64,000 bases of DNA from Fluviicola sp. (GTDB lineage Bacteria > Bacteroidota > Bacteroidia > Flavobacteriales_D > Crocinitomicaceae), in the NCBI RefSeq assembly GCF_039596395.1, contig NZ_JBCNJT010000001.1, forward strand, positions 779,315-843,314. The letters run 5' to 3'. The position numbers and the translations under genes were made by a program. Below, piece after piece: positions 1-64,000 of the stretch (position 1 is its first letter; every line of letters begins with the position of its first letter). The notes under the pieces are model-generated. The model was given only the letters and a program-made list of their open reading frames with translations. It did not search any database and had not been told where the DNA came from.

Positions 1-1
1 A

Positions 2-871
2 GAAGAGTACGATATCCGAATTATGCTGGACAAATACGACAGAAGCAACGTGGATAACATCAATGAGATGACTTTCGTTACCAATGATGGAAAACAGGTT
101 CGTTTGAGCGAATTTGCGGATGTTTCCGTTGAAAACGGGTACGGTCAGCTGGAGCGTAAAAACCGTATTTCGAATACCACTCTGAGATCTTACGTATTGG
201 GGACAGCTTCCGGTACGGTAGCGGATTCCATTACAGCTTACCTGAAAAAAGCGCCGCTGGATAAAAACGTGCGCATGCTTTGGGGAGGTGAAGTAAAACG
301 TCAGAAGGAATCCATGGGAGCATTGGGTACGGCAATGGGAATCGGTTTGATCCTTGTTTACCTGATCATGGTGGCACTTTATGACAACTTCGTTTACCCG
401 TTCGTCGTATTGTTCTCCATCCTCGTTTCGTTGATCGGGGCAATCCTGGCGCTGAACTTAACACAGTCGAATATGGGAATCTTTACTATGCTCGGGATGT
501 TGATGCTCCTCGGACTCGTGGCCAAGAACGCCATCCTGATCGTGGATTTCACCAACCACTTGAAGGCGGAGGGAAGATCTACGTACAGTGCGCTTCTGGA
601 GGCGGTTCGCGAACGGATGCGACCGATTTTGATGACCACTATCGCCATGGTAATCGGTATGATTCCGATTGCAACTGCAACGGGTTCCGGAGCGGAATGG
701 AAGAACGGATTAGCGTGGATTTTGATCGGTGGTTTGACAAGTTCAATGTTCTTGACTATTATTGTAGTACCGATCATGTACTACGTAGTAGATCGATTAC
801 AAGTGAAATTGACAAGAAAGAAAATAAACCTCGAAGGTGAAGACGATGCTACCGTTCACGGAGTGATCTAA
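2..871 (+). CDS. RND multidrug efflux permease, AcrB/HAE1 type, C-terminal part
   Basis: This is the last 289 codons of an inner-membrane proton-driven efflux permease. The reading frame is open to the left edge, so the gene starts outside the window. The visible part runs from the end of the periplasmic region through the final transmembrane bundle. A loop reading GLVAKNAILIVDF followed by ERMRPILMTTIAM is the highly conserved AcrB-family signature between membrane helices. The C-terminus ends in a short charged tail, as usual. Such pumps work with a periplasmic adaptor and a TolC channel, which would be expected upstream or elsewhere. It is a different subfamily from the metal pump at 20134. 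Family assignment is secure; the substrate cannot be read from this part. Confidence 0.93.
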   Translation, partial: EEYDIRIMLDKYDRSNVDNINEMTFVTNDGKQVRLSEFADVSVENGYGQLERKNRISNTTLRSYVLGTASGTVADSITAYLKKAPLDKNVRMLWGGEVKRQKESMGALGTAMGIGLILVYLIMVALYDNFVYPFVVLFSILVSLIGAILALNLTQSNMGIFTMLGMLMLLGLVAKNAILIVDFTNHLKAEGRSTYSALLEAVRERMRPILMTTIAMVIGMIPIATATGSGAEWKNGLAWILIGGLTSSMFLTIIVVPIMYYVVDRLQVKLTRKKINLEGEDDATVHGVI

Positions 872-895
872 TATTAACTAACACCAAAGAATGGG

Positions 896-928
896 AAATC
901 CGGCATACTATCAATGCCGGATTTTTTT
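896..928 (+). terminator. Rho-independent terminator after the RND permease
   Basis: A perfect 10-bp stem (AATCCGGCAT at 897-906 with ATGCCGGATT at 914-923) encloses a 7-base loop and runs into a T-tract at 922-928. It lies 25 bases after the permease stop and ends that transcription unit. Confidence 0.85.
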
Positions 929-986
929 GTTCCTATTTTCCGGATCACGAAGGATTTATATTAATTTCGATTCGAACCTTGTTTTA

Positions 987-2018
987 ATGAGAAGTTTACC
1001 AGTTTTTTTGTGTCTGTTTCCTGTTTTTAGCAGTTTGATCGGTTTTTCCCAGGAAGAAAGTGTATTTCAGCCGGTTGATATTTCATTCGATCTGGATAAA
1101 CTGAAAATGCTGGATTTCGGAAGCGATTCTTTGGATAGGAATAAGCTCTTGTTTCAGTTATTTCCCGCCCCGATGAATGAAGACGATCCCGAATTGTCCG
1201 AATGGCGGGTTTCTGCTTTCTGGAAATGCTCTTCCTGTGTCAAGCAGGATTTCGTTGCTTACCAGGATGAAGAAATGATAGAAAAAGAAACACTTCCCTA
1301 CGATGCAAATTATACGATCTGTACGAATATCCTCTACTATCAGTCGGAAAAGGGAAGTCTGAGAGCAATAGCCAGCTTTTCCACTTCTTTGATGAATGAC
1401 GGTACGGGAAGATTCACCCGCGGTTTGCTGAGCCTGGCACATTTGGAGAAGCAGAACGGAAAATGGGAGTTGCTGAATTTTGAGCCTTTCGTGAATTTGC
1501 AGGGGACATTTACGGTTGCTTCACCTGTTGACGAGGTAATGATCGGTGAAAACGGAAAAACCTATCTGCTGATTCATGGCGGCGAGGCAAATGGTGTTTC
1601 AGCAGAAGAATACATGCCGTGGTACCAGGGCTTATATGTCCTGGATGGTGAAACCTTGAGGGGGCTTTTTACCCAGCAGTCAGCCAGTTGCACTGAAAAT
1701 GGCCCACCTGTCGGCAGTAACTGGACCACAACAATCAAAGATATAAAAAATGTTGCCGACGGAGTTCAGTTCACGCTGGAAACAAAAGGATTACTGGTAA
1801 AGGAATTTGATTGGTACAGGCCGACCGTTCTTCAATATGTGAACCAGGAAGATTTTGACCATTTACCTGCCCGTTTCGAATTTGAAGCAACCATGCAGGT
1901 CATCAAGTTGGAGAAAAGACTTCAGATAGAAAAACCGGTTGTTTCGATCCGTTACAAAGACGAAAAAGGAATCATCCGTACACAAGCGATAGCCACTCAC
2001 AACACAGACAAGAAATGA
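987..2018 (+). CDS. Exported protein of unknown function
   Basis: I do not recognise this 343-residue protein. The ATG at 987 gives a clean signal peptide (MRSLPVFLCLFPVFSSLIGF, then SQEES). An earlier in-frame ATG at 891 lies inside the upstream terminator hairpin, so it is not the start. The mature part is rich in beta-type segments and aromatic residues, with several Cys (a CSSC pair and later single Cys) that would suit a periplasmic or surface location. No membrane helix follows the signal peptide and no T9SS tail is visible. Its stop overlaps the start of the next gene by 4 bases (ATGA), so the two are translationally coupled and probably work together. Confidence 0.7.
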   Translation: MRSLPVFLCLFPVFSSLIGFSQEESVFQPVDISFDLDKLKMLDFGSDSLDRNKLLFQLFPAPMNEDDPELSEWRVSAFWKCSSCVKQDFVAYQDEEMIEKETLPYDANYTICTNILYYQSEKGSLRAIASFSTSLMNDGTGRFTRGLLSLAHLEKQNGKWELLNFEPFVNLQGTFTVASPVDEVMIGENGKTYLLIHGGEANGVSAEEYMPWYQGLYVLDGETLRGLFTQQSASCTENGPPVGSNWTTTIKDIKNVADGVQFTLETKGLLVKEFDWYRPTVLQYVNQEDFDHLPARFEFEATMQVIKLEKRLQIEKPVVSIRYKDEKGIIRTQAIATHNTDKK

Positions 2019-2899
2019 AAGGAATTTTAAGCACATGGCTTTTACTGGCTGCTTTATCCCTGAATGCTCAGGATAAAAAAGTCTATATCGATGAATTCAG
2101 GGTAACAGACCAGGTTATTCACGGGAGTATTGATGAGAAATACGAGATTACGATGTACCTCAAACTTGACGATTATTTCGAGGATGGAACTAGCCACACG
2201 GTTTCCGGATGGTATTATTACGACAACGTGAAAAAGAAGATTCCACTGATCGGTGTTTGCTCGGACCGTTTTGTTTTGTACCAATTCGCAGATCAGAAAC
2301 GTGCCGACAGTATCCGGGAATTCAATGCTCCGGTTAACAGTATGTGGGAAGTGATGGAGAATCTGAGCAATCGTTCCGGGTATCTGGAAAGGTTTGAGTT
2401 TGCCTACGAAGATTATACTTACAAAGGAACCTGGAAAAATGACAAGAAGGAATTAAAGGTCGTTTTTAATACCAGCGACATTAACCTCACCGGAAGAAAT
2501 GAATTTTTGGTCCTTCAGTTCGGTGCTCAAAACAAAAAGCACTTCGATATGAAGCAATTCGGTCCGTTCTATTATGGATATTCCGTTTTTGCGAGTAAAA
2601 TGGATGCAACAGGGTGCAAAGTATTGCTGCAATACGAATTGAGCTCACGGCTGAATCCTAACGGAATGTGTGGTGCAGGACAAGAAATCGGGTATTTGCT
2701 CCTGACATTCGATGCGAAAGGTGATCTGTTGGATTACCGGGACGAACAAGTAGAAAGCTGCCTGGGAAATATCTGGTCGGAAGTGACCGAAATTCCGAAT
2801 ACAGGCGGGAAGAAATTGACTTATAAGGTGATCTATCCAGATGAAAAGGAGCGAACCGTCACGGTTGATGGCATAAATTTCACGCTTCTTTCCAAATAA
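2015..2899 (+). CDS. Exported protein of unknown function
   Basis: The product has 294 residues, with a signal peptide at the N-terminus (MKGILSTWLLLAALSLNAQ, cleavage expected after NAQ). I do not recognise a family. The mature protein is acidic and rich in Tyr and Asp. A C-terminal region around residues 225-250 holds two Cys (in NGMCGAGQEIGYLL and ESCLGN) that could form a disulphide. The gene overlaps the preceding exported-protein gene by 4 bases, and the next gene starts 3 bases after its stop. The three therefore form one tight operon. Paired, coupled, exported proteins of this size suggest a shared envelope role, but nothing in the sequence names it. Confidence 0.7.
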   Translation: MKGILSTWLLLAALSLNAQDKKVYIDEFRVTDQVIHGSIDEKYEITMYLKLDDYFEDGTSHTVSGWYYYDNVKKKIPLIGVCSDRFVLYQFADQKRADSIREFNAPVNSMWEVMENLSNRSGYLERFEFAYEDYTYKGTWKNDKKELKVVFNTSDINLTGRNEFLVLQFGAQNKKHFDMKQFGPFYYGYSVFASKMDATGCKVLLQYELSSRLNPNGMCGAGQEIGYLLLTFDAKGDLLDYRDEQVESCLGNIWSEVTEIPNTGGKKLTYKVIYPDEKERTVTVDGINFTLLSK

Positions 2900-2902
2900 T
2901 TC

Positions 2903-3694
2903 ATGAAACGAAGAGCAAAGCGGTTTTATACGATTCTGGTTGGGATATTTATCCTGACAATAACCGCTTTTGCATCCATGTCATCAGAATATGAACCCGT
3001 TTCTACGGAAATTCAGATCGATACATTCGAGGTGCTCGATAGTGTACGGAATCGCTTGATCCCTTATGCTTTGTATTCCCCGGTAACGAAAAAAACTCCG
3101 GATTCCATTCGCGTGGTGATTTTCAGTCATGGATACGGGTCGAATTATTCGCGGAACTACCTGAATTATTCTTACCTCACTAAAAACCTCGCGCGCGCCG
3201 GATTCTGGACTTTGAGTATTCAGCACGAATTGCTCGGAGACCCTTTGATCCCGAAGGAAGGGAACATGCAGGTTGTTCGTATGCCTTTCTGGGTCAGAGG
3301 TGAAGGAAATATCCTGTTCGTATTGAATGATTTTAAGCGGAAACACCCGGGACTGAAAATTAGTTCGGTTGACCTGATCGGTCATTCAAACGGGGGAGAT
3401 ATGAGCGTCTTGACGGCAAAAGATCATCCGGAACTGATCCGGAAAGTCATTACACTGGATCATTTGAGAATGCCCGTTCCGATTACATTGAAGCCCCAGT
3501 TTTCGAGTTTACGGTCGACCGATAAAGTTGCAGATTCGCTGGTGATTCCTTCAGCAGAAGATTGTCTGAAGTATGGGATACACATCGTTCAATTGAAGCA
3601 TGTCACACATAACGAGATGAATGACGAAGGGTCGAGGAAGCAGAAAAAGCAGATCAATCAGTACATTCAAAAAATCCTCGAAGACCGGTTCTGA
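2903..3694 (+). CDS. Alpha/beta hydrolase, PAF-acetylhydrolase-like
   Basis: This is a 263-residue serine hydrolase with an N-terminal hydrophobic segment (about residues 8-25) that is probably a signal peptide or anchor. The oxyanion-hole motif HGYGSN is at 76-81, and the nucleophile elbow GHSNGG places the catalytic Ser at 162. A His in KHVTHNEMND (233 or 236) is the likely catalytic base. The layout, with a long N-terminal strand region and HGxG, resembles the platelet-activating-factor acetylhydrolase/dienelactone-hydrolase branch. The substrate cannot be predicted. It follows the two unknown exported proteins by 3 bases, as the last gene of that operon. Confidence 0.8.
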   Translation: MKRRAKRFYTILVGIFILTITAFASMSSEYEPVSTEIQIDTFEVLDSVRNRLIPYALYSPVTKKTPDSIRVVIFSHGYGSNYSRNYLNYSYLTKNLARAGFWTLSIQHELLGDPLIPKEGNMQVVRMPFWVRGEGNILFVLNDFKRKHPGLKISSVDLIGHSNGGDMSVLTAKDHPELIRKVITLDHLRMPVPITLKPQFSSLRSTDKVADSLVIPSAEDCLKYGIHIVQLKHVTHNEMNDEGSRKQKKQINQYIQKILEDRF

Positions 3695-3726
3695 TTTCCT
3701 CTGAAAAGCCCGTTACCACTGACTGA

Positions 3727-3753
3727 ATAGACACATGTCTATCCGTATTTTTT
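3727..3753 (+). terminator. Possible weak terminator between convergent genes
   Basis: A 6-bp stem (ATAGAC/GTCTAT, 3727-3732 with 3737-3742) with a 4-base loop is followed after five bases by six T (3748-3753). The gap to the T-run makes this only a tentative terminator for the hydrolase operon. Confidence 0.3.
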
Positions 3754-3783
3754 AGATGAGTGGGCGTTCGTTGGCTTGTGCTA

Positions 3784-4500
3784 TTAATCCCGCAGCAAAT
3801 AATTGTAACGCTGAACCGTATTCTCCAATCCCAGGTAAAGCGCATCCGAAATCAAAGCATGCCCGATAGATACTTCTGCCAATTGAGGAATGTTTTCCTT
3901 AAAGTAACGAAGGTTTTCCTGGTTCAGATCGTGTCCAGCATTCAACTCCAGGCCTAATTCCAATGCACGGTTTGCGGCGGTGACAAACGGTTTGATAGCG
4001 TCTTCCCTGTTTTCAGCATAATGGTCTGCATAAGGACCGGTATACAATTCAATGCGGTCTGTTCCTGTTTTCACAGCGTATTCAATGTTCTGTAAATCGG
4101 TGTCGACAAAAATAGAAGTGCGCACGCCCCAGGATTTGATACGACGAATAATATCCTGCAGTACTTCCAGGTGTTCTTTTGTGTTCCAGCCTGCATTGCT
4201 TGTCAGAACATGCGGCGGATCCGGCACTAAAGTTGCCTGTGCCGGGCGAATAGCTTCAATCATTTGCATAAAGCGCTCGTCCGGGTATCCTTCGATATTG
4301 AACTCGGTAGTAACTACTTTCGATAAGTCCACGACATCCTTTCCGGTGATGTGTCTTTCGTCGGGTCTTGGATGGACCGTAATTCCGGCAGCACCGAAGC
4401 GCTCACAGTCAATAGCTACCTGTACCACATTGGGAGTGTTTCCCCCGCGGGCATTTCGGATAGTAGCAATTTTGTTGATGTTCACGCTTAATTTTGTCAT
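3784..4500 (-). CDS. pdxJ: Pyridoxine 5'-phosphate synthase PdxJ
   Basis: PdxJ condenses 1-deoxyxylulose 5-phosphate with 3-amino-2-oxopropyl phosphate to make pyridoxine 5'-phosphate, in the DXP-dependent route to vitamin B6. The 238-residue length is typical. Recognisable landmarks are the N-terminal [17 protein letters not shown] strand and loop, the phosphate/active-site segment [11 protein letters not shown], and the late [10 protein letters not shown] loop with its catalytic His. The TIM-barrel pattern runs the full length with no gaps. It is transcribed away from the DUF218 gene and converges on the hydrolase operon. A TATCTTCG -7 element lies 20 bases before the ATG. Confidence 0.96.
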
Positions 4501-4519
4501 GGCTTTTTTCTTTGGATTG

Positions 4520-4527
4520 CGAAGATA
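4520..4527 (-). promoter_or_regulatory. Predicted -7 promoter box of pdxJ
   Basis: The minus strand reads TATCTTCG, a close match to the Bacteroidota -7 consensus TAnnTTTG. The implied transcription start is about 15 bases before the pdxJ ATG. No clear -33 TTTG is present. Confidence 0.45.
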
Positions 4528-4631
4528 ACGAGTATTTATTGCTTTCAGATGTTAAAGTTCTTGAAAGTTTCCGGAGTCGATTTTAACGTTTTCTAAGATG
4601 AAAATTTGACATAAAATTGTATCATTGAAGC

Positions 4632-5330
4632 ATGAAACTCCTTTCGATAATCACTTTTTTGTCTTTGCCCGTATTCCTTGGCGGGTGTTTTCTATTTGCA
4701 CCTTCAGCACAGAAAACCAATCGTAAATACCTGCAAAAAGCTCCATATGATGCGATCATTGTTCCGGGTGTTCCGTATGACGGGAAACACTGGAGCGAAG
4801 CTATGCGGAATCGCGTGCAGTGGTCAAACTACCTGTATAAAAAGGGGATTGCCAAAAATATCATTTACTCAGGTTCGGCGGTGTATACCGAATACGAAGA
4901 AGCTCATATTATGGCGCTTTACGGCGAGGCACTGGGCATTCCGAAAGAACACATATTCATGGACCCGAGATCGGAACACAGTACCGAGAATGTTTATTAT
5001 TCCTACCGCCTGGCGAAAAAACAGGGATTTCAAAAAATCGCTTTGGCCACAGATCCTTTTCAACTGAACGGTATGCGCCAGTTCATCAAGAAATTCGAGC
5101 TGCCGGTAGATTTGCTGCCAATCGTTAAGGATACACTGCTAAAGCAGGACCTTAGGGAACCAACGATCAATCCGGATGCCGCAAAACGCCCGAATTTTGT
5201 TTCCATTGTGAACCGGCAATCCAAATGGCAGCGACTCAGGGGTACTTTCGGGCAATACATTTGCTGGAAGGAAGAAGACCTGAAGAAAAAACATTTACGT
5301 AAGAAATACGGGGACAGAATTGAAAATTAA
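4632..5330 (+). CDS. DUF218 (YdcF/ElyC-like) lipoprotein
   Basis: This is a 232-residue protein with a lipoprotein signal (lipobox FLGGC, lipidated Cys at 19), so it is expected to be membrane-anchored in the periplasm. The body is a DUF218 domain. It opens with the strand DAIIVPGVPYDG, followed by a nucleotide-type loop, then YSGSAVYTEYEEA, the acidic DPRSEHSTENVYYS segment, and a later ALATDPFQ strand. E. coli relatives include YdcF, which binds S-adenosylmethionine, and SanA/ElyC, which act in envelope maintenance. Which of these applies is not clear. It stands alone, divergent from pdxJ. Lipidation of a DUF218 protein is noted as less usual than the membrane-anchored forms. Confidence 0.82.
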   Translation: MKLLSIITFLSLPVFLGGCFLFAPSAQKTNRKYLQKAPYDAIIVPGVPYDGKHWSEAMRNRVQWSNYLYKKGIAKNIIYSGSAVYTEYEEAHIMALYGEALGIPKEHIFMDPRSEHSTENVYYSYRLAKKQGFQKIALATDPFQLNGMRQFIKKFELPVDLLPIVKDTLLKQDLREPTINPDAAKRPNFVSIVNRQSKWQRLRGTFGQYICWKEEDLKKKHLRKKYGDRIEN

Positions 5331-5382
5331 TGCATTACTTTCAGAACAGGGGGTTGAAATGCTAGATGGTGAAATGTTTAAA

Positions 5383-5424
5383 TGTAAAATGTAAAATGTA
5401 AAATGTGAAGTGTGAAGTGTGAAA
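5383..5424. repeat. 7-bp tandem word repeat
   Basis: Six consecutive 7-bp units occur here: three TGTAAAA, two TGTGAAG and one TGTGAAA. It belongs to the short word-like repeats seen in many intergenic gaps of this window, for example 6130-6160 and 27766-27782. It does not code for a plausible protein. Confidence 0.8.
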
Positions 5425-5462
5425 TGTTCGAAGGATTTGCAGGAAATGATTTTAAGTTTCTT

Positions 5463-5510
5463 TTTTGAACTTTTGAACTTTTGAACTTTTGAACTTTTGA
5501 ACTTTTGAAC
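5463..5510. repeat. 8-bp minisatellite (TTTTGAAC)6
   Basis: There are six perfect head-to-tail copies of TTTTGAAC. The unit core TTGAA(C) is shared, in the opposite sense, with the TCAAATGT array at 49253 and the GAGTTCAAA array at 53729. Together with the 7-bp array just upstream, it fills most of the 260-base gap before the Crp/Fnr gene. Confidence 0.9.
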
Positions 5511-5591
5511 TTTTTTAACCTTAAACTCCAAACAGAATCAGTGCCTTAAAACTTCCAATTATCCTTATTTTTAATTACAAAGGAAAAAGAT

Positions 5592-6125
5592 ATGAATGCA
5601 TTAGAATGGGGAGCTTTGTTCGGGCTAGAATCAATCACTGTTCCGGCGAGAACGCAGTTGGTGCAGGAAGGTTCCATTGCGAGAAAGATCTACATCATTG
5701 AAAAAGGAGCGCTCCGGATCTGGCTGAATAAGAACGGAAATGAAATTACCAGCCAGTTTTTCTTCGAGGGTAAGCTAGTTGCTTCCCTGGAAAGTTTTCT
5801 AAGTCTCGAGCCCAGTGAGTTTTGCCTGGAAACCCTGGAAGAATCAAAATTGTATGTGCTGGATAAAATGACCTTCGATGAATTGATGAAAAACGATACC
5901 GATTTCAAAGAATGGTTCCAGGAATACATTTTAGACCGCTTTTTGTATTACTCGAAACACGTGCTCTCTTTCCTGAGAGACAAACCGGAAGAACGTTATC
6001 TGCACTTGTTAAAGACCAATCCTGAATTATTGAAACGTGTTCCGCAGCAGGATTTGGCAACCTATATCGGCATTACGCCGGTTTCATTGAGCCGCATCCG
6101 GAATAAAATCGCGAAGAGTAAGTGA
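5592..6125 (+). CDS. Crp/Fnr-family transcriptional regulator
   Basis: This 177-residue regulator has an N-terminal cyclic-nucleotide-binding-type beta roll (about residues 15-105, with the loop QEGSIARKIYIIEKGALRIW). A C-terminal helix-turn-helix near residues 150-172 (QDLATYIGITPVSLSRIRNK) is the compact form common in Bacteroidota. No Cys cluster for an iron-sulfur centre is present, so it is not a classical Fnr. The residues that bind cAMP in E. coli CRP are not obviously kept. The next gene is an MDR oxidoreductase in the same direction, whose promoter holds a Crp/Fnr-type dyad; that gene is the natural candidate target. A paralogue with a similar oxidoreductase neighbour is at 30829. 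Confidence 0.9.
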   Translation: MNALEWGALFGLESITVPARTQLVQEGSIARKIYIIEKGALRIWLNKNGNEITSQFFFEGKLVASLESFLSLEPSEFCLETLEESKLYVLDKMTFDELMKNDTDFKEWFQEYILDRFLYYSKHVLSFLRDKPEERYLHLLKTNPELLKRVPQQDLATYIGITPVSLSRIRNKIAKSK

Positions 6126-6193
6126 GAAGGTGAAATGTAAAATGTGAAATGTAAAAAGTGAGACGCTTCTCTCGCATTCTGTTTCTTAATTAA

Positions 6194-6237
6194 TTTACAA
6201 TTGTTAAGAGAGAAGATCCCGGTTTGACAGACCTTTG
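6194..6237 (+). promoter_or_regulatory. Predicted Crp/Fnr-type operator and -7 box of the oxidoreductase
   Basis: The imperfect dyad TTTAC-AATT-GTTAA (6194-6207) is centred 29.5 bp upstream of a -7-like box GACCTTTG (6230-6237), one base from the consensus TAnnTTTG. Exactly the same spacing occurs at 29795-29838 and 59855-59898. With transcription starting about 12 bases after the box begins, the dyad centre falls near -41.5, the class II activator position. There is no -33 TTTG at the right distance, which fits activator dependence. Confidence 0.55.
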
Positions 6238-6254
6238 CAGCTAAAAGAAAGTAT

Positions 6255-7229
6255 ATGAAAGCTGCAATTATCAAAGAACTGGGACAAACTCCCGTTTATT
6301 CCGATCATCCGGATCCTGTACCTGCCAATGAAACCGAATTGCTCATGAATGTGAAAGCCGCCTCGGTAAAGAACCTGGATAAGCTTCGGGCGAGTGGAAA
6401 GCACTATGCCAGTTATACCGAACTTCCTGCTGTTGCGGGAATCGACGGAGTTGGTACACTGGAAGACGGCACACTGGTTTATGCGCAGGGAATTTCAGGA
6501 ACACTGGCCGAACAGGCACTTATTCGAAAAGGTCAGTACGTCGTTGTTCCGCAAGGGTTGGATATAATTCAGGCGGCGGCATTGCCCAATGCGGTAATTG
6601 GCGCTGCAATGGCTTTGCGTTTCCGGGCAAAGATGAAAAAAGAAGATGTCGTGTTAATCAACGGAGCAACAGGAGTTACAGGTAAACTGGCGGTTCAGCT
6701 TGCAAAGCACGACGGAGCTTCCAAAATTATTGTAACGGGAAGAAATAAATCCGTTTTAGAAGAGTTACGTGGTTTGGGAGCAGATGAGGTGATTTCGCTG
6801 CTGGATTCCGATGAAGCGATTATCGAACGGCTTAAATCCATTCATCGGGAAACACCCATTTCCTGCGTGATTGATTATTTGTGGGGAAAACCGGTGGAAC
6901 TGATCATTTCTGCACTGAAAGGCGGGGGTGTCAATTCCTTTACTCCTCAGGTAAAAATCGTGACAGTAGGAAGTATGGCCGGAGAAAACATCTCACTTGG
7001 TTCCGGAACGTTGAGAAGTTCGGCTATTGAAATCCTGGGATCCGGTTTGGGAAGTCTTTCCAGAGAAGACCTGCATCGGTTCTATAAGGAAGTTTTACCC
7101 GAAATATTTGAATTGGCGAAGGATGGAAAATTAAAACTGGATACTTATACAGCACCACTTTCCGAAGTTGAAAAGGCCTGGGAGTTGGCTTTGGAGGGAG
7201 GAGTGAGATTGGTCATTTCGGTAGATTAA
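6255..7229 (+). CDS. Zinc-independent MDR oxidoreductase (quinone-reductase-like)
   Basis: This is a 324-residue medium-chain dehydrogenase/reductase. The N-terminal half is the GroES-like fold. A Rossmann fold follows, with the NAD(P) loop LINGATGVTGKLAVQLAK at about residues 132-149. Ligands for catalytic or structural zinc are absent, placing it with NADPH:quinone oxidoreductases and related enoyl reductases. The enzyme would reduce quinones or alpha,beta-unsaturated carbonyls in the cytoplasm; the true substrate is unknown. It lies 129 bases downstream of a Crp/Fnr regulator in the same direction, behind its own predicted activator-type promoter. A second MDR/Crp pair exists at 29864-31404, so the module is duplicated. 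Confidence 0.88.
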   Translation: MKAAIIKELGQTPVYSDHPDPVPANETELLMNVKAASVKNLDKLRASGKHYASYTELPAVAGIDGVGTLEDGTLVYAQGISGTLAEQALIRKGQYVVVPQGLDIIQAAALPNAVIGAAMALRFRAKMKKEDVVLINGATGVTGKLAVQLAKHDGASKIIVTGRNKSVLEELRGLGADEVISLLDSDEAIIERLKSIHRETPISCVIDYLWGKPVELIISALKGGGVNSFTPQVKIVTVGSMAGENISLGSGTLRSSAIEILGSGLGSLSREDLHRFYKEVLPEIFELAKDGKLKLDTYTAPLSEVEKAWELALEGGVRLVISVD

Positions 7230-7282
7230 ATTTCTACAAATTCTTCGCTCGTAGCGACCTTTTTAGTACTTTGGCAGACAAC

Positions 7283-7945
7283 ATGACAGCAAAAGAAGTA
7301 ATAACAGACGAGATTCCCCCGTTAATTCATACAGATTCAGGGGAGAAGGCATTGATATGGATGGAGGAGTTTAAAGTTTCCCATCTTCCGGTATTAAAAA
7401 ACGGCAATTTTGTAGGCTTAATTTCCGAAAGCGACATTTTAGATAAGAAAGACCTGGAATTGTCATTGGATGTACTATTTGACCATCTTCCGAGACCGTA
7501 TGTTTTGGAAACAGCTCACATATATGAAGTTTTGGCTAAAATGGCCGAGCACCGCATTTCGGTTTTACCTGTATTGGACGTTGCAGAGCAATACCTGGGA
7601 TGTACGAGCGTTCATCAGCTAATGACGTTGATCGCCAATACAGCAAGTATCAAAGAATCTGGAGGAATAGTGGTGCTGGAAATGAACCGGGTAGATTATT
7701 CCCTGGCCCAGATTTCCCAGATCGTTGAAAGCGAAAATGCAAAAATCCTTTCTTCGTTTATCATGTCCTCCGGAGACAGTACTAAAATCGAAGTGACCCT
7801 CAAAATATCCGAAGTAGATTTATCGCGGATCATCCGTTCATTCGAGCGACACGATATGTTGGTAAAGGCAAGTTTCCAGCGTTCAACGGACCAGGACGAT
7901 ATGCAGTTCCGATATGACGCATTGATGAATTATTTAAACATTTAA
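7283..7945 (+). CDS. CBS-domain protein
   Basis: The product has 220 residues from the ATG at 7283; a TTG four codons earlier is a less likely start. Two CBS motifs span about residues 1-60 (ending in PVLKNGNFVGLISESDIL) and 65-125 (ISVLPVLDVAEQYLGCTSVHQL). These pairs bind adenine nucleotides. The C-terminal 90 residues (from SGGIVVLEMNRVDYSLAQIS) have the pattern of an ACT-like regulatory domain, as in AcuB-type proteins. It is followed by nadK after one base, so the two are co-transcribed. A nucleotide-sensing role near NAD kinase is plausible but not shown by the sequence. Confidence 0.88.
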   Translation: MTAKEVITDEIPPLIHTDSGEKALIWMEEFKVSHLPVLKNGNFVGLISESDILDKKDLELSLDVLFDHLPRPYVLETAHIYEVLAKMAEHRISVLPVLDVAEQYLGCTSVHQLMTLIANTASIKESGGIVVLEMNRVDYSLAQISQIVESENAKILSSFIMSSGDSTKIEVTLKISEVDLSRIIRSFERHDMLVKASFQRSTDQDDMQFRYDALMNYLNI

Positions 7946-7946
7946 A

Positions 7947-8825
7947 ATGCTTGTAGCGGTATATAGTAAGAAAGTAAATAAAGCTACGATCCCGATCTTC
8001 AGGCATTTCGTGACATTGGCTGACCGTTTTGGCTGGAAATTGATCCTCGAAAAAGAACTGAAAGACCAATTGGTGAAGAAAGCCGGGATTTGCAGCGAAG
8101 CACAAGTATTCACAAGCTATGCGGATTTTCATCATGGAATAGACCTGGCATTCAGTATCGGTGGCGACGGAACGTTCTTAAGAACGGTTGCTTACATCCG
8201 TGATTCCGGGGTTCCTATCCTGGGAATAAACACCGGAAGATTGGGCTTTTTGGCAACGTTGGGCGATGAATCGTTTGACAATGCGCTGGAAATGGTCAAT
8301 CAAAAACGCTATGATTTCCAGAAAAGATCCTTGCTTCGGGTAGAAACCGAACGCAGTATTTATGGTGCGGATAACTTTGCGATGAATGAAGTGACACTTT
8401 TAAAGAAAGATACTTCATCCATGATTACCGTAGACGCTTTCCTGGATGATAAATACCTGAATTCGTATTGGGCGGATGGGCTGATTGTAGCTACTCCGAC
8501 CGGTTCTACGGCTTATAATCTCAGTTGTGGCGGACCGATTGTTACTCCGGGTTGCCAGGTTCACATCATCACACCGATTGCACCGCATAATCTGAATGTC
8601 CGGCCGGTTGTTGTTCCCGATAACATGCCGATTAAACTGAGAATTGAAGGAAGGGAACGAAACTACCTGATCTCTGTCGACGGAAACGCCAAAAGTATCA
8701 AACAGAACGAAGAAGTTTTGATCAGAAAGGCCGAATATATGATTAATGTCATTAAATTAGAGGACACTAATTTCCTGGATACGATCCGTAACAAAATGTC
8801 ATGGGGAAAAGACCAGAGAAACTAA
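7947..8825 (+). CDS. nadK: NAD kinase
   Basis: NAD kinase phosphorylates NAD to NADP in the cytoplasm. The 292-residue protein shows all the family landmarks. GGDGTFLRT is at about 72-80 with the catalytic Asp at 74, followed by the GINTGRLGFLA loop. The NE dinucleotide is at 147-148 (MNEVTLLKKD), and the adenine-binding stretch TPTGSTAYNLSCGGP is at about 183-197. The length is normal for bacterial enzymes. It is the middle gene of a run CBS protein - nadK - LacI regulator, with gaps of 1 and 10 bases. Confidence 0.97.
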   Translation: MLVAVYSKKVNKATIPIFRHFVTLADRFGWKLILEKELKDQLVKKAGICSEAQVFTSYADFHHGIDLAFSIGGDGTFLRTVAYIRDSGVPILGINTGRLGFLATLGDESFDNALEMVNQKRYDFQKRSLLRVETERSIYGADNFAMNEVTLLKKDTSSMITVDAFLDDKYLNSYWADGLIVATPTGSTAYNLSCGGPIVTPGCQVHIITPIAPHNLNVRPVVVPDNMPIKLRIEGRERNYLISVDGNAKSIKQNEEVLIRKAEYMINVIKLEDTNFLDTIRNKMSWGKDQRN

Positions 8826-8835
8826 CGTTTTAGGA

Positions 8836-9828
8836 ATGAAATCAAAAAGGACATCACTTGCGGATATTGCCGAAAGTTTAAATGTTTCAAAATCTACTGT
8901 CTCATTTGTGTTGAATGGTAAAGGAAAACAGTTCAACATCAGTGAAACGACGCAGAAATTAATTTTGGATAAAGCAAAAGAGTTGAACTATGTTCCGAAC
9001 TACTTTGCAAAGGGCTTGAGAGAAGGAAAGACACAGACAATCGGTTTGGTGCTTGCGGATATTTCGAACCCGTTCTACTCGGAATTGAGTAAGGCTATCC
9101 AGGAATCACTTTACGAGAAAGGATATAGCTTGTTCATTGTTTCAACGAATGACGACAGTACCATGGAGTTGAAATTGATCCGCGACCTGATCCTGCGTTC
9201 CGTAGATGCATTGATTATTGCTCCTTGTAACGGAATTCCGGCTTTGAAACCGGTATTGGACGAAACACCCATTCCGGTGGTTTGGGTAGATCGTATCGGG
9301 GATGAATTTGCAGATTTTGTGGGAGTGGATAATTACATGGAAGCTGCCATGCTTGTAAAGAAATTCTCGGTGAAACCTAAAAAAGTAGGAATTCTTCATC
9401 CGAAAAGATCCGATGTAATGACCATTCAGCTGCGTATTGACGGAACAAAATCGGCATGCGAGAAGCAGCATATTCCTTTTGAATTGGCCGAGTTGAGCGA
9501 AAATCACGACGACAGTTTCCATAAAATAAAGCAAATGCTCGACGCAGGCGTGGATTCATTTGTGGCTTTGAACAATAAAGTAGCCCTTCACGCAATCAAC
9601 GCACTGAACCTGTTGAAAGTAGAAATCCCGAAAAAAGTACGCATCATTTCGTTTGATGATTCGGAAGCATTCTCTTATTTTGCGCCGCCTGTTACAGCTT
9701 TAAGACAACCGGTAAACGGAATCGGGAAAGAGACCGTGGAAAGATTGATGGACCGCTTGAAAGAATCTACTGAAAACCGCAAGCATTTGATGATGGAATG
9801 CTCTTTCATAGAAAGAGGGTCACATTAA
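8836..9828 (+). CDS. LacI-family transcriptional regulator
   Basis: This is a 330-residue repressor with a standard LacI helix-turn-helix at residues 5-27 (SLADIAESLNVSKSTVSFVLNGKG), a hinge ending near residue 60, and a periplasmic-binding-fold effector domain (from TIGLVLADISNPFYSELSKAI to the C-terminus). The family senses sugars, nucleosides or similar small molecules. No sugar-use genes lie nearby, so the effector is unknown. It is 10 bases after nadK and is presumably made from the same mRNA. A regulator of catabolic type linked to NAD kinase is uncommon. Confidence 0.92.
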   Translation: MKSKRTSLADIAESLNVSKSTVSFVLNGKGKQFNISETTQKLILDKAKELNYVPNYFAKGLREGKTQTIGLVLADISNPFYSELSKAIQESLYEKGYSLFIVSTNDDSTMELKLIRDLILRSVDALIIAPCNGIPALKPVLDETPIPVVWVDRIGDEFADFVGVDNYMEAAMLVKKFSVKPKKVGILHPKRSDVMTIQLRIDGTKSACEKQHIPFELAELSENHDDSFHKIKQMLDAGVDSFVALNNKVALHAINALNLLKVEIPKKVRIISFDDSEAFSYFAPPVTALRQPVNGIGKETVERLMDRLKESTENRKHLMMECSFIERGSH

Positions 9829-10118
9829 ACAAGTTTAAATAGTTTAAAAGTGTAAAATTGTTCAATGAAAAACGTTTGAACATTTGAACATTTGAATCTG
9901 ACACGGCAGAAACATTTGAACCTTGTTAAGGGCTCAATAAAAAACCGCAGACAAACTCCGCGGTTCCATATCGGTAATAGACGTGTTAGAATTTCTTCCT
10001 GAACAAATATATTTAAGCACTTAACTACTTCCAAATTAATTTACTAGTTCATTTAAATTATTCGGCAGGTGTTAAAAAAAATGGGTTGAATACCTGAAAA
10101 TAACAGCATGAATGTTTT
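9829..10118. other. Non-coding gap with word-like repeats
   Basis: This gap between a plus and a minus gene contains loose repeats of the words GTTTAAA and TTTGAACA (9829-9920), then the minus-strand terminator at 9937-9965. The rest is AT-rich sequence with no plausible gene. Confidence 0.7.
9937..9965 (-). terminator. Terminator of the lectin gene
   Basis: Read on the minus strand, a stem AACCGC/GCGGTT (9943-9948 with 9960-9965) is followed by TTTTTTATT. It lies about 155 bases after the lectin gene's stop. Confidence 0.65.
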
Positions 10119-11696
10119 TTATCGATCCATGAAAAAACGCTGATTTTCAAAAACAGTTTCCTCTTTATTCCATGATCTCAGCATATAAATACCTTCTGAC
10201 AGAGAAGTAATCAGTTGATTTTCAGATTTCTCATCGTTATTCAATACTTCGGTAATAGCTTTTCCGTTCAGATCAAATAGCTGATAATAAACTGATTTGT
10301 CTGCAAAATGGATCGAAACAATCCCGTCTTCAGAAGAAAGCCCGGTAATAAGTTTTTTGGAATCTGCCGAGCAATTGAAAGCTGAAATCAGGTCGCTGTA
10401 TTCCAGTTCACCGTCAAAATCAACAGATGTCAGACGGTAGTAAACCTGCTTGTCGGTTTTTTGCGGATCGAGGTAGGAATATTCCAAAGGAACTTCCGAG
10501 TTTCCGCTTGCCTCGATGGTTGCAAGCGGGTAAAAAAGTTGCCCGTCATACGTGTAATCGATGACGTAGTGATCCAGGCGGCTTTCGGTTTCAACTCTCC
10601 AGAATATGCGGTTGGATTCGCCCTCGCAATGTGTTTTAAAGATGCTCAGTTCCACCGGAAGTACAACCGTTGCAGGACAGAAATACTGCTGGTTGTTCAA
10701 TCCGCCTGTCGCTGCAGTAGCCCCCCAATACACGGTATTATTTCCTCCGAATACGGAGGTCACAAAATTTCCGTTGCAGGTCAGGCGCAAACTTCCGTCC
10801 ACGTATACTTTCAGGTTTAGTGTCACAGGGTCCCAGGAAATCATAATGGTGTGAACAGCGCCGTCATCCAGGTTTGCCAGCGAAGCAAAAGCAGCTACAG
10901 GGCCGCAATAAGGAGCACCGGGACCTTGCAGGTTTCCGTCAATTTCCACAGCAATGTGATCTGCGAGCATGTCGTAAACGTGGGTCGGATTGTCATTGTC
11001 GTAAGTGTCGAATTCAATTACCAGGGAATTGGGAATATTTCCCGCTCCAAGTTGTCCTCCTGAAGTTCCACAAGCTGTTGGGTTCGGCTGGAATGTAAAG
11101 GTCGTTCCATCGGCACCGTTGATGTTATTCCCGAAGTAATAGTTCAGGGAAAGATTAAACGGCTGGTTGAAATTGATTGCGGTATTGTTCCAGGCACATC
11201 CGGTTTGATTGGAAGTTTCCGGAGTAAGTTCAATACAGCTTTGACCACCGATTGTCTGGTAACTTGCATTTCCGTTCAAACAGTAGCTCCCGGTATTTGC
11301 GACCATTTTATAAGCCATGGTCACGTTGGAAGTTAAATCATGCACGCAATTGTATTTGGAAATCAGGATCCGGATGGTTCCCGTAAAAGTAGCGGTCCAG
11401 TTAATGGAAGCATTGCTGCCGCATATGTCATCGGCATAAACAATCTGCGTAGCGCCGGTTGCATCCAGCAAAGTCAATTGACTGTCTATCGAGGAAGAAC
11501 TTCCACCGGCACAAAATGTAAATTCGTATTGGTTGCATTTGACCACATTGACCGTATAATACCTTCCGTTTTGGGTAGCAACTGTCTGGTATGCTGCAGT
11601 TGGTGTCAGTGATCCGGATGCTGTTCCGCCGGTGCAGGCGAATACAGGAATGAGCGATAGACTACTAAAAAATAGTAGTAGGATAGTTTGCTTCAT
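10119..11696 (-). CDS. Secreted L-type-lectin-like protein with T9SS sorting domain
   Basis: The product has 525 residues from the ATG at 11696, which begins a signal peptide (MKQTILLLFFSSLSLIPVFA); an ATG 7 codons upstream would put extra residues before it. Residues of about 25-140 resemble a domain for adhesion or carbohydrate contact. About 150-350 form a legume-type (L-type) lectin sandwich, with NGADGTTFTFQPNP, LVIEFDTYDND, DHIAVEIDG and SWDPVTLNLKVYVDG. A fibronectin-like linker (VYYRLTSVDFDGE) precedes the C-terminal T9SS type A domain, with LFDLNGKAI and EGIYMLR. The protein is expected on the cell surface or released, binding glycans. It stands alone with its own terminator. Confidence 0.85.
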   Translation of the reverse strand: MKQTILLLFFSSLSLIPVFACTGGTASGSLTPTAAYQTVATQNGRYYTVNVVKCNQYEFTFCAGGSSSSIDSQLTLLDATGATQIVYADDICGSNASINWTATFTGTIRILISKYNCVHDLTSNVTMAYKMVANTGSYCLNGNASYQTIGGQSCIELTPETSNQTGCAWNNTAINFNQPFNLSLNYYFGNNINGADGTTFTFQPNPTACGTSGGQLGAGNIPNSLVIEFDTYDNDNPTHVYDMLADHIAVEIDGNLQGPGAPYCGPVAAFASLANLDDGAVHTIMISWDPVTLNLKVYVDGSLRLTCNGNFVTSVFGGNNTVYWGATAATGGLNNQQYFCPATVVLPVELSIFKTHCEGESNRIFWRVETESRLDHYVIDYTYDGQLFYPLATIEASGNSEVPLEYSYLDPQKTDKQVYYRLTSVDFDGELEYSDLISAFNCSADSKKLITGLSSEDGIVSIHFADKSVYYQLFDLNGKAITEVLNNDEKSENQLITSLSEGIYMLRSWNKEETVFENQRFFMDR

Positions 11697-11710
11697 AATC
11701 GTAGTTTTAG

Positions 11711-11718
11711 CAAACATA
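11711..11718 (-). promoter_or_regulatory. Predicted -7 box of the lectin gene
   Basis: The minus strand reads TATGTTTG, a full match to TAnnTTTG, 22 bases before the ATG measured from its first base. The -33 region has no TTTG, so the call is moderate. Confidence 0.5.
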
Positions 11719-11800
11719 CTAAAACGATCTAGTCATTTCCTAATTTTTTAACGAATAATTTACTAAAGATTTAGCTTTTCTTCATGAATAGAATAAATAC

Positions 11801-11833
11801 AAAAAAAACTCCCCACCGGAGTGAGGAGTTTTT
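11801..11833 (-). terminator. Terminator of the MuiA-like gene
   Basis: On the minus strand the stem AAAACTCC/GGAGTTTT (11805-11812 with 11825-11832) runs into a T-tract made by the eight A at 11801-11808. It begins about 25 bases after the stop at 11859. The T-run on the plus side makes it possibly bidirectional. Confidence 0.8.
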
Positions 11834-11858
11834 ACATAATCAAATGTGTTTATTTCGG

Positions 11859-13589
11859 TTAAAAACTTGGGCAACTGATTGTTCGGAAAGTTTTCGTGCT
11901 GATCTTGGCATTTTTCGGATATTTCACCGAATACCCGATTTCAAGGTTGGCCGTTTCACCCGGTTGCAAGGTAATCATGTAGGAAACTTCTCCGGTCAGA
12001 TCGTTTTTCTTACCGATTCCGATGGTTTCTACCGTAACCGTAATTTCGCTGGAACTGGAAAGCGGAATCTGGTCGAATACATTGATCTTCACAGGGACTG
12101 TGCGGTTATTTCGAACCTGGATATCATAGAAGTACGTGTCTTTCTTCGTGCTTCCGGATACTTTCTTCGTACTCATTTCAGATTTCAGCTTGCGCAATAC
12201 CTGGATTTTTGAATCGCGACCGAATGACAGGCTTAGCGTGTCGTCAACATTATTGGTGTTGATCTCGCTCACACCGACATAATTTCCTGCAAAGTAAACA
12301 TTGGTCGGACCGGGAATCAGATCCAGGTCCTGCCATCCTACAATGTTTGCCAGTAAGAAAGATCCCTGATCCAGTTTCGGTACCGAAACATGGGTGAAAG
12401 TTGCCGGCATGTTCATTTCCTTGATCTCAACGATGTATGGTTTGGCATCGGTAGGGCAGGAGAACGGATGCGCGATCAGGAATTCAGCATTCAGGTCGGA
12501 TATCTCGATTTGTTTCATGGCAACCGTGCTGACTTTTTTTCCTTCATTTTTACCCATTTTGTCAGAGCCGAAAAAGCCTGCAGAATTTTCCGTTACTTTC
12601 TGGTCCAGCACGTAGTTGTCATAAGCACGCTGATTAGCCATATTGATTTCATTCATGACCTCATTGCGGTAATCTGCTTTTTGCTGAATCGGCTGAACAT
12701 ACGATTTTTTGGTGTATTCTACCTGCTCTCCGTAACGGATGTAGAACGGGTTCAATACCGGAGAAGCAGCACTTAAAAGCGGATCTGAAGTACTCAAAGT
12801 CAGCGCAACATTTTTCCACTCATTTCCGGTATTGTTATAAACCTGTGCTTTGTATTTCAGGTTGATGGGCTGGTTCAGGTCTGTGGCGGAAAGATCGTAA
12901 GTTGCTGCCCAGCCGCAGTCGGAAACCAAATACTTCAAAGTCCCGGAAATGTCGGTGTTATTGTCCACATCAATCAACACGATAACCTGGTTACTGCGCT
13001 GATTTTCGGTGTAGTTCAACTCCGTTAACTGAAAACGGGTATCATTGATCTTTGCAGAAAGCACGTCCTGTTCTTTTTTGATTTTGGTAATGGTTTTATT
13101 GATCTCGAACGTGCGTGTACGGTAGTATTCACCGGCTGCCTTGATCTGATCAATCGTTAAGGTATTCTGGCCCTTCAGATCTTTATTGGTGTTTAAAATT
13201 CCCAACTCAGCCTGGTACGAGCTCAATAAATCCACATTCAGCTGATGCCGGTCTTTTAATTGTTCCAGTGAATCGGCCAGGATTTTAATTCTGGGGTTCC
13301 ATTGTTCGGCAGCTAAAAAATCCATTTCAGTGGAAATAGAAACCAGCCGGAAAGAACCGGAACTGGTAAATTGGATGGTTCTCGGATCTGCAAATGCAGA
13401 AATCCCTGAAAAAATGACCTTGTTTCTCCCTTTTGTCAATTTTATGGGTGTTTCGTGGGTCATTTCTCCCGCTGTCAGGAATAGCTTCACCTTCTTGATC
13501 TCTGTTTTAAGGACCTGTTCGTGCATGTTCTGTCCAAGAAGTGCAAGTGGAAAAAGAACCAGCAAAAGGTGTAAAAAGTGTTTTTTCAT
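11859..13589 (-). CDS. MuiA-like exported protein (DUF4139/DUF4140)
   Basis: The product has 576 residues from the ATG at 13589, which starts a signal peptide (MKKHFLHLLLVLFPLALLGQ). The N-terminal DUF4140 part includes AELFLTAGEMTHETPI-like sequence and the segment KGRNKVIFSGISAFADPRTIQF. A coiled-coil-like stretch of about 100 residues follows. The C-terminal DUF4139 region starts near YLVSDCGWAATYDLSA and ends with LQPGETANLEIGYSVKYPK. Relatives are named after mucoidy inhibitor A, but their biochemical role is unknown. The protein is expected in the periplasm or outer envelope. It diverges from lysA. Confidence 0.85.
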   Translation of the reverse strand: MKKHFLHLLLVLFPLALLGQNMHEQVLKTEIKKVKLFLTAGEMTHETPIKLTKGRNKVIFSGISAFADPRTIQFTSSGSFRLVSISTEMDFLAAEQWNPRIKILADSLEQLKDRHQLNVDLLSSYQAELGILNTNKDLKGQNTLTIDQIKAAGEYYRTRTFEINKTITKIKKEQDVLSAKINDTRFQLTELNYTENQRSNQVIVLIDVDNNTDISGTLKYLVSDCGWAATYDLSATDLNQPINLKYKAQVYNNTGNEWKNVALTLSTSDPLLSAASPVLNPFYIRYGEQVEYTKKSYVQPIQQKADYRNEVMNEINMANQRAYDNYVLDQKVTENSAGFFGSDKMGKNEGKKVSTVAMKQIEISDLNAEFLIAHPFSCPTDAKPYIVEIKEMNMPATFTHVSVPKLDQGSFLLANIVGWQDLDLIPGPTNVYFAGNYVGVSEINTNNVDDTLSLSFGRDSKIQVLRKLKSEMSTKKVSGSTKKDTYFYDIQVRNNRTVPVKINVFDQIPLSSSSEITVTVETIGIGKKNDLTGEVSYMITLQPGETANLEIGYSVKYPKNAKISTKTFRTISCPSF

Positions 13590-13679
13590 AGAATTGGTTT
13601 TAGCGTAATACATATGAATGGTAGTTGCGTTCAAAAAATGAATTGTTTTATTTAAAACAAAATGTGTTAAAACAAAAAC

Positions 13680-13711
13680 TTTGTGAAATAAATAAATTGT
13701 TTCTAATTTTG
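13680..13711 (+). promoter_or_regulatory. Predicted promoter of lysA
   Basis: TTTG (13680-13683), a 20-base spacer and TAATTTTG (13704-13711) match the Bacteroidota promoter TTTG-N19/20-TAnnTTTG. The expected transcript start is near 13716, giving a leader of about 18 bases. Confidence 0.7.
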
Positions 13712-13733
13712 AACCCTGAAAAGTAGTAATAAA

Positions 13734-14963
13734 ATGAACTCGACATTATTGGAAGCTGTTGCGGGAGAATATGGTACTCCTGTGTATGTATATGATGAAG
13801 CAAAAATTATTTCACAGTATAACCGCCTGAAGAACGCTTTCGGGAAGCAGGAAGTGAAATTGCATTATGCGATGAAAGCATTGAGCAATATCAATGTGTT
13901 GAGAACACTTAAGGATCAGGGAGCAGGTTTGGATGCTGTTTCTATCGAAGAAGTTCATTTAGGCCTGAGAGCAGGTTTTGAACCCGAAGAAATCATGTAC
14001 ACACCCAACGGAGTGGCTTTTTCCGAAATAGAAGAAGCGGTTGCTTTGGGAGTGATGATCAATATTGATAACCTGAGTGTACTGGAACATTTCGGGATGG
14101 TATTCGGATCTCTGGTACCGGTTTGTATTCGCATAAATCCGCACATTCTGGCAGGCGGGCACGCAAATATTTCTGTCGGGCACATTGATTCCAAATTCGG
14201 GATTTCGATTCACCAGTTGAGACACATTCAGCGGATCGTTGAACATTATAAACTGCACATTGTAGGTTTGCACATGCATACGGGCAGCGATATCGTGGAT
14301 GCGGATGTATTCCTGCAGGGAGCAGATTTGCTCTACCAGGCGGCAAGCTATTTCCCGGAATTGCAGTTCATGGATTTCGGTTCCGGCTTCAAAGTGGCCT
14401 ATAAAGAAGGAGATTTTGTAACACCGATCGAAGAAATCGGGGCGAAAATCGGGGAATCCTTCCAACATTTTTGCAAAGAATACGGCCGTGATCTGGAATT
14501 GTGGTTCGAACCGGGAAAATTCCTGGTGAGTGAAAGCGGGGTGCTCCTGGTTTCTGTCAATGTGGTGAAACAAACTACTTCAACAGTTTTCCTGGGCGTG
14601 AACAGTGGGCAAAATCACCTGATTCGGCCGATGTTCTACAACGCTTATCACCGCATTGAGAATGTTTCCAATCCGGAAGGCTATAAAAAATTGTATTCGG
14701 TGGTGGGATACATTTGTGAAACGGACACGTTCGGTTATGACCGCCCGATTGCAGAAGCGAAAGCCGGAGATGTGCTGGCAATTTACAATGCCGGGGCCTA
14801 CGGCTTCAGTATGAGCAACCAGTACAATTCGCGATTGAGGCCTGCAGAAGTTTACATCCGGAATGGGATGCCGCAGCTGATTCGTAAAAGAGAAACCCTG
14901 GATGACGTTATCCGGAATGAAATCGATTTGTCAGTAAGTTCTACCTACGCTACAAATGAATAA
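13734..14963 (+). CDS. lysA: Diaminopimelate decarboxylase
   Basis: This PLP enzyme converts meso-diaminopimelate to L-lysine, the last step of lysine synthesis. The 409-residue protein is a fold-type III decarboxylase. The PLP-binding Lys is K48 (HYAMKALSN). HMHTGSD and GSGFKVAY lie in the barrel, EPGKFLVSESG is near residue 262, and the C-terminal barrel carries CETDTFGYDR and NAGAYGFSMSNQYNSR, which hold the active-site Cys and Tyr of the partner subunit. The length matches the family. It has a well-formed promoter and its own terminator, so it is monocistronic. Confidence 0.96.
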   Translation: MNSTLLEAVAGEYGTPVYVYDEAKIISQYNRLKNAFGKQEVKLHYAMKALSNINVLRTLKDQGAGLDAVSIEEVHLGLRAGFEPEEIMYTPNGVAFSEIEEAVALGVMINIDNLSVLEHFGMVFGSLVPVCIRINPHILAGGHANISVGHIDSKFGISIHQLRHIQRIVEHYKLHIVGLHMHTGSDIVDADVFLQGADLLYQAASYFPELQFMDFGSGFKVAYKEGDFVTPIEEIGAKIGESFQHFCKEYGRDLELWFEPGKFLVSESGVLLVSVNVVKQTTSTVFLGVNSGQNHLIRPMFYNAYHRIENVSNPEGYKKLYSVVGYICETDTFGYDRPIAEAKAGDVLAIYNAGAYGFSMSNQYNSRLRPAEVYIRNGMPQLIRKRETLDDVIRNEIDLSVSSTYATNE

Positions 14964-14965
14964 TT

Positions 14966-14996
14966 AAAGTTCCGATATCTACCGTCGGGACTTTTT
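14966..14996 (+). terminator. Terminator of lysA
   Basis: A 10-bp stem with one G-T pair (AAAGTTCCGA at 14966-14975 with TCGGGACTTT at 14985-14994) is followed by a short T-run, starting 3 bases after the lysA stop. Confidence 0.75.
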
Positions 14997-15031
14997 CATT
15001 GACCTTCGTCGGGCCGACATTCCTTGCCGGC

Positions 15032-15676
15032 TCAATAATTTTTGGGAGTAGCCTGCTTTTGAGCGATCAGGATCAAATCGGTATCCGTTTCTGTTTCGGA
15101 AACCGGGAATGGCTGCTCATGGGTTGAAATCACGCGAAATCCGATCTGTTGCAGCAAACGGGTTAAAAAACCGGTTTCGTAATAATACATCATCACTTCC
15201 TCGCCGGTGCTGGAAGCTTTCATACGCGAATTTTCGTACAAATCCGTCATCGTACTTAAATAGAGAATCCCGTTTTCGTTCAGTTTTTCATACACCTTAA
15301 AAAGAAACAACTCAACTTGTTCGATAGCCAAATAGGGAAATAGAAATCCTACTACGATGGCGTCGAAAGAAGTGTCGAGGTAATCGATTTGGAGAGCATC
15401 GTATACCAGGAAGCGCGCGTTCGGATTGTTTTTCCGGGCCAGTTCGATCATATTCGGAGCGAGGTCTATTCCAAGCAATTCGAGTTGAGGCAAACGTTCC
15501 AGCAAATAATGGCTGATATTGCCCGGACCGCAGGCTACATCCAGTACTTTCGAACGTTCTTCCAGGTGATTCAACAGGATGTTCAATGATTCGCCGTAAT
15601 GATCTACCGAAAAGAAACGCTGCTGGTAGGAGTCTGCCAGTTTATTGAATAAATCAACTGCTTTTTGATTATTCAT
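15032..15676 (-). CDS. Class I SAM-dependent methyltransferase
   Basis: This is a 214-residue cytoplasmic methyltransferase. The S-adenosylmethionine loop (motif I) is VLDVACGPGN at about residues 44-53. An acidic residue follows at the end of the second strand (LLGIDLAPNMIELAR), and FDAIVVGFLFPYL is motif II/post-II. The protein belongs to the broad UbiE/Methyltransf_25 group, and its substrate cannot be told. The ATG at 15676 is preferred over a GTG three codons upstream. It converges on lysA and diverges from the lipoprotein hydrolase. Confidence 0.87.
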   Translation of the reverse strand: MNNQKAVDLFNKLADSYQQRFFSVDHYGESLNILLNHLEERSKVLDVACGPGNISHYLLERLPQLELLGIDLAPNMIELARKNNPNARFLVYDALQIDYLDTSFDAIVVGFLFPYLAIEQVELFLFKVYEKLNENGILYLSTMTDLYENSRMKASSTGEEVMMYYYETGFLTRLLQQIGFRVISTHEQPFPVSETETDTDLILIAQKQATPKNY

Positions 15677-15721
15677 TGTGTTCACAATTTTTTCGGGTAA
15701 ATTAGCAAAAATGTTGCTTTT

Positions 15722-16762
15722 ATGATGCGCACCTTAGGATTTGTGATCGCCTTACTGATAGCGATACCGCTTTTCTTTTCTTGCTCTGATAATAGTGAAA
15801 CAAACGGGAGTGAAAAGTCGCGGAGAGCTCAAAAGGAAGGGCTGAAAGGAAAGAAAAAGAACTCCGGTAAAGAAAAAGTGGTGGAGGCTTTGCCTAAAAA
15901 TTATGAGTTTGTCTATAATGACTCATTAAGCGATTATATCAATGCGTATAATAAAACGCTGGCTCTGTTTGAACTGCCTATCGTTGAAAAGGATATTCAG
16001 ACCAAATACGGGAATGCACACGTGCTCGTTTGCGGAAATTCCAATAATCCGCCGCTTGTATTGCTTCATGGAATGAATGCGAGCTCAACCATGTGGTATC
16101 CGAATATGAAAACCTTCGCCAAAAATTATTGTGTCTATGCAATTGATTTTCTATTGGAACCCGGAAAATCGACCTGTAATCTGAAGCGTTTGGATAAAGA
16201 CCAGATTGCGGAATGGTACGATGAAATTTTTACAAAACTGGGATTGAATTCCGTTTACCTGATCGGTTGTTCACGCGGAGGATGGCTTGCAACGGCGGTT
16301 GCCCTGAACAAACCCGAGAAAGTGAAAAAACTCGTGCTGTTGAGTCCCGCCCAGACATTTACATGGATTCCTCCAAGTTCGGCATTGTTGAGTAATATTA
16401 CCTATTGCATTTCCCCGGACAAGGAAAAACTGGGAAATATCCTGGCCGGATTATCGGTTAGAAGTGTCAAGATCAGTCAAACGTATTTCGATCAGTACTA
16501 CCTGGGGACGGAAAAGGACAATCTTTCTTCCTGCATTTTTGAAATGACCCCTTATTCCAGGAGATCCATGGAAAAGTTGAACATGCCGATCCTGCTCCTG
16601 ATCGGAGATAAAGATATTGTCAACAACCAGCGCTGTCTGGACAAAGCGAAGAAGTGGATCCCGGACATACAAACCGGAACAATCCAGGATGCGGGGCATT
16701 TTTTAAGCTTCGATCAGCCGGATACGGTCAATAAACTCGTACTGAATTTCCTGAGGAATTAA
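15722..16762 (+). CDS. Alpha/beta hydrolase lipoprotein
   Basis: The 346-residue protein has a lipoprotein signal (LFFSC, lipidated Cys at 21), followed by a very basic linker (residues about 30-55, many Lys). An alpha/beta hydrolase domain follows. The oxyanion motif is HGMN at 116-119. The nucleophile elbow GCSRGG has Ser 184, with Cys before the Ser as in many ester and C-C bond hydrolases. An acid lies in LLLIGDKDIV (296 or 298), and the base is His 326 in QDAGHFLSF. All triad parts are present. The substrate is unknown. It is expected to face the periplasm, tethered to a membrane. Two ATGs lie side by side at the start. Confidence 0.85.
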   Translation: MMRTLGFVIALLIAIPLFFSCSDNSETNGSEKSRRAQKEGLKGKKKNSGKEKVVEALPKNYEFVYNDSLSDYINAYNKTLALFELPIVEKDIQTKYGNAHVLVCGNSNNPPLVLLHGMNASSTMWYPNMKTFAKNYCVYAIDFLLEPGKSTCNLKRLDKDQIAEWYDEIFTKLGLNSVYLIGCSRGGWLATAVALNKPEKVKKLVLLSPAQTFTWIPPSSALLSNITYCISPDKEKLGNILAGLSVRSVKISQTYFDQYYLGTEKDNLSSCIFEMTPYSRRSMEKLNMPILLLIGDKDIVNNQRCLDKAKKWIPDIQTGTIQDAGHFLSFDQPDTVNKLVLNFLRN

Positions 16763-16884
16763 GTGTGTTCAATAATTAACAGTTGGTTATAACTTAGTTA
16801 ATCCTCTCTGCTTCATAAGAATCAGGCAACTACTTTGTCGTAATTTCGTTCTTGAATTAGAATTTGTAAATAATTCGACACACT

Positions 16885-17163
16885 ATGAGATTACTACTAC
16901 TAGCAGCAATAGCTTCGTCTATTGGTGCAACTACTACGCACGCACACGAAAACGGTGTGCCCTTAAACTCTGTTTGCCAGGTTTCCGGTGATACCCTTTC
17001 ATCAGATTCCCTGCAAAAACTCTATCAGCACATTGATCTGCTTTCCGTATTCGATTTGAAGAAATGGCGTGAATCCTACATTTATAAGAACAGGACACAG
17101 CCTTCCGATCAGAATAAGCAGATACTGATTTACATCGAAGAACGCCTAAAAGTTATCAAATGA
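16885..17163 (+). CDS. Small exported protein of unknown function
   Basis: The product has 92 residues: a signal peptide (MRLLLLAAIASSIGATTTHA) and a mature part of about 70 residues that looks alpha-helical (DSLQKLYQHIDLLSVFDLKKWRE region), ending in a Lys/Glu-rich stretch. I recognise no family. Its stop overlaps the next start by 4 bases (ATGA), so it is translated together with the large type B T9SS protein and may assist that protein. A TAATTTCG element at 16841-16848 is a possible -7 box. Confidence 0.65.
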   Translation: MRLLLLAAIASSIGATTTHAHENGVPLNSVCQVSGDTLSSDSLQKLYQHIDLLSVFDLKKWRESYIYKNRTQPSDQNKQILIYIEERLKVIK

Positions 17164-19988
17164 AAAAGCTGATCTACTTTCTAGTCTTCGTTCTGACCGG
17201 TATGTCAGGCTATGGACAACCTCCCTGCGGATCAAATCCTGCAGCGGGGAATACCTGTGCAACAGCAACTCCTATCTGTGAATTAAACGGTTATTGCGGA
17301 AACACATCTTCCAGTTACACAGCTGATGCGTGGGGTTCTGCCGGCGCTCCTTTCGGATGCGGCTTCCTGGGATTAAGTTCTTGTCCGGGTACGGGAGTTC
17401 TGGGTTCGTTTTGCGGATCGGTGGAAAATGATTCCTATTTATCGTTTGTGGCTTCATCTTCGTCCATTTCGTTCAACTGCTGGGTGTATAATTCAACCTA
17501 CGGCGACGGAATCCAGATCATGATTTTCTCCGGTACCTGCGGAGGGAATATCACGTCTTATTATTGCGACCAGATCGTTCCATCTTCGTCTTCACAAACC
17601 GTTTCTGCAACGGGATTAACTCCCGGAAACACCTACTACATCATGATAGATGGTTTCGCTGGAGATATTTGTGATTATACATTCGCAGCAAATACAGGTA
17701 TTTCTGTTCCAGTGGACGTAACACCGGCTACTTCTACTATTTGTGCCGGACAATCCGTCACACTTACAGCTACTGGCGGTAACGGAACATATACCTGGAA
17801 CGCTTCGCCGAATTTAAGCGGAACTACCGGAGCTACCGTAACGGCAACACCGCCATCGACTCCCGGAACTTATACTTACACGGTGAATTCGGCAACAGGA
17901 AATGCCTTGTGTCCGTCTTCCACCGTCGCCACAGCAACCATTACGGTTAATTCCTGCGGAGGTTGTACGGTCACCGCCGGAAACAGCGGCGATGTTTGCC
18001 AGGGAACAGCAACTTTTAACCTCACGGCATCCAATGTGGCCGGTGCTTCCTGGAATTGGGTAGGGCCAAACGGATTTACGTCCAATGTCCAAAACCCGAC
18101 CAATGTACCTGTTCCTGCTGCTGCAGGTTCTTACACTTATACCGTAACTGCAACTGTGGCGGGTACTCCGTGTACGTCCACCACAACAATTGTTGTAAAT
18201 CCTACACCGACGATCAATGCTCCGCTGACAACGATCTGTGTTGGCGGTACAACCAATTTGACGGGGTCGGGAACTGCTCATGCATCCACTCCGTGGGCTT
18301 CTTCGAATCCTGCAGTTGCAACGGTTTCTGCATCCGGAGTGGTAACGGCTGTTTCCGCGGGATCAACAACGATTACTTTTATGAACTCCGGAGGCTGTAC
18401 GGTCACACAGGCAATTACTGTCGTTTCTTTGCCAACGGCTACCATTGCCGGAAGTACGACCATTTGCAGCGGTCAGAATGCAACCATCACATTTACCGGA
18501 ACACCCAATGCAACAGTTACTTACCAGGTTGGCGGACCCAATCAAACCATTGTGCTGGACGCTGCCGGAAACGGAACATTGCCGGTTTCCCCGGCTGCAA
18601 CAACCACGTATACGCTCGTAAGTGTGCAGGTGAATCCACCTGGCGGCTGCAGTTCCACGCTGAGCGGATCGGCTACTGTGACCGTGAATGCGCTGCCAAC
18701 AGTAACGGCCATTACCCCGATTACCGTTTGTTCCAATGCAACGGTGAACGTACCTGCATTCACATCGACTCCTGCAGGAGCGACTTTTGACTGGACAAAC
18801 AGCAATACAACTATTGGCCTGGCCGGAAGTGGTTCCGGGAATATCGCTTCATTTACCGGCCTGAATCCGGGATCGGGTTCCAATGCCGGAACAATTACCA
18901 TTACACCGACTTTAAGCGGATGTGTCGGTAGTGCAGCAACTTTTACAATTACCGTAGATTCACCACCGGTTGCAAACGCCGGAAACGATGTAACGATGTG
19001 TGCCAATGCACCGGGATCGTACCAAATCGGGCAAACTCCTGTTGCAGGTGTAAACTACTCGTGGTCACCGGCAACCGGTTTGAGCAATGCGGCAATCGCC
19101 AATCCGACTTTTGACGGAAGTGTTGCAGGTGTTACAAATTATACGCTTACAGCCAGTGTGGGCGCTTGTTCTACCACTGATAATGTCACCGTTACTATTT
19201 TTGCTTTGCCGGTCGTTACTTTCAACAGCGACATTACTTCCGGATGTAATCCGCAGCAAATTATGTTCTACAATACAACCGCGAATTCCGCCAATTGCAG
19301 CTGGTATTTCGAAGGGATCGGAACGGATAATATCTGCGGGCCACCGGTTATTCAGAATTATACCAGTGACGGGGTTTTTGATGTGAGCCTGACGATTACC
19401 GACCTGAACGGATGTGTGAACATAGCCCTGGTTAACGATATGATTACAATATTCCCGCAGCCAGATGCGAGTTTTAACGCTACTCCGACCGAAGTATTCA
19501 TTTACAATCCGCTGGTGAATACGGATAACAATTCGAGCAATGCGACCGGTTATTCCTGGGATTTCGGTGACGGATTTACTTCCGGAGCATTCAATCCGAG
19601 CCATACTTACCCCGACAGGGCGGCAAGTTACACCATCACTTTGTATGCAATGAATGGAATTTGTATCGATTCGGCAACAACGACGGTTGAAGTGAAAGAG
19701 GAATTGACCTGGTTTGTACCGAATTCCTTTACGCCGGACGGAGATGAAATGAACAATGTTTTCCTGCCGGTTTTCAACGATGCCTTCGATAAACAGTCTT
19801 ACACGATGCTGATCTTTGACCGCTGGGGAGAAATTATCTTCGAAACGCATGACACCAATTTTGGCTGGGACGGAACCTACAACGGCCAGCTTTGTAAAGA
19901 AGGAGCCTATACCTGGAAGATTGTCATCAAGCAAAAGGTAAAAGATTACAGGATCGACCTCAATGGTCATGTGAATATCCTGAAATGA
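17160..19988 (+). CDS. Large secreted protein with Ig-like/PKD domains and type B T9SS signal
   Basis: This is a 942-residue surface or secreted protein. A signal peptide ending YGQ comes first, then a beta-sandwich region (about 20-180) of the kind often placed before Ig-like repeats. Several Ig-like/Big-type repeats follow, rich in Thr, Gly and Asn (about 185-690). One PKD domain near 770-850 (SWDFGDGFTSGAFNPSHTYP) comes next. The last 85 residues are the gliding-motility-associated C-terminal domain (PNSFTPDGDEMNNVF, LLIFDRWGEIIFE, GWDGTYNGQ), a type B T9SS sorting signal. No catalytic site is visible. The role is probably adhesive or structural. It is coupled to the 92-residue gene upstream. 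Confidence 0.88.
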   Translation: MKKLIYFLVFVLTGMSGYGQPPCGSNPAAGNTCATATPICELNGYCGNTSSSYTADAWGSAGAPFGCGFLGLSSCPGTGVLGSFCGSVENDSYLSFVASSSSISFNCWVYNSTYGDGIQIMIFSGTCGGNITSYYCDQIVPSSSSQTVSATGLTPGNTYYIMIDGFAGDICDYTFAANTGISVPVDVTPATSTICAGQSVTLTATGGNGTYTWNASPNLSGTTGATVTATPPSTPGTYTYTVNSATGNALCPSSTVATATITVNSCGGCTVTAGNSGDVCQGTATFNLTASNVAGASWNWVGPNGFTSNVQNPTNVPVPAAAGSYTYTVTATVAGTPCTSTTTIVVNPTPTINAPLTTICVGGTTNLTGSGTAHASTPWASSNPAVATVSASGVVTAVSAGSTTITFMNSGGCTVTQAITVVSLPTATIAGSTTICSGQNATITFTGTPNATVTYQVGGPNQTIVLDAAGNGTLPVSPAATTTYTLVSVQVNPPGGCSSTLSGSATVTVNALPTVTAITPITVCSNATVNVPAFTSTPAGATFDWTNSNTTIGLAGSGSGNIASFTGLNPGSGSNAGTITITPTLSGCVGSAATFTITVDSPPVANAGNDVTMCANAPGSYQIGQTPVAGVNYSWSPATGLSNAAIANPTFDGSVAGVTNYTLTASVGACSTTDNVTVTIFALPVVTFNSDITSGCNPQQIMFYNTTANSANCSWYFEGIGTDNICGPPVIQNYTSDGVFDVSLTITDLNGCVNIALVNDMITIFPQPDASFNATPTEVFIYNPLVNTDNNSSNATGYSWDFGDGFTSGAFNPSHTYPDRAASYTITLYAMNGICIDSATTTVEVKEELTWFVPNSFTPDGDEMNNVFLPVFNDAFDKQSYTMLIFDRWGEIIFETHDTNFGWDGTYNGQLCKEGAYTWKIVIKQKVKDYRIDLNGHVNILK

Positions 19989-19992
19989 TGCG

Positions 19993-20028
19993 AAAATCCC
20001 CGGCCTGCTATTGCGAACCGGGGATTTT
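19993..20028 (+). terminator. Terminator after the type B T9SS protein
   Basis: An 11-bp perfect stem (19993-20003 with 20018-20028, core ATCCCCGG/CCGGGGAT) with a 14-base loop ends in TTTTCT. It starts 5 bases after the stop. Confidence 0.75.
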
Positions 20029-20109
20029 CTATCAGACACCAACCACTACTTAGCTACTTAAATATCGATTGTTTTTAATTTGAGTTTTTTCCGTCACAGA
20101 CGGCAATCA

Positions 20110-20135
20110 AATCAATCAGCCACGGCTGATTGATT
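20110..20135. repeat. Palindrome at the 3' end of the RND metal pump gene
   Basis: Two perfect 12-bp arms (AATCAATCAGCC and its complement) are separated by two bases and overlap the stop of the pump gene. No T-run follows on the minus strand, so it is not a standard terminator; an mRNA-stabilising hairpin is one option. A shorter relative, CAGCC-GA-GGCTG, lies at 49240-49251 beside a minisatellite. Confidence 0.7.
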
Positions 20136-23100
20136 ATTTCATTTTCTTCTTTTCCCGTAAATGCAATGCTTTGTGATAAATGATAGGGAATACAAGTAGT
20201 GTAAATACCGTAGCTGTGACCAACCCGCCGATAATGACAATCGCTAAAGGTTTCTGGCTTTCCGATCCGATTCCGGTACTGATCGCAGCAGGAAGCAAAC
20301 CGATTGCAGCCATCATGGCAGTCATGACAACCGGCCTTGTTCTGACTTTCACGGCATTCACAATAGCCTGGTTCAGATCATCCATGGTTTTGGATTGCTT
20401 GTGGAATTCCGAGATCAGGATCACACCGTTCTGTACACAAATCCCGAAGAGCGCTATGAAACCGACTCCGGCAGAAATCCCGAAATTCATTCCGGTAATG
20501 TGCAGCGCCAGGATTCCCCCGATCAGTGCAAAAGGAACATTGATCAATACGTAGGCGGCATCACGGGCGTTGTTGAACATGATGAATAGCAAGATAAAGA
20601 TCATGATCAAACTGATTGGAACTACTTGTGATAAACGATGACTGGCACGCACCTGGTTCTCAAATTCCCCGTTCCAACTCATCCGGTATCCGTCCGGAAG
20701 TTTTACGTGGGCTTTTACTTTGTGCTGCGCTTCGGCGATCGTACTTCCAAGGTCTCGTTCCCGCACAGAGAATTTCACCCCGATAAAACGTTTGGTATTG
20801 TCGCGATAAATAAACGCCGGGCCGGTTACCTGTTTCACTTTCGCTACCTCTTTCAGCGGGATCCGGTCACCGGTGATTGTCGGGATCATCAGCATCAGGA
20901 TGTCGTCCTCATTCTTTCTGAAATCCTTGTCGTAGCGAATCCGGATATCGAATTTCTTTTCTCCTTCGTATTTCTGGGTCGCCGTTTTTCCACCGATCGC
21001 CATTTCGATCACAGCCTGGGTTTCCGCTTTCGTAACCCCGTAGATGGCCATTTTTTCTTCGTCGAGGACAACGCTCATTTCCGGCTGACCGATATTCCGC
21101 AAAATACCGACGTCTTTGATTCCGGGAACGTCCTTGATCTGGTTCAGTACCTGGTTGGCATATTCGTCGAGTTTGTCGAGGTCGTCGCCGTAAATTTTGA
21201 TCGCATTGGAAGCGTTCATTCCGGCTACCGCTTCTGCTACGTTATCGATAATGGGCTGCGAATAGTTGTAATTGATTCCCTGGTACTTTTTCAGTTTTTT
21301 GTCCATTTGTTCAACGAGGTCGTCGAGTGTAATCTTACGCTTCCATTCTTCTTTCGGCTTCAGGTTAACCTGCATCTGAACATAGTAAAATCCGCTAGGG
21401 TCCGTTCCGTCATTACTTCTTCCGGTTTGGGAAAGGACTCCGTTTACTTCCGGGAATTTGGTTAATTCACTTCGCAATGTATGCACCATTTCAACGGTTT
21501 TCGGCAGGGAATAACTCATCGGCATTTTAGCTTCTACCCAAAGAGCTCCTTCGTTCAATTGCGGCAGGAATTCCGTTCCCAGCCAGCGGGTAGAGAAGAT
21601 GGTCAATCCGAATACGATCAAGGAGATCAGGATGGCCAGTTTTTTCCGTGCGAAAGTCCAGTTGAATCCTTTTGCAACCGTTTTACTGACGAACCGCGTG
21701 AAGAAATTCTCTTTTTCCACCACGTTTTTGCGCAACAGGATCGAACTCAAAACCGGAACCAGCGTTAGTGTGAAAATCAAGGCTCCCAGCAAAGCAAAAC
21801 CTAAAGTCCAGGCCAACGGTGAGAACATTTTTCCTTCTACTTTCTCAAAAGAGAAGATGGGAAGCAGGGCGGAAATAATGATCAGTTTGGAGAAGAAGAT
21901 GGCTTTCCCCATTTGAACTCCTGTTGAACGGATCAATCCCATTTTGGCAAGCCGGTTGAATTTTTCCGTTCCTACCTGTTTTGCTTTGTGATCGAGGGCG
22001 ACAAATATCCCCTCGACCATGACGACGGCTCCGTCAATGATGATTCCGAAGTCGATAGCACCGAGTGATAACAAATTGGCGCTCATTCCTTTCAGGTAGA
22101 GCATGAAAAAAGCAAACAATAATGCCAGCGGAATGACGATCGCCACGATAACCGTGGTTCGCCAGTCGGCCATGAAAATAAATACGATCACTGTTACCAG
22201 CACAATTCCTTCTACCAGGTTGTGCATCACCGTATCGGTGCAATATTTCATCAGGTTGTCGCGGTCATAGAATGTTTCCATTTTGACATCCGACGGAAGG
22301 GTGGTGGAATTCAATTCATCGATCTTTTCTTTCACACGCGAAAGAACTTCACTCGGATTTTCCCCTTTCCGCATCACGACGATTCCTTCCACCACGTCAT
22401 CCTGTTTGTCCATTCCAACCTGCCCCACGCGCGGAGCACTGGATTCGTTCACGCTCGCTACGTTTTTAACCAAGAGCGGATTCCCGTTGAAAATGTCCAC
22501 GATCGTATTTTCAATATCTGTTTTGCCGTCCAGCAAACCGATTCCCCGGACCACATACGCCTGCCCGTTCTTTTCGATCACGTCACCACCGACGTTGAGA
22601 TTGGATTTGCTCACGGCATCGTACAATTCAAGCGGAGTGAGGTTGTATTGCTGCAATTTTACCGGATCTACGGAAATCTCGTAGATTTTTTCCTGTCCGC
22701 CGAATGCCACTACGTCTGCAACGCCGGCAACACTTCTCAATTCCCGGTCAATAGTCCAGTTTTGAATGGTCAGCAACTCACGCGAATCCCGGTCTTTGCT
22801 TTTCAGCACGTAGCGGAAAATCTCGCCCGTTGGCCCGTATGGAGGCTGCACGTCTGCATCCACTCCGTCGGGAAGCTGCACGTTTTTCAGCTGATTGTTG
22901 ACCTGTTGCCGGGCAAAGAAGTCGTCTACATCGTCTTCAAAAATGACTTTGATCACTGAAAGCCCGAACATGGTGATGCTTCGTACATTGGTTTTGCGCT
23001 GCACACTGTTCATGGAGATTTCGATCGGTGTCGTTACAAAACGTTCGACTTCTTCGGCACTTCGCCCGTTCCATTCGGTTACGATAATGATCTGTGTATT

Positions 23101-23238
23101 GGTCACATCCGGAAATGCTTCGATCGGAATGCGGATGTAACTGATCACACCTGCAATAACGATTAATCCGACCCAGAAAAACGTGAAGAATTTGTTCTTC
23201 AGGGAGAATGATAGAATGCCTTTGATGAAATTGTTCAT
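20134..23238 (-). CDS. CzcA/CusA-family heavy-metal RND efflux pump
   Basis: This is a 1034-residue inner-membrane proton antiporter, the normal full length. The heavy-metal-efflux signature DFGIIIDGAVVMVEG is at 396-410, with D396, D402 and E409 forming the proton relay of this subfamily. The N-terminal helix is followed by the typical IPIEAFPDVTNTQI. The last membrane bundle includes FGICVQNGVILISEF and RTRPVVMTAMMAA. It would export Cu(I)/Ag(I) or Zn/Co/Cd together with the adaptor and TolC encoded just upstream; the metal cannot be fixed from sequence alone. It is the last gene of a five-gene minus-strand operon: regulator, kinase, TolC, adaptor, pump. Confidence 0.95.
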   Translation of the reverse strand: MNNFIKGILSFSLKNKFFTFFWVGLIVIAGVISYIRIPIEAFPDVTNTQIIIVTEWNGRSAEEVERFVTTPIEISMNSVQRKTNVRSITMFGLSVIKVIFEDDVDDFFARQQVNNQLKNVQLPDGVDADVQPPYGPTGEIFRYVLKSKDRDSRELLTIQNWTIDRELRSVAGVADVVAFGGQEKIYEISVDPVKLQQYNLTPLELYDAVSKSNLNVGGDVIEKNGQAYVVRGIGLLDGKTDIENTIVDIFNGNPLLVKNVASVNESSAPRVGQVGMDKQDDVVEGIVVMRKGENPSEVLSRVKEKIDELNSTTLPSDVKMETFYDRDNLMKYCTDTVMHNLVEGIVLVTVIVFIFMADWRTTVIVAIVIPLALLFAFFMLYLKGMSANLLSLGAIDFGIIIDGAVVMVEGIFVALDHKAKQVGTEKFNRLAKMGLIRSTGVQMGKAIFFSKLIIISALLPIFSFEKVEGKMFSPLAWTLGFALLGALIFTLTLVPVLSSILLRKNVVEKENFFTRFVSKTVAKGFNWTFARKKLAILISLIVFGLTIFSTRWLGTEFLPQLNEGALWVEAKMPMSYSLPKTVEMVHTLRSELTKFPEVNGVLSQTGRSNDGTDPSGFYYVQMQVNLKPKEEWKRKITLDDLVEQMDKKLKKYQGINYNYSQPIIDNVAEAVAGMNASNAIKIYGDDLDKLDEYANQVLNQIKDVPGIKDVGILRNIGQPEMSVVLDEEKMAIYGVTKAETQAVIEMAIGGKTATQKYEGEKKFDIRIRYDKDFRKNEDDILMLMIPTITGDRIPLKEVAKVKQVTGPAFIYRDNTKRFIGVKFSVRERDLGSTIAEAQHKVKAHVKLPDGYRMSWNGEFENQVRASHRLSQVVPISLIMIFILLFIMFNNARDAAYVLINVPFALIGGILALHITGMNFGISAGVGFIALFGICVQNGVILISEFHKQSKTMDDLNQAIVNAVKVRTRPVVMTAMMAAIGLLPAAISTGIGSESQKPLAIVIIGGLVTATVFTLLVFPIIYHKALHLREKKKMK

Positions 23239-23248
23239 ATTCCCTGTT

Positions 23249-24343
23249 TTAATCGTTTAACGCATCGTAAATCAGCAAACCGTTTTGTGAAATGATCTTT
23301 TCACCGGTTTTCAATCCGTGATTGATGTAGGAAATATCCCCGAGTTGCCTGTAAACTTCCACTTCGCGGGTTTCAATATCGTGACGGTTTTTGAAAACCA
23401 TGACCCAGTACTTGTTCTTATCAAAAATGATGGAAGAAGAAGGGACCGTGATCATCTGCTGGTTTTCTGAATAATGCACATCGACCGTACAATTCATTTC
23501 AGGCTTCAGTTTGAAATCCTCATTCGGAATGGAAATCCGGATTTTCATGGATTTTGTTTGAGCGTCGATCACGTTGTAGATCTTCTGGATCTTGGATTTG
23601 TAGGGATGATCCGGAAAAGCAAGTGTCTGAACCGTCACATCGTAACCTTCTTTGATCTTGCTGATATCGATTTCATTAACGTTCGCTACCGCCCAGATTT
23701 CCTTCGTTTCAGCAATGGTAAATAGTGCTTCGGAATCGGTGGAACGCAGCTGCTCGTTCTGGAACAGGGTTTTGGTGATCACAAATCCGCTCATCGGGGC
23801 AACAATGTTGTAAATAGAACCCGATTTCAGGTTGTAGATCTTGTAAATCTCGTTGATGCGTTTCAACTCCGCTTTGGCCATTTCGAGTTCTTTGGATGCC
23901 ATCGCCACATCTTTTTCCGAATTCAATTTCCCGGAAAACAAGTCTTTTGCTACCTGCAGGTTCTTTTCCGCTGTGGCAACATCGTTGATCGCATCGAGCC
24001 GTTCTTTTTGGAAACCGGCTATTTCCACACTCTGGATGCTGGCAAGGATTTGTCCCTGTTTCACATAATCCCCCAAACCAACATTGATCGATGTAACGAC
24101 TCCGCTCAGGATCGGGTAGATCTGTGCCATTTTGTTGTTATCAGCTTCGATTTTCCCGAATAAGCGAATGCTGTTCTTTACATCCTGGTTGCTTGTGGTG
24201 TAGAATTCACATTTCTTCAGCATGGTGTCGCTCATGGTGAATGTCTCGATCGTTTCTTCCTGCTTGTTTCCGCATGCACTCAGGATTACCAGTAATAGAA
24301 ACAGGCAAATCGCAATTCCTGTATATGTTCTTCTTCTTTCCAT
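23249..24343 (-). CDS. RND periplasmic adaptor (CusB/CzcB-like lipoprotein)
   Basis: The 364-residue membrane-fusion protein has a lipoprotein signal (VILSAC, lipidated Cys at 24). A barrel-sandwich/lipoyl half (YPILSGVVTSINVGLGDYVKQGQILASIQS) leads to a coiled-coil hairpin (about residues 115-170, AEKNLQVAKDLFSGKLNSEKDVA) and the returning lipoyl half (NIVAPMSGFVITKTLF). A beta-barrel domain comes last. It joins the inner-membrane pump to the outer-membrane channel. No CusF-like metal-binding domain is fused to it. Gaps of 10 bases to the pump gene and 1 base to the TolC gene show one operon. Confidence 0.93.
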   Translation of the reverse strand: MERRRTYTGIAICLFLLLVILSACGNKQEETIETFTMSDTMLKKCEFYTTSNQDVKNSIRLFGKIEADNNKMAQIYPILSGVVTSINVGLGDYVKQGQILASIQSVEIAGFQKERLDAINDVATAEKNLQVAKDLFSGKLNSEKDVAMASKELEMAKAELKRINEIYKIYNLKSGSIYNIVAPMSGFVITKTLFQNEQLRSTDSEALFTIAETKEIWAVANVNEIDISKIKEGYDVTVQTLAFPDHPYKSKIQKIYNVIDAQTKSMKIRISIPNEDFKLKPEMNCTVDVHYSENQQMITVPSSSIIFDKNKYWVMVFKNRHDIETREVEVYRQLGDISYINHGLKTGEKIISQNGLLIYDALND

Positions 24344-24344
24344 G

Positions 24345-25595
24345 TTAATAAATATCTTTTCCGGTTAATAGATTGATTTGTTCTGCTGAAATCACTAATT
24401 GGGTTTTGATGCGCATCAATTCGGCAAGCACGTCGTTGTAGGATTCAAAAAAGTCAATGAATTCAATGATGGAAACATTTCTTTTCTGAAAATTGATGCT
24501 CATTCCTTCGACCGTTTTTTCGAAATCATCGTTATACAATTCGTTCGATTTCCTGTATTCCGAAACGGTCTGGATGTAATACGCATAGCTGTTGTTGATC
24601 CTGCTGACGATCTCATTCTCTTTTGCTTTTAGATTGTACTCGGCTTCCTGCAAACGGTATTGGGAAGTCTTGATATTTCCCTGGTTCCGGTTCCAAAGCG
24701 GCAACGGAATGGCAATACCGGCATTGACCTGGTTGTTGAAAGCGCCGCCCCGCTGATCATAGGAAGCAAACAAATTGATATCTGGAACAGCTGAGCGTTT
24801 CTGGTACTTTAAATATTGTTCGGCAAGCACCTTGTTTTCTTTGATAACGAGTAATTCCGGCAGGTTTTCCATGGCCATCGCCCGGATATCCGCCACAGAA
24901 GCGGGGATGAGGTAATGGTCGAGGTTAGCGTCTGTCGGATCGGGTAAAACAACGGAATTGGTCTGCAATAAAATCTGCAGATCGGTTTGGGTCTGAATGT
25001 ATGCCTGGAACAATTCTGCGCGGTCATTATTCAGCTGAATGTAAGCACCGCGTAAACGAACCACTTCTTTCAGGGCAATGTTTCCCTTATTGGCCTGGAT
25101 CTCGTAGGATTTCAGCAGGGTATCCAGCAAGCTTAGCTGGTTGGCATATTTCCGGAGCAGGAAATCCTGCTGGCCGATTGTATACAAATCACTGTGCAGC
25201 CTGAATTTCAATTCCCGGACCAGTTGCTGGAATTCCAGTTCAGCGATTCCTGCGTTGGTTTTCGCCAGTTCAATTTCAGACCGGCGTTTTCCTCCCAAGA
25301 CAATCAGCTGCTCCAGTTGAAACGATTTCTGCCCGGTTTTTCCTACATGGAAAGCCTGGTTGTTTGCCGGATCGTAGGCATTCACGTCGGCGGTGAAAAT
25401 CGGATTCGGGTAGATCTTTGCCTGGATAATCTGGGCTCTTTGCGCTTCGATATCCATGGATGCTGCCAGGAGGTAATAATTTTTGGCCAGGAAAATGCTG
25501 TCTGCTCTTCGGATGCTGAGATGTAAAGTGTCTTGCGCATGCAGTCCGATTGAAGTCAGAAGAATCAGGAATAGTGACGCTGCTAATTGTTGCAT
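24345..25595 (-). CDS. TolC-family outer-membrane efflux channel (CusC/CzcC-like)
   Basis: The product has 416 residues from the ATG at 25595, which begins a proper signal peptide (MQQLAASLFLILLTSIGLHA). An ATG ten codons earlier would precede it with a charged tail. The mature protein shows the internally duplicated alpha-helical pattern of TolC proteins, with long heptad-like helices (about 170-220 and 330-400) and short beta segments that build the barrel. The phrase AVPDINLFASYDQRGG and the following IAIPLPLWNRNQGNI are typical of the CzcC branch. It forms the outer-membrane exit duct of the metal pump. It has its own predicted promoter and operator in the 71-base gap after the kinase gene. 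Confidence 0.92.
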   Translation of the reverse strand: MQQLAASLFLILLTSIGLHAQDTLHLSIRRADSIFLAKNYYLLAASMDIEAQRAQIIQAKIYPNPIFTADVNAYDPANNQAFHVGKTGQKSFQLEQLIVLGGKRRSEIELAKTNAGIAELEFQQLVRELKFRLHSDLYTIGQQDFLLRKYANQLSLLDTLLKSYEIQANKGNIALKEVVRLRGAYIQLNNDRAELFQAYIQTQTDLQILLQTNSVVLPDPTDANLDHYLIPASVADIRAMAMENLPELLVIKENKVLAEQYLKYQKRSAVPDINLFASYDQRGGAFNNQVNAGIAIPLPLWNRNQGNIKTSQYRLQEAEYNLKAKENEIVSRINNSYAYYIQTVSEYRKSNELYNDDFEKTVEGMSINFQKRNVSIIEFIDFFESYNDVLAELMRIKTQLVISAEQINLLTGKDIY

Positions 25596-25614
25596 GTACT
25601 TCTGTTTTAAAGTA

Positions 25615-25671
25615 CAAAACTCCAATTATAGAGCTTAAAATTGCCTTAAAGTCATTAAAATTTACCTTAAG
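25615..25671 (-). promoter_or_regulatory. Predicted operator and promoter before the TolC gene
   Basis: Two similar blocks, TTAAAATTgCCTTAAA (25635-25650) and TTAAAATTtaCCTTAAG (25655-25671), repeat directly with a 20-21 bp period, i.e. on the same face of the helix. They lie just upstream of a -7-like box on the minus strand (GAGTTTTG, 25622-25615). The distal copy overlaps the end of the kinase gene. This is the arrangement expected for an OmpR-type regulator such as the one in this operon. Confidence 0.5.
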
Positions 25672-27019
25672 GAAGGGTGATTTTGAAGCGGTTGGTGTTT
25701 TTGGACGGAGATTCGTAAGTAATTGATCCTTCATGCATTGTAATGATCTTGTTGACGAATACCAATCCAAGTCCGAATCCTTTTTTTCCTTTGCTGTTCC
25801 CTCCGCGGAAGAAATGCTTAAACAGGTAATTCACTTCCTGCTCATTGATCGTTTTCCCTTTGTTCTCGAAGAAAATCTCCAGTTGTTCCTGCGTTTGGAT
25901 GTGAATAGTTGCATGACCGTCCGAACTGTAATTGATGCAGTTTTCCATCAGGTTGGAAAGAATGGCTTTCATCAACCGTGCATTTCCGGTGATCACCAAT
26001 TTGTTTTCATCAAGTGGTTCGGCATACTCCACGGAAAAAACAAAGTCGGGATAGACATTCCTTAAATTATCCGAAACATCGAAGATCAGTTCGTCAATCC
26101 GGAATTGTTCATTGAATTTGGCGCCTGCCGTTTCAATTTTTGCCATTTCCAGCAGGGAATTGATGATCTCACTCAAACTTCGTGTATCTTCCATTTGATT
26201 CCGGATTATTTTTTTCAATGCTTCGGGATCGGTTTCTTTTTCCATCCGTTCAAAATTGGAAACCAGGATGGCAATCGGGGTTTTCAGTTCGTGGGAAATG
26301 TGATGGATAGCGTGTTTCTGAAAGGCAAAAGCCTCGTTCATGCGGGTCATTAATTCATTGAAAACGGAAGCCAAAACGGCTAATTCGTCGCGGGTGTCGG
26401 TATAAGTGATCGGTTGGAAATTGGAACTGAAATCGTAGGAACTGATCTTGGAGGTAATGTCTTCCAAAGGAGTGGTGATTTTTCGCGAAATGTAAAACGA
26501 AACCAAAATGATCACCGCCGTGATGCTGATAAATGTCACGATCAGGATGTATCTCAGGTAGCGCAGTTTGGAATACCCGAAATCGTCGTAAGCCTTACTG
26601 ATCCCGTAATAAATTTTTCCTTTCCGGGAAATGTAGGTCCCAACCACGTCATACAAACCGTCTTTGGTTTCGATCCATTTGTTTTTGGGATTCAGGTGCT
26701 CGAGGATGTTTTTTGAAACCGGAACCGGGATATCCACGATGTTCGAATAGATCAGCTCTTTGTCTTTGTTGAACAGGAGCAATTTCTCATTGTACAATTC
26801 GTTGATCGTTATCTGGTCCAGGGTTTCAATAATATCGGCATCCGATTCTTTGATGTCCGAGAGAAATTCCAGCGTAGTGGCAATTTTCTCTTTTTGCCGC
26901 ATCTGGAAACTTTCTTCCCGGTTCTCGGAAAACAAAATATAGATCACGCCAAAGGTAACGGCCGTAATTGCCGGGATAATCAGCGAGAAATAGAACAATA
27001 TTTTATTCCGGATCTTCAT
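25667..27019 (-). CDS. Sensor histidine kinase of the metal-efflux operon
   Basis: This is a 450-residue membrane kinase. Transmembrane helix 1 is at about 8-30 and helix 2 at about 157-177, enclosing a periplasmic sensor of about 125 residues. HAMP follows, then the phospho-acceptor His at 243 (HHISHELKTPIA). The HATPase domain shows the N box near NLMENCINYSSDG and a G box GKKGFGLGLVFV. The sensor region has no His/Met cluster of the CusS type, so the stimulus is inferred only from the adjacent pump. Its start overlaps the response-regulator stop by 4 bases. Confidence 0.94.
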   Translation of the reverse strand: MKIRNKILFYFSLIIPAITAVTFGVIYILFSENREESFQMRQKEKIATTLEFLSDIKESDADIIETLDQITINELYNEKLLLFNKDKELIYSNIVDIPVPVSKNILEHLNPKNKWIETKDGLYDVVGTYISRKGKIYYGISKAYDDFGYSKLRYLRYILIVTFISITAVIILVSFYISRKITTPLEDITSKISSYDFSSNFQPITYTDTRDELAVLASVFNELMTRMNEAFAFQKHAIHHISHELKTPIAILVSNFERMEKETDPEALKKIIRNQMEDTRSLSEIINSLLEMAKIETAGAKFNEQFRIDELIFDVSDNLRNVYPDFVFSVEYAEPLDENKLVITGNARLMKAILSNLMENCINYSSDGHATIHIQTQEQLEIFFENKGKTINEQEVNYLFKHFFRGGNSKGKKGFGLGLVFVNKIITMHEGSITYESPSKNTNRFKITLP

Positions 27020-27708
27020 TCCGGATCGAAAAAGTAGCCGTAGCCGATCTTGGTTTTAATGTTTTGCTTTCCGAAGGGCTTATCGATCTTACCGCGCAGG
27101 AAATTGATATACACTTCGATGGTGTTGGTATTCGCATCCACGATATTTCCCCAGATCTCGCGTACTAAATCCTGTTTGGAAACCAATTCGCCTTTGCCCG
27201 AAACCAATTTAACCAGGATTTGGAATTCGCGCGGGGTCAGTGAAATTTCCTGTCCCTGACGGGTTACTTTCTTGGTGGTTTGATTAATCACCACGTCATC
27301 TGCAACCAGCACGGCATTTTCCGATTGTTCCCTGTTCGTATTCGTTTCGCTGCGTTTTATTAAGGATTGGATACGCAGCAACAGTTCGCGCATGTAAAAA
27401 GGCTTGGTGAGGTAATCATCCGCTCCGCAATCGTATCCCTGGATTTTGTCTTCCAACTCGTCAAAAGCTGTCAGCATGATTACCGGTGTTTGCGTATTGT
27501 ACGAACGGAAATTCCTGCAAATCTCGTAACCGTTTTTCCCGGGAAGGTTTACATCCAGGATCACACAGTCGAAAGTCATTTTCTTCAGCAATTTTTCTGC
27601 GATATTCCCGTCATAGGCGAATTCAACCTGCAACTGTTCTTCCAGGAGGGCATCGCTGATGTTGCGGCTTAAAATAGCATCGTCTTCAACCAATAAAATG
27701 GATTTCAC
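27016..27708 (-). CDS. OmpR-family response regulator of the metal-efflux operon
   Basis: This is a 230-residue response regulator. The receiver domain has the acidic pair in LLVEDDAIL, the phospho-acceptor Asp 52 (VILDVNLPGKNG), the Thr/Ser of VIMLTAFDE, and the Lys of YLTKPFYM. A winged-helix DNA-binding domain follows from about residue 135 (LTPREFQILVKLVSGKGELVSKQ...). It is the first gene of the operon and presumably activates the tolC-adaptor-pump genes through the direct repeats before the TolC gene. It is CopR/CusR-like by context. Confidence 0.95.
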   Translation of the reverse strand: MKSILLVEDDAILSRNISDALLEEQLQVEFAYDGNIAEKLLKKMTFDCVILDVNLPGKNGYEICRNFRSYNTQTPVIMLTAFDELEDKIQGYDCGADDYLTKPFYMRELLLRIQSLIKRSETNTNREQSENAVLVADDVVINQTTKKVTRQGQEISLTPREFQILVKLVSGKGELVSKQDLVREIWGNIVDANTNTIEVYINFLRGKIDKPFGKQNIKTKIGYGYFFDPE

Positions 27709-27783
27709 CGGAACAATTTAAATTATGTTTTGCAAAATAGGCATTTAATATGAATTCAAAATTCAAAATGTAAAATTCAAAAG

Positions 27784-27811
27784 GTAGGAACGCGATGCAT
27801 CGCGTTCCTAC
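27784..27811. repeat. 28-bp perfect palindrome
   Basis: Each 14-base arm reads GTAGGAACGCGATG and meets its exact complement with no spacer. It sits in the 115-base gap between the carotenoid desaturase stop and the response regulator start. The GC-rich palindrome stands out from its AT-rich, word-repeat surroundings. Similar ACGCGATGCATCGCGT-cored palindromes are, to my memory, scattered in other Bacteroidota and cyanobacterial genomes as extragenic elements. Read on the minus strand it is followed by T-rich sequence, so it could also terminate the desaturase transcript. Confidence 0.8.
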
Positions 27812-27823
27812 GGTATTTTCATT

Positions 27824-29287
27824 TTAATCAGGAATCAAATCCGTGGTAATTTTCGCTGAAAGCAGACAAAGCGGAATTCCTCCGCCCGGATGCACGCTTC
27901 CCCCGGAGAAATAAAGCCCGTTTATTCTGGAAAAATTCGGGTGACGGAAAAATGCGGCCATGCGGTCGTTGGAACTTGCTCCGTAAAGTGCTCCGGCGAA
28001 ACTATTCGTGCGTTCTGAAATACGTAACGGGTCCAGGTAATCTTCTTCTTCAATCAGGGATTCTATATCAGTTTGAAGGATGCGGCTGATCTTTTGAATC
28101 ACCTGTTTCCGCACGTTCGAACGGAGTTTTTCCCAATCCTGTCCCTGATCGCCTGGGACATTGACCATCACAAACCAGTTCTCAGTTCCTTGCGGCGCAT
28201 CTGCAGCAACCACTTTGGAGGAAATGTGAATGTAAACCGTCGGGTCATCGCAGACCGTTTTTTCTTCGAAAATGGCCTTGAATTCGTTTTGATAATCTTC
28301 GCTGAAGAATATGTTGTGGACATCCAATTCCGGGAAAGATTGCTTCATTCCCCAGTAAAAAATAAGTGCGGAACTGCTTGGTTCCTGTTCCAGGGTCTTT
28401 TTCGGTGCTTTCTGCTGCGGAATTAATTGCCGGTAACTTTGTTTCACATCGCAATTGCTGATCACCAGCTCTGCCGGATAAAAGCCTTTAGCAGTTTCTA
28501 TTCCGGTAACCTTTTTGCCGCTAATCCGAATGTTTTGAACGCGTTCACCGAAATGGAATTTCACTCCCGACTCTTCGGCCAATTGCTTGCAGGCCATCGT
28601 TATCTGATGCATTCCTTCCATCGGGAAATAAGAGCCGATGCCGAATTCCAAATGCGGAATACTGTTCAGTACTCCCGGAGCTTTGTAGGGATTGGAACCG
28701 TTGTAGGTGGCAAACCGGTCGAAAAGCTGTACCAGTTTCGGGTGGTTCAGGCTTTTTTGATTGACCTCGTGCATACTCTCGAATAAATGCAGTTTGCGCA
28801 TCGATGAAACCGTTTTCAGGATGTCCGAAGAAATGTAAGTACTGAACTTATGCAGCGATTTTTCGAGGAAAGAATGACGTGTCCGCTCGAAAATATAGGT
28901 GCTGTGTTCAAGGTATTCTTTCAGTGGCAAAGGATCAATGCGGAGCTTATTTTCGACTTCCTGCAGGAATTTCTCCCGGTCTGCGTACGCATGCAGCACC
29001 GTTCCGTCTTCGTAGAAATAATGACAAAGCATTTCCAGTTGCCGGTAGGAAAAATAATCCCGCGGATTTTTCCCCGCCAGTTCAAATAATTCATCCACCA
29101 GGTAAGGAAGCGTGAACAGGGAAGGCCCGGCATCAAAACGGTAGTTTCCCAATTGGATGGTGGTGAGTTTTCCGCCCGGGTATTCATTGGCTTCAAATAC
29201 AGAAACCGCATATCCTTTAAGTGCTAAACGGATTGCAGCGGCTATTCCTGCAATTCCCGATCCGATAACAATCGCCTCCTTCGCCAT
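27824..29287 (-). CDS. crtD: Carotenoid desaturase, CrtD/CrtI family
   Basis: This is a 487-residue FAD-dependent desaturase of carotenoid synthesis. The FAD-binding GSGIAG is at 9-14 and is followed by the family-specific VFEANEYPGGKLTTIQLGNYRFDAGPSLF. The C-terminal signature is LYFSGGSVHPGGGIPLCLLSAK. Both ends are intact. The N-terminal wording resembles the flavobacterial CrtD group (1-hydroxycarotenoid 3,4-desaturase) more than phytoene desaturase CrtI, which usually carries a different early motif. That choice is from memory and moderately sure. No other carotenoid gene is nearby, so the pathway is scattered. Confidence 0.85.
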   Translation of the reverse strand: MAKEAIVIGSGIAGIAAAIRLALKGYAVSVFEANEYPGGKLTTIQLGNYRFDAGPSLFTLPYLVDELFELAGKNPRDYFSYRQLEMLCHYFYEDGTVLHAYADREKFLQEVENKLRIDPLPLKEYLEHSTYIFERTRHSFLEKSLHKFSTYISSDILKTVSSMRKLHLFESMHEVNQKSLNHPKLVQLFDRFATYNGSNPYKAPGVLNSIPHLEFGIGSYFPMEGMHQITMACKQLAEESGVKFHFGERVQNIRISGKKVTGIETAKGFYPAELVISNCDVKQSYRQLIPQQKAPKKTLEQEPSSSALIFYWGMKQSFPELDVHNIFFSEDYQNEFKAIFEEKTVCDDPTVYIHISSKVVAADAPQGTENWFVMVNVPGDQGQDWEKLRSNVRKQVIQKISRILQTDIESLIEEEDYLDPLRISERTNSFAGALYGASSNDRMAAFFRHPNFSRINGLYFSGGSVHPGGGIPLCLLSAKITTDLIPD

Positions 29288-29366
29288 GGCCTAAAAGTAA
29301 CTTAATTTCAAAATACTGCTTTGGAATTTGCCGGTTAATTGTTCATATTTAGGAAAAAATGAATCT

Positions 29367-29774
29367 ATGGGCAGAGCAATTGGAATAGGAGGAATTTTCT
29401 TCAAGTTTAAGGACGAGAAAGCGATGATAAACTGGTATAAAGAAGCATTGGGACTCAACCCGAACGATTACGGCGTTTTGTTTGCTTTCAATGGAAATTC
29501 CGGCCCGCGGGCATATTTGCAACTGGGCGTTTTCCCCGAAACCAGTGATTATTTCGGAACGGAAAGCCAGCGTGCCATGATCAATTTCCGGGTGGAAGGA
29601 ATCGAAAGCCTGCTGGTGCATTTGCAAACAATGGGTACGGTAATCTGCGACAATATTGAGACGTACGAGTACGGCAAGTTTGTTCACATTCTGGACCCGG
29701 AAGGAAACCGGATTGAGTTGTGGGAACCGGTGGATTCGGGGTTTGACAAAGAAAATATCCAGGAAATGCGCTAA
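29367..29774 (+). CDS. VOC-family (glyoxalase/bleomycin-resistance fold) protein
   Basis: The product has 135 residues from the ATG at 29367; a TTG 13 codons upstream is a poor alternative. One vicinal-oxygen-chelate module pair is visible: IGGIFFKFKDEKAMINWYKEALGL at the N-terminus, and FVHILDPEGNRIELWEP at the C-terminus with the usual metal-ligand Glu. Members bind a metal and act as isomerases, dioxygenases or resistance proteins; the reaction here is unknown. It lies between the divergent desaturase gene and the MDR oxidoreductase, 89 bases before the latter. Confidence 0.85.
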   Translation: MGRAIGIGGIFFKFKDEKAMINWYKEALGLNPNDYGVLFAFNGNSGPRAYLQLGVFPETSDYFGTESQRAMINFRVEGIESLLVHLQTMGTVICDNIETYEYGKFVHILDPEGNRIELWEPVDSGFDKENIQEMR

Positions 29775-29794
29775 AATTCAATTCAAAGTGTTTC

Positions 29795-29838
29795 TTAACC
29801 CAAGTCAATGAAATTGGGAAATGACCGGAATACTTTTG
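29795..29838 (+). promoter_or_regulatory. Predicted Crp/Fnr-type operator and -7 box of the second MDR gene
   Basis: The dyad TTAAC-CCAA-GTCAA (29795-29808) is centred 29.5 bp before TACTTTTG (29831-29838), a full match to TAnnTTTG. The expected start is near 29843, which puts the dyad centre at -41.5. No TTTG occupies the -33 position. The spacing is identical to the one upstream of the first MDR gene. Confidence 0.6.
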
Positions 29839-29863
29839 TGTTGTATTCAAAAAATAGAACAAC

Positions 29864-30820
29864 ATGAAAGCAGTTCATTGCACGTCGTACGGAAATCCGG
29901 AAGTACTGAAAATCGTTGAAATTCCGAAACCGAAACCTCAGTCGGATGAGTTAGTAATCCGTATCCATGCTACAGCGGTAAATTCCGGGGATGCACGCAT
30001 TCGCCGGGCTGACCCGTGGGCAGTGAGATTGATCTTCGGACTTGCGAAACCCCGGAAACCCATTTTGGGAGGTGTTTTTTCAGGAGAAATCGTGGAAACG
30101 GGAAATGCGGTCAGTAAATTCCGGGTTGGTGAGCTGGTTTTCGGCTCTGTGGGAATGAAATTCGGTGCTTATGCGGAATTTATAGCCGTCCCGGAAACAG
30201 CGGCTATTACTGCGAAACCGGAATCGCTGAGCCATCTGGAAGCTGCTGTCATTCCTTTCGGTGCTATGACAGCTTTGCATTTCATCCGTAAAGCAAACAT
30301 CCAACCCGGACAAAAAGTGTTGATCTACGGGGCTTCCGGAGCAGTTGGTTCGGCGGCAGTCCAATTGGCAAAATTTTATGGAGCGGAAGTCACGGCGGTT
30401 TGCAGCGGCGCAAATGCGGAATTAGTGAAAAAGATCGGCGCGGATAAGGTTATAAATTACCGCAAGGAAGAGTTATCGGTAAATAAGGAACAGTACAATG
30501 TGATTTACGAAACAGTCAACAAACTCTCCTTTTCGGAAAGTATCAAACACCTGAAAAAAGACGGGACTTTGATCCTGGGAGCAGCGGATTTTTCTAAAAT
30601 GCTTCGTGCAGGTTTCGCAAGAATGTCGGGCAAAAAAGTGATAACGGGCGTCATCAAAGAATCAGCTGAAGGAATGGATGCTGTAAAGAAACTGATCGAC
30701 GAAAGAAAATACCAGCCGGTTTTAGATCGCGTATTCACCCTGGACCAGATTGCACAGGCGCATGAATATGTGGATTTGGGACATAAGAAGGGAAATGTGG
30801 GGATTCTGGTTATACCGTAG
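29864..30820 (+). CDS. Zinc-independent MDR oxidoreductase, quinone-reductase type
   Basis: This is a 318-residue NAD(P)-dependent oxidoreductase. A GroES-like half (VVNSGDARIRRADPW-type segment at about 45-58) is followed by a Rossmann half with LIYGASGAVGSAAVQLAK near residues 148-165. Zinc ligands are absent. It is related to the enzyme at 6255 but clearly diverged from it. The substrate is unknown. It converges, with an 8-base gap, on a Crp/Fnr regulator gene, so the same two gene types are neighbours here as at 5592-7229. Its promoter carries a Crp/Fnr-type dyad. Confidence 0.88.
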   Translation: MKAVHCTSYGNPEVLKIVEIPKPKPQSDELVIRIHATAVNSGDARIRRADPWAVRLIFGLAKPRKPILGGVFSGEIVETGNAVSKFRVGELVFGSVGMKFGAYAEFIAVPETAAITAKPESLSHLEAAVIPFGAMTALHFIRKANIQPGQKVLIYGASGAVGSAAVQLAKFYGAEVTAVCSGANAELVKKIGADKVINYRKEELSVNKEQYNVIYETVNKLSFSESIKHLKKDGTLILGAADFSKMLRAGFARMSGKKVITGVIKESAEGMDAVKKLIDERKYQPVLDRVFTLDQIAQAHEYVDLGHKKGNVGILVIP

Positions 30821-30828
30821 CAGAGGGA

Positions 30829-31404
30829 TTATTTCAATACCAATCTTTTCCGGATCCTGCTCAGCGATTCGGGTTTTACTCCTACATAACTTGCAATGAG
30901 GTATTGAGGAATGCGCTGGATGAGTTCGGGACGTGTGCGCATCAGGTTTAGGTAGCGTTCTTCCGGTGTGTCGGTGAAATACGAACCGGAAAGTTCCTGC
31001 TGTTCGGCAAATACTTTTTCCATGACCTTGCGCGAAACGGTTTCCAGTTTCGGGAATTGTTTATAAAGCTGCTCTTCTTTTTCCCGGTTTCCAACAACTA
31101 AAGTGCATGCATCCACGCATTCCAGGTAGTGTTTGGAAGGAGAACTGTTAGTCATGCTCTGCATGGAAATCACCCATTGTTCTTCAGTAAAGAAATTATT
31201 GGTTTTTTCTTCTCCGTTTACCAGGAAATACTGGCGTACACAGCCTTCCAGCACAAAATAGGCTTCCGAAGAGATTTCACCTTCTCTCAATAGAATGGTT
31301 CCTTTAGGAAATTTCCGGATCGTCAATGTTGCCACAATGCCGTCAATTTCCTCCTGCGAAAGCGGAAGTATCCTGGAGAAATAGGAGAGAAGCTTTTGTT
31401 CCAT
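30829..31404 (-). CDS. Crp/Fnr-family transcriptional regulator
   Basis: This 191-residue regulator has a cyclic-nucleotide-binding fold at about residues 20-115 (FPKGTILLREGEISSEAYFVLEG) and a C-terminal helix-turn-helix ending YLIASYVGVKPESLSRIRKR. As with its paralogue at 5592, there is no Fe-S Cys cluster, and the ligand is unknown. It follows a small PEGA-like gene by 11 bases and converges on the MDR gene. The nearby dyad at 29795 is the natural candidate site, but it may also regulate at a distance. Confidence 0.9.
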   Translation of the reverse strand: MEQKLLSYFSRILPLSQEEIDGIVATLTIRKFPKGTILLREGEISSEAYFVLEGCVRQYFLVNGEEKTNNFFTEEQWVISMQSMTNSSPSKHYLECVDACTLVVGNREKEEQLYKQFPKLETVSRKVMEKVFAEQQELSGSYFTDTPEERYLNLMRTRPELIQRIPQYLIASYVGVKPESLSRIRKRLVLK

Positions 31405-31415
31405 GAACCAACCCG

Positions 31416-31733
31416 TTAATACGCTTCCAGTCGCAGGTAGCGATCGGATGCAATGGTCGTGTAATAAATGGCAGCCAGTGTTCCCAAGGGATTGTGTTTT
31501 GCAAAACTGGTCAGCCGGAAAGCTTTTTTTCCGTTCTCTTCCAGGTTAACCTCGATGATATTGCTTCTTCCCCAATCGATCTTTGCCTGGATGGTGTGAT
31601 TCCCTTCCGGAACTTCAAATACGGCTGTTTTCCCGTTTGCCAGAGATCCGACGTGTTGATCATCGATGAAAATCTTGATATCTCTCAAACGATTGGCATA
31701 TTCGCTGGAACGGGTAATTTCTATCTGTGGCAT
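31416..31733 (-). CDS. Small PEGA-like domain protein
   Basis: The product has 105 residues from the ATG at 31733. Upstream in-frame codons run into the neighbouring gene region and carry no sensible protein start. It has no signal peptide. The central part (IKIFIDDQHVGSLANG followed by VFEVPEGNHTIQAKIDWG) has the beta pattern of PEGA-type carboxypeptidase-regulatory-like domains, which often package small surface or signalling modules. The C-terminus is mildly hydrophobic (GTLAAIYYTTIA) and could touch the membrane. It precedes the Crp/Fnr gene by 11 bases and is probably co-transcribed with it. Function is unknown. Confidence 0.65.
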   Translation of the reverse strand: MPQIEITRSSEYANRLRDIKIFIDDQHVGSLANGKTAVFEVPEGNHTIQAKIDWGRSNIIEVNLEENGKKAFRLTSFAKHNPLGTLAAIYYTTIASDRYLRLEAY

Positions 31734-31785
31734 ACTAAATAAGTTACCGGACAAAAATATTCTTCCTTTCCAATAAATACAACCC

Positions 31786-32220
31786 TTATTTATATTTAAG
31801 GCGTACACCGATCCCAACCCCGATATTCCACCTTCCGTTTGCCGTAGCTGTTTTTGCATTGTAATAAAGCGGTACCTGGAAAGCGATCATGTTGTAGCAA
31901 TAAGTGAAACCTACGCCCAGGTTGGGAGTGATCGGGAAGTTCTTGAATAGGCCTTTGTCTTCTTTATACCGAAGGGAAGGAAGCATTCCCAGGAGGAATT
32001 TTGATTTTTTGATAGTGAGACTTACGCCCGGTCCCGTAAAATTGATAAAAGCTCCGTTATCCACATATCCGCCGACAATTACTCCATCAAACGGATTGAA
32101 TTTAACAACCGGTTTTGCAGGGTCTGTATTGGTTTCCTGGGTAAAAGCAACGGATTGAAAGAGGGAAAAAACGACGAATGCTACGGAAGTGAGAGTAATC
32201 GAAGTAAACTTAAGTTTCAT
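31786..32220 (-). CDS. Small exported protein, probable outer-membrane beta barrel
   Basis: The product has 144 residues with a signal peptide (ending SVAFTQ, about 28 residues). The mature part alternates polar and hydrophobic residues with many Gly and aromatic residues (VGFTYCYNMIAFQVPLYYN, WNIGVGIGVRLKYK). It ends in a charged/aromatic strand, which suits a small outer-membrane barrel. I recognise no named family. It stands alone on the minus strand, 52 bases before the PEGA-like gene. Confidence 0.65.
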   Translation of the reverse strand: MKLKFTSITLTSVAFVVFSLFQSVAFTQETNTDPAKPVVKFNPFDGVIVGGYVDNGAFINFTGPGVSLTIKKSKFLLGMLPSLRYKEDKGLFKNFPITPNLGVGFTYCYNMIAFQVPLYYNAKTATANGRWNIGVGIGVRLKYK

Positions 32221-32317
32221 CTTTTTTTAGGCAAAAGGAGTTCTTTTTTTGGAAAAATCGGAAGTTGCCGAAAGATGAATGTACTGAGGGAAGCGAAATA
32301 TGTAATGAAATAGAAAA

Positions 32318-32352
32318 AATAAAGGCCATGAAAAAATTTTTTTTCATGGCCT
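32318..32352 (-). terminator. Terminator of the DUF1566 gene pair
   Basis: A 12-bp perfect stem (AGGCCATGAAAA at 32323-32334 with TTTTCATGGCCT at 32341-32352) lies 18 bases after the stop at 32370. It is followed on the minus strand by TTATTTTTT. Confidence 0.8.
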
Positions 32353-32369
32353 CTGAAAAATGATCTTAA

Positions 32370-33410
32370 TTAGAAACGACGCATCGCTCTGATATTAAAG
32401 GTTGCAGCTTTGTTAATGGATAGAACGGATGTTCCTCCGGGAGTGATCACTACTGCATTTGCATCCGTATTGCTGGCTTCTTTTGAACTCCAGTATGGAG
32501 ATGTCAATAAGTTTGTTCCACCGTTTGCTGTAGCGGTTGCATCTACGATCGTATAATTAAGCCCGAGCAGTTCCAATTCTGCAGGTGTTGGAAGGTACCA
32601 ATCCGAATAGGTCGTTGCTCCTTCTGTGATTTGCAGCTCATTACAAGTTGCTGCTGCGTATGGATCGCCGTCATCACCGATAGATACCTGTGCCCCGATA
32701 ACAATTACCGTATTTGCTGCACCTGCGAAAATCCCGTTTCCATCTCCGCGCGTTTTACCGTAAGTACCGGCGAACCATCTTACTGTCGGCAAATCATTTT
32801 TAGCAACAACCAAACCATGCTGTCCGGTTTCATCTACGTAAAATACTACCCCGCCTTGTGCAAAATCACCTACTTCGTATTTTACCAGTCCGGCAACGTA
32901 TCCCATAGCGGCAATGTCTGTAGAATCTGTGTGATGGTTCCAGTTTGCAGTATCAGCAGCAGTAATCCCTGCCGCGACCGATGCATCAAAAACAGGGTCG
33001 TTTTCGTTCGCACTTCCTGCGTGTAAAGCGTAAGGAACGCTCAATAACTGGCTGGTTCCGGTGATCGTGTAGTTCGTTCCGCCTGCAGGATCTGTTTCCG
33101 TTTTTACGAAATAGGGTCCGGCCGCCCAGTCAATAGCTGAAAAAGTACCTGAAACAACGGTTCCTGCTCCGATTTCAATACTCACCAGACCATTGATATT
33201 GGATGACGGTGTTTGTGTTTCCTGGTAAACCGTACTTCCGCCCGGATTTCCCTGTATAATGCTGATTCGCATGCCCACGTTTTGATTGGTGACTAAAGTA
33301 TTGGATGCATTACGGATAACAGCCTGGTAGCTCATTTTTTGAGGTGCTTGCGAAAACAAGTTGAAAGCAAGTAGAAGCAAGATGGCGGTATTTAAAATTT
33401 TGGTGTTCAT
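32370..33410 (-). CDS. Exported DUF1566-type protein
   Basis: This is a 346-residue protein with a signal peptide (MNTKILNTAILLLLAFNLFSQ). Residues about 22-135 form the beta-rich module common in Bacteroidota surface proteins (PQKMSYQAVIRNASNTLV ... SVPYALHAGSA). The C-terminal part, from GGVVFYVDETGQHGLVVA to WYLPTPAELELLG and YWSSKEAS, is a DUF1566/Lcl-type C-type-lectin-like domain often found in surface adhesins and phage-like tips. No T9SS tail is visible. The neighbouring small T9SS gene lies 3 bases upstream, so both share an mRNA. Confidence 0.82.
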   Translation of the reverse strand: MNTKILNTAILLLLAFNLFSQAPQKMSYQAVIRNASNTLVTNQNVGMRISIIQGNPGGSTVYQETQTPSSNINGLVSIEIGAGTVVSGTFSAIDWAAGPYFVKTETDPAGGTNYTITGTSQLLSVPYALHAGSANENDPVFDASVAAGITAADTANWNHHTDSTDIAAMGYVAGLVKYEVGDFAQGGVVFYVDETGQHGLVVAKNDLPTVRWFAGTYGKTRGDGNGIFAGAANTVIVIGAQVSIGDDGDPYAAATCNELQITEGATTYSDWYLPTPAELELLGLNYTIVDATATANGGTNLLTSPYWSSKEASNTDANAVVITPGGTSVLSINKAATFNIRAMRRF

Positions 33411-33413
33411 GAT

Positions 33414-33896
33414 TTAGTTTTTAATAATGTTGAATTCTTTTACTAACTGACCGTTATCAGTTATTCTTAATAAATAGGAGGCAGGAGCTAACTGATTCAT
33501 CGAAACTCCTGTTTCAGACTGGCTGATCTCTTTTTCTTCGATGAGTTTTCCCCTGGTGTCAAAAAGCTGGTAAGCAAGCTTTCCGGTTGTGTGCTCATTG
33601 ACTGAAATGGTCATGGACCCGTTGGTTGGATTTGGGAAAGCAGTTAATTCCAAATTGATGTTCTGCTCATCCAGTCCAAGGGTGGTGAAAATTTCGTAAG
33701 GCTGCTGAACTCCCTGGTTCACTTTTCCGTTTGTTCCGGAGAGTGCTGTGTAAGCAACTTGTCCGATGGTGTAGCTACTCGTTCCGCCTGTTCCGCTGGC
33801 TTCATTGCCGGCAGCCGAAACAGCCTGCTGCGCATAAAGCCCTCCCGAGCTTGCCATAACGAGCGTTACAGCAACGATTAATTTTTTTTTCTTCAT
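33414..33896 (-). CDS. Small T9SS type A cargo protein
   Basis: The product has 160 residues from the ATG at 33896, which begins a signal peptide (MKKKKLIVAVTLVMASSGGLYAQ). After a 60-residue Gly/Ser/Thr-rich segment (SYTIGQVAYTALSGTNGKVNQG, common in Bacteroidota secreted proteins) comes a complete type A T9SS sorting domain: LTAFPNPTNGSMTISV, YQLFDTRGKLIEEKEIS, PASYLLRI and the final FNIIKN. It has almost no other cargo, so the protein is close to a bare sorting domain. It is upstream of, and coupled with, the DUF1566 gene. Confidence 0.85.
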   Translation of the reverse strand: MKKKKLIVAVTLVMASSGGLYAQQAVSAAGNEASGTGGTSSYTIGQVAYTALSGTNGKVNQGVQQPYEIFTTLGLDEQNINLELTAFPNPTNGSMTISVNEHTTGKLAYQLFDTRGKLIEEKEISQSETGVSMNQLAPASYLLRITDNGQLVKEFNIIKN

Positions 33897-34106
33897 AGTT
33901 TTTATAATTATGTGATTGAGACTGAAGGGGGAGTTTCGGAGTTGCATGCATTTTTTTTACTAACGTTTTAGAAGTATATCGTTGAATTCTGAAGCATTAT
34001 TTAATTAGTTGAATCACTACTTTAATGAAATAAACCGAATTTAAATCAAGATTGCTTGAAGATTAAATAATTGATTAATAATTAGTTGAATATTTTTTTT
34101 ATGCTT

Positions 34107-34162
34107 AATACCTAATTTTCTTAGGTAAAAATTTGAATACCTAAATTTCTTATGTATATTTG
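34107..34162 (+). promoter_or_regulatory. padR promoter with two tandem 21-bp operators
   Basis: Two copies of a dyad, AATACCTAATTTTCTTAGGT+A (34107-34127) and a copy differing at 2 of 21 bases (34136-34156), repeat with a 29-bp period. The half sites are TACCTAA/TTAGGTA. The promoter TTTG (34132-34135), N19, TATATTTG (34155-34162) is interleaved with them: the -33 box lies between the copies and the second copy enters the -7 box. Binding would block polymerase, which suggests autorepression by PadR. The -7 box lies 12 bases before the ATG at 34167, so the transcript should be leaderless. Confidence 0.7.
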
Positions 34163-34166
34163 TCCT

Positions 34167-34511
34167 ATGTATTCATCAGAACTTTTAAAAGGTACGCTTA
34201 AAACAATCGTTCTCAACCTGCTTAAGGACAAGGGCAGGATGTACGGTTATGAAATTACCCAACGCGTGAAGGAACTCACCGGTGAGAAGATCCAAATTAC
34301 CGAAGGAGCACTTTATCCGACTTTGCATGCGCTTGAGTCACAGGGCGAATTGCAGACGGAAGAGGTCTTTATTGGTAAACGGGTACGAAAGTATTATTCA
34401 CTCACCGAAAAAGGGCAGTCGACAGCCAAAGAGAAAGTAAACGAGTTGGTGGATTTCATGAATACCATGAAGTTTTTGTTGGATTTAGAGCCAAGAACTG
34501 GAAATGGTTAA
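34167..34511 (+). CDS. PadR-family transcriptional regulator
   Basis: This 114-residue repressor has a winged helix (SSELLKGTLKTIVLNLLKD, GRMYGYEITQRVKEL, EGALYPTLHALESQGEL) and a final dimerisation helix (about residues 80-110). These match the short PadR-s2 group. The ATG at 34167 is chosen because the alternative at 34152 lies inside the promoter. Its gene overlaps the following membrane-protein gene by 8 bases, a common arrangement for PadR regulators and their membrane partners. The two near-identical dyads upstream are the probable operator. Confidence 0.92.
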   Translation: MYSSELLKGTLKTIVLNLLKDKGRMYGYEITQRVKELTGEKIQITEGALYPTLHALESQGELQTEEVFIGKRVRKYYSLTEKGQSTAKEKVNELVDFMNTMKFLLDLEPRTGNG

Positions 34512-35661
34512 AGTTTCGGACGAGCAAGTTGATTTTATTCTTCATGAAATTGAAGCGCGTGGGGTTACCATGGAAGATCTGCAATGGAACCTGCTGGATC
34601 ACATGTGCTGTATCATAGAGAATGAAATGTCTGAGACTGACAACTTTGACCAGTTCTTTCAACGGCTCTTGCCTCGATTTTTCAACGACAACTTGCGTGA
34701 AATTCAGGAGGAAACAGAATTGTTATTAACCTTCAAACATTTTTACGCCATGAAAAAAACAGTAAATATTTCAGGAATTTTAGCCGCTATTCTTACCCTT
34801 TTAGCGTCAGTTGCTAAAGTCATGCATTGGCCCGGAGCGGGAGTCGCATACGTACTGGGAATAGCCATTTTCAGCTTAATTTTTCTACCTCTGATGATCG
34901 CTTTGAAATTCAGGGACGAAGGAAGTAAAACGGATAAACTGGTGCTCAGTTTTGGATTTTTAGTCGGAATAATTGCATCGCTGGGTTTTTTGTTCAAACT
35001 GATGCATTGGCCGGGGGCAAACATCCTCATGCTTTCAGGCCTGGCATCATTTACCTTCGTGTATGTCCCCATTTATTTTACCACGAGAGTGAGAAGACCT
35101 GAGTTGCGCTTCAATTCCACCGTGAATTCCGTTCTGATGATGGCTTGCGGTTGCTTATTGTTCGCGATGTATAATTTGAGCTATTCGGTCAAAGTGGAAG
35201 AATCTTCCCAACAGGCTTACCGTTTGTTGAACGAGGAAGTGCAAAAAATGGAGCAGTCGAAGGTTGCCTCTGTGAATCAAAACGATGTGAGAGCATTGAA
35301 AAAACAAGTAGCCGAACTGAATCAGCAGATCCTGGAATTAAAATCCCTGATCATTAAAAGTTCCGGTCATCTGACCGATCAGGAATACAACGCCATGACA
35401 GAAGATGAAGCTTACGGCAGTTTACCCAAAGATGAAGTCATGTCACGGGTATTGAACGGATCGATGATCAGTAAATGGGACCAGATTTGCAAGCTGACAG
35501 AAGAAGTGAACGGAAGACTGAAAGCGGCCTATCCCGAACACAAAGAGTTGGTATTTGAGATCAGTTCCATTGATCTGCCAACGAATACTACCAAAATTGC
35601 CCTGCAAAACCTGACATTGATACAGATGCACCTGCGCCTGTTGAAATTAATCGCCGGCTAA
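34504..35661 (+). CDS. PadR-partner membrane protein with duplicated MHWPGA motif
   Basis: This is a 385-residue protein without a signal peptide. Residues 1-80 are an alpha-helical cytoplasmic domain like those found on membrane proteins encoded beside padR genes (DUF1700/HAAS type). Four membrane helices follow at about 86-104, 113-133, 147-165 and 172-192, and a fifth is near 207-223. The motif MHWPGA occurs twice (107-112 and 167-172), each after a membrane helix, 60 residues apart, showing an internal duplication. GldL of the gliding/T9SS motor has a similar ILH/MHWPGA loop, but this is not GldL. The C-terminal 150 residues contain a coiled coil (about 230-285). It overlaps padR by 8 bases. 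Confidence 0.75.
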   Translation: MVKVSDEQVDFILHEIEARGVTMEDLQWNLLDHMCCIIENEMSETDNFDQFFQRLLPRFFNDNLREIQEETELLLTFKHFYAMKKTVNISGILAAILTLLASVAKVMHWPGAGVAYVLGIAIFSLIFLPLMIALKFRDEGSKTDKLVLSFGFLVGIIASLGFLFKLMHWPGANILMLSGLASFTFVYVPIYFTTRVRRPELRFNSTVNSVLMMACGCLLFAMYNLSYSVKVEESSQQAYRLLNEEVQKMEQSKVASVNQNDVRALKKQVAELNQQILELKSLIIKSSGHLTDQEYNAMTEDEAYGSLPKDEVMSRVLNGSMISKWDQICKLTEEVNGRLKAAYPEHKELVFEISSIDLPTNTTKIALQNLTLIQMHLRLLKLIAG

Positions 35662-35690
35662 ATCATCATTTTTTGAGTGAACAAAGCGGG

Positions 35691-35721
35691 GAGAGGGAAT
35701 CTGCGGATTTCCTCTCTTTTT
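35691..35721 (+). terminator. Terminator of the padR operon
   Basis: The stem GAGAGGGAAT (35691-35700) with ATTTCCTCTC (35707-35716, one G-T pair) has a 6-base loop and is followed by five T. It is 30 bases after the stop. Confidence 0.8.
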
Positions 35722-35735
35722 GATAGATAGATCAT

Positions 35736-37700
35736 TTATTTCAAAAGCGGACCGTACTGAGCTACTTTTTCCTTGTTTCCGGCCTGCTCATAGGAAATGA
35801 TGGTTAACCGAAGGGCATTTACATTCGAAGGATTTTTGGTGTAAATGCTTTCGAAGGTCTGAGCGGCGTTTATATAATCTGCTGCGGCGCCATAGGCGCT
35901 CCCCAGGTTTGAAGCCATTTCAACATCGTCCGGGAATTTTTCCAGTCCTTTTTTGAAACCGGCAATTGCTTCCTTGTAGCGCTTCAGGTTGAATTGTGAA
36001 ACACCGTACCGCTTAAAATGTCCGATTGTTGCGTCTTTCGATTGAATGACTGTTTTCAAGGCTTTTCCGGCGTTGTCGTAATCTTTTAATGCAAAGTAGG
36101 CGTCTCCCAGGTTCCCGTATGGCAAGGTGTCGTGCGGGTTAATGGAAATCGCTTTCTGACTGTAGAAAACGGATTGTTCGAATTGATTCAACCGGTAGCA
36201 GGCGACACCTAAATTCGTGTAGGAATTGGCATCCAGCGAATCAATAGCAATGGCTTTTTTGAAACTGGATGCGGCAAGCTGCAATTGTTGTTTGTTTGCT
36301 GTTGAATCTTCTCCGGCAGCATTCATGACAACTACTCCGTAATTGAATTGAACACGTGCACTGTTCGGGCTGTTTTCAAGATCCGCAGTGAAAAGCGTGG
36401 TGTTGGATTCCCATGCTTTGTTACGCTGGATCGTTTTTACGCCAAAGATCATTCCCATCAACAAAAAGATCGCAACAGGGACCGTTAGCCATTTTTCCGT
36501 TTGCTGAGCCTTGAATAGACTGAAAATGATTAAAACCAGAGAAATAATGATGCCCAGAGAAGGTGCATAAATCAACCGGTTGGCATATGTTGTTCCTATC
36601 AGGGAGAAAATATTGGTTACCAAGGCAATTGAAATGAGAAAAAACAAGATGCCGAATGCAATTTCGGGTTTTGATTTACGCGTTTTCACCACGGTCAGTG
36701 CCAATAGAATTACTACCAGTAATGTGCTGATTACCGGCAATGAAGTAAAATTCAGGCACGGAACCTGGTTGTACGAATAATCGTAGCTCAGGCTAAACGG
36801 AGCAACAGTTTCCAATAAATAGCGGCCTAAAATACCCACCCCGGTGGCAACCCGTGATCCGCTTTCGCATGCAACCAGCGAATTATCGTGATACGTGTAT
36901 TGAATAGGAGGAGTAGGATCTGCGTGAATAACGGCCTGATGTAAAATCAACCAGGCACCTGCAACAAGGATTAGCGGAAGTAATTTTTTCAGAACAGGAA
37001 CAATGGATTCTTTTTTCACCATCCAGAAGTAAAGCCCTAAAACAGGCAGATACATAACCCCGGCTTCTTTCGATAACAAACAGGCGAAGAATAAGAGGGC
37101 GGTTTTGACCAGGTCCATTGGTTTTCCGCTGCTTTTCAAAAGGCTCAAAAAAGTAAGCAGGAAGAAGAAAAAGCAAAGGATCTCATCCCGGCTTTTGATA
37201 TTGGCAACCACTTCCGTATGGCTCGGATGAAGCATGAAAACAAAGGTAATTGCGAACGAAACCCAAACGGAATAGTCAGGCAGGATTTTAAGCAGGAGCT
37301 TGAAGAGCAAGCCGATCGTAAGCGCATATAAAAGCACATTCACGAAATGATGTATAGCTGGATTGTTTGGTGAAATCGCCCATTCGATGGCAAACATAAC
37401 CATCGATAAAGGACGGTACAACCCGGCGTTGGCATCCCAGAAACCTTTCCAGTAGAAGGTCGAAAACAGGTCGGAAATGCCTCCGAATCCTTCCTGTACA
37501 AAGCGGTTGTTTTCAATTACGGCTACATCGTCCAATACAAATCCGTATTGAATAGTCGGCACAAAAAGCAAAAATGCCCCGATGGACAACAGCCAGAATA
37601 GCCTGCGACGGATCAGTTGTGAATGGTCAACGGGAGTAGCAGGTACAGCTGTTTTTTGTACAGGCTGTTTGGGAGTGAAGGAAGTGTTTTTCTTGGACAT
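35736..37700 (-). CDS. Polytopic membrane protein with C-terminal TPR repeats (TMTC-like)
   Basis: The product has 654 residues. The first 410 hold about ten membrane helices and the early signature FVLDDVAVIENNRFV, with an acidic pair, followed by FWDANAGLYRPLSMV. This is the pattern of GT-C-fold glycosyltransferases of the TMTC/DUF1736 kind. From about residue 435 onward several TPR repeats follow (ANSYTNLGVACYRLNQFEQSVFYSQKA, then PYGNLGDAYFALKDYDNAGKA and others). The protein could glycosylate exported proteins from a lipid-linked sugar, but catalytic activity is only inferred. It stands alone, converging on the padR operon. Confidence 0.78.
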   Translation of the reverse strand: MSKKNTSFTPKQPVQKTAVPATPVDHSQLIRRRLFWLLSIGAFLLFVPTIQYGFVLDDVAVIENNRFVQEGFGGISDLFSTFYWKGFWDANAGLYRPLSMVMFAIEWAISPNNPAIHHFVNVLLYALTIGLLFKLLLKILPDYSVWVSFAITFVFMLHPSHTEVVANIKSRDEILCFFFFLLTFLSLLKSSGKPMDLVKTALLFFACLLSKEAGVMYLPVLGLYFWMVKKESIVPVLKKLLPLILVAGAWLILHQAVIHADPTPPIQYTYHDNSLVACESGSRVATGVGILGRYLLETVAPFSLSYDYSYNQVPCLNFTSLPVISTLLVVILLALTVVKTRKSKPEIAFGILFFLISIALVTNIFSLIGTTYANRLIYAPSLGIIISLVLIIFSLFKAQQTEKWLTVPVAIFLLMGMIFGVKTIQRNKAWESNTTLFTADLENSPNSARVQFNYGVVVMNAAGEDSTANKQQLQLAASSFKKAIAIDSLDANSYTNLGVACYRLNQFEQSVFYSQKAISINPHDTLPYGNLGDAYFALKDYDNAGKALKTVIQSKDATIGHFKRYGVSQFNLKRYKEAIAGFKKGLEKFPDDVEMASNLGSAYGAAADYINAAQTFESIYTKNPSNVNALRLTIISYEQAGNKEKVAQYGPLLK

Positions 37701-37796
37701 ACAGCTGCTAAATTAGGGAATTTATCGGTTGTTCAGGCCAGCAGATAAAAACATAGAATCTGAAATGATCCGGGACACTATCCGGAGCGTATTCGC

Positions 37797-39704
37797 TTAA
37801 TTTTTTACGACGCGTTTCAGAACTTTTCCGGTTTCCGTTTCAATAGCAAAGAAATAAACCCCGTTCTCAAAAGAATCCAGTGAAATTTGCTGATCAGCAG
37901 TGATCTGACCCGCAAATAAAACCTTGCCTTGCGTGTCTGTGATGGATAATGAAGCGCTGTTCACGGGCAGGGAAATCGTGACCTTGTTTTGTGCAGGATT
38001 CGGGAATACTGTGAAAGCTTCGTCGGACCAGTCTGGGATGCCAAGATTTGTCATTTCCAAACAGTCGGAAGTAATGGAACAGCCGTTGTTTGTAATCAAA
38101 ACGGAGTAAAATCCATTGGAAGAAGGAGCGAAAAACTGGCCGGTTGCTCCCGGGATGTAGGCATTTGTAAAGCAATCGATCCATTGATAACTGGTGCCGA
38201 AAGAAGCAATGAAATTGCCGTCGCCATTGTTGAAAACAAAGTCTGAAGGAATTACTCCCACGGTTAAATTCAAAACCAATAGCGAATCACATCCGGAAGG
38301 GGTGGAAACTGTTCCCAAATAAATCCCTGTGCCCGGATAATTCAGGCCGGTTACAGCCCAGGTATAGGAACCACAGGCAAATTCATAAGAAGTAGCAGTA
38401 GGATGCGGAACAATTTGCTGCCAGCTGAAGACCGGGTAGTCAAACGAGCATCCGCCCATTTTCCAGATGTCGTTGGATCCGTTGGAGGTTTCCAATTCAA
38501 AATCCCATCCTGCACCAATAAAAGTTTGAATGTCTTTCATGGCGGAAGTTGGCAAACCGGCGCCGCCGAAACTGTGAGTAACTCCTGAAGCCTGCATGTC
38601 CCAAAAGGAATGAAGAATAGTCCCTTCATTTCCTCCGCACAAACCGCCGATCGTATCATTACCGGTACTGCTTGTCACATTTCCCACTGCATGGCAATTT
38701 TTGAGATCGCCGGAATTATAACCGATCAATCCACCGAGAAATTGTATGCCGGTCACAGAACCCGTTGCATAGCAATTGATAACAGTTCCGGTTGAAGCAG
38801 TAAATCCTATCAAACCTCCTCCGGAATAATTCCCGCTTACAGATCCTGAAGCAAAACAATTGGAAATAGTGCCGTCTGAATTTCCGATAAGTCCTCCCAC
38901 AGCATAATTTCCGCTCACATTTCCGCTTGCAAAGCAATCCTTTACGATAGCATCCACGGATGTAGGGCCAAAACCGATTAGACCAATCAAACCACCTACA
39001 TAACTGCCGTTATTCCCAAATACATTTCCGGTAGCATAACAATCGTTTACAGTACTGTTTTCAATAAGTCCAATCAGGCCTCCAACGATATTTCCGTCTA
39101 CATCTGCCGTAGAATGGCAGCGCGCAATGATGCCATTCGTATGATATCCGGTTAATCCTCCTGTAAAGTTTAGATCGCTTCCGGTGAAAATGATATTTCC
39201 ATAAACAGTGCCGGTTGTGTAACAATCAACAATATCTCCGTCATCAAAACGTCCGACCAGTCCGCCGTTATAACTTTGGCCTTTCACAAAAATGTGCGTA
39301 AGACCTAATCCTCTGATCGATCCCCAAACCTTGCGTCCGAAAAAGCCCTGGTAATCTACAGTTGGCCTGTTGATATACAAACTGTCAATCAAGTGCCCGT
39401 TTGCATCGTAAGATCCTAAGAATGCAGTGAATTCATTACCAAGTGTTTTGAAACCTTCTCCGTTGTTGTAGAAATTGCCCCCGGTTTGAAAGTCGGAAGA
39501 GTTGAAGTAAATGTCTGCAGTTTGCAAAAAGTATTTGTCCCAATGATTCTCGTGTTCGCTCAAATACTGCAAATCCGATTTGGTCGCTATTTGATACGGA
39601 TCTAAAATTGTTCCCGCACCTCCGGAGTAAGTTTGGGCATGGGAGATGCCTGTGAAAAGTAACAGGAATAAAACAAAAAGAGATGGGTGGTATGACTTCT
39701 TCAA
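37797..39704 (-). CDS. GLUG-repeat surface protein with type A T9SS domain
   Basis: This 635-residue surface protein starts at a TTG codon (39704). The signal peptide MKKSYHPSLFVLFLLLFTGI ends at SHAQ, and no ATG precedes it before an in-frame stop. A canonical -7 box 26 bases upstream supports this start. Residues about 130-390 are GLUG repeats (GGLVGRF, GGLTGYH, VGGLIGL, VGGLIGN, GGLIGY and others), a beta-solenoid seen in adhesins and peptidases. One CGSYTWAVTGLNY...GCDSLLVLNLTV module follows, related to those in the adjacent giant protein. A type A sorting domain ends in ETGKVLKRVVKN. Its last 70 residues closely match those of the giant protein, so the two genes share a tail. Confidence 0.87.
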   Translation of the reverse strand: MKKSYHPSLFVLFLLLFTGISHAQTYSGGAGTILDPYQIATKSDLQYLSEHENHWDKYFLQTADIYFNSSDFQTGGNFYNNGEGFKTLGNEFTAFLGSYDANGHLIDSLYINRPTVDYQGFFGRKVWGSIRGLGLTHIFVKGQSYNGGLVGRFDDGDIVDCYTTGTVYGNIIFTGSDLNFTGGLTGYHTNGIIARCHSTADVDGNIVGGLIGLIENSTVNDCYATGNVFGNNGSYVGGLIGLIGFGPTSVDAIVKDCFASGNVSGNYAVGGLIGNSDGTISNCFASGSVSGNYSGGGLIGFTASTGTVINCYATGSVTGIQFLGGLIGYNSGDLKNCHAVGNVTSSTGNDTIGGLCGGNEGTILHSFWDMQASGVTHSFGGAGLPTSAMKDIQTFIGAGWDFELETSNGSNDIWKMGGCSFDYPVFSWQQIVPHPTATSYEFACGSYTWAVTGLNYPGTGIYLGTVSTPSGCDSLLVLNLTVGVIPSDFVFNNGDGNFIASFGTSYQWIDCFTNAYIPGATGQFFAPSSNGFYSVLITNNGCSITSDCLEMTNLGIPDWSDEAFTVFPNPAQNKVTISLPVNSASLSITDTQGKVLFAGQITADQQISLDSFENGVYFFAIETETGKVLKRVVKN

Positions 39705-39729
39705 AAGTATAAGTTGTTTTGGTTGGGCT

Positions 39730-39737
39730 CAAAGATA
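39730..39737 (-). promoter_or_regulatory. Predicted -7 box of the GLUG gene
   Basis: The minus strand reads TATCTTTG, the most typical form of the Bacteroidota -7 element. A TTTG-like -33 (39763-39760) is 22 bases away, slightly long. The implied leader is about 20 bases, in support of the TTG start at 39704. Confidence 0.55.
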
Positions 39738-39759
39738 AAGAAAAGGGGACAGGTTGGAA

Positions 39760-39793
39760 CAAAAAAAGGGAGACTCATTTCTGAATCTCCCTT
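39760..39793 (-). terminator. Terminator of the SprB-repeat giant gene
   Basis: On the minus strand the stem AGGGAGA/TCTCCCT (39767-39773 with 39786-39792) is followed by a T-run made by the A-tract at 39761-39767, 20 bases after the stop. Confidence 0.8.
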
Positions 39794-39812
39794 TAACCAG
39801 TAGTAACCGGTT

Positions 39813-42800
39813 TTAATTTTTAACGATACGTTTTAAGACTTTTCCGCTTTCCGTTTCAATGGATAAGAAGTAAACTCCGTCTTCATAAGAACCAAGATCT
39901 ACTTGCTGGCCATTGTTAATCGGTCCGGTAAACTGAGTTTTTCCTTGCGCATCAGTGATGGTTAATTTCGCACTGTTTACAGACATGGAAATCGTTACTT
40001 TGCTTTCCGTCGGATTCGGGAATACCTCTACAGAGGACAGATCCAGGTCGGATAATCCCAAATAGTCTATTTCCACACAATCGGATGTATCTGAACAATT
40101 GCTTGCATTGGTAATAACTACCGAATAGTTGCCATTTACGGAAGGAGCAAATGTTTGAGCAGTTGCACCCGCAACCGGCATGTTCGTTGAACAATTGATC
40201 CATTGGTATGTTGTACCTGCAGAAGCTGTAATGGTTCCGTTTCCATTATCTGCAGCGGTTGCCGTAACAGATGGATTGATGATCAGATCAAGGATCAGGA
40301 TAGAATCACATCCGTTGATGTCCACCAGGGTATCAAAATACATTCCGGTAGCTGTATACGTTACACCATTTGCCGCCCAGGTATAGCTTTCACAGGCTGA
40401 TGCCGGTTGCAAACTGGAGAACCCTCCGATTGTCAGGTTTAAAGTAACAATGGAGTCACAACCTGCTGCGTTCGGGATTGTATCCGTATAAACTCCGGAA
40501 GCAGTGTATGTCACTCCGTTTTGAGCCCACGTGTATGTTCCGCAAGCAAACTCAGAAGAACTGGAAGAGCTTGGAGTATTGATTGTCAGATCCAGTGTCA
40601 CAATCGAGTCACATCCTCCGGCAGCAGGGATCGTATCCACATACAAACCTGAAGCCGTATAAGTCATTCCGTTTTGAGCCCATGTGTAAGAGATACAGCT
40701 GCTTTCTGTAACGGTATTCGTAATCTCGGAAACAATCGAAAGTGTCAGTGTCACAATTGAGTCACACCCGTTTACAGTAGTGAATGTTTGTGTATAAACA
40801 CCACTTGAAGTATGTGTTTGTGTTCCCCAGGTGTAAGAATTACAAGCGTCATGTGAGAAACTGCTTGTTACTACAGCCGGTTCTGTAATGGTAAACGTTT
40901 TAGTGTCCTGGCAGTTATTATCATCTGTAACGGTAACCGTGTAAGTTCCCGCTTCCAAACCTGTAGCCGTAGCAGCCGTTCCACCGGAAGGAGACCAGGA
41001 ATAAGTGTAAGATCCTGTACCACCGCTTGGAGTAACCGATGCTGATCCGGTAGCGCCTCCGTTACAAATAACATCCGACTGTGAACTTACAGAAAGATCG
41101 ATTGCCGTTGGTTCGTTCAGAACAAAAGTTTGAATGGCAGTACATCCGTTTGCATCCGTAACTGTTGCTGTATAAGATCCTGCTTGTAGTCCTGTAGCCG
41201 TAGCAGCCGTTCCACCTGAAGGAGACCAGGAATAAGTGTATCCCGGTTGCCCACCTGTTACAGTTACTGTTGCCGTACCATTTGATCCTCCGTTGCAGGA
41301 AACTTCTGTTTGGGAAGCACCTGTAATTGCTAATACAGGAGGTTGAGTGATTACAAAGGAAATAGTAGCGGAACATCCGTTTGCATCCGTTGCAGTTACA
41401 GAGTATGAACCGGCTGCAAGTCCTGTGATGGAAGTTGTTCCGTCACCGGTTGGCGTTCCAGGATTCCAGTCGTAAGTAAAGGCGCCTGTTCCTCCCGTTG
41501 CGGGGTTAACAACAAGTGCACCTGTGCTTCCACCGAAACATGCCACATTCGTTTGAGCAGCTGCCGTAAATGAGATAGCTGCAGGTTCTGTAATCGTAAA
41601 TGATTGTGAAGTTGTACACCCGTTAGCATCTGTAACGGTAACGGTGTACGTACCTGCTGTCAGACCGGAAGCTGTAGCAGCCGTTCCACCGGAAGGAGAC
41701 CAGGAATAGGTATACCCCGGATTTCCTCCGCTTGCCAAAACAGTTGCAGAACCGTTCATTCCGCTGTTACAGGTAATATTTGTTTGCGCTGCAGCAGAAG
41801 CTACTAATGCTGTAGGTTGTGTTATTGTTGCATTCACGGTTCCTGTACATCCGTTAGCGTCTGTAATGGTTACGGAATAAGATCCGGCAACAAGCAGTAC
41901 TCTGTCTTCGGTCGTTGCACCACCAACCCAGTTAAAGGTATACGGACCAACACCACCGGTAGGAGTAAGGTTAATGGCTCCGGTATTTCCGCCGAAACAA
42001 GAAACATTGGTTACAACGGTAGTACCTGAAACTACAGCTGCAGGTTGTGTTAACGTTGCGTTGATCGTAGCTGTACATCCGTTTGCATCTGTAATGGTTA
42101 CCGAATAAGATCCTGCAGTTAAACCTGTTCTGTCTTCAGAAGTAACACCACCACCCCAGTTAAAGGTATATGGTCCTGTACCACCCGTAGGAGTAAGGTT
42201 AATAGCACCTGTATTTCCGCCGAAACAAGCAATATTGGTTACCACCGTAGTTCCTGAAAGAGCCGACGCCGGTTGAGTCACCGTTGGAGAAACTGTTCCT
42301 GTACATCCGTTTGCATCTGTGATGGTTACTGAGTATGTTCCTGCTGTAAGATTTGTTCTGTCTTCGGAAGTAATACCACCGCCCCAGTTAAAAGTGTATG
42401 GAGCTACACCGCCTGTCGGAGTAAGGTTGATTGAACCCGTGTTGTTCCCGAAACAAGCAATATTGGTTACCACCGTTGTTCCTGAAACCGCTGATGCAGG
42501 TTGAGTAACTACGATAGGTGAAACCGTTCCTGTACAGCCGTTCGCATCCGTGATCGTCACGGAATAGGATCCTGCTGTAAGTGAAGTTCTGTCTTCGGTA
42601 GTAACACCACCAACCCAGTTGAATGTATATGGTCCTACACCGCCTGTTGGAGTGAGGTTGATTGCTCCTGTATTGTTACCAAAACAAGCGACATTCGTTA
42701 CCACGGTTGTTCCTGAAACGGCTGCTGCAGGTTGAGTTAACGTTATCGGTGAAATCGTTCCCGTACATCCGTTAGCATCTGTAATCGTTACGGAATAGCT

Positions 42801-45734
42801 TCCGGCTGTAAGGTTTGTTCTGTCTTCGGAAGTAACACCACCGACCCAGTTAAAGGTATACGGACCTACACCACCTGTTGGTGTGAGGTTAATTGCACCT
42901 GTATTTCCACCGAAACAAGCCACATTGGTTACTACTGTTGTTCCTGAAACGGCTGCTGCAGGTTGTGTAACGGTTGGAGAAACGGTTCCTGTACACCCAT
43001 TCGCGTCTGTGATTGTTACGGAATAGGTTCCGGCTGTAAGGTTTGTTCTGTCCTCGGAAGTAATACCACCTCCCCAGTTAAACGTATACGGACCAACACC
43101 ACCGGTAGGAGTAAGGTTAATTGCACCTGTGTTTCCACCGAAACAAGCCACATTGGTAACCACTGTTGTTCCTGAAACGGCTGCTGCAGGTTGTGTAACA
43201 GTTGGAGAAACGGTGCCTGTACATCCGTTCGCGTCTGTAATGGTTACGGAGTAAGTTCCGGCTGTAAGGTTTGTTCTGTCCTCGGAAGTAACACCACCAC
43301 CCCAGTTAAAGGTATATGGACCAACACCACCGGTAGGAGTAAGGTTAATAGCACCTGTATTTCCTCCGAAACAAGCAATATTGGTTACCACAGTTGTTCC
43401 TGAAACAGCAGTTGCAGGTTGAGTCACAGTTGCATTGACTGTTCCTGTACATCCGTTGGCATCCGTAATAGTTACAGAGTATGTTCCGGCTGTAAGGTTT
43501 GTTCTGTCTTCAGTAGTTGGACCGGAAGCCCAGTTGAAAGTATATGGACCAACACCGCCTGTTGGAGTGAGGTTGATCGCTCCTGTGTTTCCACCGAAAC
43601 AAGCCACGTTCGTTACCACTGTAGTTCCTGAAACAATTGCAGAAGGTTGAGTCAATGTTGCGTTGACTGTGCCTGTACATCCGTTTGCGTCTGTAATGGT
43701 TACAGAGTATGTTCCAGCTGTAAGGTTTGTTCTGTCTTCCGTTGTAGGACCGGAAGCCCAGTTAAAAGTATATGGGCCAACACCACCTGTCGGAGTGAGA
43801 TTGATTGCTCCTGTATTTCCGCCGAAACATGCCACATTTGTTACAACAGTTGTTCCTGAAACAGCCGCCGTAGGTTGTGTCACGGTCATATTCACGGTAC
43901 CTGTACACGCGTTTGCGTCCGTAATGGTTACCGAATAGGTTCCTGCAGTAAGGTTCGTTCTGTCTTCAGAAGTTACACCGCCTCCCCAGTTAAAAGTATA
44001 AGGTCCTGTTCCTCCGGTTGGTGTGAGATTGATAGCACCTGTGTTTCCTCCGAAACACGCTATGTTTGTTACAACACTCGTTCCGGATACCGCTGCCGGT
44101 TGAGTAACAGTTGCATTGACTGTTCCTGTACATCCGTTTGCATCTGTAATCGTTACAGAATAAGTACCTGCAGTAAGGTTGGTTCTGTCTTCGGTTGTTG
44201 GACCTGAAGCCCAGTTAAAGGTATAAGGGCCTGTTCCTCCTGTTGGAGTGAGGTTAATAGCTCCTGAGTTTCCTCCGAAACAAGCCACGTTTGTTACAAC
44301 GGTTGTTCCAGAAATGGCAGAAGGAGGCTGAGTAATGGTTGCATTCACAACTTTGGTACAATTGTTTGCATCCGTAATAGTTACAGAGTATGTTCCTGCA
44401 ACAAGGTTTGTTCTGTCCTCTGTTGTAGGACCGGAAGCCCAGTTAAAAGTATATCCCGGGCTTCCTCCTGACGGAGTAAGGTTAATTGCACCTGTATTTC
44501 CACCAAAACAAGCCACGTTGGTTACTACTGTTGTCCCATTCAAAACCGGTGGCTGCGTAATGGTAAAGTTCTGTACCTTCTGACAACCTGCCGCGTCTGT
44601 TATTGTTACGTTGTATGTTCCTGCTGTAAGTCCGGCTCTAATAGCACTGGTACCACCTACAGACCATAAATACGTGTAGCTGCCGATACCACCGGCTGGT
44701 GAAACACCTGCTGCTCCGGTACTGTTCCCGTTACAGTCGACATTTGTCTGGCTTGGATTGGCCGAAATATTGGAAACGTTCAATGTTCCGCTATTGGAGT
44801 TCGTAGTACAGGTTGCTCCACCATTGATAGCAACAGCCCGGTATAACCATCCGTTCATAGAAGCCAGCGGAGAAGTAATCGTCAGGGTGTTGGTAGTAAC
44901 ACCTGAGTGATAGGTATCATTGGTTAGATCCGTGAATCCTGAACCGCTGTTATATTGCCACTTGTAAGCGGTAGTGTTGCTTGCCGCAACAGGCCCGAAA
45001 GTGGTTGTACCCGTACCTGCACACATATTGTGTGATGTTTGCGGATGTGCAGAGAAAACAGGTGCGGTACAGGCAGGAGTATGGTATAGTCGGAAATTGT
45101 CAATTGCCCATTCTTCCCCGATACCATTTGCAGAAACACGTATACGAAGTATCATGGTTGTTCCTGTAGCGGTAATCGTTTTAGTGCGTTCTGAAAAGGT
45201 ATATGTGAGTGGAGTTCCGTCACCGATCCCATCTCCATTTGTATCCAGGCATAACTGTTTATTAGTATTGTCATTTCCTCGGAAATCAAGAAGAGTCGTC
45301 CATGATCCTCCGGAGTTAAAACTGTATTCAACAGTCATGTAATCTGTTGATGATGCACCAACTAATTGGTTTTCCCAGGCTGCACCGTTGTTGGCCGCAA
45401 AAAGACCCCGGAACTCGAGGTTTGTAAGGCCAGAAGCATTGATGCCCTGGAATTCTATTTGCAGTTCGGCTTCAAGTACACCTGAATGTCCTTCTCCGGC
45501 CCAAAATTTAGTGCCTTCCATCCCGGAGTATTTAGGAGGGTTAACGGAAATTCCGGTAACACCATCTGTCCGGAGGAAATAATTGTCCCCGGAACCGGTA
45601 TTGACTTCGGGAACGCGGGTACCGCTGCTGGGTGAACCACTGTCCTCGAAAGCATCGCTCCAGAACAAGGTCTGGGAATGACCTGCTAAAGCAAAGAGTG
45701 TTGCAATAACAGCTGTAAGTAATTGTGTTTTCAT
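39813..45734 (-). CDS. Giant SprB-repeat adhesin with type A T9SS domain
   Basis: This is a 1973-residue surface protein. A signal peptide (ends GHSQ) leads to a beta-sandwich domain at about 22-225 of MAM/concanavalin type, then an Ig-like region at about 226-325. Seventeen SprB repeats of about 76 residues follow (NVACFGGNTGAINL... to SYSVTITDANGC). Four modules of about 60 residues with SYTWAQNGVTYTASG...GCDSIVTLNLTI come next. The type A T9SS sorting domain is last (VFPNPTESKVTISM... VLKRIVKN). SprB of Flavobacterium johnsoniae carries such repeats and is the motile adhesin of gliding. This protein is a likely adhesin, moved or displayed by the T9SS; whether the host glides is not shown here. 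Repeats 2-13 are nearly uniform, the rest diverged. Confidence 0.92.
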   Translation of the reverse strand: MKTQLLTAVIATLFALAGHSQTLFWSDAFEDSGSPSSGTRVPEVNTGSGDNYFLRTDGVTGISVNPPKYSGMEGTKFWAGEGHSGVLEAELQIEFQGINASGLTNLEFRGLFAANNGAAWENQLVGASSTDYMTVEYSFNSGGSWTTLLDFRGNDNTNKQLCLDTNGDGIGDGTPLTYTFSERTKTITATGTTMILRIRVSANGIGEEWAIDNFRLYHTPACTAPVFSAHPQTSHNMCAGTGTTTFGPVAASNTTAYKWQYNSGSGFTDLTNDTYHSGVTTNTLTITSPLASMNGWLYRAVAINGGATCTTNSNSGTLNVSNISANPSQTNVDCNGNSTGAAGVSPAGGIGSYTYLWSVGGTSAIRAGLTAGTYNVTITDAAGCQKVQNFTITQPPVLNGTTVVTNVACFGGNTGAINLTPSGGSPGYTFNWASGPTTEDRTNLVAGTYSVTITDANNCTKVVNATITQPPSAISGTTVVTNVACFGGNSGAINLTPTGGTGPYTFNWASGPTTEDRTNLTAGTYSVTITDANGCTGTVNATVTQPAAVSGTSVVTNIACFGGNTGAINLTPTGGTGPYTFNWGGGVTSEDRTNLTAGTYSVTITDANACTGTVNMTVTQPTAAVSGTTVVTNVACFGGNTGAINLTPTGGVGPYTFNWASGPTTEDRTNLTAGTYSVTITDANGCTGTVNATLTQPSAIVSGTTVVTNVACFGGNTGAINLTPTGGVGPYTFNWASGPTTEDRTNLTAGTYSVTITDANGCTGTVNATVTQPATAVSGTTVVTNIACFGGNTGAINLTPTGGVGPYTFNWGGGVTSEDRTNLTAGTYSVTITDANGCTGTVSPTVTQPAAAVSGTTVVTNVACFGGNTGAINLTPTGGVGPYTFNWGGGITSEDRTNLTAGTYSVTITDANGCTGTVSPTVTQPAAAVSGTTVVTNVACFGGNTGAINLTPTGGVGPYTFNWVGGVTSEDRTNLTAGSYSVTITDANGCTGTISPITLTQPAAAVSGTTVVTNVACFGNNTGAINLTPTGGVGPYTFNWVGGVTTEDRTSLTAGSYSVTITDANGCTGTVSPIVVTQPASAVSGTTVVTNIACFGNNTGSINLTPTGGVAPYTFNWGGGITSEDRTNLTAGTYSVTITDANGCTGTVSPTVTQPASALSGTTVVTNIACFGGNTGAINLTPTGGTGPYTFNWGGGVTSEDRTGLTAGSYSVTITDANGCTATINATLTQPAAVVSGTTVVTNVSCFGGNTGAINLTPTGGVGPYTFNWVGGATTEDRVLLVAGSYSVTITDANGCTGTVNATITQPTALVASAAAQTNITCNSGMNGSATVLASGGNPGYTYSWSPSGGTAATASGLTAGTYTVTVTDANGCTTSQSFTITEPAAISFTAAAQTNVACFGGSTGALVVNPATGGTGAFTYDWNPGTPTGDGTTSITGLAAGSYSVTATDANGCSATISFVITQPPVLAITGASQTEVSCNGGSNGTATVTVTGGQPGYTYSWSPSGGTAATATGLQAGSYTATVTDANGCTAIQTFVLNEPTAIDLSVSSQSDVICNGGATGSASVTPSGGTGSYTYSWSPSGGTAATATGLEAGTYTVTVTDDNNCQDTKTFTITEPAVVTSSFSHDACNSYTWGTQTHTSSGVYTQTFTTVNGCDSIVTLTLSIVSEITNTVTESSCISYTWAQNGMTYTASGLYVDTIPAAGGCDSIVTLDLTINTPSSSSSSEFACGTYTWAQNGVTYTASGVYTDTIPNAAGCDSIVTLNLTIGGFSSLQPASACESYTWAANGVTYTATGMYFDTLVDINGCDSILILDLIINPSVTATAADNGNGTITASAGTTYQWINCSTNMPVAGATAQTFAPSVNGNYSVVITNASNCSDTSDCVEIDYLGLSDLDLSSVEVFPNPTESKVTISMSVNSAKLTITDAQGKTQFTGPINNGQQVDLGSYEDGVYFLSIETESGKVLKRIVKN
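40854..44744 (-). repeat. SprB repeat array (17 units, homogenised core of 12)
   Basis: Seventeen coding repeats of about 228 bp are in frame with one another. The core at 41781-44519 holds twelve units averaging 76 codons that differ at few residues (mainly WASGPTTEDR, WGGGVTSEDR or WVGGVTTEDR). The five outer units are much more diverged. At DNA level the units still differ at scattered third positions, so homogenisation is partial. Confidence 0.9.
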
Positions 45735-45886
45735 GTTAAATTATTAAGTTGTGTGTAGGGGATTATTGTTATGTTGATTAGAGTATTTTGAGTAACCGGC
45801 ACCAAAGAAAAGCAAGTGCATGAGGGGAAAAATTCCGGGCCCGCAATGCTGTTGTCTATGTGAACGACTCTTTTCATCTTGTTTTG

Positions 45887-46813
45887 TTAATTGAATTGAT
45901 ACCCGACAACCGGTTTTAATTGATTGAATTGACCTGCAGTTACAATTCCATTGGAGCCACCGATTACCTGTACGTTTATACAATCTCCGTCCAGGCAGGC
46001 AACCGAAATGCTATGTTCATTGGCTTGGAGTATCGTACCCGGTTTTGCCTGGTGGCGCTCCTCACCTAAATGGGCAACGATAATTTTCATTGGATTTCCC
46101 ATGAACACCGTATCAGCACCTTGATTCCAGGGATTACAGGCTTTGATCAATTGCAAAATTTCCGCTGCATCCATCCGGTTCCACTGAATGAAAGTGTCTT
46201 CCCATTCCGGCTTTTCGAAGTACCGTGCGTGATTTTCATCTTGTTCCTGTCGTGGGACCATAGAACCGAATTCGAGCATTTGTGCCATATTTTGAGCGGA
46301 CATTGCCGCGCAAAAGGATAATTTTCCGGCAAGCGTACCAAAGTTGTCTTCGGGTGCGATATCCACTTTTTCACTGAAAATAAGATCTCCCTCATCAAAT
46401 TCGGCATTCATGAAATGAACGCTGATTGCCGTTTCGGTTTCTTTATAGCGAAGTACTTCGAAAATGGGCATCGGGCCACGGTATTGGGGAAGCGGCCCGG
46501 TATGGAAATTAATGAATTTGCCTTCCCATTTGGTCAGCAGGTCTTCGGATATCCGGTACGGAAAACAAATGCTGAAAACAGCATCCGGCTGAACTTCTTC
46601 GAGCCAGTTTTCCAATCCTGAAGCAGATTTAGCGGTTGGGAAGGATTGGAAGGGCAACCCTGATTTCTCGCATTCCGAATCAAGGAGTTTAACGGTTGCG
46701 GCGTCCCCGTTTCCAATGGCAATGCCGCAGAGGTATTTTTCTACGGCAAGTTGCTGAATGGCTGGCAACGCAAAGCGTCCGCCGCATAAAACTGCTATTT
46801 TTAATCCGCTCAT
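45887..46813 (-). CDS. Formyltransferase-family protein
   Basis: This is a 308-residue protein of the methionyl-tRNA/GAR formyltransferase fold. The catalytic triad of the family is visible: Asn 102 and His 104 in INFHTGPLPQYRGP, and Asp 140 in EFDEGDLI. The C-terminal half (from about 205) resembles the OB-type C-terminal domain of Fmt, with KACNPWNQGADT and KIIVAH. It is unlikely to be the housekeeping Fmt: the N-terminus (IAVLCGGRFALPAIQQL) and context differ, and it sits in an unusual cluster. It could formylate an amine on a sugar or peptide. Its ATG shares one base with the stop of the preceding gene (TGATG), so the two are coupled. Confidence 0.85.
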   Translation of the reverse strand: MSGLKIAVLCGGRFALPAIQQLAVEKYLCGIAIGNGDAATVKLLDSECEKSGLPFQSFPTAKSASGLENWLEEVQPDAVFSICFPYRISEDLLTKWEGKFINFHTGPLPQYRGPMPIFEVLRYKETETAISVHFMNAEFDEGDLIFSEKVDIAPEDNFGTLAGKLSFCAAMSAQNMAQMLEFGSMVPRQEQDENHARYFEKPEWEDTFIQWNRMDAAEILQLIKACNPWNQGADTVFMGNPMKIIVAHLGEERHQAKPGTILQANEHSISVACLDGDCINVQVIGGSNGIVTAGQFNQLKPVVGYQFN

Positions 46814-47961
46814 CAAATACACGTATAACTGTTATACCATCCCGAGACAGCGTTATCCAATTCCTGGGATATCAACTCTTCATAAGCAGATTCCGTATCT
46901 GCAACTTCACGGACGATCTTTACGGAACAACGGTCATTCCCGTCGTTTTCGATTTCGACCTCGTAAAGCGGTGCAATTGACACATGTGTTTGTGCATGGA
47001 AAGAAACTTTTCCTCTGGGAGTTTCAAAACTGAATTCCTTCAACTTTTCGGATGCAAGAAGCGCATTCGGGCTTTCTTTGAACTGTTCCAGTAAAAATGC
47101 AGCAATGATTCCCGCCTCCCATCCCAGGAGACAGAACAGGTTAGCCTCACGTCCGGCGGAAGCAATGGCTTCTATAAATTGCTCGTTTTCCGGGTTTTCA
47201 AGTTTCTTCGACCAGGCAGCTATTCCACTAACCGGATTTCCGGGGTACACTGCTTCCTTCAGCATAGATTCTTCAAAGGCAAAAGGAGGAAGATATACCG
47301 GAACGGGTTGCTCCGAAAAATAGCGTTGCAAATCGCGGAAGAACCATTGTACATAGTCTCCGCTAAAAATGCTGAGTACGCAGTCACTCTGGGAGGACTC
47401 GTATTGATCCTTGAGTGGTTGCATGGAAAAGTCTTCTTCGCGGTAACCGGTGGCGAGGCTCAATTTGATGCTTCCGCCGGCTTTCTGGAAACCGTTGTGT
47501 GCTCCCACCGTGTGTAAATAACCACCGTCGTAATAACCAGTGACGATACTTGCTGAAACGTGGCCATTTCGTACCGCCATCCCCGAACTCAACCAGCTTC
47601 CCAGCGCATTTTGCAGGGAATGGTAAAAGATATTCGGAGAAACCGGCCATTCCTGGGGCATGTGCGCACCTGCATCCAGTACGATCAATAAGCGATTGGC
47701 TGCCGCAAACAAAGGGCGTAATACCTGTGCTGTCCGGTGACCGATGTATGCAAATACAATCTGCGCATTTTCATGCATGATCAGGTTTTCTGCACATTTG
47801 TAGCACAATTGTTTATCCGTTCCGAACCCGATGTTTTCAGTCAAAACACGAACATTCTCATATCCGGAAGCAGCCAATGAAGACTTCATTCCCTGAAAAA
47901 GATCAAAGCTTATTCCCTGGTAAAAGGTAGATCTCGGAAGTAAAAAACCAATCGTTTGCAT
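46813..47961 (-). CDS. Periplasmic-binding-fold protein without signal peptide
   Basis: The product has 382 residues from the ATG at 47961. The pattern is that of type I periplasmic binding proteins of the Leu/Ile/Val-binding kind: TIGFLLPRSTFYQGISFDLFQG, then AQIVFAYIGHRTAQVLRPLF, SASIVTGYYDGGYLHTVGAHNGF and GIAAWSKKLENPENEQFIEA. There is no signal peptide or membrane anchor, so it should be cytoplasmic, unlike transporter binding proteins. No ABC permease or ATPase lies nearby. It is between a tail-collar gene (49-base gap) and a formyltransferase gene (1-base overlap). A ligand sensor or a scaffold for a modification enzyme are possible roles; function is unknown. Confidence 0.75.
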   Translation of the reverse strand: MQTIGFLLPRSTFYQGISFDLFQGMKSSLAASGYENVRVLTENIGFGTDKQLCYKCAENLIMHENAQIVFAYIGHRTAQVLRPLFAAANRLLIVLDAGAHMPQEWPVSPNIFYHSLQNALGSWLSSGMAVRNGHVSASIVTGYYDGGYLHTVGAHNGFQKAGGSIKLSLATGYREEDFSMQPLKDQYESSQSDCVLSIFSGDYVQWFFRDLQRYFSEQPVPVYLPPFAFEESMLKEAVYPGNPVSGIAAWSKKLENPENEQFIEAIASAGREANLFCLLGWEAGIIAAFLLEQFKESPNALLASEKLKEFSFETPRGKVSFHAQTHVSIAPLYEVEIENDGNDRCSVKIVREVADTESAYEELISQELDNAVSGWYNSYTCI

Positions 47962-47972
47962 AGTATTATAAG

Positions 47973-48000
47973 AGAGGGAAAGCCTGAAGACCTTCCCTCT
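47973..48000 (-). promoter_or_regulatory. Hairpin between the collar and binding-protein genes
   Basis: An 8-bp perfect stem (AGAGGGAA at 47973-47980 with TTCCCTCT at 47993-48000) with a 12-base loop lies in the 49-base gap. On the coding (minus) strand it is followed by CTTATAATAC, not by a T-run. It may set different levels of the two products by processing or partial attenuation. Confidence 0.5.
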
Positions 48001-48010
48001 GTTTTTTGAA

Positions 48011-48565
48011 TTAATTACGGCTTGGGAAAATTCCCTGAAGAGCAATTGAATAGTTCATACACAAGTATGGAGTCAATAGACTAAATGGCTGACTTCCCCC
48101 TGAAACAGAAGTAGTACCTCCAACAACAGGAGGTGCCATGGATGCAGTTGGTGATGCAGTTGGCCCGAACATATCGTTCGGTGAACTGTTCCCGATGTAG
48201 TTTCCTGCTGCTCCTGCATCTTCGTTACCTGTGTTTACAGGAATACGAACAGTAATTCCAACTGCAGAGTGAACGTGCATAGGCATTTGAGCAGTTGTAA
48301 GGGTCGTGTTTTCAACACCACCTACTTGCCCTATTGAATAAGGCGATAATCCTGGTCCTTGTCCTTGTCCTACAGGAACACGGCCTTGTAAATCCGGTAA
48401 CGCAAAAGTTGTTTGTCCGTTACCGCCGTAAATGGTTCCGAGTAACGAAAAAAGTGCAGTGTTTTGTGCAATTGACAGAATCTGCCCCTGGCAAGTTGCA
48501 TAGCCTTTTGGAGCAAAGTTAAAACCGAAAAGTTTTACTTCTCCGATAAATGGTTCAGTAGACAT
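48011..48565 (-). CDS. Phage tail-collar-domain protein (microcystin-dependent-protein-like)
   Basis: This is a 184-residue protein with a tail collar domain at residues 5-60 (FIGEVKLFGFNFAPKGYATC, QGQILSIAQNTALFSLLG, TIYGGNGQTTFALPDLQGRV). A Gly-rich segment and a C-terminal MPMHVHSA motif typical of the MdpB family follow. There is no signal peptide. Members occur in phage tail fibres and, as chromosomal genes, in many Bacteroidota and cyanobacteria, where their role is unclear. No other phage gene is present here, so it is not part of a prophage. It is first in a run with the binding-fold protein and the formyltransferase. Confidence 0.87.
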   Translation of the reverse strand: MSTEPFIGEVKLFGFNFAPKGYATCQGQILSIAQNTALFSLLGTIYGGNGQTTFALPDLQGRVPVGQGQGPGLSPYSIGQVGGVENTTLTTAQMPMHVHSAVGITVRIPVNTGNEDAGAAGNYIGNSSPNDMFGPTASPTASMAPPVVGGTTSVSGGSQPFSLLTPYLCMNYSIALQGIFPSRN

Positions 48566-48956
48566 AGTTATTATTTGTTTTAAAAGTTACAATAGACAAA
48601 TGATAACGTATGAGCAATTTAAAGGTGACCCTATGCGGGGGATTTTTGAATAGCGTTGTCGTCATCAGTGAATGTTTAATTAAGGTTCGACAAATATAAC
48701 GGTTTAATAGATATAAACTAATTTGGATGTTCAAAACTATGAAATGATATCCGGTTTAAGATGAAGTGGATTGGTAATCAGGGGGAAACCCTTACGGATC
48801 TTTTAGTGTGTTATTTTGTCTAAACTCCTGTGTTCATAGAGCTTTGCATTCAAACTCGCTACTTTAAACAAACGTTAATTTCTCCGAAAAGGAAATTATT
48901 TCTGAGATATACTGATTTTAAACCGTACCTTCGTTTAAATATTTAATACAAGTTTA
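48566..48956. other. 391-base gap with a predicted cold-shock gene promoter
   Basis: I see no gene here. A TACCTTCG element at 48926-48933 is a likely -7 box for the cold-shock gene, implying a leader of about 19 bases and not the long leader of E. coli cspA. On the minus strand TATATTTG (48697-48690) could be a -7 box for the collar gene with a leader of about 120 bases. Neither has a clean -33 TTTG. Confidence 0.4.
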
Positions 48957-49151
48957 ATGAACAAAGGAACAGTAAAGTTCTTCAATGAAACTAAAGGATT
49001 TGGTTTTATTAAGGAAGAAGACTCCGCAAAAGACCATTTCGTGCACGTTTCAGGATTGGTAGATGAGATTCGTGAAGGGGATTTAGTAGAATTTGAATTA
49101 GAAGAAGGTAGAAGAGGAGTGAACGCCGTAAACGTTCGCGTAATCCAATAA
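48957..49151 (+). CDS. Cold-shock-domain protein
   Basis: This 64-residue single-domain RNA/DNA-binding protein has RNP-1 at KGFGFI and RNP-2 at HFVHV, with the usual GTVKFFNETKG start. It lacks any extension and matches CspA-family length. It would melt RNA structure in the cytoplasm. A terminator follows closely, so it is monocistronic. A larger cold-shock-domain gene lies 258 bases downstream. Confidence 0.95.
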   Translation: MNKGTVKFFNETKGFGFIKEEDSAKDHFVHVSGLVDEIREGDLVEFELEEGRRGVNAVNVRVIQ

Positions 49152-49171
49152 TTCATTTTAATAATGAACGG

Positions 49172-49209
49172 AAGAGTTTATTCGTTTTTTAACGGGTAGA
49201 CTCTTTTTT
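49172..49209 (+). terminator. Terminator of the cold-shock gene
   Basis: The stem AAGAGT (49172-49177) with ACTCTT (49200-49205) and an inner CGTT/AACG hairpin is followed by TTTTTT. It starts 20 bases after the stop. Confidence 0.6.
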
Positions 49210-49252
49210 ATTTTACCGGAAAGAATGTTCAAATGTTTCAGCCGAGGCTGAT

Positions 49253-49332
49253 TCAAATGTTCAAATGTTCAAATGTTCAAATGTTCAAATGTTCAAATGT
49301 TCAAATGTTCAAATGTTCAAATGTTCAAATGT
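49253..49332. repeat. 8-bp minisatellite (TCAAATGT)10
   Basis: Ten perfect head-to-tail copies of TCAAATGT occur between the two cold-shock-domain genes. Just before the array is CAGCC-GA-GGCTG, a small palindrome like the one at 20110. The pure array is expected to vary in copy number. Confidence 0.95.
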
Positions 49333-49409
49333 TCAAATAACTTTATTTAAACACCCATTGAACCACTTTGAACAACATTAAACCTTAAAAAAAACAGAGG
49401 AAAAGAAAA

Positions 49410-49856
49410 ATGGCAAGATCACAAGAAAGCTTCAACAAAAAAGAGATCCAAAACAAAAAAGACAAAAAGCGTAAAGAGAAAGAAAAGAAAATGCTTGAGC
49501 GCAAAGAAAACGGAAAGGCGAGTTTCGAGGATATGATCGTTTACATCGATGAGAACGGAAATCAAACAGATACTCCGCCGGATTTATCAAAGCGTGTTGA
49601 ATTCAACGCTGAAGATATCGTAATCGGCGTGCCGAAAAAAGAAGAATCCGAACCGGAAGATAAAGTGCGCAAAGGAGTTGTGACTTTTTACAACGATGCG
49701 AAAGGATATGGTTTTATCAAAGACAGCGTATCCGGAGACAGTATATTTGTTCACGCAAACCAATTGACGGAAACCATTACGGAAGGAAACCGGGTGAGTT
49801 TCGAAGTTGAAAAAGGACAGCGCGGACCAAATGCGGTCAGAGTGAAGAAAGACTAA
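49410..49856 (+). CDS. Cold-shock-domain protein with charged N-terminal extension
   Basis: This is a 148-residue protein with two parts. Residues 1-45 are almost only Lys, Glu, Gln, Asn and Arg (a helical, highly charged tail), followed by an acidic linker to about 82. Residues 85-148 are a cold-shock domain with KGYGFI and IFVHANQL. Such extended CSD proteins are common in Bacteroidota. The basic tail probably adds RNA or ribosome contacts. The array of 8-bp repeats ends about 70 bases before its ATG, so expression could depend on array length. Confidence 0.9.
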   Translation: MARSQESFNKKEIQNKKDKKRKEKEKKMLERKENGKASFEDMIVYIDENGNQTDTPPDLSKRVEFNAEDIVIGVPKKEESEPEDKVRKGVVTFYNDAKGYGFIKDSVSGDSIFVHANQLTETITEGNRVSFEVEKGQRGPNAVRVKKD

Positions 49857-49878
49857 GGTTTTGATTTAACCGGGCAGG

Positions 49879-52800
49879 TTAGTGCATCACTGCAATGAAC
49901 CCGCTCCTGAATTCAGTCCTGGAATCGGTGTAATTTACAACGATCGTATAGGTGTAAATTCCGTCCGGGACATCCAGGCCGTGGTATTTACCGTTCCAGG
50001 TGTCTTCGACGTCTTTTAAAACCGCGACTTGTTCTCCCCAGCGATTGTAAATTCTGCAATCGATTTCCCCGATACACACACCTTCGATTTTCCAAAGATT
50101 GTTGTACTGATCTCCATTCGGAGTGAATGAATTTGGAATGTACAGTACATTTTCTACATCGGTTTCAAAAATAATCAAGGTGTCCATCGAACAACCTGTT
50201 TGGGTGTTCAGGATGCTCAACAAATAAGATCCGTCATCCAGGTTTGTATAACTGGTTTCGGTAGAAAAACCTGTGTGGTTAAAATCAATAGACAATACGC
50301 CGCTTGTGCCCGGTTTGTTCTGAACCAGGATACTTCCTTTGGTCAGACAAAGTGGGTCCGAGGCAATAACATCCACATTGGCCGGCGCATCCGGATCGAT
50401 GGTTATTGTAACACTGTCTTCGGCAACACAACCGTTTGCAGTAGCCGCAAAAACGTGGAATGTGACTTGCTGGTTACCTATGGTGGCGACTGGATTCGGG
50501 CAGGTCGTACAGCTTAGATAGGTTCCCGGTGACCAGGAGAAGGAGGTAAATGGCTCACTGGAAGTATAGGTCAACGGAACAGAAGCAGTTCCGCAGGTAA
50601 GGACATTTGCTCCGAGATCGAATTGGGGAGCTGGTGCCTGGTTGATACGAACAGTGTCGGATTGGAGATTTCCGCAGGAATCCGTTACGGTTACCCAATA
50701 GGTCCCGATTCCGTAAGCTGTAAATGTGCGTCCGGTGCTTCCATCATTCCAGAGGTAATCCAGGAAACCTGCACCTGCATCAAATGTATAGGTTCCGGAT
50801 GTACAAATAGAAGTGTCGCTTCCCAAATCCAGTATCACCGGCGTATTGTTTACAAGCGTCAGTTTAACAGTATCGGTTGAGGTACAGAATCGGCGGAAAC
50901 TGACATCATCCATTCCGAAATCCACCCCGTAACCGTTGGTTTCCAGGTTGATTAGCCGGATAGTAACCGAAGAATTCGGTCCTGAATTCCACATGGTAAG
51001 ACCGTATTCGTCCCAGATAAAGTTCCCTCCCAGGGGTACTGAAATTCCTGTTTCGGTAGGAAGTGTCAGATCACCGGTAACATCGCCGATAAGATGCGTC
51101 TCAAAAATCGGTTGATTTGCAGCAGCCCGCGAAGCCCAGAACGAAAAACGATAGGTAGTATTGGGACTTAATCCTAAAATAGTTTGTTCGTAGATCATGG
51201 TCGGACCATTCGTGCAGCCGTCCATGGACATAAACATGGAATCAGTTGTCGGGGTGTGATCATTTATCCCCGGGTAAACCTGTCCGAAAAATAACTTGCC
51301 GACATAGTAATTGCAGGGAGAATAGACCGTACTGTAAATCATGTCGGAAGAAAATCCCGTATTCCCGGCTGAAAAGTCTCCGTTTGTGACCATTTCGGGG
51401 CCGATCTTTGTTGCGGCAACCACATATTCCATGGTAGTACTAACAGTAGCTGTGGGGTTTGCAATATTCGGGTTGCTTAAACCGGTAGTTGGCGTCCAGG
51501 AATACTGATCAAATCCCGGTGAAGCGTTTAACTGGGCAGGGTTTCCGGGACATGCGGGACGATCTGCGCCTGCTGAAACAGGGTCGCAATTACAGTTCTC
51601 GTCAGCAATTCCATCTCCGTTATCGTCAATTCCGTTCCCGCATATTTCAGAACAGACCACGATACAGGACTGATCCAGGGAATCCGGCTGCTCGGCAGAC
51701 CAGGCAATAGTATTACTGAAATAGCCGTCGTTCCCGTTGGGTGTTGCGTCCACAATGGAACTTCCCCCTGACTGGTTGAAATGATAGTACAATTCCAGGT
51801 TGTTTTCCGTTCCTGACAAACAGTGATCGTAATTCGCTGCAATTTCGGCGGAACTCAACGGACGGCTCCAAATACGCACTTCATCCATCAATGCGCCGCT
51901 TGGCGGACCGGGATAGCCGGGTGCAAAAGCTTCGTCCCAGCTTAAACGGGTCGGAATAATCCGGTTGAAAGGCGCGGAGTTGACCGTTCTGGTATCCACC
52001 AACTGTCCGTTCACATATAACCGGGAAGTTTGATTGGCGTAATCCATGACAGCTGCCGCGTGATACCAGGTTCCGGGTTGGAAACCGCCGGGAGGAATGT
52101 AAGAACACATGTTTGGGTTGGGACCTCCGGCACTATTCGGCGCATCTACCCGGAAAGTCAGGTAATCAGAGGGAGAACTTCCCGCGCCCTGCCAGCCGAA
52201 ACCAAGGCAAATGTCTTCATAAACCACATTATCTATCGCGTCTATCAAAGGCCTGGTAGGAGTAGCCCCACCAACCAAAGGTGTTACGATGTTGAACCAG
52301 CATTCCCAGGTAAAACCATTGCTGCTGATGTAAGCCTGGTTGTCGGGGAAAGGAACAGCATCGTTGTTGTTTAACAGTTCAACCGACCCGAAACAGGCCG
52401 AAACAACCGGTTGGTTCACCATGATTTTCACCGAGTCGATTCCGTCGAGGCAAAAGGAAGGATTGGTACTCGGAACCCGGAATTTCATCCAGTAAGTTCC
52501 TGGTGCCGGGAAGGTGTAGCTCAGGGAGGTTCCTGTTCCCAGAACAGTGTTCGGGTTGATATACCAATACGGGGAAGGACTGTTGGTAGTTGCTGTAAAA
52601 TTAACGCTGCTTCCGGCTAAAACAGTTGTAGTGGAAGCCGGCGTGGTAATTGTGGCAGTAATAGGAGTGGGGCAGGGAGGCGTACAACTTAAACAGTTCA
52701 GTAAACTGCTTCTGACTGTTGTCAAAAAGTAGTACATGCGGTCGTATTGTCCCTCAGTAAATTGATTGTAGCAGGAAAAAGCGCTGTAATCCATGTAATC

Positions 52801-53655
52801 GTCACTTAAATCAGCAACATCTGTTGTAAATGGATTATTTGAAGAAGGATCATCGGCATCTGTATTACAGGAATTGGCAGAAGGATTACATGCTGCAAAA
52901 GTAGTTTGGTCGGGTGGAGTATCACAAACGCGGTCACCGTCCATGAGGCAATTTGAATTTCCGCATCCGCCCTCAAAGGTGTGGTATAATCCCAGGTAAT
53001 GACCGATTTCATGCACTCCCACAGCATCTGTTTGCGAGTTATTCCCGAAAAAACCGGCTTCAATGACCACACCGTCCATGTTTAGTCCGTGGGAAGATGG
53101 AAAAAAAGCATAACCAATAACTCCGGTTCCCATGCTGAGGCTTGAAATTTCCTTGATGACCCAGATGTTCAGGTAACAGGTCGGGCTCCAGCGGTTCACG
53201 TCTTTAAGCGAAATATCGTCGACTTCCATGACCTCATTGGTGAGCGGAGAAACGTTTCGTGTAATCCCGGTTGTGGCATTTCCGTTGGGATCACGCTGTG
53301 CGAGGCAAAACTGGATTTGATTGAAAGGGCTTGCTGCAAACTTCGCGTTGATATTGGCTATTGCATTCTGAACCTGCGCATCGCTGATGTTTTCCGGCCC
53401 GGATTGGTGCACGATGTGAACCACCACAGGGATGGTTTGTAACGATTTTGGTGTGTTGTGAGAACCTCCTTTTTGCTTCAAAAGTGTGTGTTGAAACTTT
53501 TCCTCGTCCAATTGCTGTTGCCGTGACTGCAACATGGGGATGGATTGGTGGAGGATGCCTGTTGCACAGCCGTCGAACACTTTTAATCCGGTGGTTTGGG
53601 CAAGCGATATTCCGTGAAACAGGCTTAAGAACAGTACGAACAGGGTAACTCTCAT
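49879..53655 (-). CDS. Secreted M43-type zinc metalloprotease with LamG and type B T9SS signal
   Basis: This is a 1258-residue protease. The signal peptide ends SLAQ. The zinc motif HEIGHYLGLYH is at 215-225 (H215, E216, H219, H225), with a Met-turn at M288 in DYMDYS. This matches pappalysin-type M43 metalloproteases. A PKD/Ig-like region (about 330-415) and a LamG-like sandwich (about 420-650) follow. Then come a Ca-loop-like segment, GNGIDDNGDGIADENC, a further carbohydrate-binding-like domain, and Ig-like modules. The type B gliding-motility C-terminal domain is last (PNSFTPNGDQYNNLW, CRIYNRWGEQVA). The enzyme is likely secreted and active on proteins outside the cell. A hairpin covers its start codon. 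Confidence 0.92.
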   Translation of the reverse strand: MRVTLFVLFLSLFHGISLAQTTGLKVFDGCATGILHQSIPMLQSRQQQLDEEKFQHTLLKQKGGSHNTPKSLQTIPVVVHIVHQSGPENISDAQVQNAIANINAKFAASPFNQIQFCLAQRDPNGNATTGITRNVSPLTNEVMEVDDISLKDVNRWSPTCYLNIWVIKEISSLSMGTGVIGYAFFPSSHGLNMDGVVIEAGFFGNNSQTDAVGVHEIGHYLGLYHTFEGGCGNSNCLMDGDRVCDTPPDQTTFAACNPSANSCNTDADDPSSNNPFTTDVADLSDDYMDYSAFSCYNQFTEGQYDRMYYFLTTVRSSLLNCLSCTPPCPTPITATITTPASTTTVLAGSSVNFTATTNSPSPYWYINPNTVLGTGTSLSYTFPAPGTYWMKFRVPSTNPSFCLDGIDSVKIMVNQPVVSACFGSVELLNNNDAVPFPDNQAYISSNGFTWECWFNIVTPLVGGATPTRPLIDAIDNVVYEDICLGFGWQGAGSSPSDYLTFRVDAPNSAGGPNPNMCSYIPPGGFQPGTWYHAAAVMDYANQTSRLYVNGQLVDTRTVNSAPFNRIIPTRLSWDEAFAPGYPGPPSGALMDEVRIWSRPLSSAEIAANYDHCLSGTENNLELYYHFNQSGGSSIVDATPNGNDGYFSNTIAWSAEQPDSLDQSCIVVCSEICGNGIDDNGDGIADENCNCDPVSAGADRPACPGNPAQLNASPGFDQYSWTPTTGLSNPNIANPTATVSTTMEYVVAATKIGPEMVTNGDFSAGNTGFSSDMIYSTVYSPCNYYVGKLFFGQVYPGINDHTPTTDSMFMSMDGCTNGPTMIYEQTILGLSPNTTYRFSFWASRAAANQPIFETHLIGDVTGDLTLPTETGISVPLGGNFIWDEYGLTMWNSGPNSSVTIRLINLETNGYGVDFGMDDVSFRRFCTSTDTVKLTLVNNTPVILDLGSDTSICTSGTYTFDAGAGFLDYLWNDGSTGRTFTAYGIGTYWVTVTDSCGNLQSDTVRINQAPAPQFDLGANVLTCGTASVPLTYTSSEPFTSFSWSPGTYLSCTTCPNPVATIGNQQVTFHVFAATANGCVAEDSVTITIDPDAPANVDVIASDPLCLTKGSILVQNKPGTSGVLSIDFNHTGFSTETSYTNLDDGSYLLSILNTQTGCSMDTLIIFETDVENVLYIPNSFTPNGDQYNNLWKIEGVCIGEIDCRIYNRWGEQVAVLKDVEDTWNGKYHGLDVPDGIYTYTIVVNYTDSRTEFRSGFIAVMH

Positions 53656-53675
53656 CAGTAAAGGTTATACTGATG
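53653..53675 (-). promoter_or_regulatory. Start-codon hairpin of the M43 protease mRNA
   Basis: An 8-bp inverted repeat, CATCAGTA (53653-53660) and TACTGATG (53668-53675), with a 7-base loop includes the ATG. In the mRNA the AUG would be paired in the 3' arm. This could lower translation or make it conditional. Confidence 0.5.
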
Positions 53676-53728
53676 GATAACGCAATTTTTTGGTATTGGT
53701 TGGCTTTGGGAGGATCAAAAAAAATAAA

Positions 53729-53755
53729 GAGTTCAAAGAGTTCAAAGAGTTCAAA
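53729..53755. repeat. 9-bp tandem repeat (GAGTTCAAA)3
   Basis: Three full copies of GAGTTCAAA are followed by a partial unit. It is another member of the TTCAAA-cored intergenic repeats, in the gap between the M43 gene and the DUF6952 terminator. Confidence 0.85.
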
Positions 53756-53796
53756 GAGTTTTCTTATTTAAACTTTTGAACGATTAAACCTTTGGA

Positions 53797-53828
53797 ACAA
53801 AAAAAAAGGCTCCCTTTCGGAAGCCTTT
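53797..53828 (-). terminator. Terminator of the peroxiredoxin-thioredoxin operon
   Basis: On the minus strand a stem built from AGGCTTCC and GGGAGCCT (one mismatch) is followed by a T-run from the A-tract at 53799-53807. It begins a few bases after the stop at 53832. Confidence 0.8.
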
Positions 53829-53831
53829 CAG

Positions 53832-54089
53832 TTATTTATCGATCGAACCGGTAACCCGCTTCATGAATTCATTCAGGGCATCTTTCTGGGATTTCCCCGC
53901 TTTGATTTCCTTGTGAACTTCAATGGCCCCGGAGAAATTGGAAAGGATTTCACCGATTACGTCCAGTTCTTCGTCTTTCAACCCGGGAGCATCAATCAAG
54001 TGCTCCAACGTTTCGATTGTTTCATTGACATAGTCTTCATCGTTCTCTTCGATAAAGGCTACCATGTGTTTAATTACCGGCAACCGCAT
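53832..54089 (-). CDS. DUF6952-family small protein
   Basis: This is an 85-residue, acidic, wholly helical protein (MRLPVIKHMVAFIEENDEDYVNE...). I recognise it as the small protein usually encoded after thioredoxin in flavobacterial peroxiredoxin operons (DUF6952). Its start lies 20 bases inside the end of the thioredoxin gene, so the two are co-translated. No Cys is present, so it is not itself a redox protein. Function is unknown; a chaperone or adaptor for the thioredoxin or peroxiredoxin is possible. Confidence 0.75.
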   Translation of the reverse strand: MRLPVIKHMVAFIEENDEDYVNETIETLEHLIDAPGLKDEELDVIGEILSNFSGAIEVHKEIKAGKSQKDALNEFMKRVTGSIDK

Positions 54090-54384
54090 CTTTGATCTCT
54101 TGAATGATTTCTACTTTATTTCCCTGGGCTTGCTTTACCAATTCGCCGTTCACAAAGCCCGCGAAAGTAGGCAGGTTGGAAACATCCGCAAATTTGCGCG
54201 AGTTTGGTAATTTCTCTGCATCCACGTAATAGAATTCTATTCCGGGATTTTCTTCAGCCATTCGTTTGAATTTAGGCTTGGTGATTTTACAGTTACCACA
54301 CCACGATGCTCCGTATTGAACCATCACTTTTTGATTGGTATTCAATAACTGCTCTAAATTGTCTTCCGTTAACTCTGTAAACAT
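54070..54384 (-). CDS. Thioredoxin-family protein (WCGNC active site)
   Basis: This is a 104-residue thioredoxin fold with the redox motif WCGNC at 28-32 (Asn in place of the usual Pro) and the cis-Pro in SNLPTFAGF. It has no signal peptide and is cytoplasmic. It follows peroxiredoxin by 6 bases and precedes DUF6952 with overlap, so it probably serves as the reductant of that peroxiredoxin. The CGNC motif should shift its redox potential from that of classical CGPC thioredoxin. Confidence 0.92.
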   Translation of the reverse strand: MFTELTEDNLEQLLNTNQKVMVQYGASWCGNCKITKPKFKRMAEENPGIEFYYVDAEKLPNSRKFADVSNLPTFAGFVNGELVKQAQGNKVEIIQEIKDAVAGN

Positions 54385-54390
54385 GATTTC

Positions 54391-55008
54391 TTAGTGTTTG
54401 CTTAAATATTCTGCTGTACTTGCAGCATTTGCTTTCATAGCATCTTTTCCTTCTTCCCAGTTTGCAGGACATACTTCACCATGCTGTTGTACATGTGTGT
54501 AAGCATCCACCAAACGGATATACTCCTGCACGTTACGCCCTACAGGCATGTGGTTCACTGACTCGTGGAAAACTGTTCCTTCTTCGTCGATCAGGTAAGT
54601 TGCACGGTAAGTCACGTTGTCACCTGCTGAATCTTCATCGTACGGATCGAAATCCAAAATATCCAGTTCTTCAGCCAAACGACGTGTTGAATCAGCAATC
54701 AACGGGAATTTAACTCCTTCGATACCTCCGTTGTCTTTCGGTGTGTTTAACCACGCAAAGTGAACCTCAGCAGTATCACAAGATGCCCCGATTACCAAAG
54801 TATTGCGTTTTGCAAACTCAGCAGAAGCCTCCTGGAAAGCGTGAATTTCCGTCGGACAAACGAACGTGAAATCTTTCGGATACCAGAACAATACTACTTT
54901 TTTCTTGTGCTCAATGGCATGCTTCAACACATCGATTTGAAAAGTATCTCCCATTTCATCCATTGCATTCACCAATACGGAAGGGAATTTTTTACCTACT
55001 ACACTCAT
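54391..55008 (-). CDS. Peroxiredoxin (2-Cys, AhpC/Prx1 type)
   Basis: This is a 205-residue peroxidase that reduces H2O2 and organic peroxides. The peroxidatic Cys is C51 in FTFVCPTEIHAF, and the resolving Cys is C180 in GEVCPANW, so it is a typical 2-Cys enzyme. An Arg near residue 135 completes the site. The length is normal. It is first in an operon with thioredoxin and DUF6952, 87 bases downstream of dps and near oxyR. It is therefore probably part of the OxyR response. Confidence 0.95.
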   Translation of the reverse strand: MSVVGKKFPSVLVNAMDEMGDTFQIDVLKHAIEHKKKVVLFWYPKDFTFVCPTEIHAFQEASAEFAKRNTLVIGASCDTAEVHFAWLNTPKDNGGIEGVKFPLIADSTRRLAEELDILDFDPYDEDSAGDNVTYRATYLIDEEGTVFHESVNHMPVGRNVQEYIRLVDAYTHVQQHGEVCPANWEEGKDAMKANAASTAEYLSKH

Positions 55009-55095
55009 TTTTTTGATTTTTATATTTGATTTAATTAATTGCTCTTTCGCATGATCATTATAAAGATGGTCTCTTGATAATGGATCACTTAATAA

Positions 55096-55542
55096 TTACT
55101 TCCCCAGCCATGCAGCGAACATCCAGTTCGTTTTCTCTTTCTCGCGAACCAGGTCACTCATCATGGCGTTTGTTCCTTCATCACCCAAATCCGCTGATTC
55201 GGATAAAATTTCACGTTCTAATTTAAGAATAGTTTCCTGCGCATTCAAAATGTACGTCATACCTTCTTTTCCGTCGTGGATCGTTCCGTTCTCTTTCAAA
55301 TCACTGTGTTTCAGATAGTCTTCGAAACGGTGAAGCGGGGTAATGCCTAAAGTCAGGATGCGCTCTGCCAGATCATCAATAATGATTTGCGTTCTGGTGT
55401 ACAATTCCTCGTATTTCAAATGCAATTCGAAGAAATTTGTACCTTTTATATTCCAGTGGATCGCACGCAAATTTTGATAATGTACCTGGTACGTTGCCAA
55501 CAGGCGATTCATTTTGTTATTCAGATCTTGTTGTGAACTCAT
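55096..55542 (-). CDS. dps: Dps-type ferritin
   Basis: This 148-residue mini-ferritin oxidises Fe(II) with H2O2 and stores iron, protecting DNA. The intersubunit ferroxidase ligands are kept: His 29, His 41, Asp 56 and Glu 60, with spacings that match E. coli H51, H63, D78 and E82. Glu 45 replaces D67. The N-terminal tail is short and not Lys-rich, so direct DNA binding is less likely. It is divergent from oxyR with a 165-base gap that holds a predicted -7 box and nested palindromes. Confidence 0.93.
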   Translation of the reverse strand: MSSQQDLNNKMNRLLATYQVHYQNLRAIHWNIKGTNFFELHLKYEELYTRTQIIIDDLAERILTLGITPLHRFEDYLKHSDLKENGTIHDGKEGMTYILNAQETILKLEREILSESADLGDEGTNAMMSDLVREKEKTNWMFAAWLGK

Positions 55543-55569
55543 AGCTTTTTTTAATTAGATATCGAGACT

Positions 55570-55627
55570 TCAGGATTTTAAGATGTCAGACTCAGATTTT
55601 TAAAAATCTGAAGTCCTAAAATCCTGA
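55570..55627. repeat. Nested palindromes in the dps leader
   Basis: The outer 11-bp inverted repeat is TCAGGATTTTA (55570-55580) with TAAAATCCTGA (55617-55627). Inside it is a perfect 18-bp palindrome, CAGATTTTTAAAAATCTG (55593-55610). If the -7 box at 55657-55664 is right, the whole structure is in the dps 5' leader, about 25 bases before the ATG. Confidence 0.75.
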
Positions 55628-55656
55628 TGTTTGTTGAAACAAAGGTGGTGATTATT

Positions 55657-55664
55657 CAAATATA
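55657..55664 (-). promoter_or_regulatory. Predicted -7 box of dps
   Basis: The minus strand reads TATATTTG, a full match to TAnnTTTG. The start would be near 55652, giving a leader of about 110 bases. About 28 bp upstream is ATAG-N7-TTAT (55692-55706), a partial likeness to an OxyR half-site pair (ATAG-N7-CTAT). Confidence 0.5.
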
Positions 55665-55707
55665 AATGATATTGATTAACTTTATAAATCCATAGAATTA
55701 ATTTATA

Positions 55708-56628
55708 ATGATTTCACCACAGCAAATAGCATACATTCTTTCCGTTTATGAAACGGGATCCATCAGCCGGGCAGCCGAACAATGTTTCGTAACGCAACCC
55801 ACACTTTCCATGCAACTGAAAAAAGCAGAGGAGTTATTGGGGCATATTATTTTTCACCGGGATACGAATACGATGGAACTGACGGATTTCGGGAAGTCGC
55901 TGATTCCACTTTTGCAGCAAATCCAGGGAGATTTCGGCGCAATAGACCGCATCAGTCAAATCTATTCCGGAACTTATAAGGAACGTTTGCGAATCGGGGT
56001 AATCCCTACGGTTGCAGCTTATTTGTTATTGGATAATTTCCAGGAATGGCAGGCTTTGCTTCCGAATACCCAGGTTTTTGTCGAAGAATTGAAAACCGAA
56101 GAATTGATAGAAGCCCTGGACCAACGGAAAGTGGACCTGGCTATTTTGGCCGGACCTCTGAACCAGAATCATTACCGCATTACGCCTTTGTTCATGGAAG
56201 AAATCCTGGCGTATGCTCCGAGCGTTCCCGGTGAAATCTTATTGGTCGATCAGTTGAAAGACCTTCAACCGTGGTTGCTCAACAAAGGAAATTGCCTGCG
56301 CACGCAGATGATGCAATTTTGCGCGATTGATGATGATTTGCCCTCAAGCTGGAATTACCAGGGCGGAAACATGGATTTGTTGATGCGCATGGTTGACCAG
56401 CAGGGTGGTTACACGCTGATCCCGGAATATTACCATCCTTTCGTTTCTCAAACTACCGAGTTCAAATCGATCCGTGACAACCAGGGTTCTTTCCCGGGCA
56501 GGTCTATTATCGCAGTAAGTGCTTTCCGGCATGCAAACTGGGATTCGATGGAAAAGATTATCCGTTCCATTCAGCACAAATACAGCAAGCCGGTTTCGAA
56601 GGAGTTGGAGTTGTTGAGTTGGAAATAG
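55708..56628 (+). CDS. oxyR: OxyR-type LysR regulator
   Basis: This is a 306-residue LysR-family activator of peroxide defence. The N-terminal winged helix covers about 1-60 (SISRAAEQCFVTQPTLSMQLKK). The redox pair is C196 and C205 in GNCLRTQMMQFC, with the same 9-residue spacing and wording as C199 and C208 of E. coli OxyR. This makes the assignment firm. Its divergent neighbours, dps and the peroxiredoxin-thioredoxin operon, are classic OxyR targets. The length and C-terminus are normal. Confidence 0.95.
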   Translation: MISPQQIAYILSVYETGSISRAAEQCFVTQPTLSMQLKKAEELLGHIIFHRDTNTMELTDFGKSLIPLLQQIQGDFGAIDRISQIYSGTYKERLRIGVIPTVAAYLLLDNFQEWQALLPNTQVFVEELKTEELIEALDQRKVDLAILAGPLNQNHYRITPLFMEEILAYAPSVPGEILLVDQLKDLQPWLLNKGNCLRTQMMQFCAIDDDLPSSWNYQGGNMDLLMRMVDQQGGYTLIPEYYHPFVSQTTEFKSIRDNQGSFPGRSIIAVSAFRHANWDSMEKIIRSIQHKYSKPVSKELELLSWK

Positions 56629-56648
56629 GAATGAATGATTAATGGAGG

Positions 56649-56716
56649 AATTATCAAGAATGAGAATCCACTTGATAATTGCGTCATTTATAATTGATAA
56701 TTCTCTCGTATCTTTG
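56649..56716 (+). promoter_or_regulatory. Inverted repeat and promoter before the CAP-domain gene
   Basis: A 10-bp inverted repeat (AATTATCAAG at 56649-56658, CTTGATAATT at 56671-56680) lies upstream of TATCTTTG (56709-56716), the canonical -7 box, with TTTA (56687-56690) 18 bases before it. The predicted start is about 16 bases before the ATG. The same AATTATCAA word recurs after the gene at 59043-59066. Confidence 0.6.
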
Positions 56717-56736
56717 CGGTTCAATCTATAATCTAA

Positions 56737-59034
56737 ATGATCAGGTACCTATTCGGGATTTTAAGCATTTTCTTTCTGTCGGTCAACGCCGGAGCTCAAT
56801 TGAGTGCTGAAAATACCTTGCAACTTCGTCAGGAATTACTGGCACAAATCAATGCGCTAAGGGCTGGAAAGAAGCTCTCAACATTAAAATTCGATCCTGT
56901 ACTGGAGAAAGCGGCTGTTTTTCATTCGAATTACATGGCGAAAAACCGGATTTTAAGACACGATGAAAAAGACCCGAAAAATGCAGTTCCTAAATCCCGG
57001 GTAATCAACGCAGGAGGAAACGATATGGAACTGGTGGGTGAAAACATCATTCAATCTGCTCCGCAAACCTTTCCGCTGGGAAAAGAACAGGTTTCAAAGC
57101 TGGCTAAAGAATTGTTCGAATCCTGGAAAAAATCCCCTCCGCATTACGGCAATATGATCAACGCCAATTATGTGCTGGCTGATTTCGGCTTTGCGGTCGA
57201 TACAGTTAATAAAATCGTTTATGGAACCAATTTATTCGGGAAACGCGGAACAGTCATTGCCAATCAATTGTCTAAGAATTCATTCGGACTCAGAATGGCT
57301 CCATCCAGTTGTCAGAACGAATTTGAGGGATATTCGAATTTGATTTACAACCTGGGAAACAGTATTGCTGTGGTTAACGGTAAGGTGATGCTGTACCTGT
57401 CCGACAAAGAATTGATTACAAAAACTCTGACTAAAACCAATGATGGATTGGCGGTAGACCTGTTGGAAAGAAAGCAGTTTCCGTGCGGTAGAGAGAACAT
57501 ACTCGATATGTCGCCGTTTTACGACGGGGTTTTATTAAAACCGAAGTACAAGCAGGATATTCTTGGCGGAAACGAAGCGGAAAGCGATTACCGGTTTGTG
57601 GTTTCCCTGGGAGATGTTCCTAAAAACCTGGCAGGAAAAGAGCTTGAGCTGACTTTGGTCTTTATCAAGAACGGGGAAGCGTGTTACCTGATCAATTCCG
57701 GCGATGTTCCTTCGGACCGCTATAACCTCGGTGAAGTGGAACCGATCGTATATGTTCCGGAAAAAGTGCCTTTTAATTACGAAGGGATCATTCAATCGGA
57801 AGAAGTGAAATTTGATTTCAAGCCAAAAGATTCCATTCCGGCTAAATTACCGGCCCTGAATGTTCAGCATAAACGCATACACTCGGTTTACATTCAGTCC
57901 TATTCCTCCATCGACGGGGATTCCCTTTCGAATGCATATTATCACTACATGCGGGCGCAATGGATCAGGAATTATGTCAAAAAGAATACAGCAGCCAAAG
58001 ACGACCAGATCCAATTGGATTACAAGGAAAACTGGGAATTGATGGAATTCCAGATGCGCTATCATTTTGCAGAGGATTTGTTGTTGCTTCCTCACGATTC
58101 GATCCGGAAGTATTACAGCTTTCTGGAAGAAATTCCGTGGAAACAACTCTTTACGGAACAGCGCCGTTCAAGTGCCACGATCAATTATTATGCGCAGCTT
58201 CCTCCAACAGCTTCTCCCATCGATTTGGCGCGCTTGAATTTAAGAACAGCGTTGATCAATGGTCAATGGGATTTGGCCAACAAATGCCTGGCGGAATTTT
58301 ACCAGAAAAAGGAATTTCCCGAATTCATTTTGGATAATCCGTATTTTGAGATCATCAAAGGGCAGCCGGAATTGGTGCAGAATATTGCAGCGATTTACAT
58401 TCAAAACGGAATTTACGATTTGGTTTCAGAAACGCAATTCTTATTTGCAGCGCTTCAATTAGGGGAAAAGCTTTCCAAAGGAGCAAAGGAAAACCTGGCG
58501 ATCCTGTATTGCAAGCTGTCTTACGATCTGCTGGGAGTGTGGGATTTGCCTTCACAGCAACTGGCGAATGTGATTAAACCGAAAGAAGTGCTCCGGGTGA
58601 TCCAGGATGTGGATTTTCGCCCGGAAGTAATGGCAAATGTTCATTTGACTTTTATTGATTATTACGGACAGATCAATGATTCGAAACGCATCTCAACTTC
58701 TTTTGATTTTATAGCCGATTATTACAGCAAACGAACAATGAACCTGAAGGATGAAATCCAGTTGTGCCTGTTCTTCAACCGGTGGAGCAAATACGATTTG
58801 ACGATCACTCACTTACTGCCGAAGTTCAAAGAGAAAAAACTGAATAATGAAGGGATTATGCTGCTTGCAAAAACGATGGTTTTTTTCCCGGAATCGGATC
58901 CGAAAACAATCAATGAAGTATTGCGGGCAGCGGCAGTGAATAAAGCGGGATGGTGTAAATGGCTTCGGGAAGAATTCCAGTTGCTGCGCGACGAGGAAAC
59001 GAAAAAGCTCTACTGTAAAACCTGCGGATACTAG
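56737..59034 (+). CDS. Exported CAP-domain protein with large C-terminal region
   Basis: This is a 765-residue protein. The signal peptide ends NAGAQ. Residues about 25-165 form a CAP (SCP/PR1) domain (LLAQINALRAGKKLSTLKFDPVLEKAA, NYMAKNRILRHDE, VGENII, and HYGNMINANYVLADFGFAV), with the His and Glu positions of the family. A beta-rich region covers about 170-380. A segment near 385-410 (KRIHSVYIQSYSSIDGDSLSN) resembles OmpA-like peptidoglycan-contact sequences, but is degenerate. The final 350 residues look helical and TPR-like. No T9SS tail is seen. A role at the periplasm or envelope is likely; the long C-terminal half is unrecognised. Confidence 0.78.
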   Translation: MIRYLFGILSIFFLSVNAGAQLSAENTLQLRQELLAQINALRAGKKLSTLKFDPVLEKAAVFHSNYMAKNRILRHDEKDPKNAVPKSRVINAGGNDMELVGENIIQSAPQTFPLGKEQVSKLAKELFESWKKSPPHYGNMINANYVLADFGFAVDTVNKIVYGTNLFGKRGTVIANQLSKNSFGLRMAPSSCQNEFEGYSNLIYNLGNSIAVVNGKVMLYLSDKELITKTLTKTNDGLAVDLLERKQFPCGRENILDMSPFYDGVLLKPKYKQDILGGNEAESDYRFVVSLGDVPKNLAGKELELTLVFIKNGEACYLINSGDVPSDRYNLGEVEPIVYVPEKVPFNYEGIIQSEEVKFDFKPKDSIPAKLPALNVQHKRIHSVYIQSYSSIDGDSLSNAYYHYMRAQWIRNYVKKNTAAKDDQIQLDYKENWELMEFQMRYHFAEDLLLLPHDSIRKYYSFLEEIPWKQLFTEQRRSSATINYYAQLPPTASPIDLARLNLRTALINGQWDLANKCLAEFYQKKEFPEFILDNPYFEIIKGQPELVQNIAAIYIQNGIYDLVSETQFLFAALQLGEKLSKGAKENLAILYCKLSYDLLGVWDLPSQQLANVIKPKEVLRVIQDVDFRPEVMANVHLTFIDYYGQINDSKRISTSFDFIADYYSKRTMNLKDEIQLCLFFNRWSKYDLTITHLLPKFKEKKLNNEGIMLLAKTMVFFPESDPKTINEVLRAAAVNKAGWCKWLREEFQLLRDEETKKLYCKTCGY

Positions 59035-59124
59035 GTAATGATTAATTATCAATGACTCAATTATCAAGGAAGCAAGGATGATAATTCCTTTAAAATTCTC
59101 AATTTTACATTTTCAATTTACGTT

Positions 59125-59637
59125 ATGGCGCTTATAAAATCATGCAGAGGGATAGAACCTCAATTCGGAGAGGATGTTTTCCTGGCAGAAAATGCAACGG
59201 TAGTCGGTGATGTGGTCATGGGAGACCGCTGTTCGGTTTGGTTCAATGCAGTGATCCGCGGGGATGTGAATTCCATCCGTATGGGAAACCAGGTGAATGT
59301 GCAGGACGGCGCTGTGATCCATTGTACGTATGAGAAAACCAAAACGACTTTGGGAAACAATGTTTCGATCGGGCATAATGCGCTGGTTCACGGCTGCACG
59401 GTAGAAGACAATGTATTGATCGGAATGGGTTCAATTGTGATGGACAACTGCTACATCGAATCCAACTGCATCATTGCAGCAGGAGCGGTTTTGCTGGAAA
59501 ATACGCATGTAGAAGCATGGAGTGTATATGCAGGAATCCCGGCAAAGAAAGTGAAAACCTTGTCCCCGGAGCTATTCGAAGGTGAAGTGCAGCGCATCGC
59601 GAATAATTACGTGATGTATTCCGGTTGGTTTAAGTAG
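59125..59637 (+). CDS. Gamma-carbonic-anhydrase-like hexapeptide protein
   Basis: This is a 170-residue left-handed beta-helix protein. Three His positions expected to bind the metal are present: H66 (AVIHC), H84 (SIGHN) and H89 (LVHG), with the 5-residue spacing of gamma-class carbonic anhydrases. IRGDVNSI supplies the Arg/Asp pair. The catalytic Glu loop of the archaeal enzyme is not evident, so it may be one of the YrdA/PaaY-type relatives with weak or other activity. It stands alone, with a terminator downstream. Confidence 0.88.
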   Translation: MALIKSCRGIEPQFGEDVFLAENATVVGDVVMGDRCSVWFNAVIRGDVNSIRMGNQVNVQDGAVIHCTYEKTKTTLGNNVSIGHNALVHGCTVEDNVLIGMGSIVMDNCYIESNCIIAAGAVLLENTHVEAWSVYAGIPAKKVKTLSPELFEGEVQRIANNYVMYSGWFK

Positions 59638-59722
59638 GTTTAATAAATTCAAAAGTTCAAAAGAAAGTTCAATCCGATTGAATATTAAACGTTGGAACTC
59701 TTTGACCATTTTTGTCACATAG

Positions 59723-59752
59723 AAAAGCATCAGCTATTGCTGATGCCTTTTG
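59723..59752 (+). terminator. Terminator after the carbonic-anhydrase-like gene
   Basis: An 8-bp stem GCATCAGC/GCTGATGC (59727-59734 with 59739-59746) with a 4-base loop is flanked by AAAA and followed by CTTTTGTTTT, about 90 bases after the stop. Confidence 0.75.
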
Positions 59753-59854
59753 TTTTGGGTTTTAGATTTGGATGGTTAATGAACTAAACTAAAAACTGCG
59801 AAGTATGGATATATACCTGTTTATGTCGGGAATTCAAAAAGGTAAACACGGAAA

Positions 59855-59898
59855 CTGATTTTTATCAGAAATTTTTTTTCGAAAGAGAACTACCTTTG
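59855..59898 (+). promoter_or_regulatory. FNR/DNR-like operator and -7 box of the truncated haemoglobin
   Basis: A perfect dyad CTGAT-TTTT-ATCAG (59855-59868) differs from the Fnr-type box TTGAT-N4-ATCAA only at the two outermost bases. Its centre is 29.5 bp before TACCTTTG (59891-59898), the same spacing as in the two oxidoreductase promoters. The box begins 12 bases before the ATG, so the predicted start is at or within 2 bases of the A of the ATG. Confidence 0.65.
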
Positions 59899-59902
59899 AC
59901 CT

Positions 59903-60250
59903 ATGAAAGAGATCGAAACGAAAGCAGACGTGGAATTACTGGTAGATGTTTTCTATCAGAAACTGGTAAAGGATGAATTGGTTTCCCACTTTTTTGCGAA
60001 GCTCGATCTGAAGGAACATTTGCCACGTGTGGTGCAATTCTGGAGTTTTATTTTATTGGACGAAGCAGGTTACAGTGCCAACATGATGGAGAAACACGCC
60101 CGTTTGAATCTTGACGCGGCATCTTTTGACCGCTGGCTGAAATTATTCCATGAAACAGTCGATCAGTTCTTTACAGGAGAGAAAGCCGAATTGGCCAAAC
60201 AGCGCTCCACATTGATTGCCTGGACGATGAAAACAAAGTTCATTAAATAA
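59903..60250 (+). CDS. Group III truncated haemoglobin
   Basis: This is a 115-residue haem protein. The proximal His is H65 (MMEKHARLNL), the conserved Trp is W78 in FDRWLKLFHETVD, and the B helix carries FYQKLV. These match class III truncated globins, which often bind NO or O2 with high affinity. It is slightly short for the class. Its promoter carries an Fnr/DNR-like dyad, so oxygen- or NO-linked control is likely. Predicted leaderless translation would make the mRNA start at the AUG. It is monocistronic. Confidence 0.88.
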   Translation: MKEIETKADVELLVDVFYQKLVKDELVSHFFAKLDLKEHLPRVVQFWSFILLDEAGYSANMMEKHARLNLDAASFDRWLKLFHETVDQFFTGEKAELAKQRSTLIAWTMKTKFIK

Positions 60251-60371
60251 GTGAAAATTGAGAATGTAAAAATTGAAAAGCATTTGGGATAATTATTAGT
60301 AAGAAGAATTCCCATCCTTTTAAATGCAAATTCCTCTTTTCAATTCTCCATTATACATTTTCAATTGATTT

Positions 60372-63053
60372 TTAACGCAAGAGCGTTACATGCCCCGTAA
60401 TGACCTCCGCATTGGCATAAGGTGCGCAGGAAGTATAGCGGATCACGTAGCTGTAAACATCCTCCTTGCACGGAAGCCCTGTAAATGTTCCGTCCCAGTG
60501 CTCTTCGTAGTTCGTGGAGCGGTAAACTTCTTCTCCCCAGCGATTGAAAATCTTCATATCCCATTCAACGGGAGTTAAGCCCATTTTCGGATAGAAATCA
60601 TTGTTGAACTCGTTTCCGTCAGGAGTGAAGGTATTCGGAACATAGACCATAAACGGTTCGATGGCGATCGTTTGGAAAGTGGTGTCGCTGCAGCCGAACT
60701 GATTGAAAACAATTTGTTGCGGGTAGTGCATTCCGTCTGAAAAATACGTGTGAACCGGGTTCGGGTCCGTACTTCCGGAGTTGAATTCATTGAAGAAGTA
60801 ACTGATGTGCGTGGCTCCCTGTGATAAATCGGTAAACTTGACCTGGGAATCACAGATCGTTGTCTCGGTTTTATCCACGGAGAATCCGGCTACCGGTTTC
60901 GGGTGAATGGTCACAAGATCGGGCTGTTCCAAAACAAAGGTGTCGATACATCCGATTGTTGAAATCACGGTCAGTTCCACGGAATAAGTTCCCGCGTGAT
61001 AGTAAACATATAACGGGTTTTCTTCGGTACTCGTTCCCCCGTCTCCGAATGTCCAGGAATAGAGCAACGGAGCTTCATACTGGCTTAAATTGATGAATTG
61101 TGCCGGATAAGGTTCGCATTTCAACTCGTCGCTGATTGTAAACCCGACGGTTGGTACCGAGAAAATAAATACGCTTGACTGGGCACTTTCCGAACAATTC
61201 AAAAAGCTTGCGGTCAGCGTAACGGGATAAATGCCGGAATCGTCATAAACAACGTTGTTCACATTCAGGCTGGTCGCGTTCGAAGGAGTTGCGTGGCTTC
61301 CGAAATCCCAGGAATATTGCGTGATGGAAGGGCCTGTAACCGTTCCCACAAAATTGAAACTGTTATTGGTAACACAAAGCGAATCGTTGTGTGTAAAGGA
61401 AACGCTGAGCGGTTCGTAAATGGTAATGTTCTGAACCATGGTATCCGAACAGTTCGGCCCGCTGCTGGCAATTAGCGTAATGGGATAAGTTCCTTCTGCA
61501 GGAAAGGTGTAAGTAGGGGAAACCGCATTGCTGACATCCGTATTGATTCCCGGTACACCGAAATCCCAGGAATACGTGGTAGATCCGGTCGAATTATTGG
61601 CAAAAGTCTGTGTATACCCGATACACTCGTGGTTTGTCTGGAAACCAACCTGCGGATCCGGTTTGCTGTAAAAGAAAATCGGTTTTGAAACGGTATCGGC
61701 ACATACATCATAGGTTCCGATAAGCGTTACTACGTTTCCGGTGGGTGAACTGAAAGCAACGTTGTTGACATTTGCGGCCGTTGAAGTACCGGGCGTTGCA
61801 TTCGGCCCGAAATTCCAGCTAAACTGTGTGGCCGGAGGTCCGTTGATGATCTGGCTGTGGAAATCGAGCGTATTGTCAATGAAACAGGTCGAATCTACAA
61901 AACTGAAATCCACCTGGAACGGGTTTTGAAGAATCAGGTCCACATACGTAGTATCGGTACATGGCCAGCCGGGATTGGCGACCAGCATCACGTGATAGGT
62001 TCCCGGTTGCGGGAAAACATAAGTCGGTTCAAAAGCCGTACTGTTGTCCGTTGTAATACCGTTTACACCGAAATCCCAGTAATAGCTGCTTGCTCCGAAA
62101 CTTTGATTGTCGAACGTGAAGCTCAATCCCTGGCAGTAGGAAATAAATCCGGGTGTTTCTTCCTGTTCGGTAACAACCGCTGAAAGCTGTACGTTGCAGT
62201 TTACCACGCGGAAAAGGAAATCACGGGTCACATAACTGATCAGTACGCCGTTTCTCCATTCATTTACGCGGATTCCGACTACATACAGTCCCAGGTTGTT
62301 TGCGTCTACAAATAACTGGCCTGTTGTCTGATTAATGGTCGTAGTAGACCCTGGCCCAAGCGGTACCGTGACACTGAATCCTCCAGCCCAGTTTACATTG
62401 GGATAAGGCGGGTTCGGAATCGGGTTTGGTGCAGGGTTCACGGAATTTGCTCCGGCGTGCGGCGTTACCAATTCATAGGATAAACTGTCTCCGTCAGGAT
62501 CGATAGCACTGTGGTCAAAAATCAGGTTTTCGTTGTTACAGATAACCAATGGCGGGTAATTCACAAAACGTGCCGAACTGTTCACGTATTGGTTTCCTCC
62601 CCCCGGTGGAATAATCGCTTTGATCGTTAAACCGGTATCATCCGGGTTTACCAGGTTGGTAATATTCGGCCCTCTGCAGCAGCGCTGGTAAGCAACAATA
62701 TAGCCGCTTACAGACGGTGGCAGGTTTAAGATCACCGTGTAGATGGCCCGTTCCGTACAAATTCCGGAAGGAGGCGTGATACAGGGATTATTAAAAACGA
62801 TCGGTAAAATGGTACTTCCCGGAAACGTTACGTTCTCATCCGAGATACGGATTCCCGTACCGGTGAAAACACTTAAAGGCATGGGAGAATCGTATGCGGC
62901 TCCTGTAGAAGCACAATCCCGGTAAAGAGCAATGTAGAATTTGTAATTGTTGCCTCCCAGGTAGTCGTAGTAAATTTCACCTCCCACAATATGCGACGCC
63001 TGGGACGGAAGAGTCCAGATTAACAGGAATAACAGTATGAGGTTTTTATACAT
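60372..63053 (-). CDS. PKD-rich secreted protein with type B T9SS signal
   Basis: This is an 893-residue secreted protein. After a signal peptide (ending SQA), residues about 20-300 form the large beta domain that often begins such proteins (SHIVGGEIYYDYLGGNNYKF, then RDFLFRVVNC). About six PKD domains follow (SSYYWDFGVNGI, QFSWNFG, TYSWDFGVPGI, QYSWDFG, LYSWTFGDGGTSTEENP, and a degenerate last one). The gliding-motility C-terminal domain is last (PNTFTPDGNEFNNDFYP, MKIFNRWGEEVYRS, HWDGTFTGLPC), a type B sorting signal. No enzyme motif is visible. It is a likely surface scaffold or adhesin. It diverges from the sensor gene at 63247. Confidence 0.9.
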   Translation of the reverse strand: MYKNLILLFLLIWTLPSQASHIVGGEIYYDYLGGNNYKFYIALYRDCASTGAAYDSPMPLSVFTGTGIRISDENVTFPGSTILPIVFNNPCITPPSGICTERAIYTVILNLPPSVSGYIVAYQRCCRGPNITNLVNPDDTGLTIKAIIPPGGGNQYVNSSARFVNYPPLVICNNENLIFDHSAIDPDGDSLSYELVTPHAGANSVNPAPNPIPNPPYPNVNWAGGFSVTVPLGPGSTTTINQTTGQLFVDANNLGLYVVGIRVNEWRNGVLISYVTRDFLFRVVNCNVQLSAVVTEQEETPGFISYCQGLSFTFDNQSFGASSYYWDFGVNGITTDNSTAFEPTYVFPQPGTYHVMLVANPGWPCTDTTYVDLILQNPFQVDFSFVDSTCFIDNTLDFHSQIINGPPATQFSWNFGPNATPGTSTAANVNNVAFSSPTGNVVTLIGTYDVCADTVSKPIFFYSKPDPQVGFQTNHECIGYTQTFANNSTGSTTYSWDFGVPGINTDVSNAVSPTYTFPAEGTYPITLIASSGPNCSDTMVQNITIYEPLSVSFTHNDSLCVTNNSFNFVGTVTGPSITQYSWDFGSHATPSNATSLNVNNVVYDDSGIYPVTLTASFLNCSESAQSSVFIFSVPTVGFTISDELKCEPYPAQFINLSQYEAPLLYSWTFGDGGTSTEENPLYVYYHAGTYSVELTVISTIGCIDTFVLEQPDLVTIHPKPVAGFSVDKTETTICDSQVKFTDLSQGATHISYFFNEFNSGSTDPNPVHTYFSDGMHYPQQIVFNQFGCSDTTFQTIAIEPFMVYVPNTFTPDGNEFNNDFYPKMGLTPVEWDMKIFNRWGEEVYRSTNYEEHWDGTFTGLPCKEDVYSYVIRYTSCAPYANAEVITGHVTLLR

Positions 63054-63227
63054 AAGCGGAGATAAGCAATATAAAATTCAGTATTTTTTTTGAAATCACT
63101 AAAAGTTTGACCTTCTATTGATTAAACGGTTTCATTTTTCATGTTAACGGGACGATTTTTATCAAAGTTCATGCCAATTACGAAAGAACTGATAAATTCT
63201 TATCCCAAACGAACGCTATTTAAAATA

Positions 63228-63235
63228 TAGTTTCG
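63228..63235 (+). promoter_or_regulatory. Possible -7 box of the sensor gene
   Basis: TAGTTTCG is one base from TAnnTTTG and lies 19 bases before the ATG, counted from its first base. No -33 TTTG is seen at the right distance. Confidence 0.35.
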
Positions 63236-63246
63236 AAATTGGTGAC

Positions 63247-64000
63247 ATGAAATTTGGGCTTTGGTTGCTTTTTTTACTGTTAAATCTCTCTCTTTTTGCC
63301 CAGAGAGGGCTGATTCAGTATTCCAAAGAAAACGGCCTGATCTCTAATGAGATCCGTGATGTTGCTTATGACCAGAAAGGATTTATCTGGCTGGCTACTC
63401 CAAAGGGAATAGAACGTTTTGACGGACAGCGCTTTATCCATTTCAGACACGATCCGGTGGATTCGCTTTCCATTGCATCCAACGATATCCAGGGATTGGT
63501 TTTTGACGGGAATAAAACAGTTTGGGGTTTTACCTACAACAAAGGATTAATTGCCATTGAAACCGAAACATTCCGTATTTCCAATTACAGCAAGCGCAAC
63601 ATTTCCTCTTTCGGAAGTAACCGGATCAGTGCTTTAACGATCCTGAACGGAATTATCTGGTACACATCTGTTGAAGGAAAGCTTTATGCATTCGATCCGG
63701 AGAAGAAATCAACCCGCCGGTTTTCAGGATACAGGCCCGACTCCAAAATAACCGGGCTAAATGCCATTCTTCCGGATCAGCTGGATCCCGATAAATTGTG
63801 GATCTGTGCCATGGACGGTTTGTACCGGTTCGGAATTAGAAAACAGCAATGGCAGCCGTTTAAATTTAACAGATCAACGGATATCAACCCCGAATCGACT
63901 TTCCGCTACAGCAATGAGATGAGGTGTGCCGTCCAGGACAGTAAAGGGAACTTATTTATCGGTCTGAGGAGAGGCGGTTTGCTTTATTTCGACCAGTACC
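63247..64000 (+). CDS. Reg_prop sensor protein, N-terminal part
   Basis: The gene runs off the right edge; 251 codons are visible and the frame stays open. A signal peptide (MKFGLWLLFLLLNLSLFAQ) is followed by beta-propeller blades of the Reg_prop type: NGLISNEIRDVAYDQKGFIW with LATPKGIERFDG, then further blades with LWICAMDGLYRFG and LFIGLRRGGLLYF. This begins the periplasmic sensor of large two-component or histidine-kinase-like regulators of Bacteroidota. The kinase part is beyond the window, so a hybrid system or a simpler histidine kinase cannot be told apart. Confidence 0.85.
   Translation, partial: MKFGLWLLFLLLNLSLFAQRGLIQYSKENGLISNEIRDVAYDQKGFIWLATPKGIERFDGQRFIHFRHDPVDSLSIASNDIQGLVFDGNKTVWGFTYNKGLIAIETETFRISNYSKRNISSFGSNRISALTILNGIIWYTSVEGKLYAFDPEKKSTRRFSGYRPDSKITGLNAILPDQLDPDKLWICAMDGLYRFGIRKQQWQPFKFNRSTDINPESTFRYSNEMRCAVQDSKGNLFIGLRRGGLLYFDQY

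Follow-up and report, generated by a model that had tools for sequence, protein, structure and literature searches.

Class II promoters that Escherichia coli CRP and FNR activate have a site of two 5-base halves centered at -41.5 and a weak or missing upstream core element. In the sigma-A promoters of Bacteroidota, TTTG at -33 is the second element. For Flavobacterium psychrophilum, the cited part of one report places the -7 box TAnnTTTG at -12 to -5 (PMC9723704). Among regulators of the Crp/Fnr type, HcpR, DNR, and NnrR are described, in the sections cited here, as having recognition-helix residues (R180 and E181) that correlate with bases of the motif; their motifs are of the TTGACnnnnGTCAA and GTAACnnnnGTTAC types, and the regulators often adjoin their targets (PMC1274295). 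BT4338, an activator of Bacteroides thetaiotaomicron, has its site upstream of the -7 box, with the consensus wwwTATGTTnTAnAACATAwww given in the cited portion of its description (PMC6989115).

The window analyzed here, a single stretch of 64 kb, was reported in a first-pass annotation to contain three Crp/Fnr-like dyads, each with its center 29.5 bp ahead of a TAnnTTTG-like -7 box, measured to the box's first base. Dyads and boxes lie where that annotation put them, and the distance is exactly 29.5 bp in each case (Table 1). With a transcription start 12 bases downstream of the first box base, all three dyads would be centered at -41.5, the class II position; the base at the predicted +1 is a purine at sites 2 and 3 (G and A) and T at site 1. 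The one departure from the box consensus is at site 1, where G replaces T as the first base. TTTG at -33, of which the annotation had seen no good copy, is absent from all three sites. As it had also noted, two of the sites (1 and 2) adjoin a Crp/Fnr gene, the gene before site 3 being gamma-carbonic-anhydrase-like. No RNA families or tRNAs were reported within the 64 kb.

Table 1. Sites, boxes, and neighboring genes in the 64-kb window
Feature	Position	Strand	Description
Crp/Fnr-type regulator, 177 aa	5592-6125	+	Directly upstream of site 1; PF00027 4e-12; HTH_Crp_2 partial, below cut-off
Site 1 dyad, TTTAC-AATT-GTTAA	6194-6207	+	Predicted center -41.5; symmetric in 4/5 pairs
Site 1 -7 box, GACCTTTG	6230-6237	+	5/6 consensus letters; predicted start 6242
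Target 1, medium-chain dehydrogenase/quinone-reductase-like oxidoreductase	6255-7229	+	PF00107 7e-12
Site 2 dyad, TTAAC-CCAA-GTCAA	29795-29808	+	Predicted center -41.5; symmetric in 4/5 pairs
Site 2 -7 box, TACTTTTG	29831-29838	+	6/6 consensus letters; predicted start 29843
Target 2, zinc-type/quinone-reductase-like oxidoreductase	29864-30820	+	PF08240, PF00107, PF13602
Crp/Fnr-type regulator, 191 aa	30829-31404	-	Convergent, just behind target 2; PF00027; helix VKPESLSRIR
Gamma-carbonic-anhydrase-like hexapeptide protein	59125-59637		Gene preceding site 3
Site 3 dyad, CTGAT-TTTT-ATCAG	59855-59868	+	Predicted center -41.5; symmetric in 5/5 pairs
Site 3 -7 box, TACCTTTG	59891-59898	+	6/6 consensus letters; predicted start 59903
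Target 3, truncated (bacterial-like) globin	59903-60250	+	PF01152 7e-7

Inside the window the 29.5-bp spacing is no outlier and hence was not used as evidence: on the plus strand a dyad of at least 4/5 stands at this distance before 17 of the 424 boxes that score at least 5/6, a number that one other spacing also reaches, and on the minus strand 7 of 356 boxes have one. Support above chance comes from conservation and from statistics around Crp/Fnr genes.

Target 2 is PIG3-like and falls under the NCBIfam cut-off (TIGR02824, 155 bits versus 296.8). At the globin gene, transcription is predicted to begin on the A of the ATG, which would give a leaderless message; the distance from box to ATG is 12 to 13 bases in those globin orthologues of the genus, probably Fluviicola, that have the site, L033 excepted. 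A second block, AAAAAGGTAAACAC-like, at 59836-59849 finishes 5 nt ahead of the globin dyad; GTAAAC occurs in this block in 7/8 genus loci (L025 to L033), L029 being the exception. An OxyR-like LysR gene (55708) is divergent from genes for a Dps-like ferritin, a peroxiredoxin, and a thioredoxin (54070-56628).

Conservation upstream of orthologues was the test set beforehand in the first-pass annotation, and the sites passed it. For site 2, TTAAC-N4-GTCAA was found at 29.5 bp in 7/7 close orthologues (67 to 100% identity, its own locus included). A cNMP-domain gene adjoins the orthologous oxidoreductase in all six relatives, and in five of these six the region was retrieved, the helix being KPESLSR each time. 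Three distant homologues with a cNMP-domain neighbor (40 to 42% identity) were compared by counting spacings on the sequence by hand; two have TTAACCCAAGTCAA one base further off, at 30.5 rather than 29.5, and the third has TTGACTTACATCAA at 29.5. Site 1 has a close orthologue (78%) in one other genome, G088, among 14 genus genomes, and in this one relative TTTACAATTGTTAAGAGAGAAG, 22 bases around the dyad, is identical and stands at the same spacing before a box that reads GATCTTTG.

For site 3 the same test came out positive within the genus and negative beyond it. TGAT-N4-ATCA is complete at 29.5 bp in seven of nine sampled genus genomes (this one included), the exceptions being G080, with one half, and G030, without the site; three further genus genomes with a globin site were found through the pattern itself. 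Outside the genus, dyad plus box occurs in 0/21 globin loci with enough upstream sequence (22 fetched, from a comparison of the best 30 globin loci), and two out-of-genus loci show a 7/8 dyad match without a box. The idea that site 3 is an old operator of globin genes is thus unsupported.

The 29.5-bp spacing was then counted over larger sets. The pattern TGATN4ATCA-N{15,30}-TAnnTTTG has 85 matches in the 14 genus genomes, orthologues being taken separately, of which 46 are at 29.5 and 39 are spread over the other 15 spacings; a control with the reversed pattern gave 7 matches in all. Neighborhoods of Crp/Fnr genes were collected in two sets. The genus set comprises 118 neighborhoods from this genome and eight relatives, the relatives contributing 100 stretches with 102 regulator genes (two double ones included) chosen among the matches listed. 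The outside set comprises 80 neighborhoods in 18 genomes elsewhere in the order; it omits 18 of 98 Crp/Fnr places, mostly long open frames and one at a contig end, which removed one of 19 genomes. The 69 control sequences were the window minus the three site regions together with globin and oxidoreductase loci free of Crp/Fnr genes. Boxes of at least 5/6 were counted if intergenic and at most 220 bp before a gene, and 29.5 was compared with 47 other spacings.

At 29.5 the genus set has 36 perfect 5-4-5 dyads, versus a mean of 2.47 (maximum, 7) at the other spacings, and the 18 other genomes have 16, versus 1.60 (maximum, 5). The controls have 5, versus 0.70 (maximum, 3); four of these belong to genus globin promoters and the remaining one, at L054, is AT-rich. 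For 4/5 dyads the counts are 48 versus 19.43 (maximum, 31) in the genus, 28 versus 11.62 (maximum, 19) in the other genomes, and 13 versus 8.40 in the controls, the last below the maximum of 17. A perfect dyad at 29.5 lies within 700 bp of 48/200 regulators, compared with a mean of 2.49 (maximum, 6) elsewhere, or, counted by clusters, 28/101 compared with 2.30 (maximum, 6). Short proteins (at most 215 aa) make up 151 of the 200 Crp/Fnr genes and account for 43 of the regulators with a nearby perfect dyad, against 5 of the 49 long ones. The commonest layout is regulator, dyad, and target in the same direction (73/101 near pairs). A second peak, class I positions included, was searched for among the 47 other spacings and not found. 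No perfect dyad at 29.5 lies within 700 bp of 152/200 regulators. Genus genomes encode 2 to 19 cNMP-domain proteins each across the 14 examined, this one 18, and nine of the 18 paralogues here are without a dyad of at least 4/5 at 29.5 in their 3.2-kb locus.

Promoter cores were compared as well. Among 42 promoters that combine a perfect dyad with a box containing A and TTTG, the -12 base is G in 18, T in 16, C in 7, and A in 1, versus T in 148, A in 76, G in 53, and C in 48 of 325 boxes without a dyad; G for T at -12 suggests weaker core promoters that need help. A purine stands 12 bases after the box start in 36/42 dyad promoters and 192/325 dyad-free boxes (Fisher P = 0.0006), which is indirect evidence for the predicted starts. 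A T-rich stretch spans -33 to -28 in the dyad promoters, and TTTG beginning at -36 to -30 occurs in 8/42. TTG or TTTG near -33 was found in 8/42 dyad promoters and 75/325 dyad-free boxes; it is no commoner at the latter, so by this test an absent -33 element is not special to dyad promoters.

Both regulators of the window have a cNMP fold (PF00027 above cut-off), while no C-terminal helix-turn-helix (HTH) of theirs is over the Pfam cut-off (partial and below it, or no match). In a structural model of the 191-residue protein (mean pLDDT, 77, with the other four models at 41 to 49; alignment of two sequences), a cNMP barrel and a long helix are followed by a predicted HTH that stops at the recognition helix, the modeled helices being 147-157, 159-164, 167-174, and 178-190. 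The model resembles CRP and FNR structures. The 177-residue protein aligns across the same C-terminal region, and its chain stops right behind the recognition helix, ITPVSLSRIR; a C-terminal HTH is thereby predicted for the window regulators. Neither has a β-hairpin wing, as both stop 8 to 9 residues past the SR of the helix motif, and the model has no strand after residue 178.

Half-sites vary with the recognition helices of the adjoining regulators. PETLSR, QETLSR, LETLSR, and TETISR go with TTGAT or TTGAC; PETFSR mostly with TTGATATTTGTCAA; QQSLSR and TQSLSR with TTACC; KPQSLSR with TTCAC (L149 and L206); QYSLSR with TTGCC; PEYLSE and PVFLSM with TTAAA; RVVVSR, RVVISR, and REVISR with GTAAC; and PVSLSR with TTTAC/GTTAA (site 1) or TTATC. 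Two cases stand outside the near-pair table because the dyad is more than 700 bp from the regulator, namely, QSSLSR with TTGCC (L014 and L200) and KPESLSR at site 2. Exceptions are the PETFSR proteins, whose own genes are in addition preceded by AT-rich or other dyads; the PVSLSR proteins, which are divided between two classes; and L235, a KPQSLSR regulator with an unrelated dyad. No dyad of at least 4/5 at 29.5 was found in the locus of L004, which has the same helix (ITPVSLSRIR) as the site 1 regulator, or in that of L007, although its helix, KPQSLSR, elsewhere pairs with TTCAC.

When the 48 perfect pairs were reduced to 17 single-linkage clusters (29 regulators with several different helices fall into one of them), distances between helices correlated with those between half-sites (Mantel r = 0.51 to 0.57, P = 0.0002), also after partialling out overall identity (r = 0.31 to 0.39, P = 0.0008 to 0.0014). 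Dyads ahead of the regulator's own gene being omitted, genus pairs predicted the half-sites of 14 out-of-genus sites with 0.73 mismatches of 5, versus 1.65 for shuffled pairs (best of 300, 0.88). The figure is 0.82 versus 1.67 (best, 0.96) for regulators of less than 50% identity, and the prediction weakens below 40% (1.07 versus 1.63; best, 1.04). The first-pass annotation had proposed separate specificities for at least two regulators, which is supported, since half-sites follow the recognition helices. The GTAAC dyads adjoin RVVVSR, RVVISR, or REVISR regulators at L203, L205, L241, L291, and L324; the targets at L203 (metallo-β-lactamase-rhodanese) and L291 (TauE family) suggest a response to sulfide or persulfide. 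Regulators with RTLTR (L154) and RSLNR (L146) adjoin other dyads, with a TGTCC core.

Site 3 belongs with the FNR-type TGAT sites of the genus. FNR-type helices of the form E-x-x-[S/I]-R read a TGA core. Among the genes behind genus TGAT sites at 29.5 are those for the globin, HemN, a COX15-CtaA protein (PF02628), one with DUF983 (PF06170), and a PAS histidine kinase, the last directly followed by the gene of a response-regulator-Crp/Fnr fusion. At L145 a hemN gene (TIGR00538, 424 bits versus a cut-off of 325) is divergent from an L002-type regulator gene, with TGATN4ATCA at a predicted -41.5 between them, and the arrangement is the same at L216, where the divergent gene resembles hemN by appearance. 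The helix of the L002-type regulator, TATETLIR, fits the FNR rule; as regards the iron-sulfur cluster and oxygen sensing of FNR, the protein has CQDC near its N terminus. The L002 gene of this genome has no such dyad in its own locus. As its relatives face hemN through a TGAT dyad, this FNR-like type, encoded elsewhere in the genome, is the best candidate and most likely serves site 3.

The fusion protein (L001 type) was considered for site 3 and is less likely, as G010 has the site and its listed cNMP proteins (276, 247, and 208 aa) are all shorter than the fusion. At L019 (1501-3043) and L001 the kinase gene is preceded by a TGAT dyad with its predicted center at -41.5; the fusion gene, in L001, L190, and L239, is followed by dyads of the form TGAG-N4-CTCA. 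In five genomes (G030, G046, G100, G101, and G104) a single TGAT dyad serves both directions, one side at 29.5 and the other, in 4/5, at two bases more.

Taken together, the dyads are probably operators of Crp/Fnr-family dimers placed for class II activation; we infer binding, activation, start sites, the assignment of regulators to sites, and signals. The class II activator reading of the first-pass annotation gains support from conservation and from the enrichment of 29.5 beside Crp/Fnr genes, both read from sequence. A dimer would sit on the dyad at -41.5, overlapping or abutting the -33 place, just upstream of the sigma-A-type -7 box. At sites 1 and 2 one regulator would drive one target, the 177-residue protein the oxidoreductase at 6255-7229 and the 191-residue protein that at 29864-30820, and both would be members of a large group of short, wingless Crp/Fnr proteins ending at the recognition helix. 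The same reading seems to extend to many short, apparently wingless paralogues that would activate a neighbor from -41.5.

We lean slightly toward a broader proposal, that in Flavobacteriales a wingless Crp/Fnr family has expanded into private switches: every paralogue would read a 5-4-5 dyad of its own, placed exactly at -41.5 in front of a neighboring gene and with a half-site readable from the helix, and once bound would replace the -33 element and the T at -12. By such a rule, ETxSR would specify TTGAT or TTGAC; YSLSR and SSLSR, TTGCC; EYLSE and VFLSM, TTAAA; QSLSR after TQ or TT, TTACC, and after KP, TTCAC; RVVVSR and REVISR, GTAAC; and KPESLSR, TTAAC/GTCAA. Regulators with little or no Pfam HTH would then have predictable targets.

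The same neighboring proteins might bind the dyads and repress by blocking RNA polymerase, since a dimer spanning -48 to -35 would block it too, some dyads precede the regulator's own gene (13/101 near pairs), and dyad-free boxes lack a -33 TTTG no less often. This is unlikely: blocking needs no single exact position, yet 29.5 is sharply preferred, and the frequency of G for T at -12 (18/42 versus 53/325) suggests weaker cores. It is more doubtful still that one global FNR-like protein of loose specificity reads all dyads, the short neighbors being incidental. TTGAT/TGAT are indeed the commonest types in the pair list, and there are FNR-like proteins whose HTH domain is complete, but half-sites range from TTGAT to TTACC, TTGCC, TTAAA, TTCAC, and GTAAC and track the helix of the neighbor.

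That the dyads are chance occurrences picked by eye from a multitude of boxes, or else hairpins of weak terminators that belong to the genes upstream, would agree with the unexceptional spacing inside the window. We consider it the most improbable of these explanations, because dyad sequence and spacing are kept while flanks diverge and because one spacing to the downstream box is enriched in two separate genome sets. Chance is already an improbable reading of site 2 and, inside the genus, of site 3; the argument against it is weakest at site 1, with its one relative.

If activation from -41.5 is right, dozens of regulators would be given targets and operators by the 29.5-bp dyad and the helix rule, and they would form a natural series for testing helix-specified DNA recognition without a wing. 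Our search of titles and abstracts of open-licence papers found no such system of short Crp/Fnr proteins and neighboring genes in Flavobacteriales; restricted to open-licence papers, it is weak evidence of absence. The -41.5 geometry and the covariation of helix and site are known elsewhere, while the neighbor-gene system looks new.

A solved structure exists for another short Crp/Fnr protein, the 194-aa cyclic nucleotide binding regulatory protein of Cytophaga hutchinsonii (PDB 3dn7), which is the best sequence match of the 191-residue regulator (E = 6.6e-31) and its top Foldseek hit; its helix, PEYLSE, would place it in the TTAAA class, judging from the pairs listed above, whereas that of the window protein is KPESLSR. 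HcpR, DNR, and NnrR, as far as the cited sections go, are nitrogen-oxide regulators, while the proteins here are mostly short and wingless with targets of other kinds and half-site classes (TTACC, TTGCC, TTAAA, TTCAC, and TTTAC) beyond the motif types given there. The BT4338 consensus, as quoted, shares the 4-base center of our dyads, and according to the same portion of that work BT4338 governs carbohydrate use through many targets, unlike the neighbor-gene switches proposed here. Like E. coli class II promoters, the promoters described here have a putative dimer site of two 5-base halves at a predicted -41.5, with the upstream core element weak or missing; unlike them, they have as their core a -7 box TAnnTTTG, often GAnnTTTG at dyad promoters, and their proposed regulators are many neighbor-gene paralogues. 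Class II geometry would thereby be indicated for the sigma factor of Bacteroidota, whose core promoter is unlike that of E. coli.
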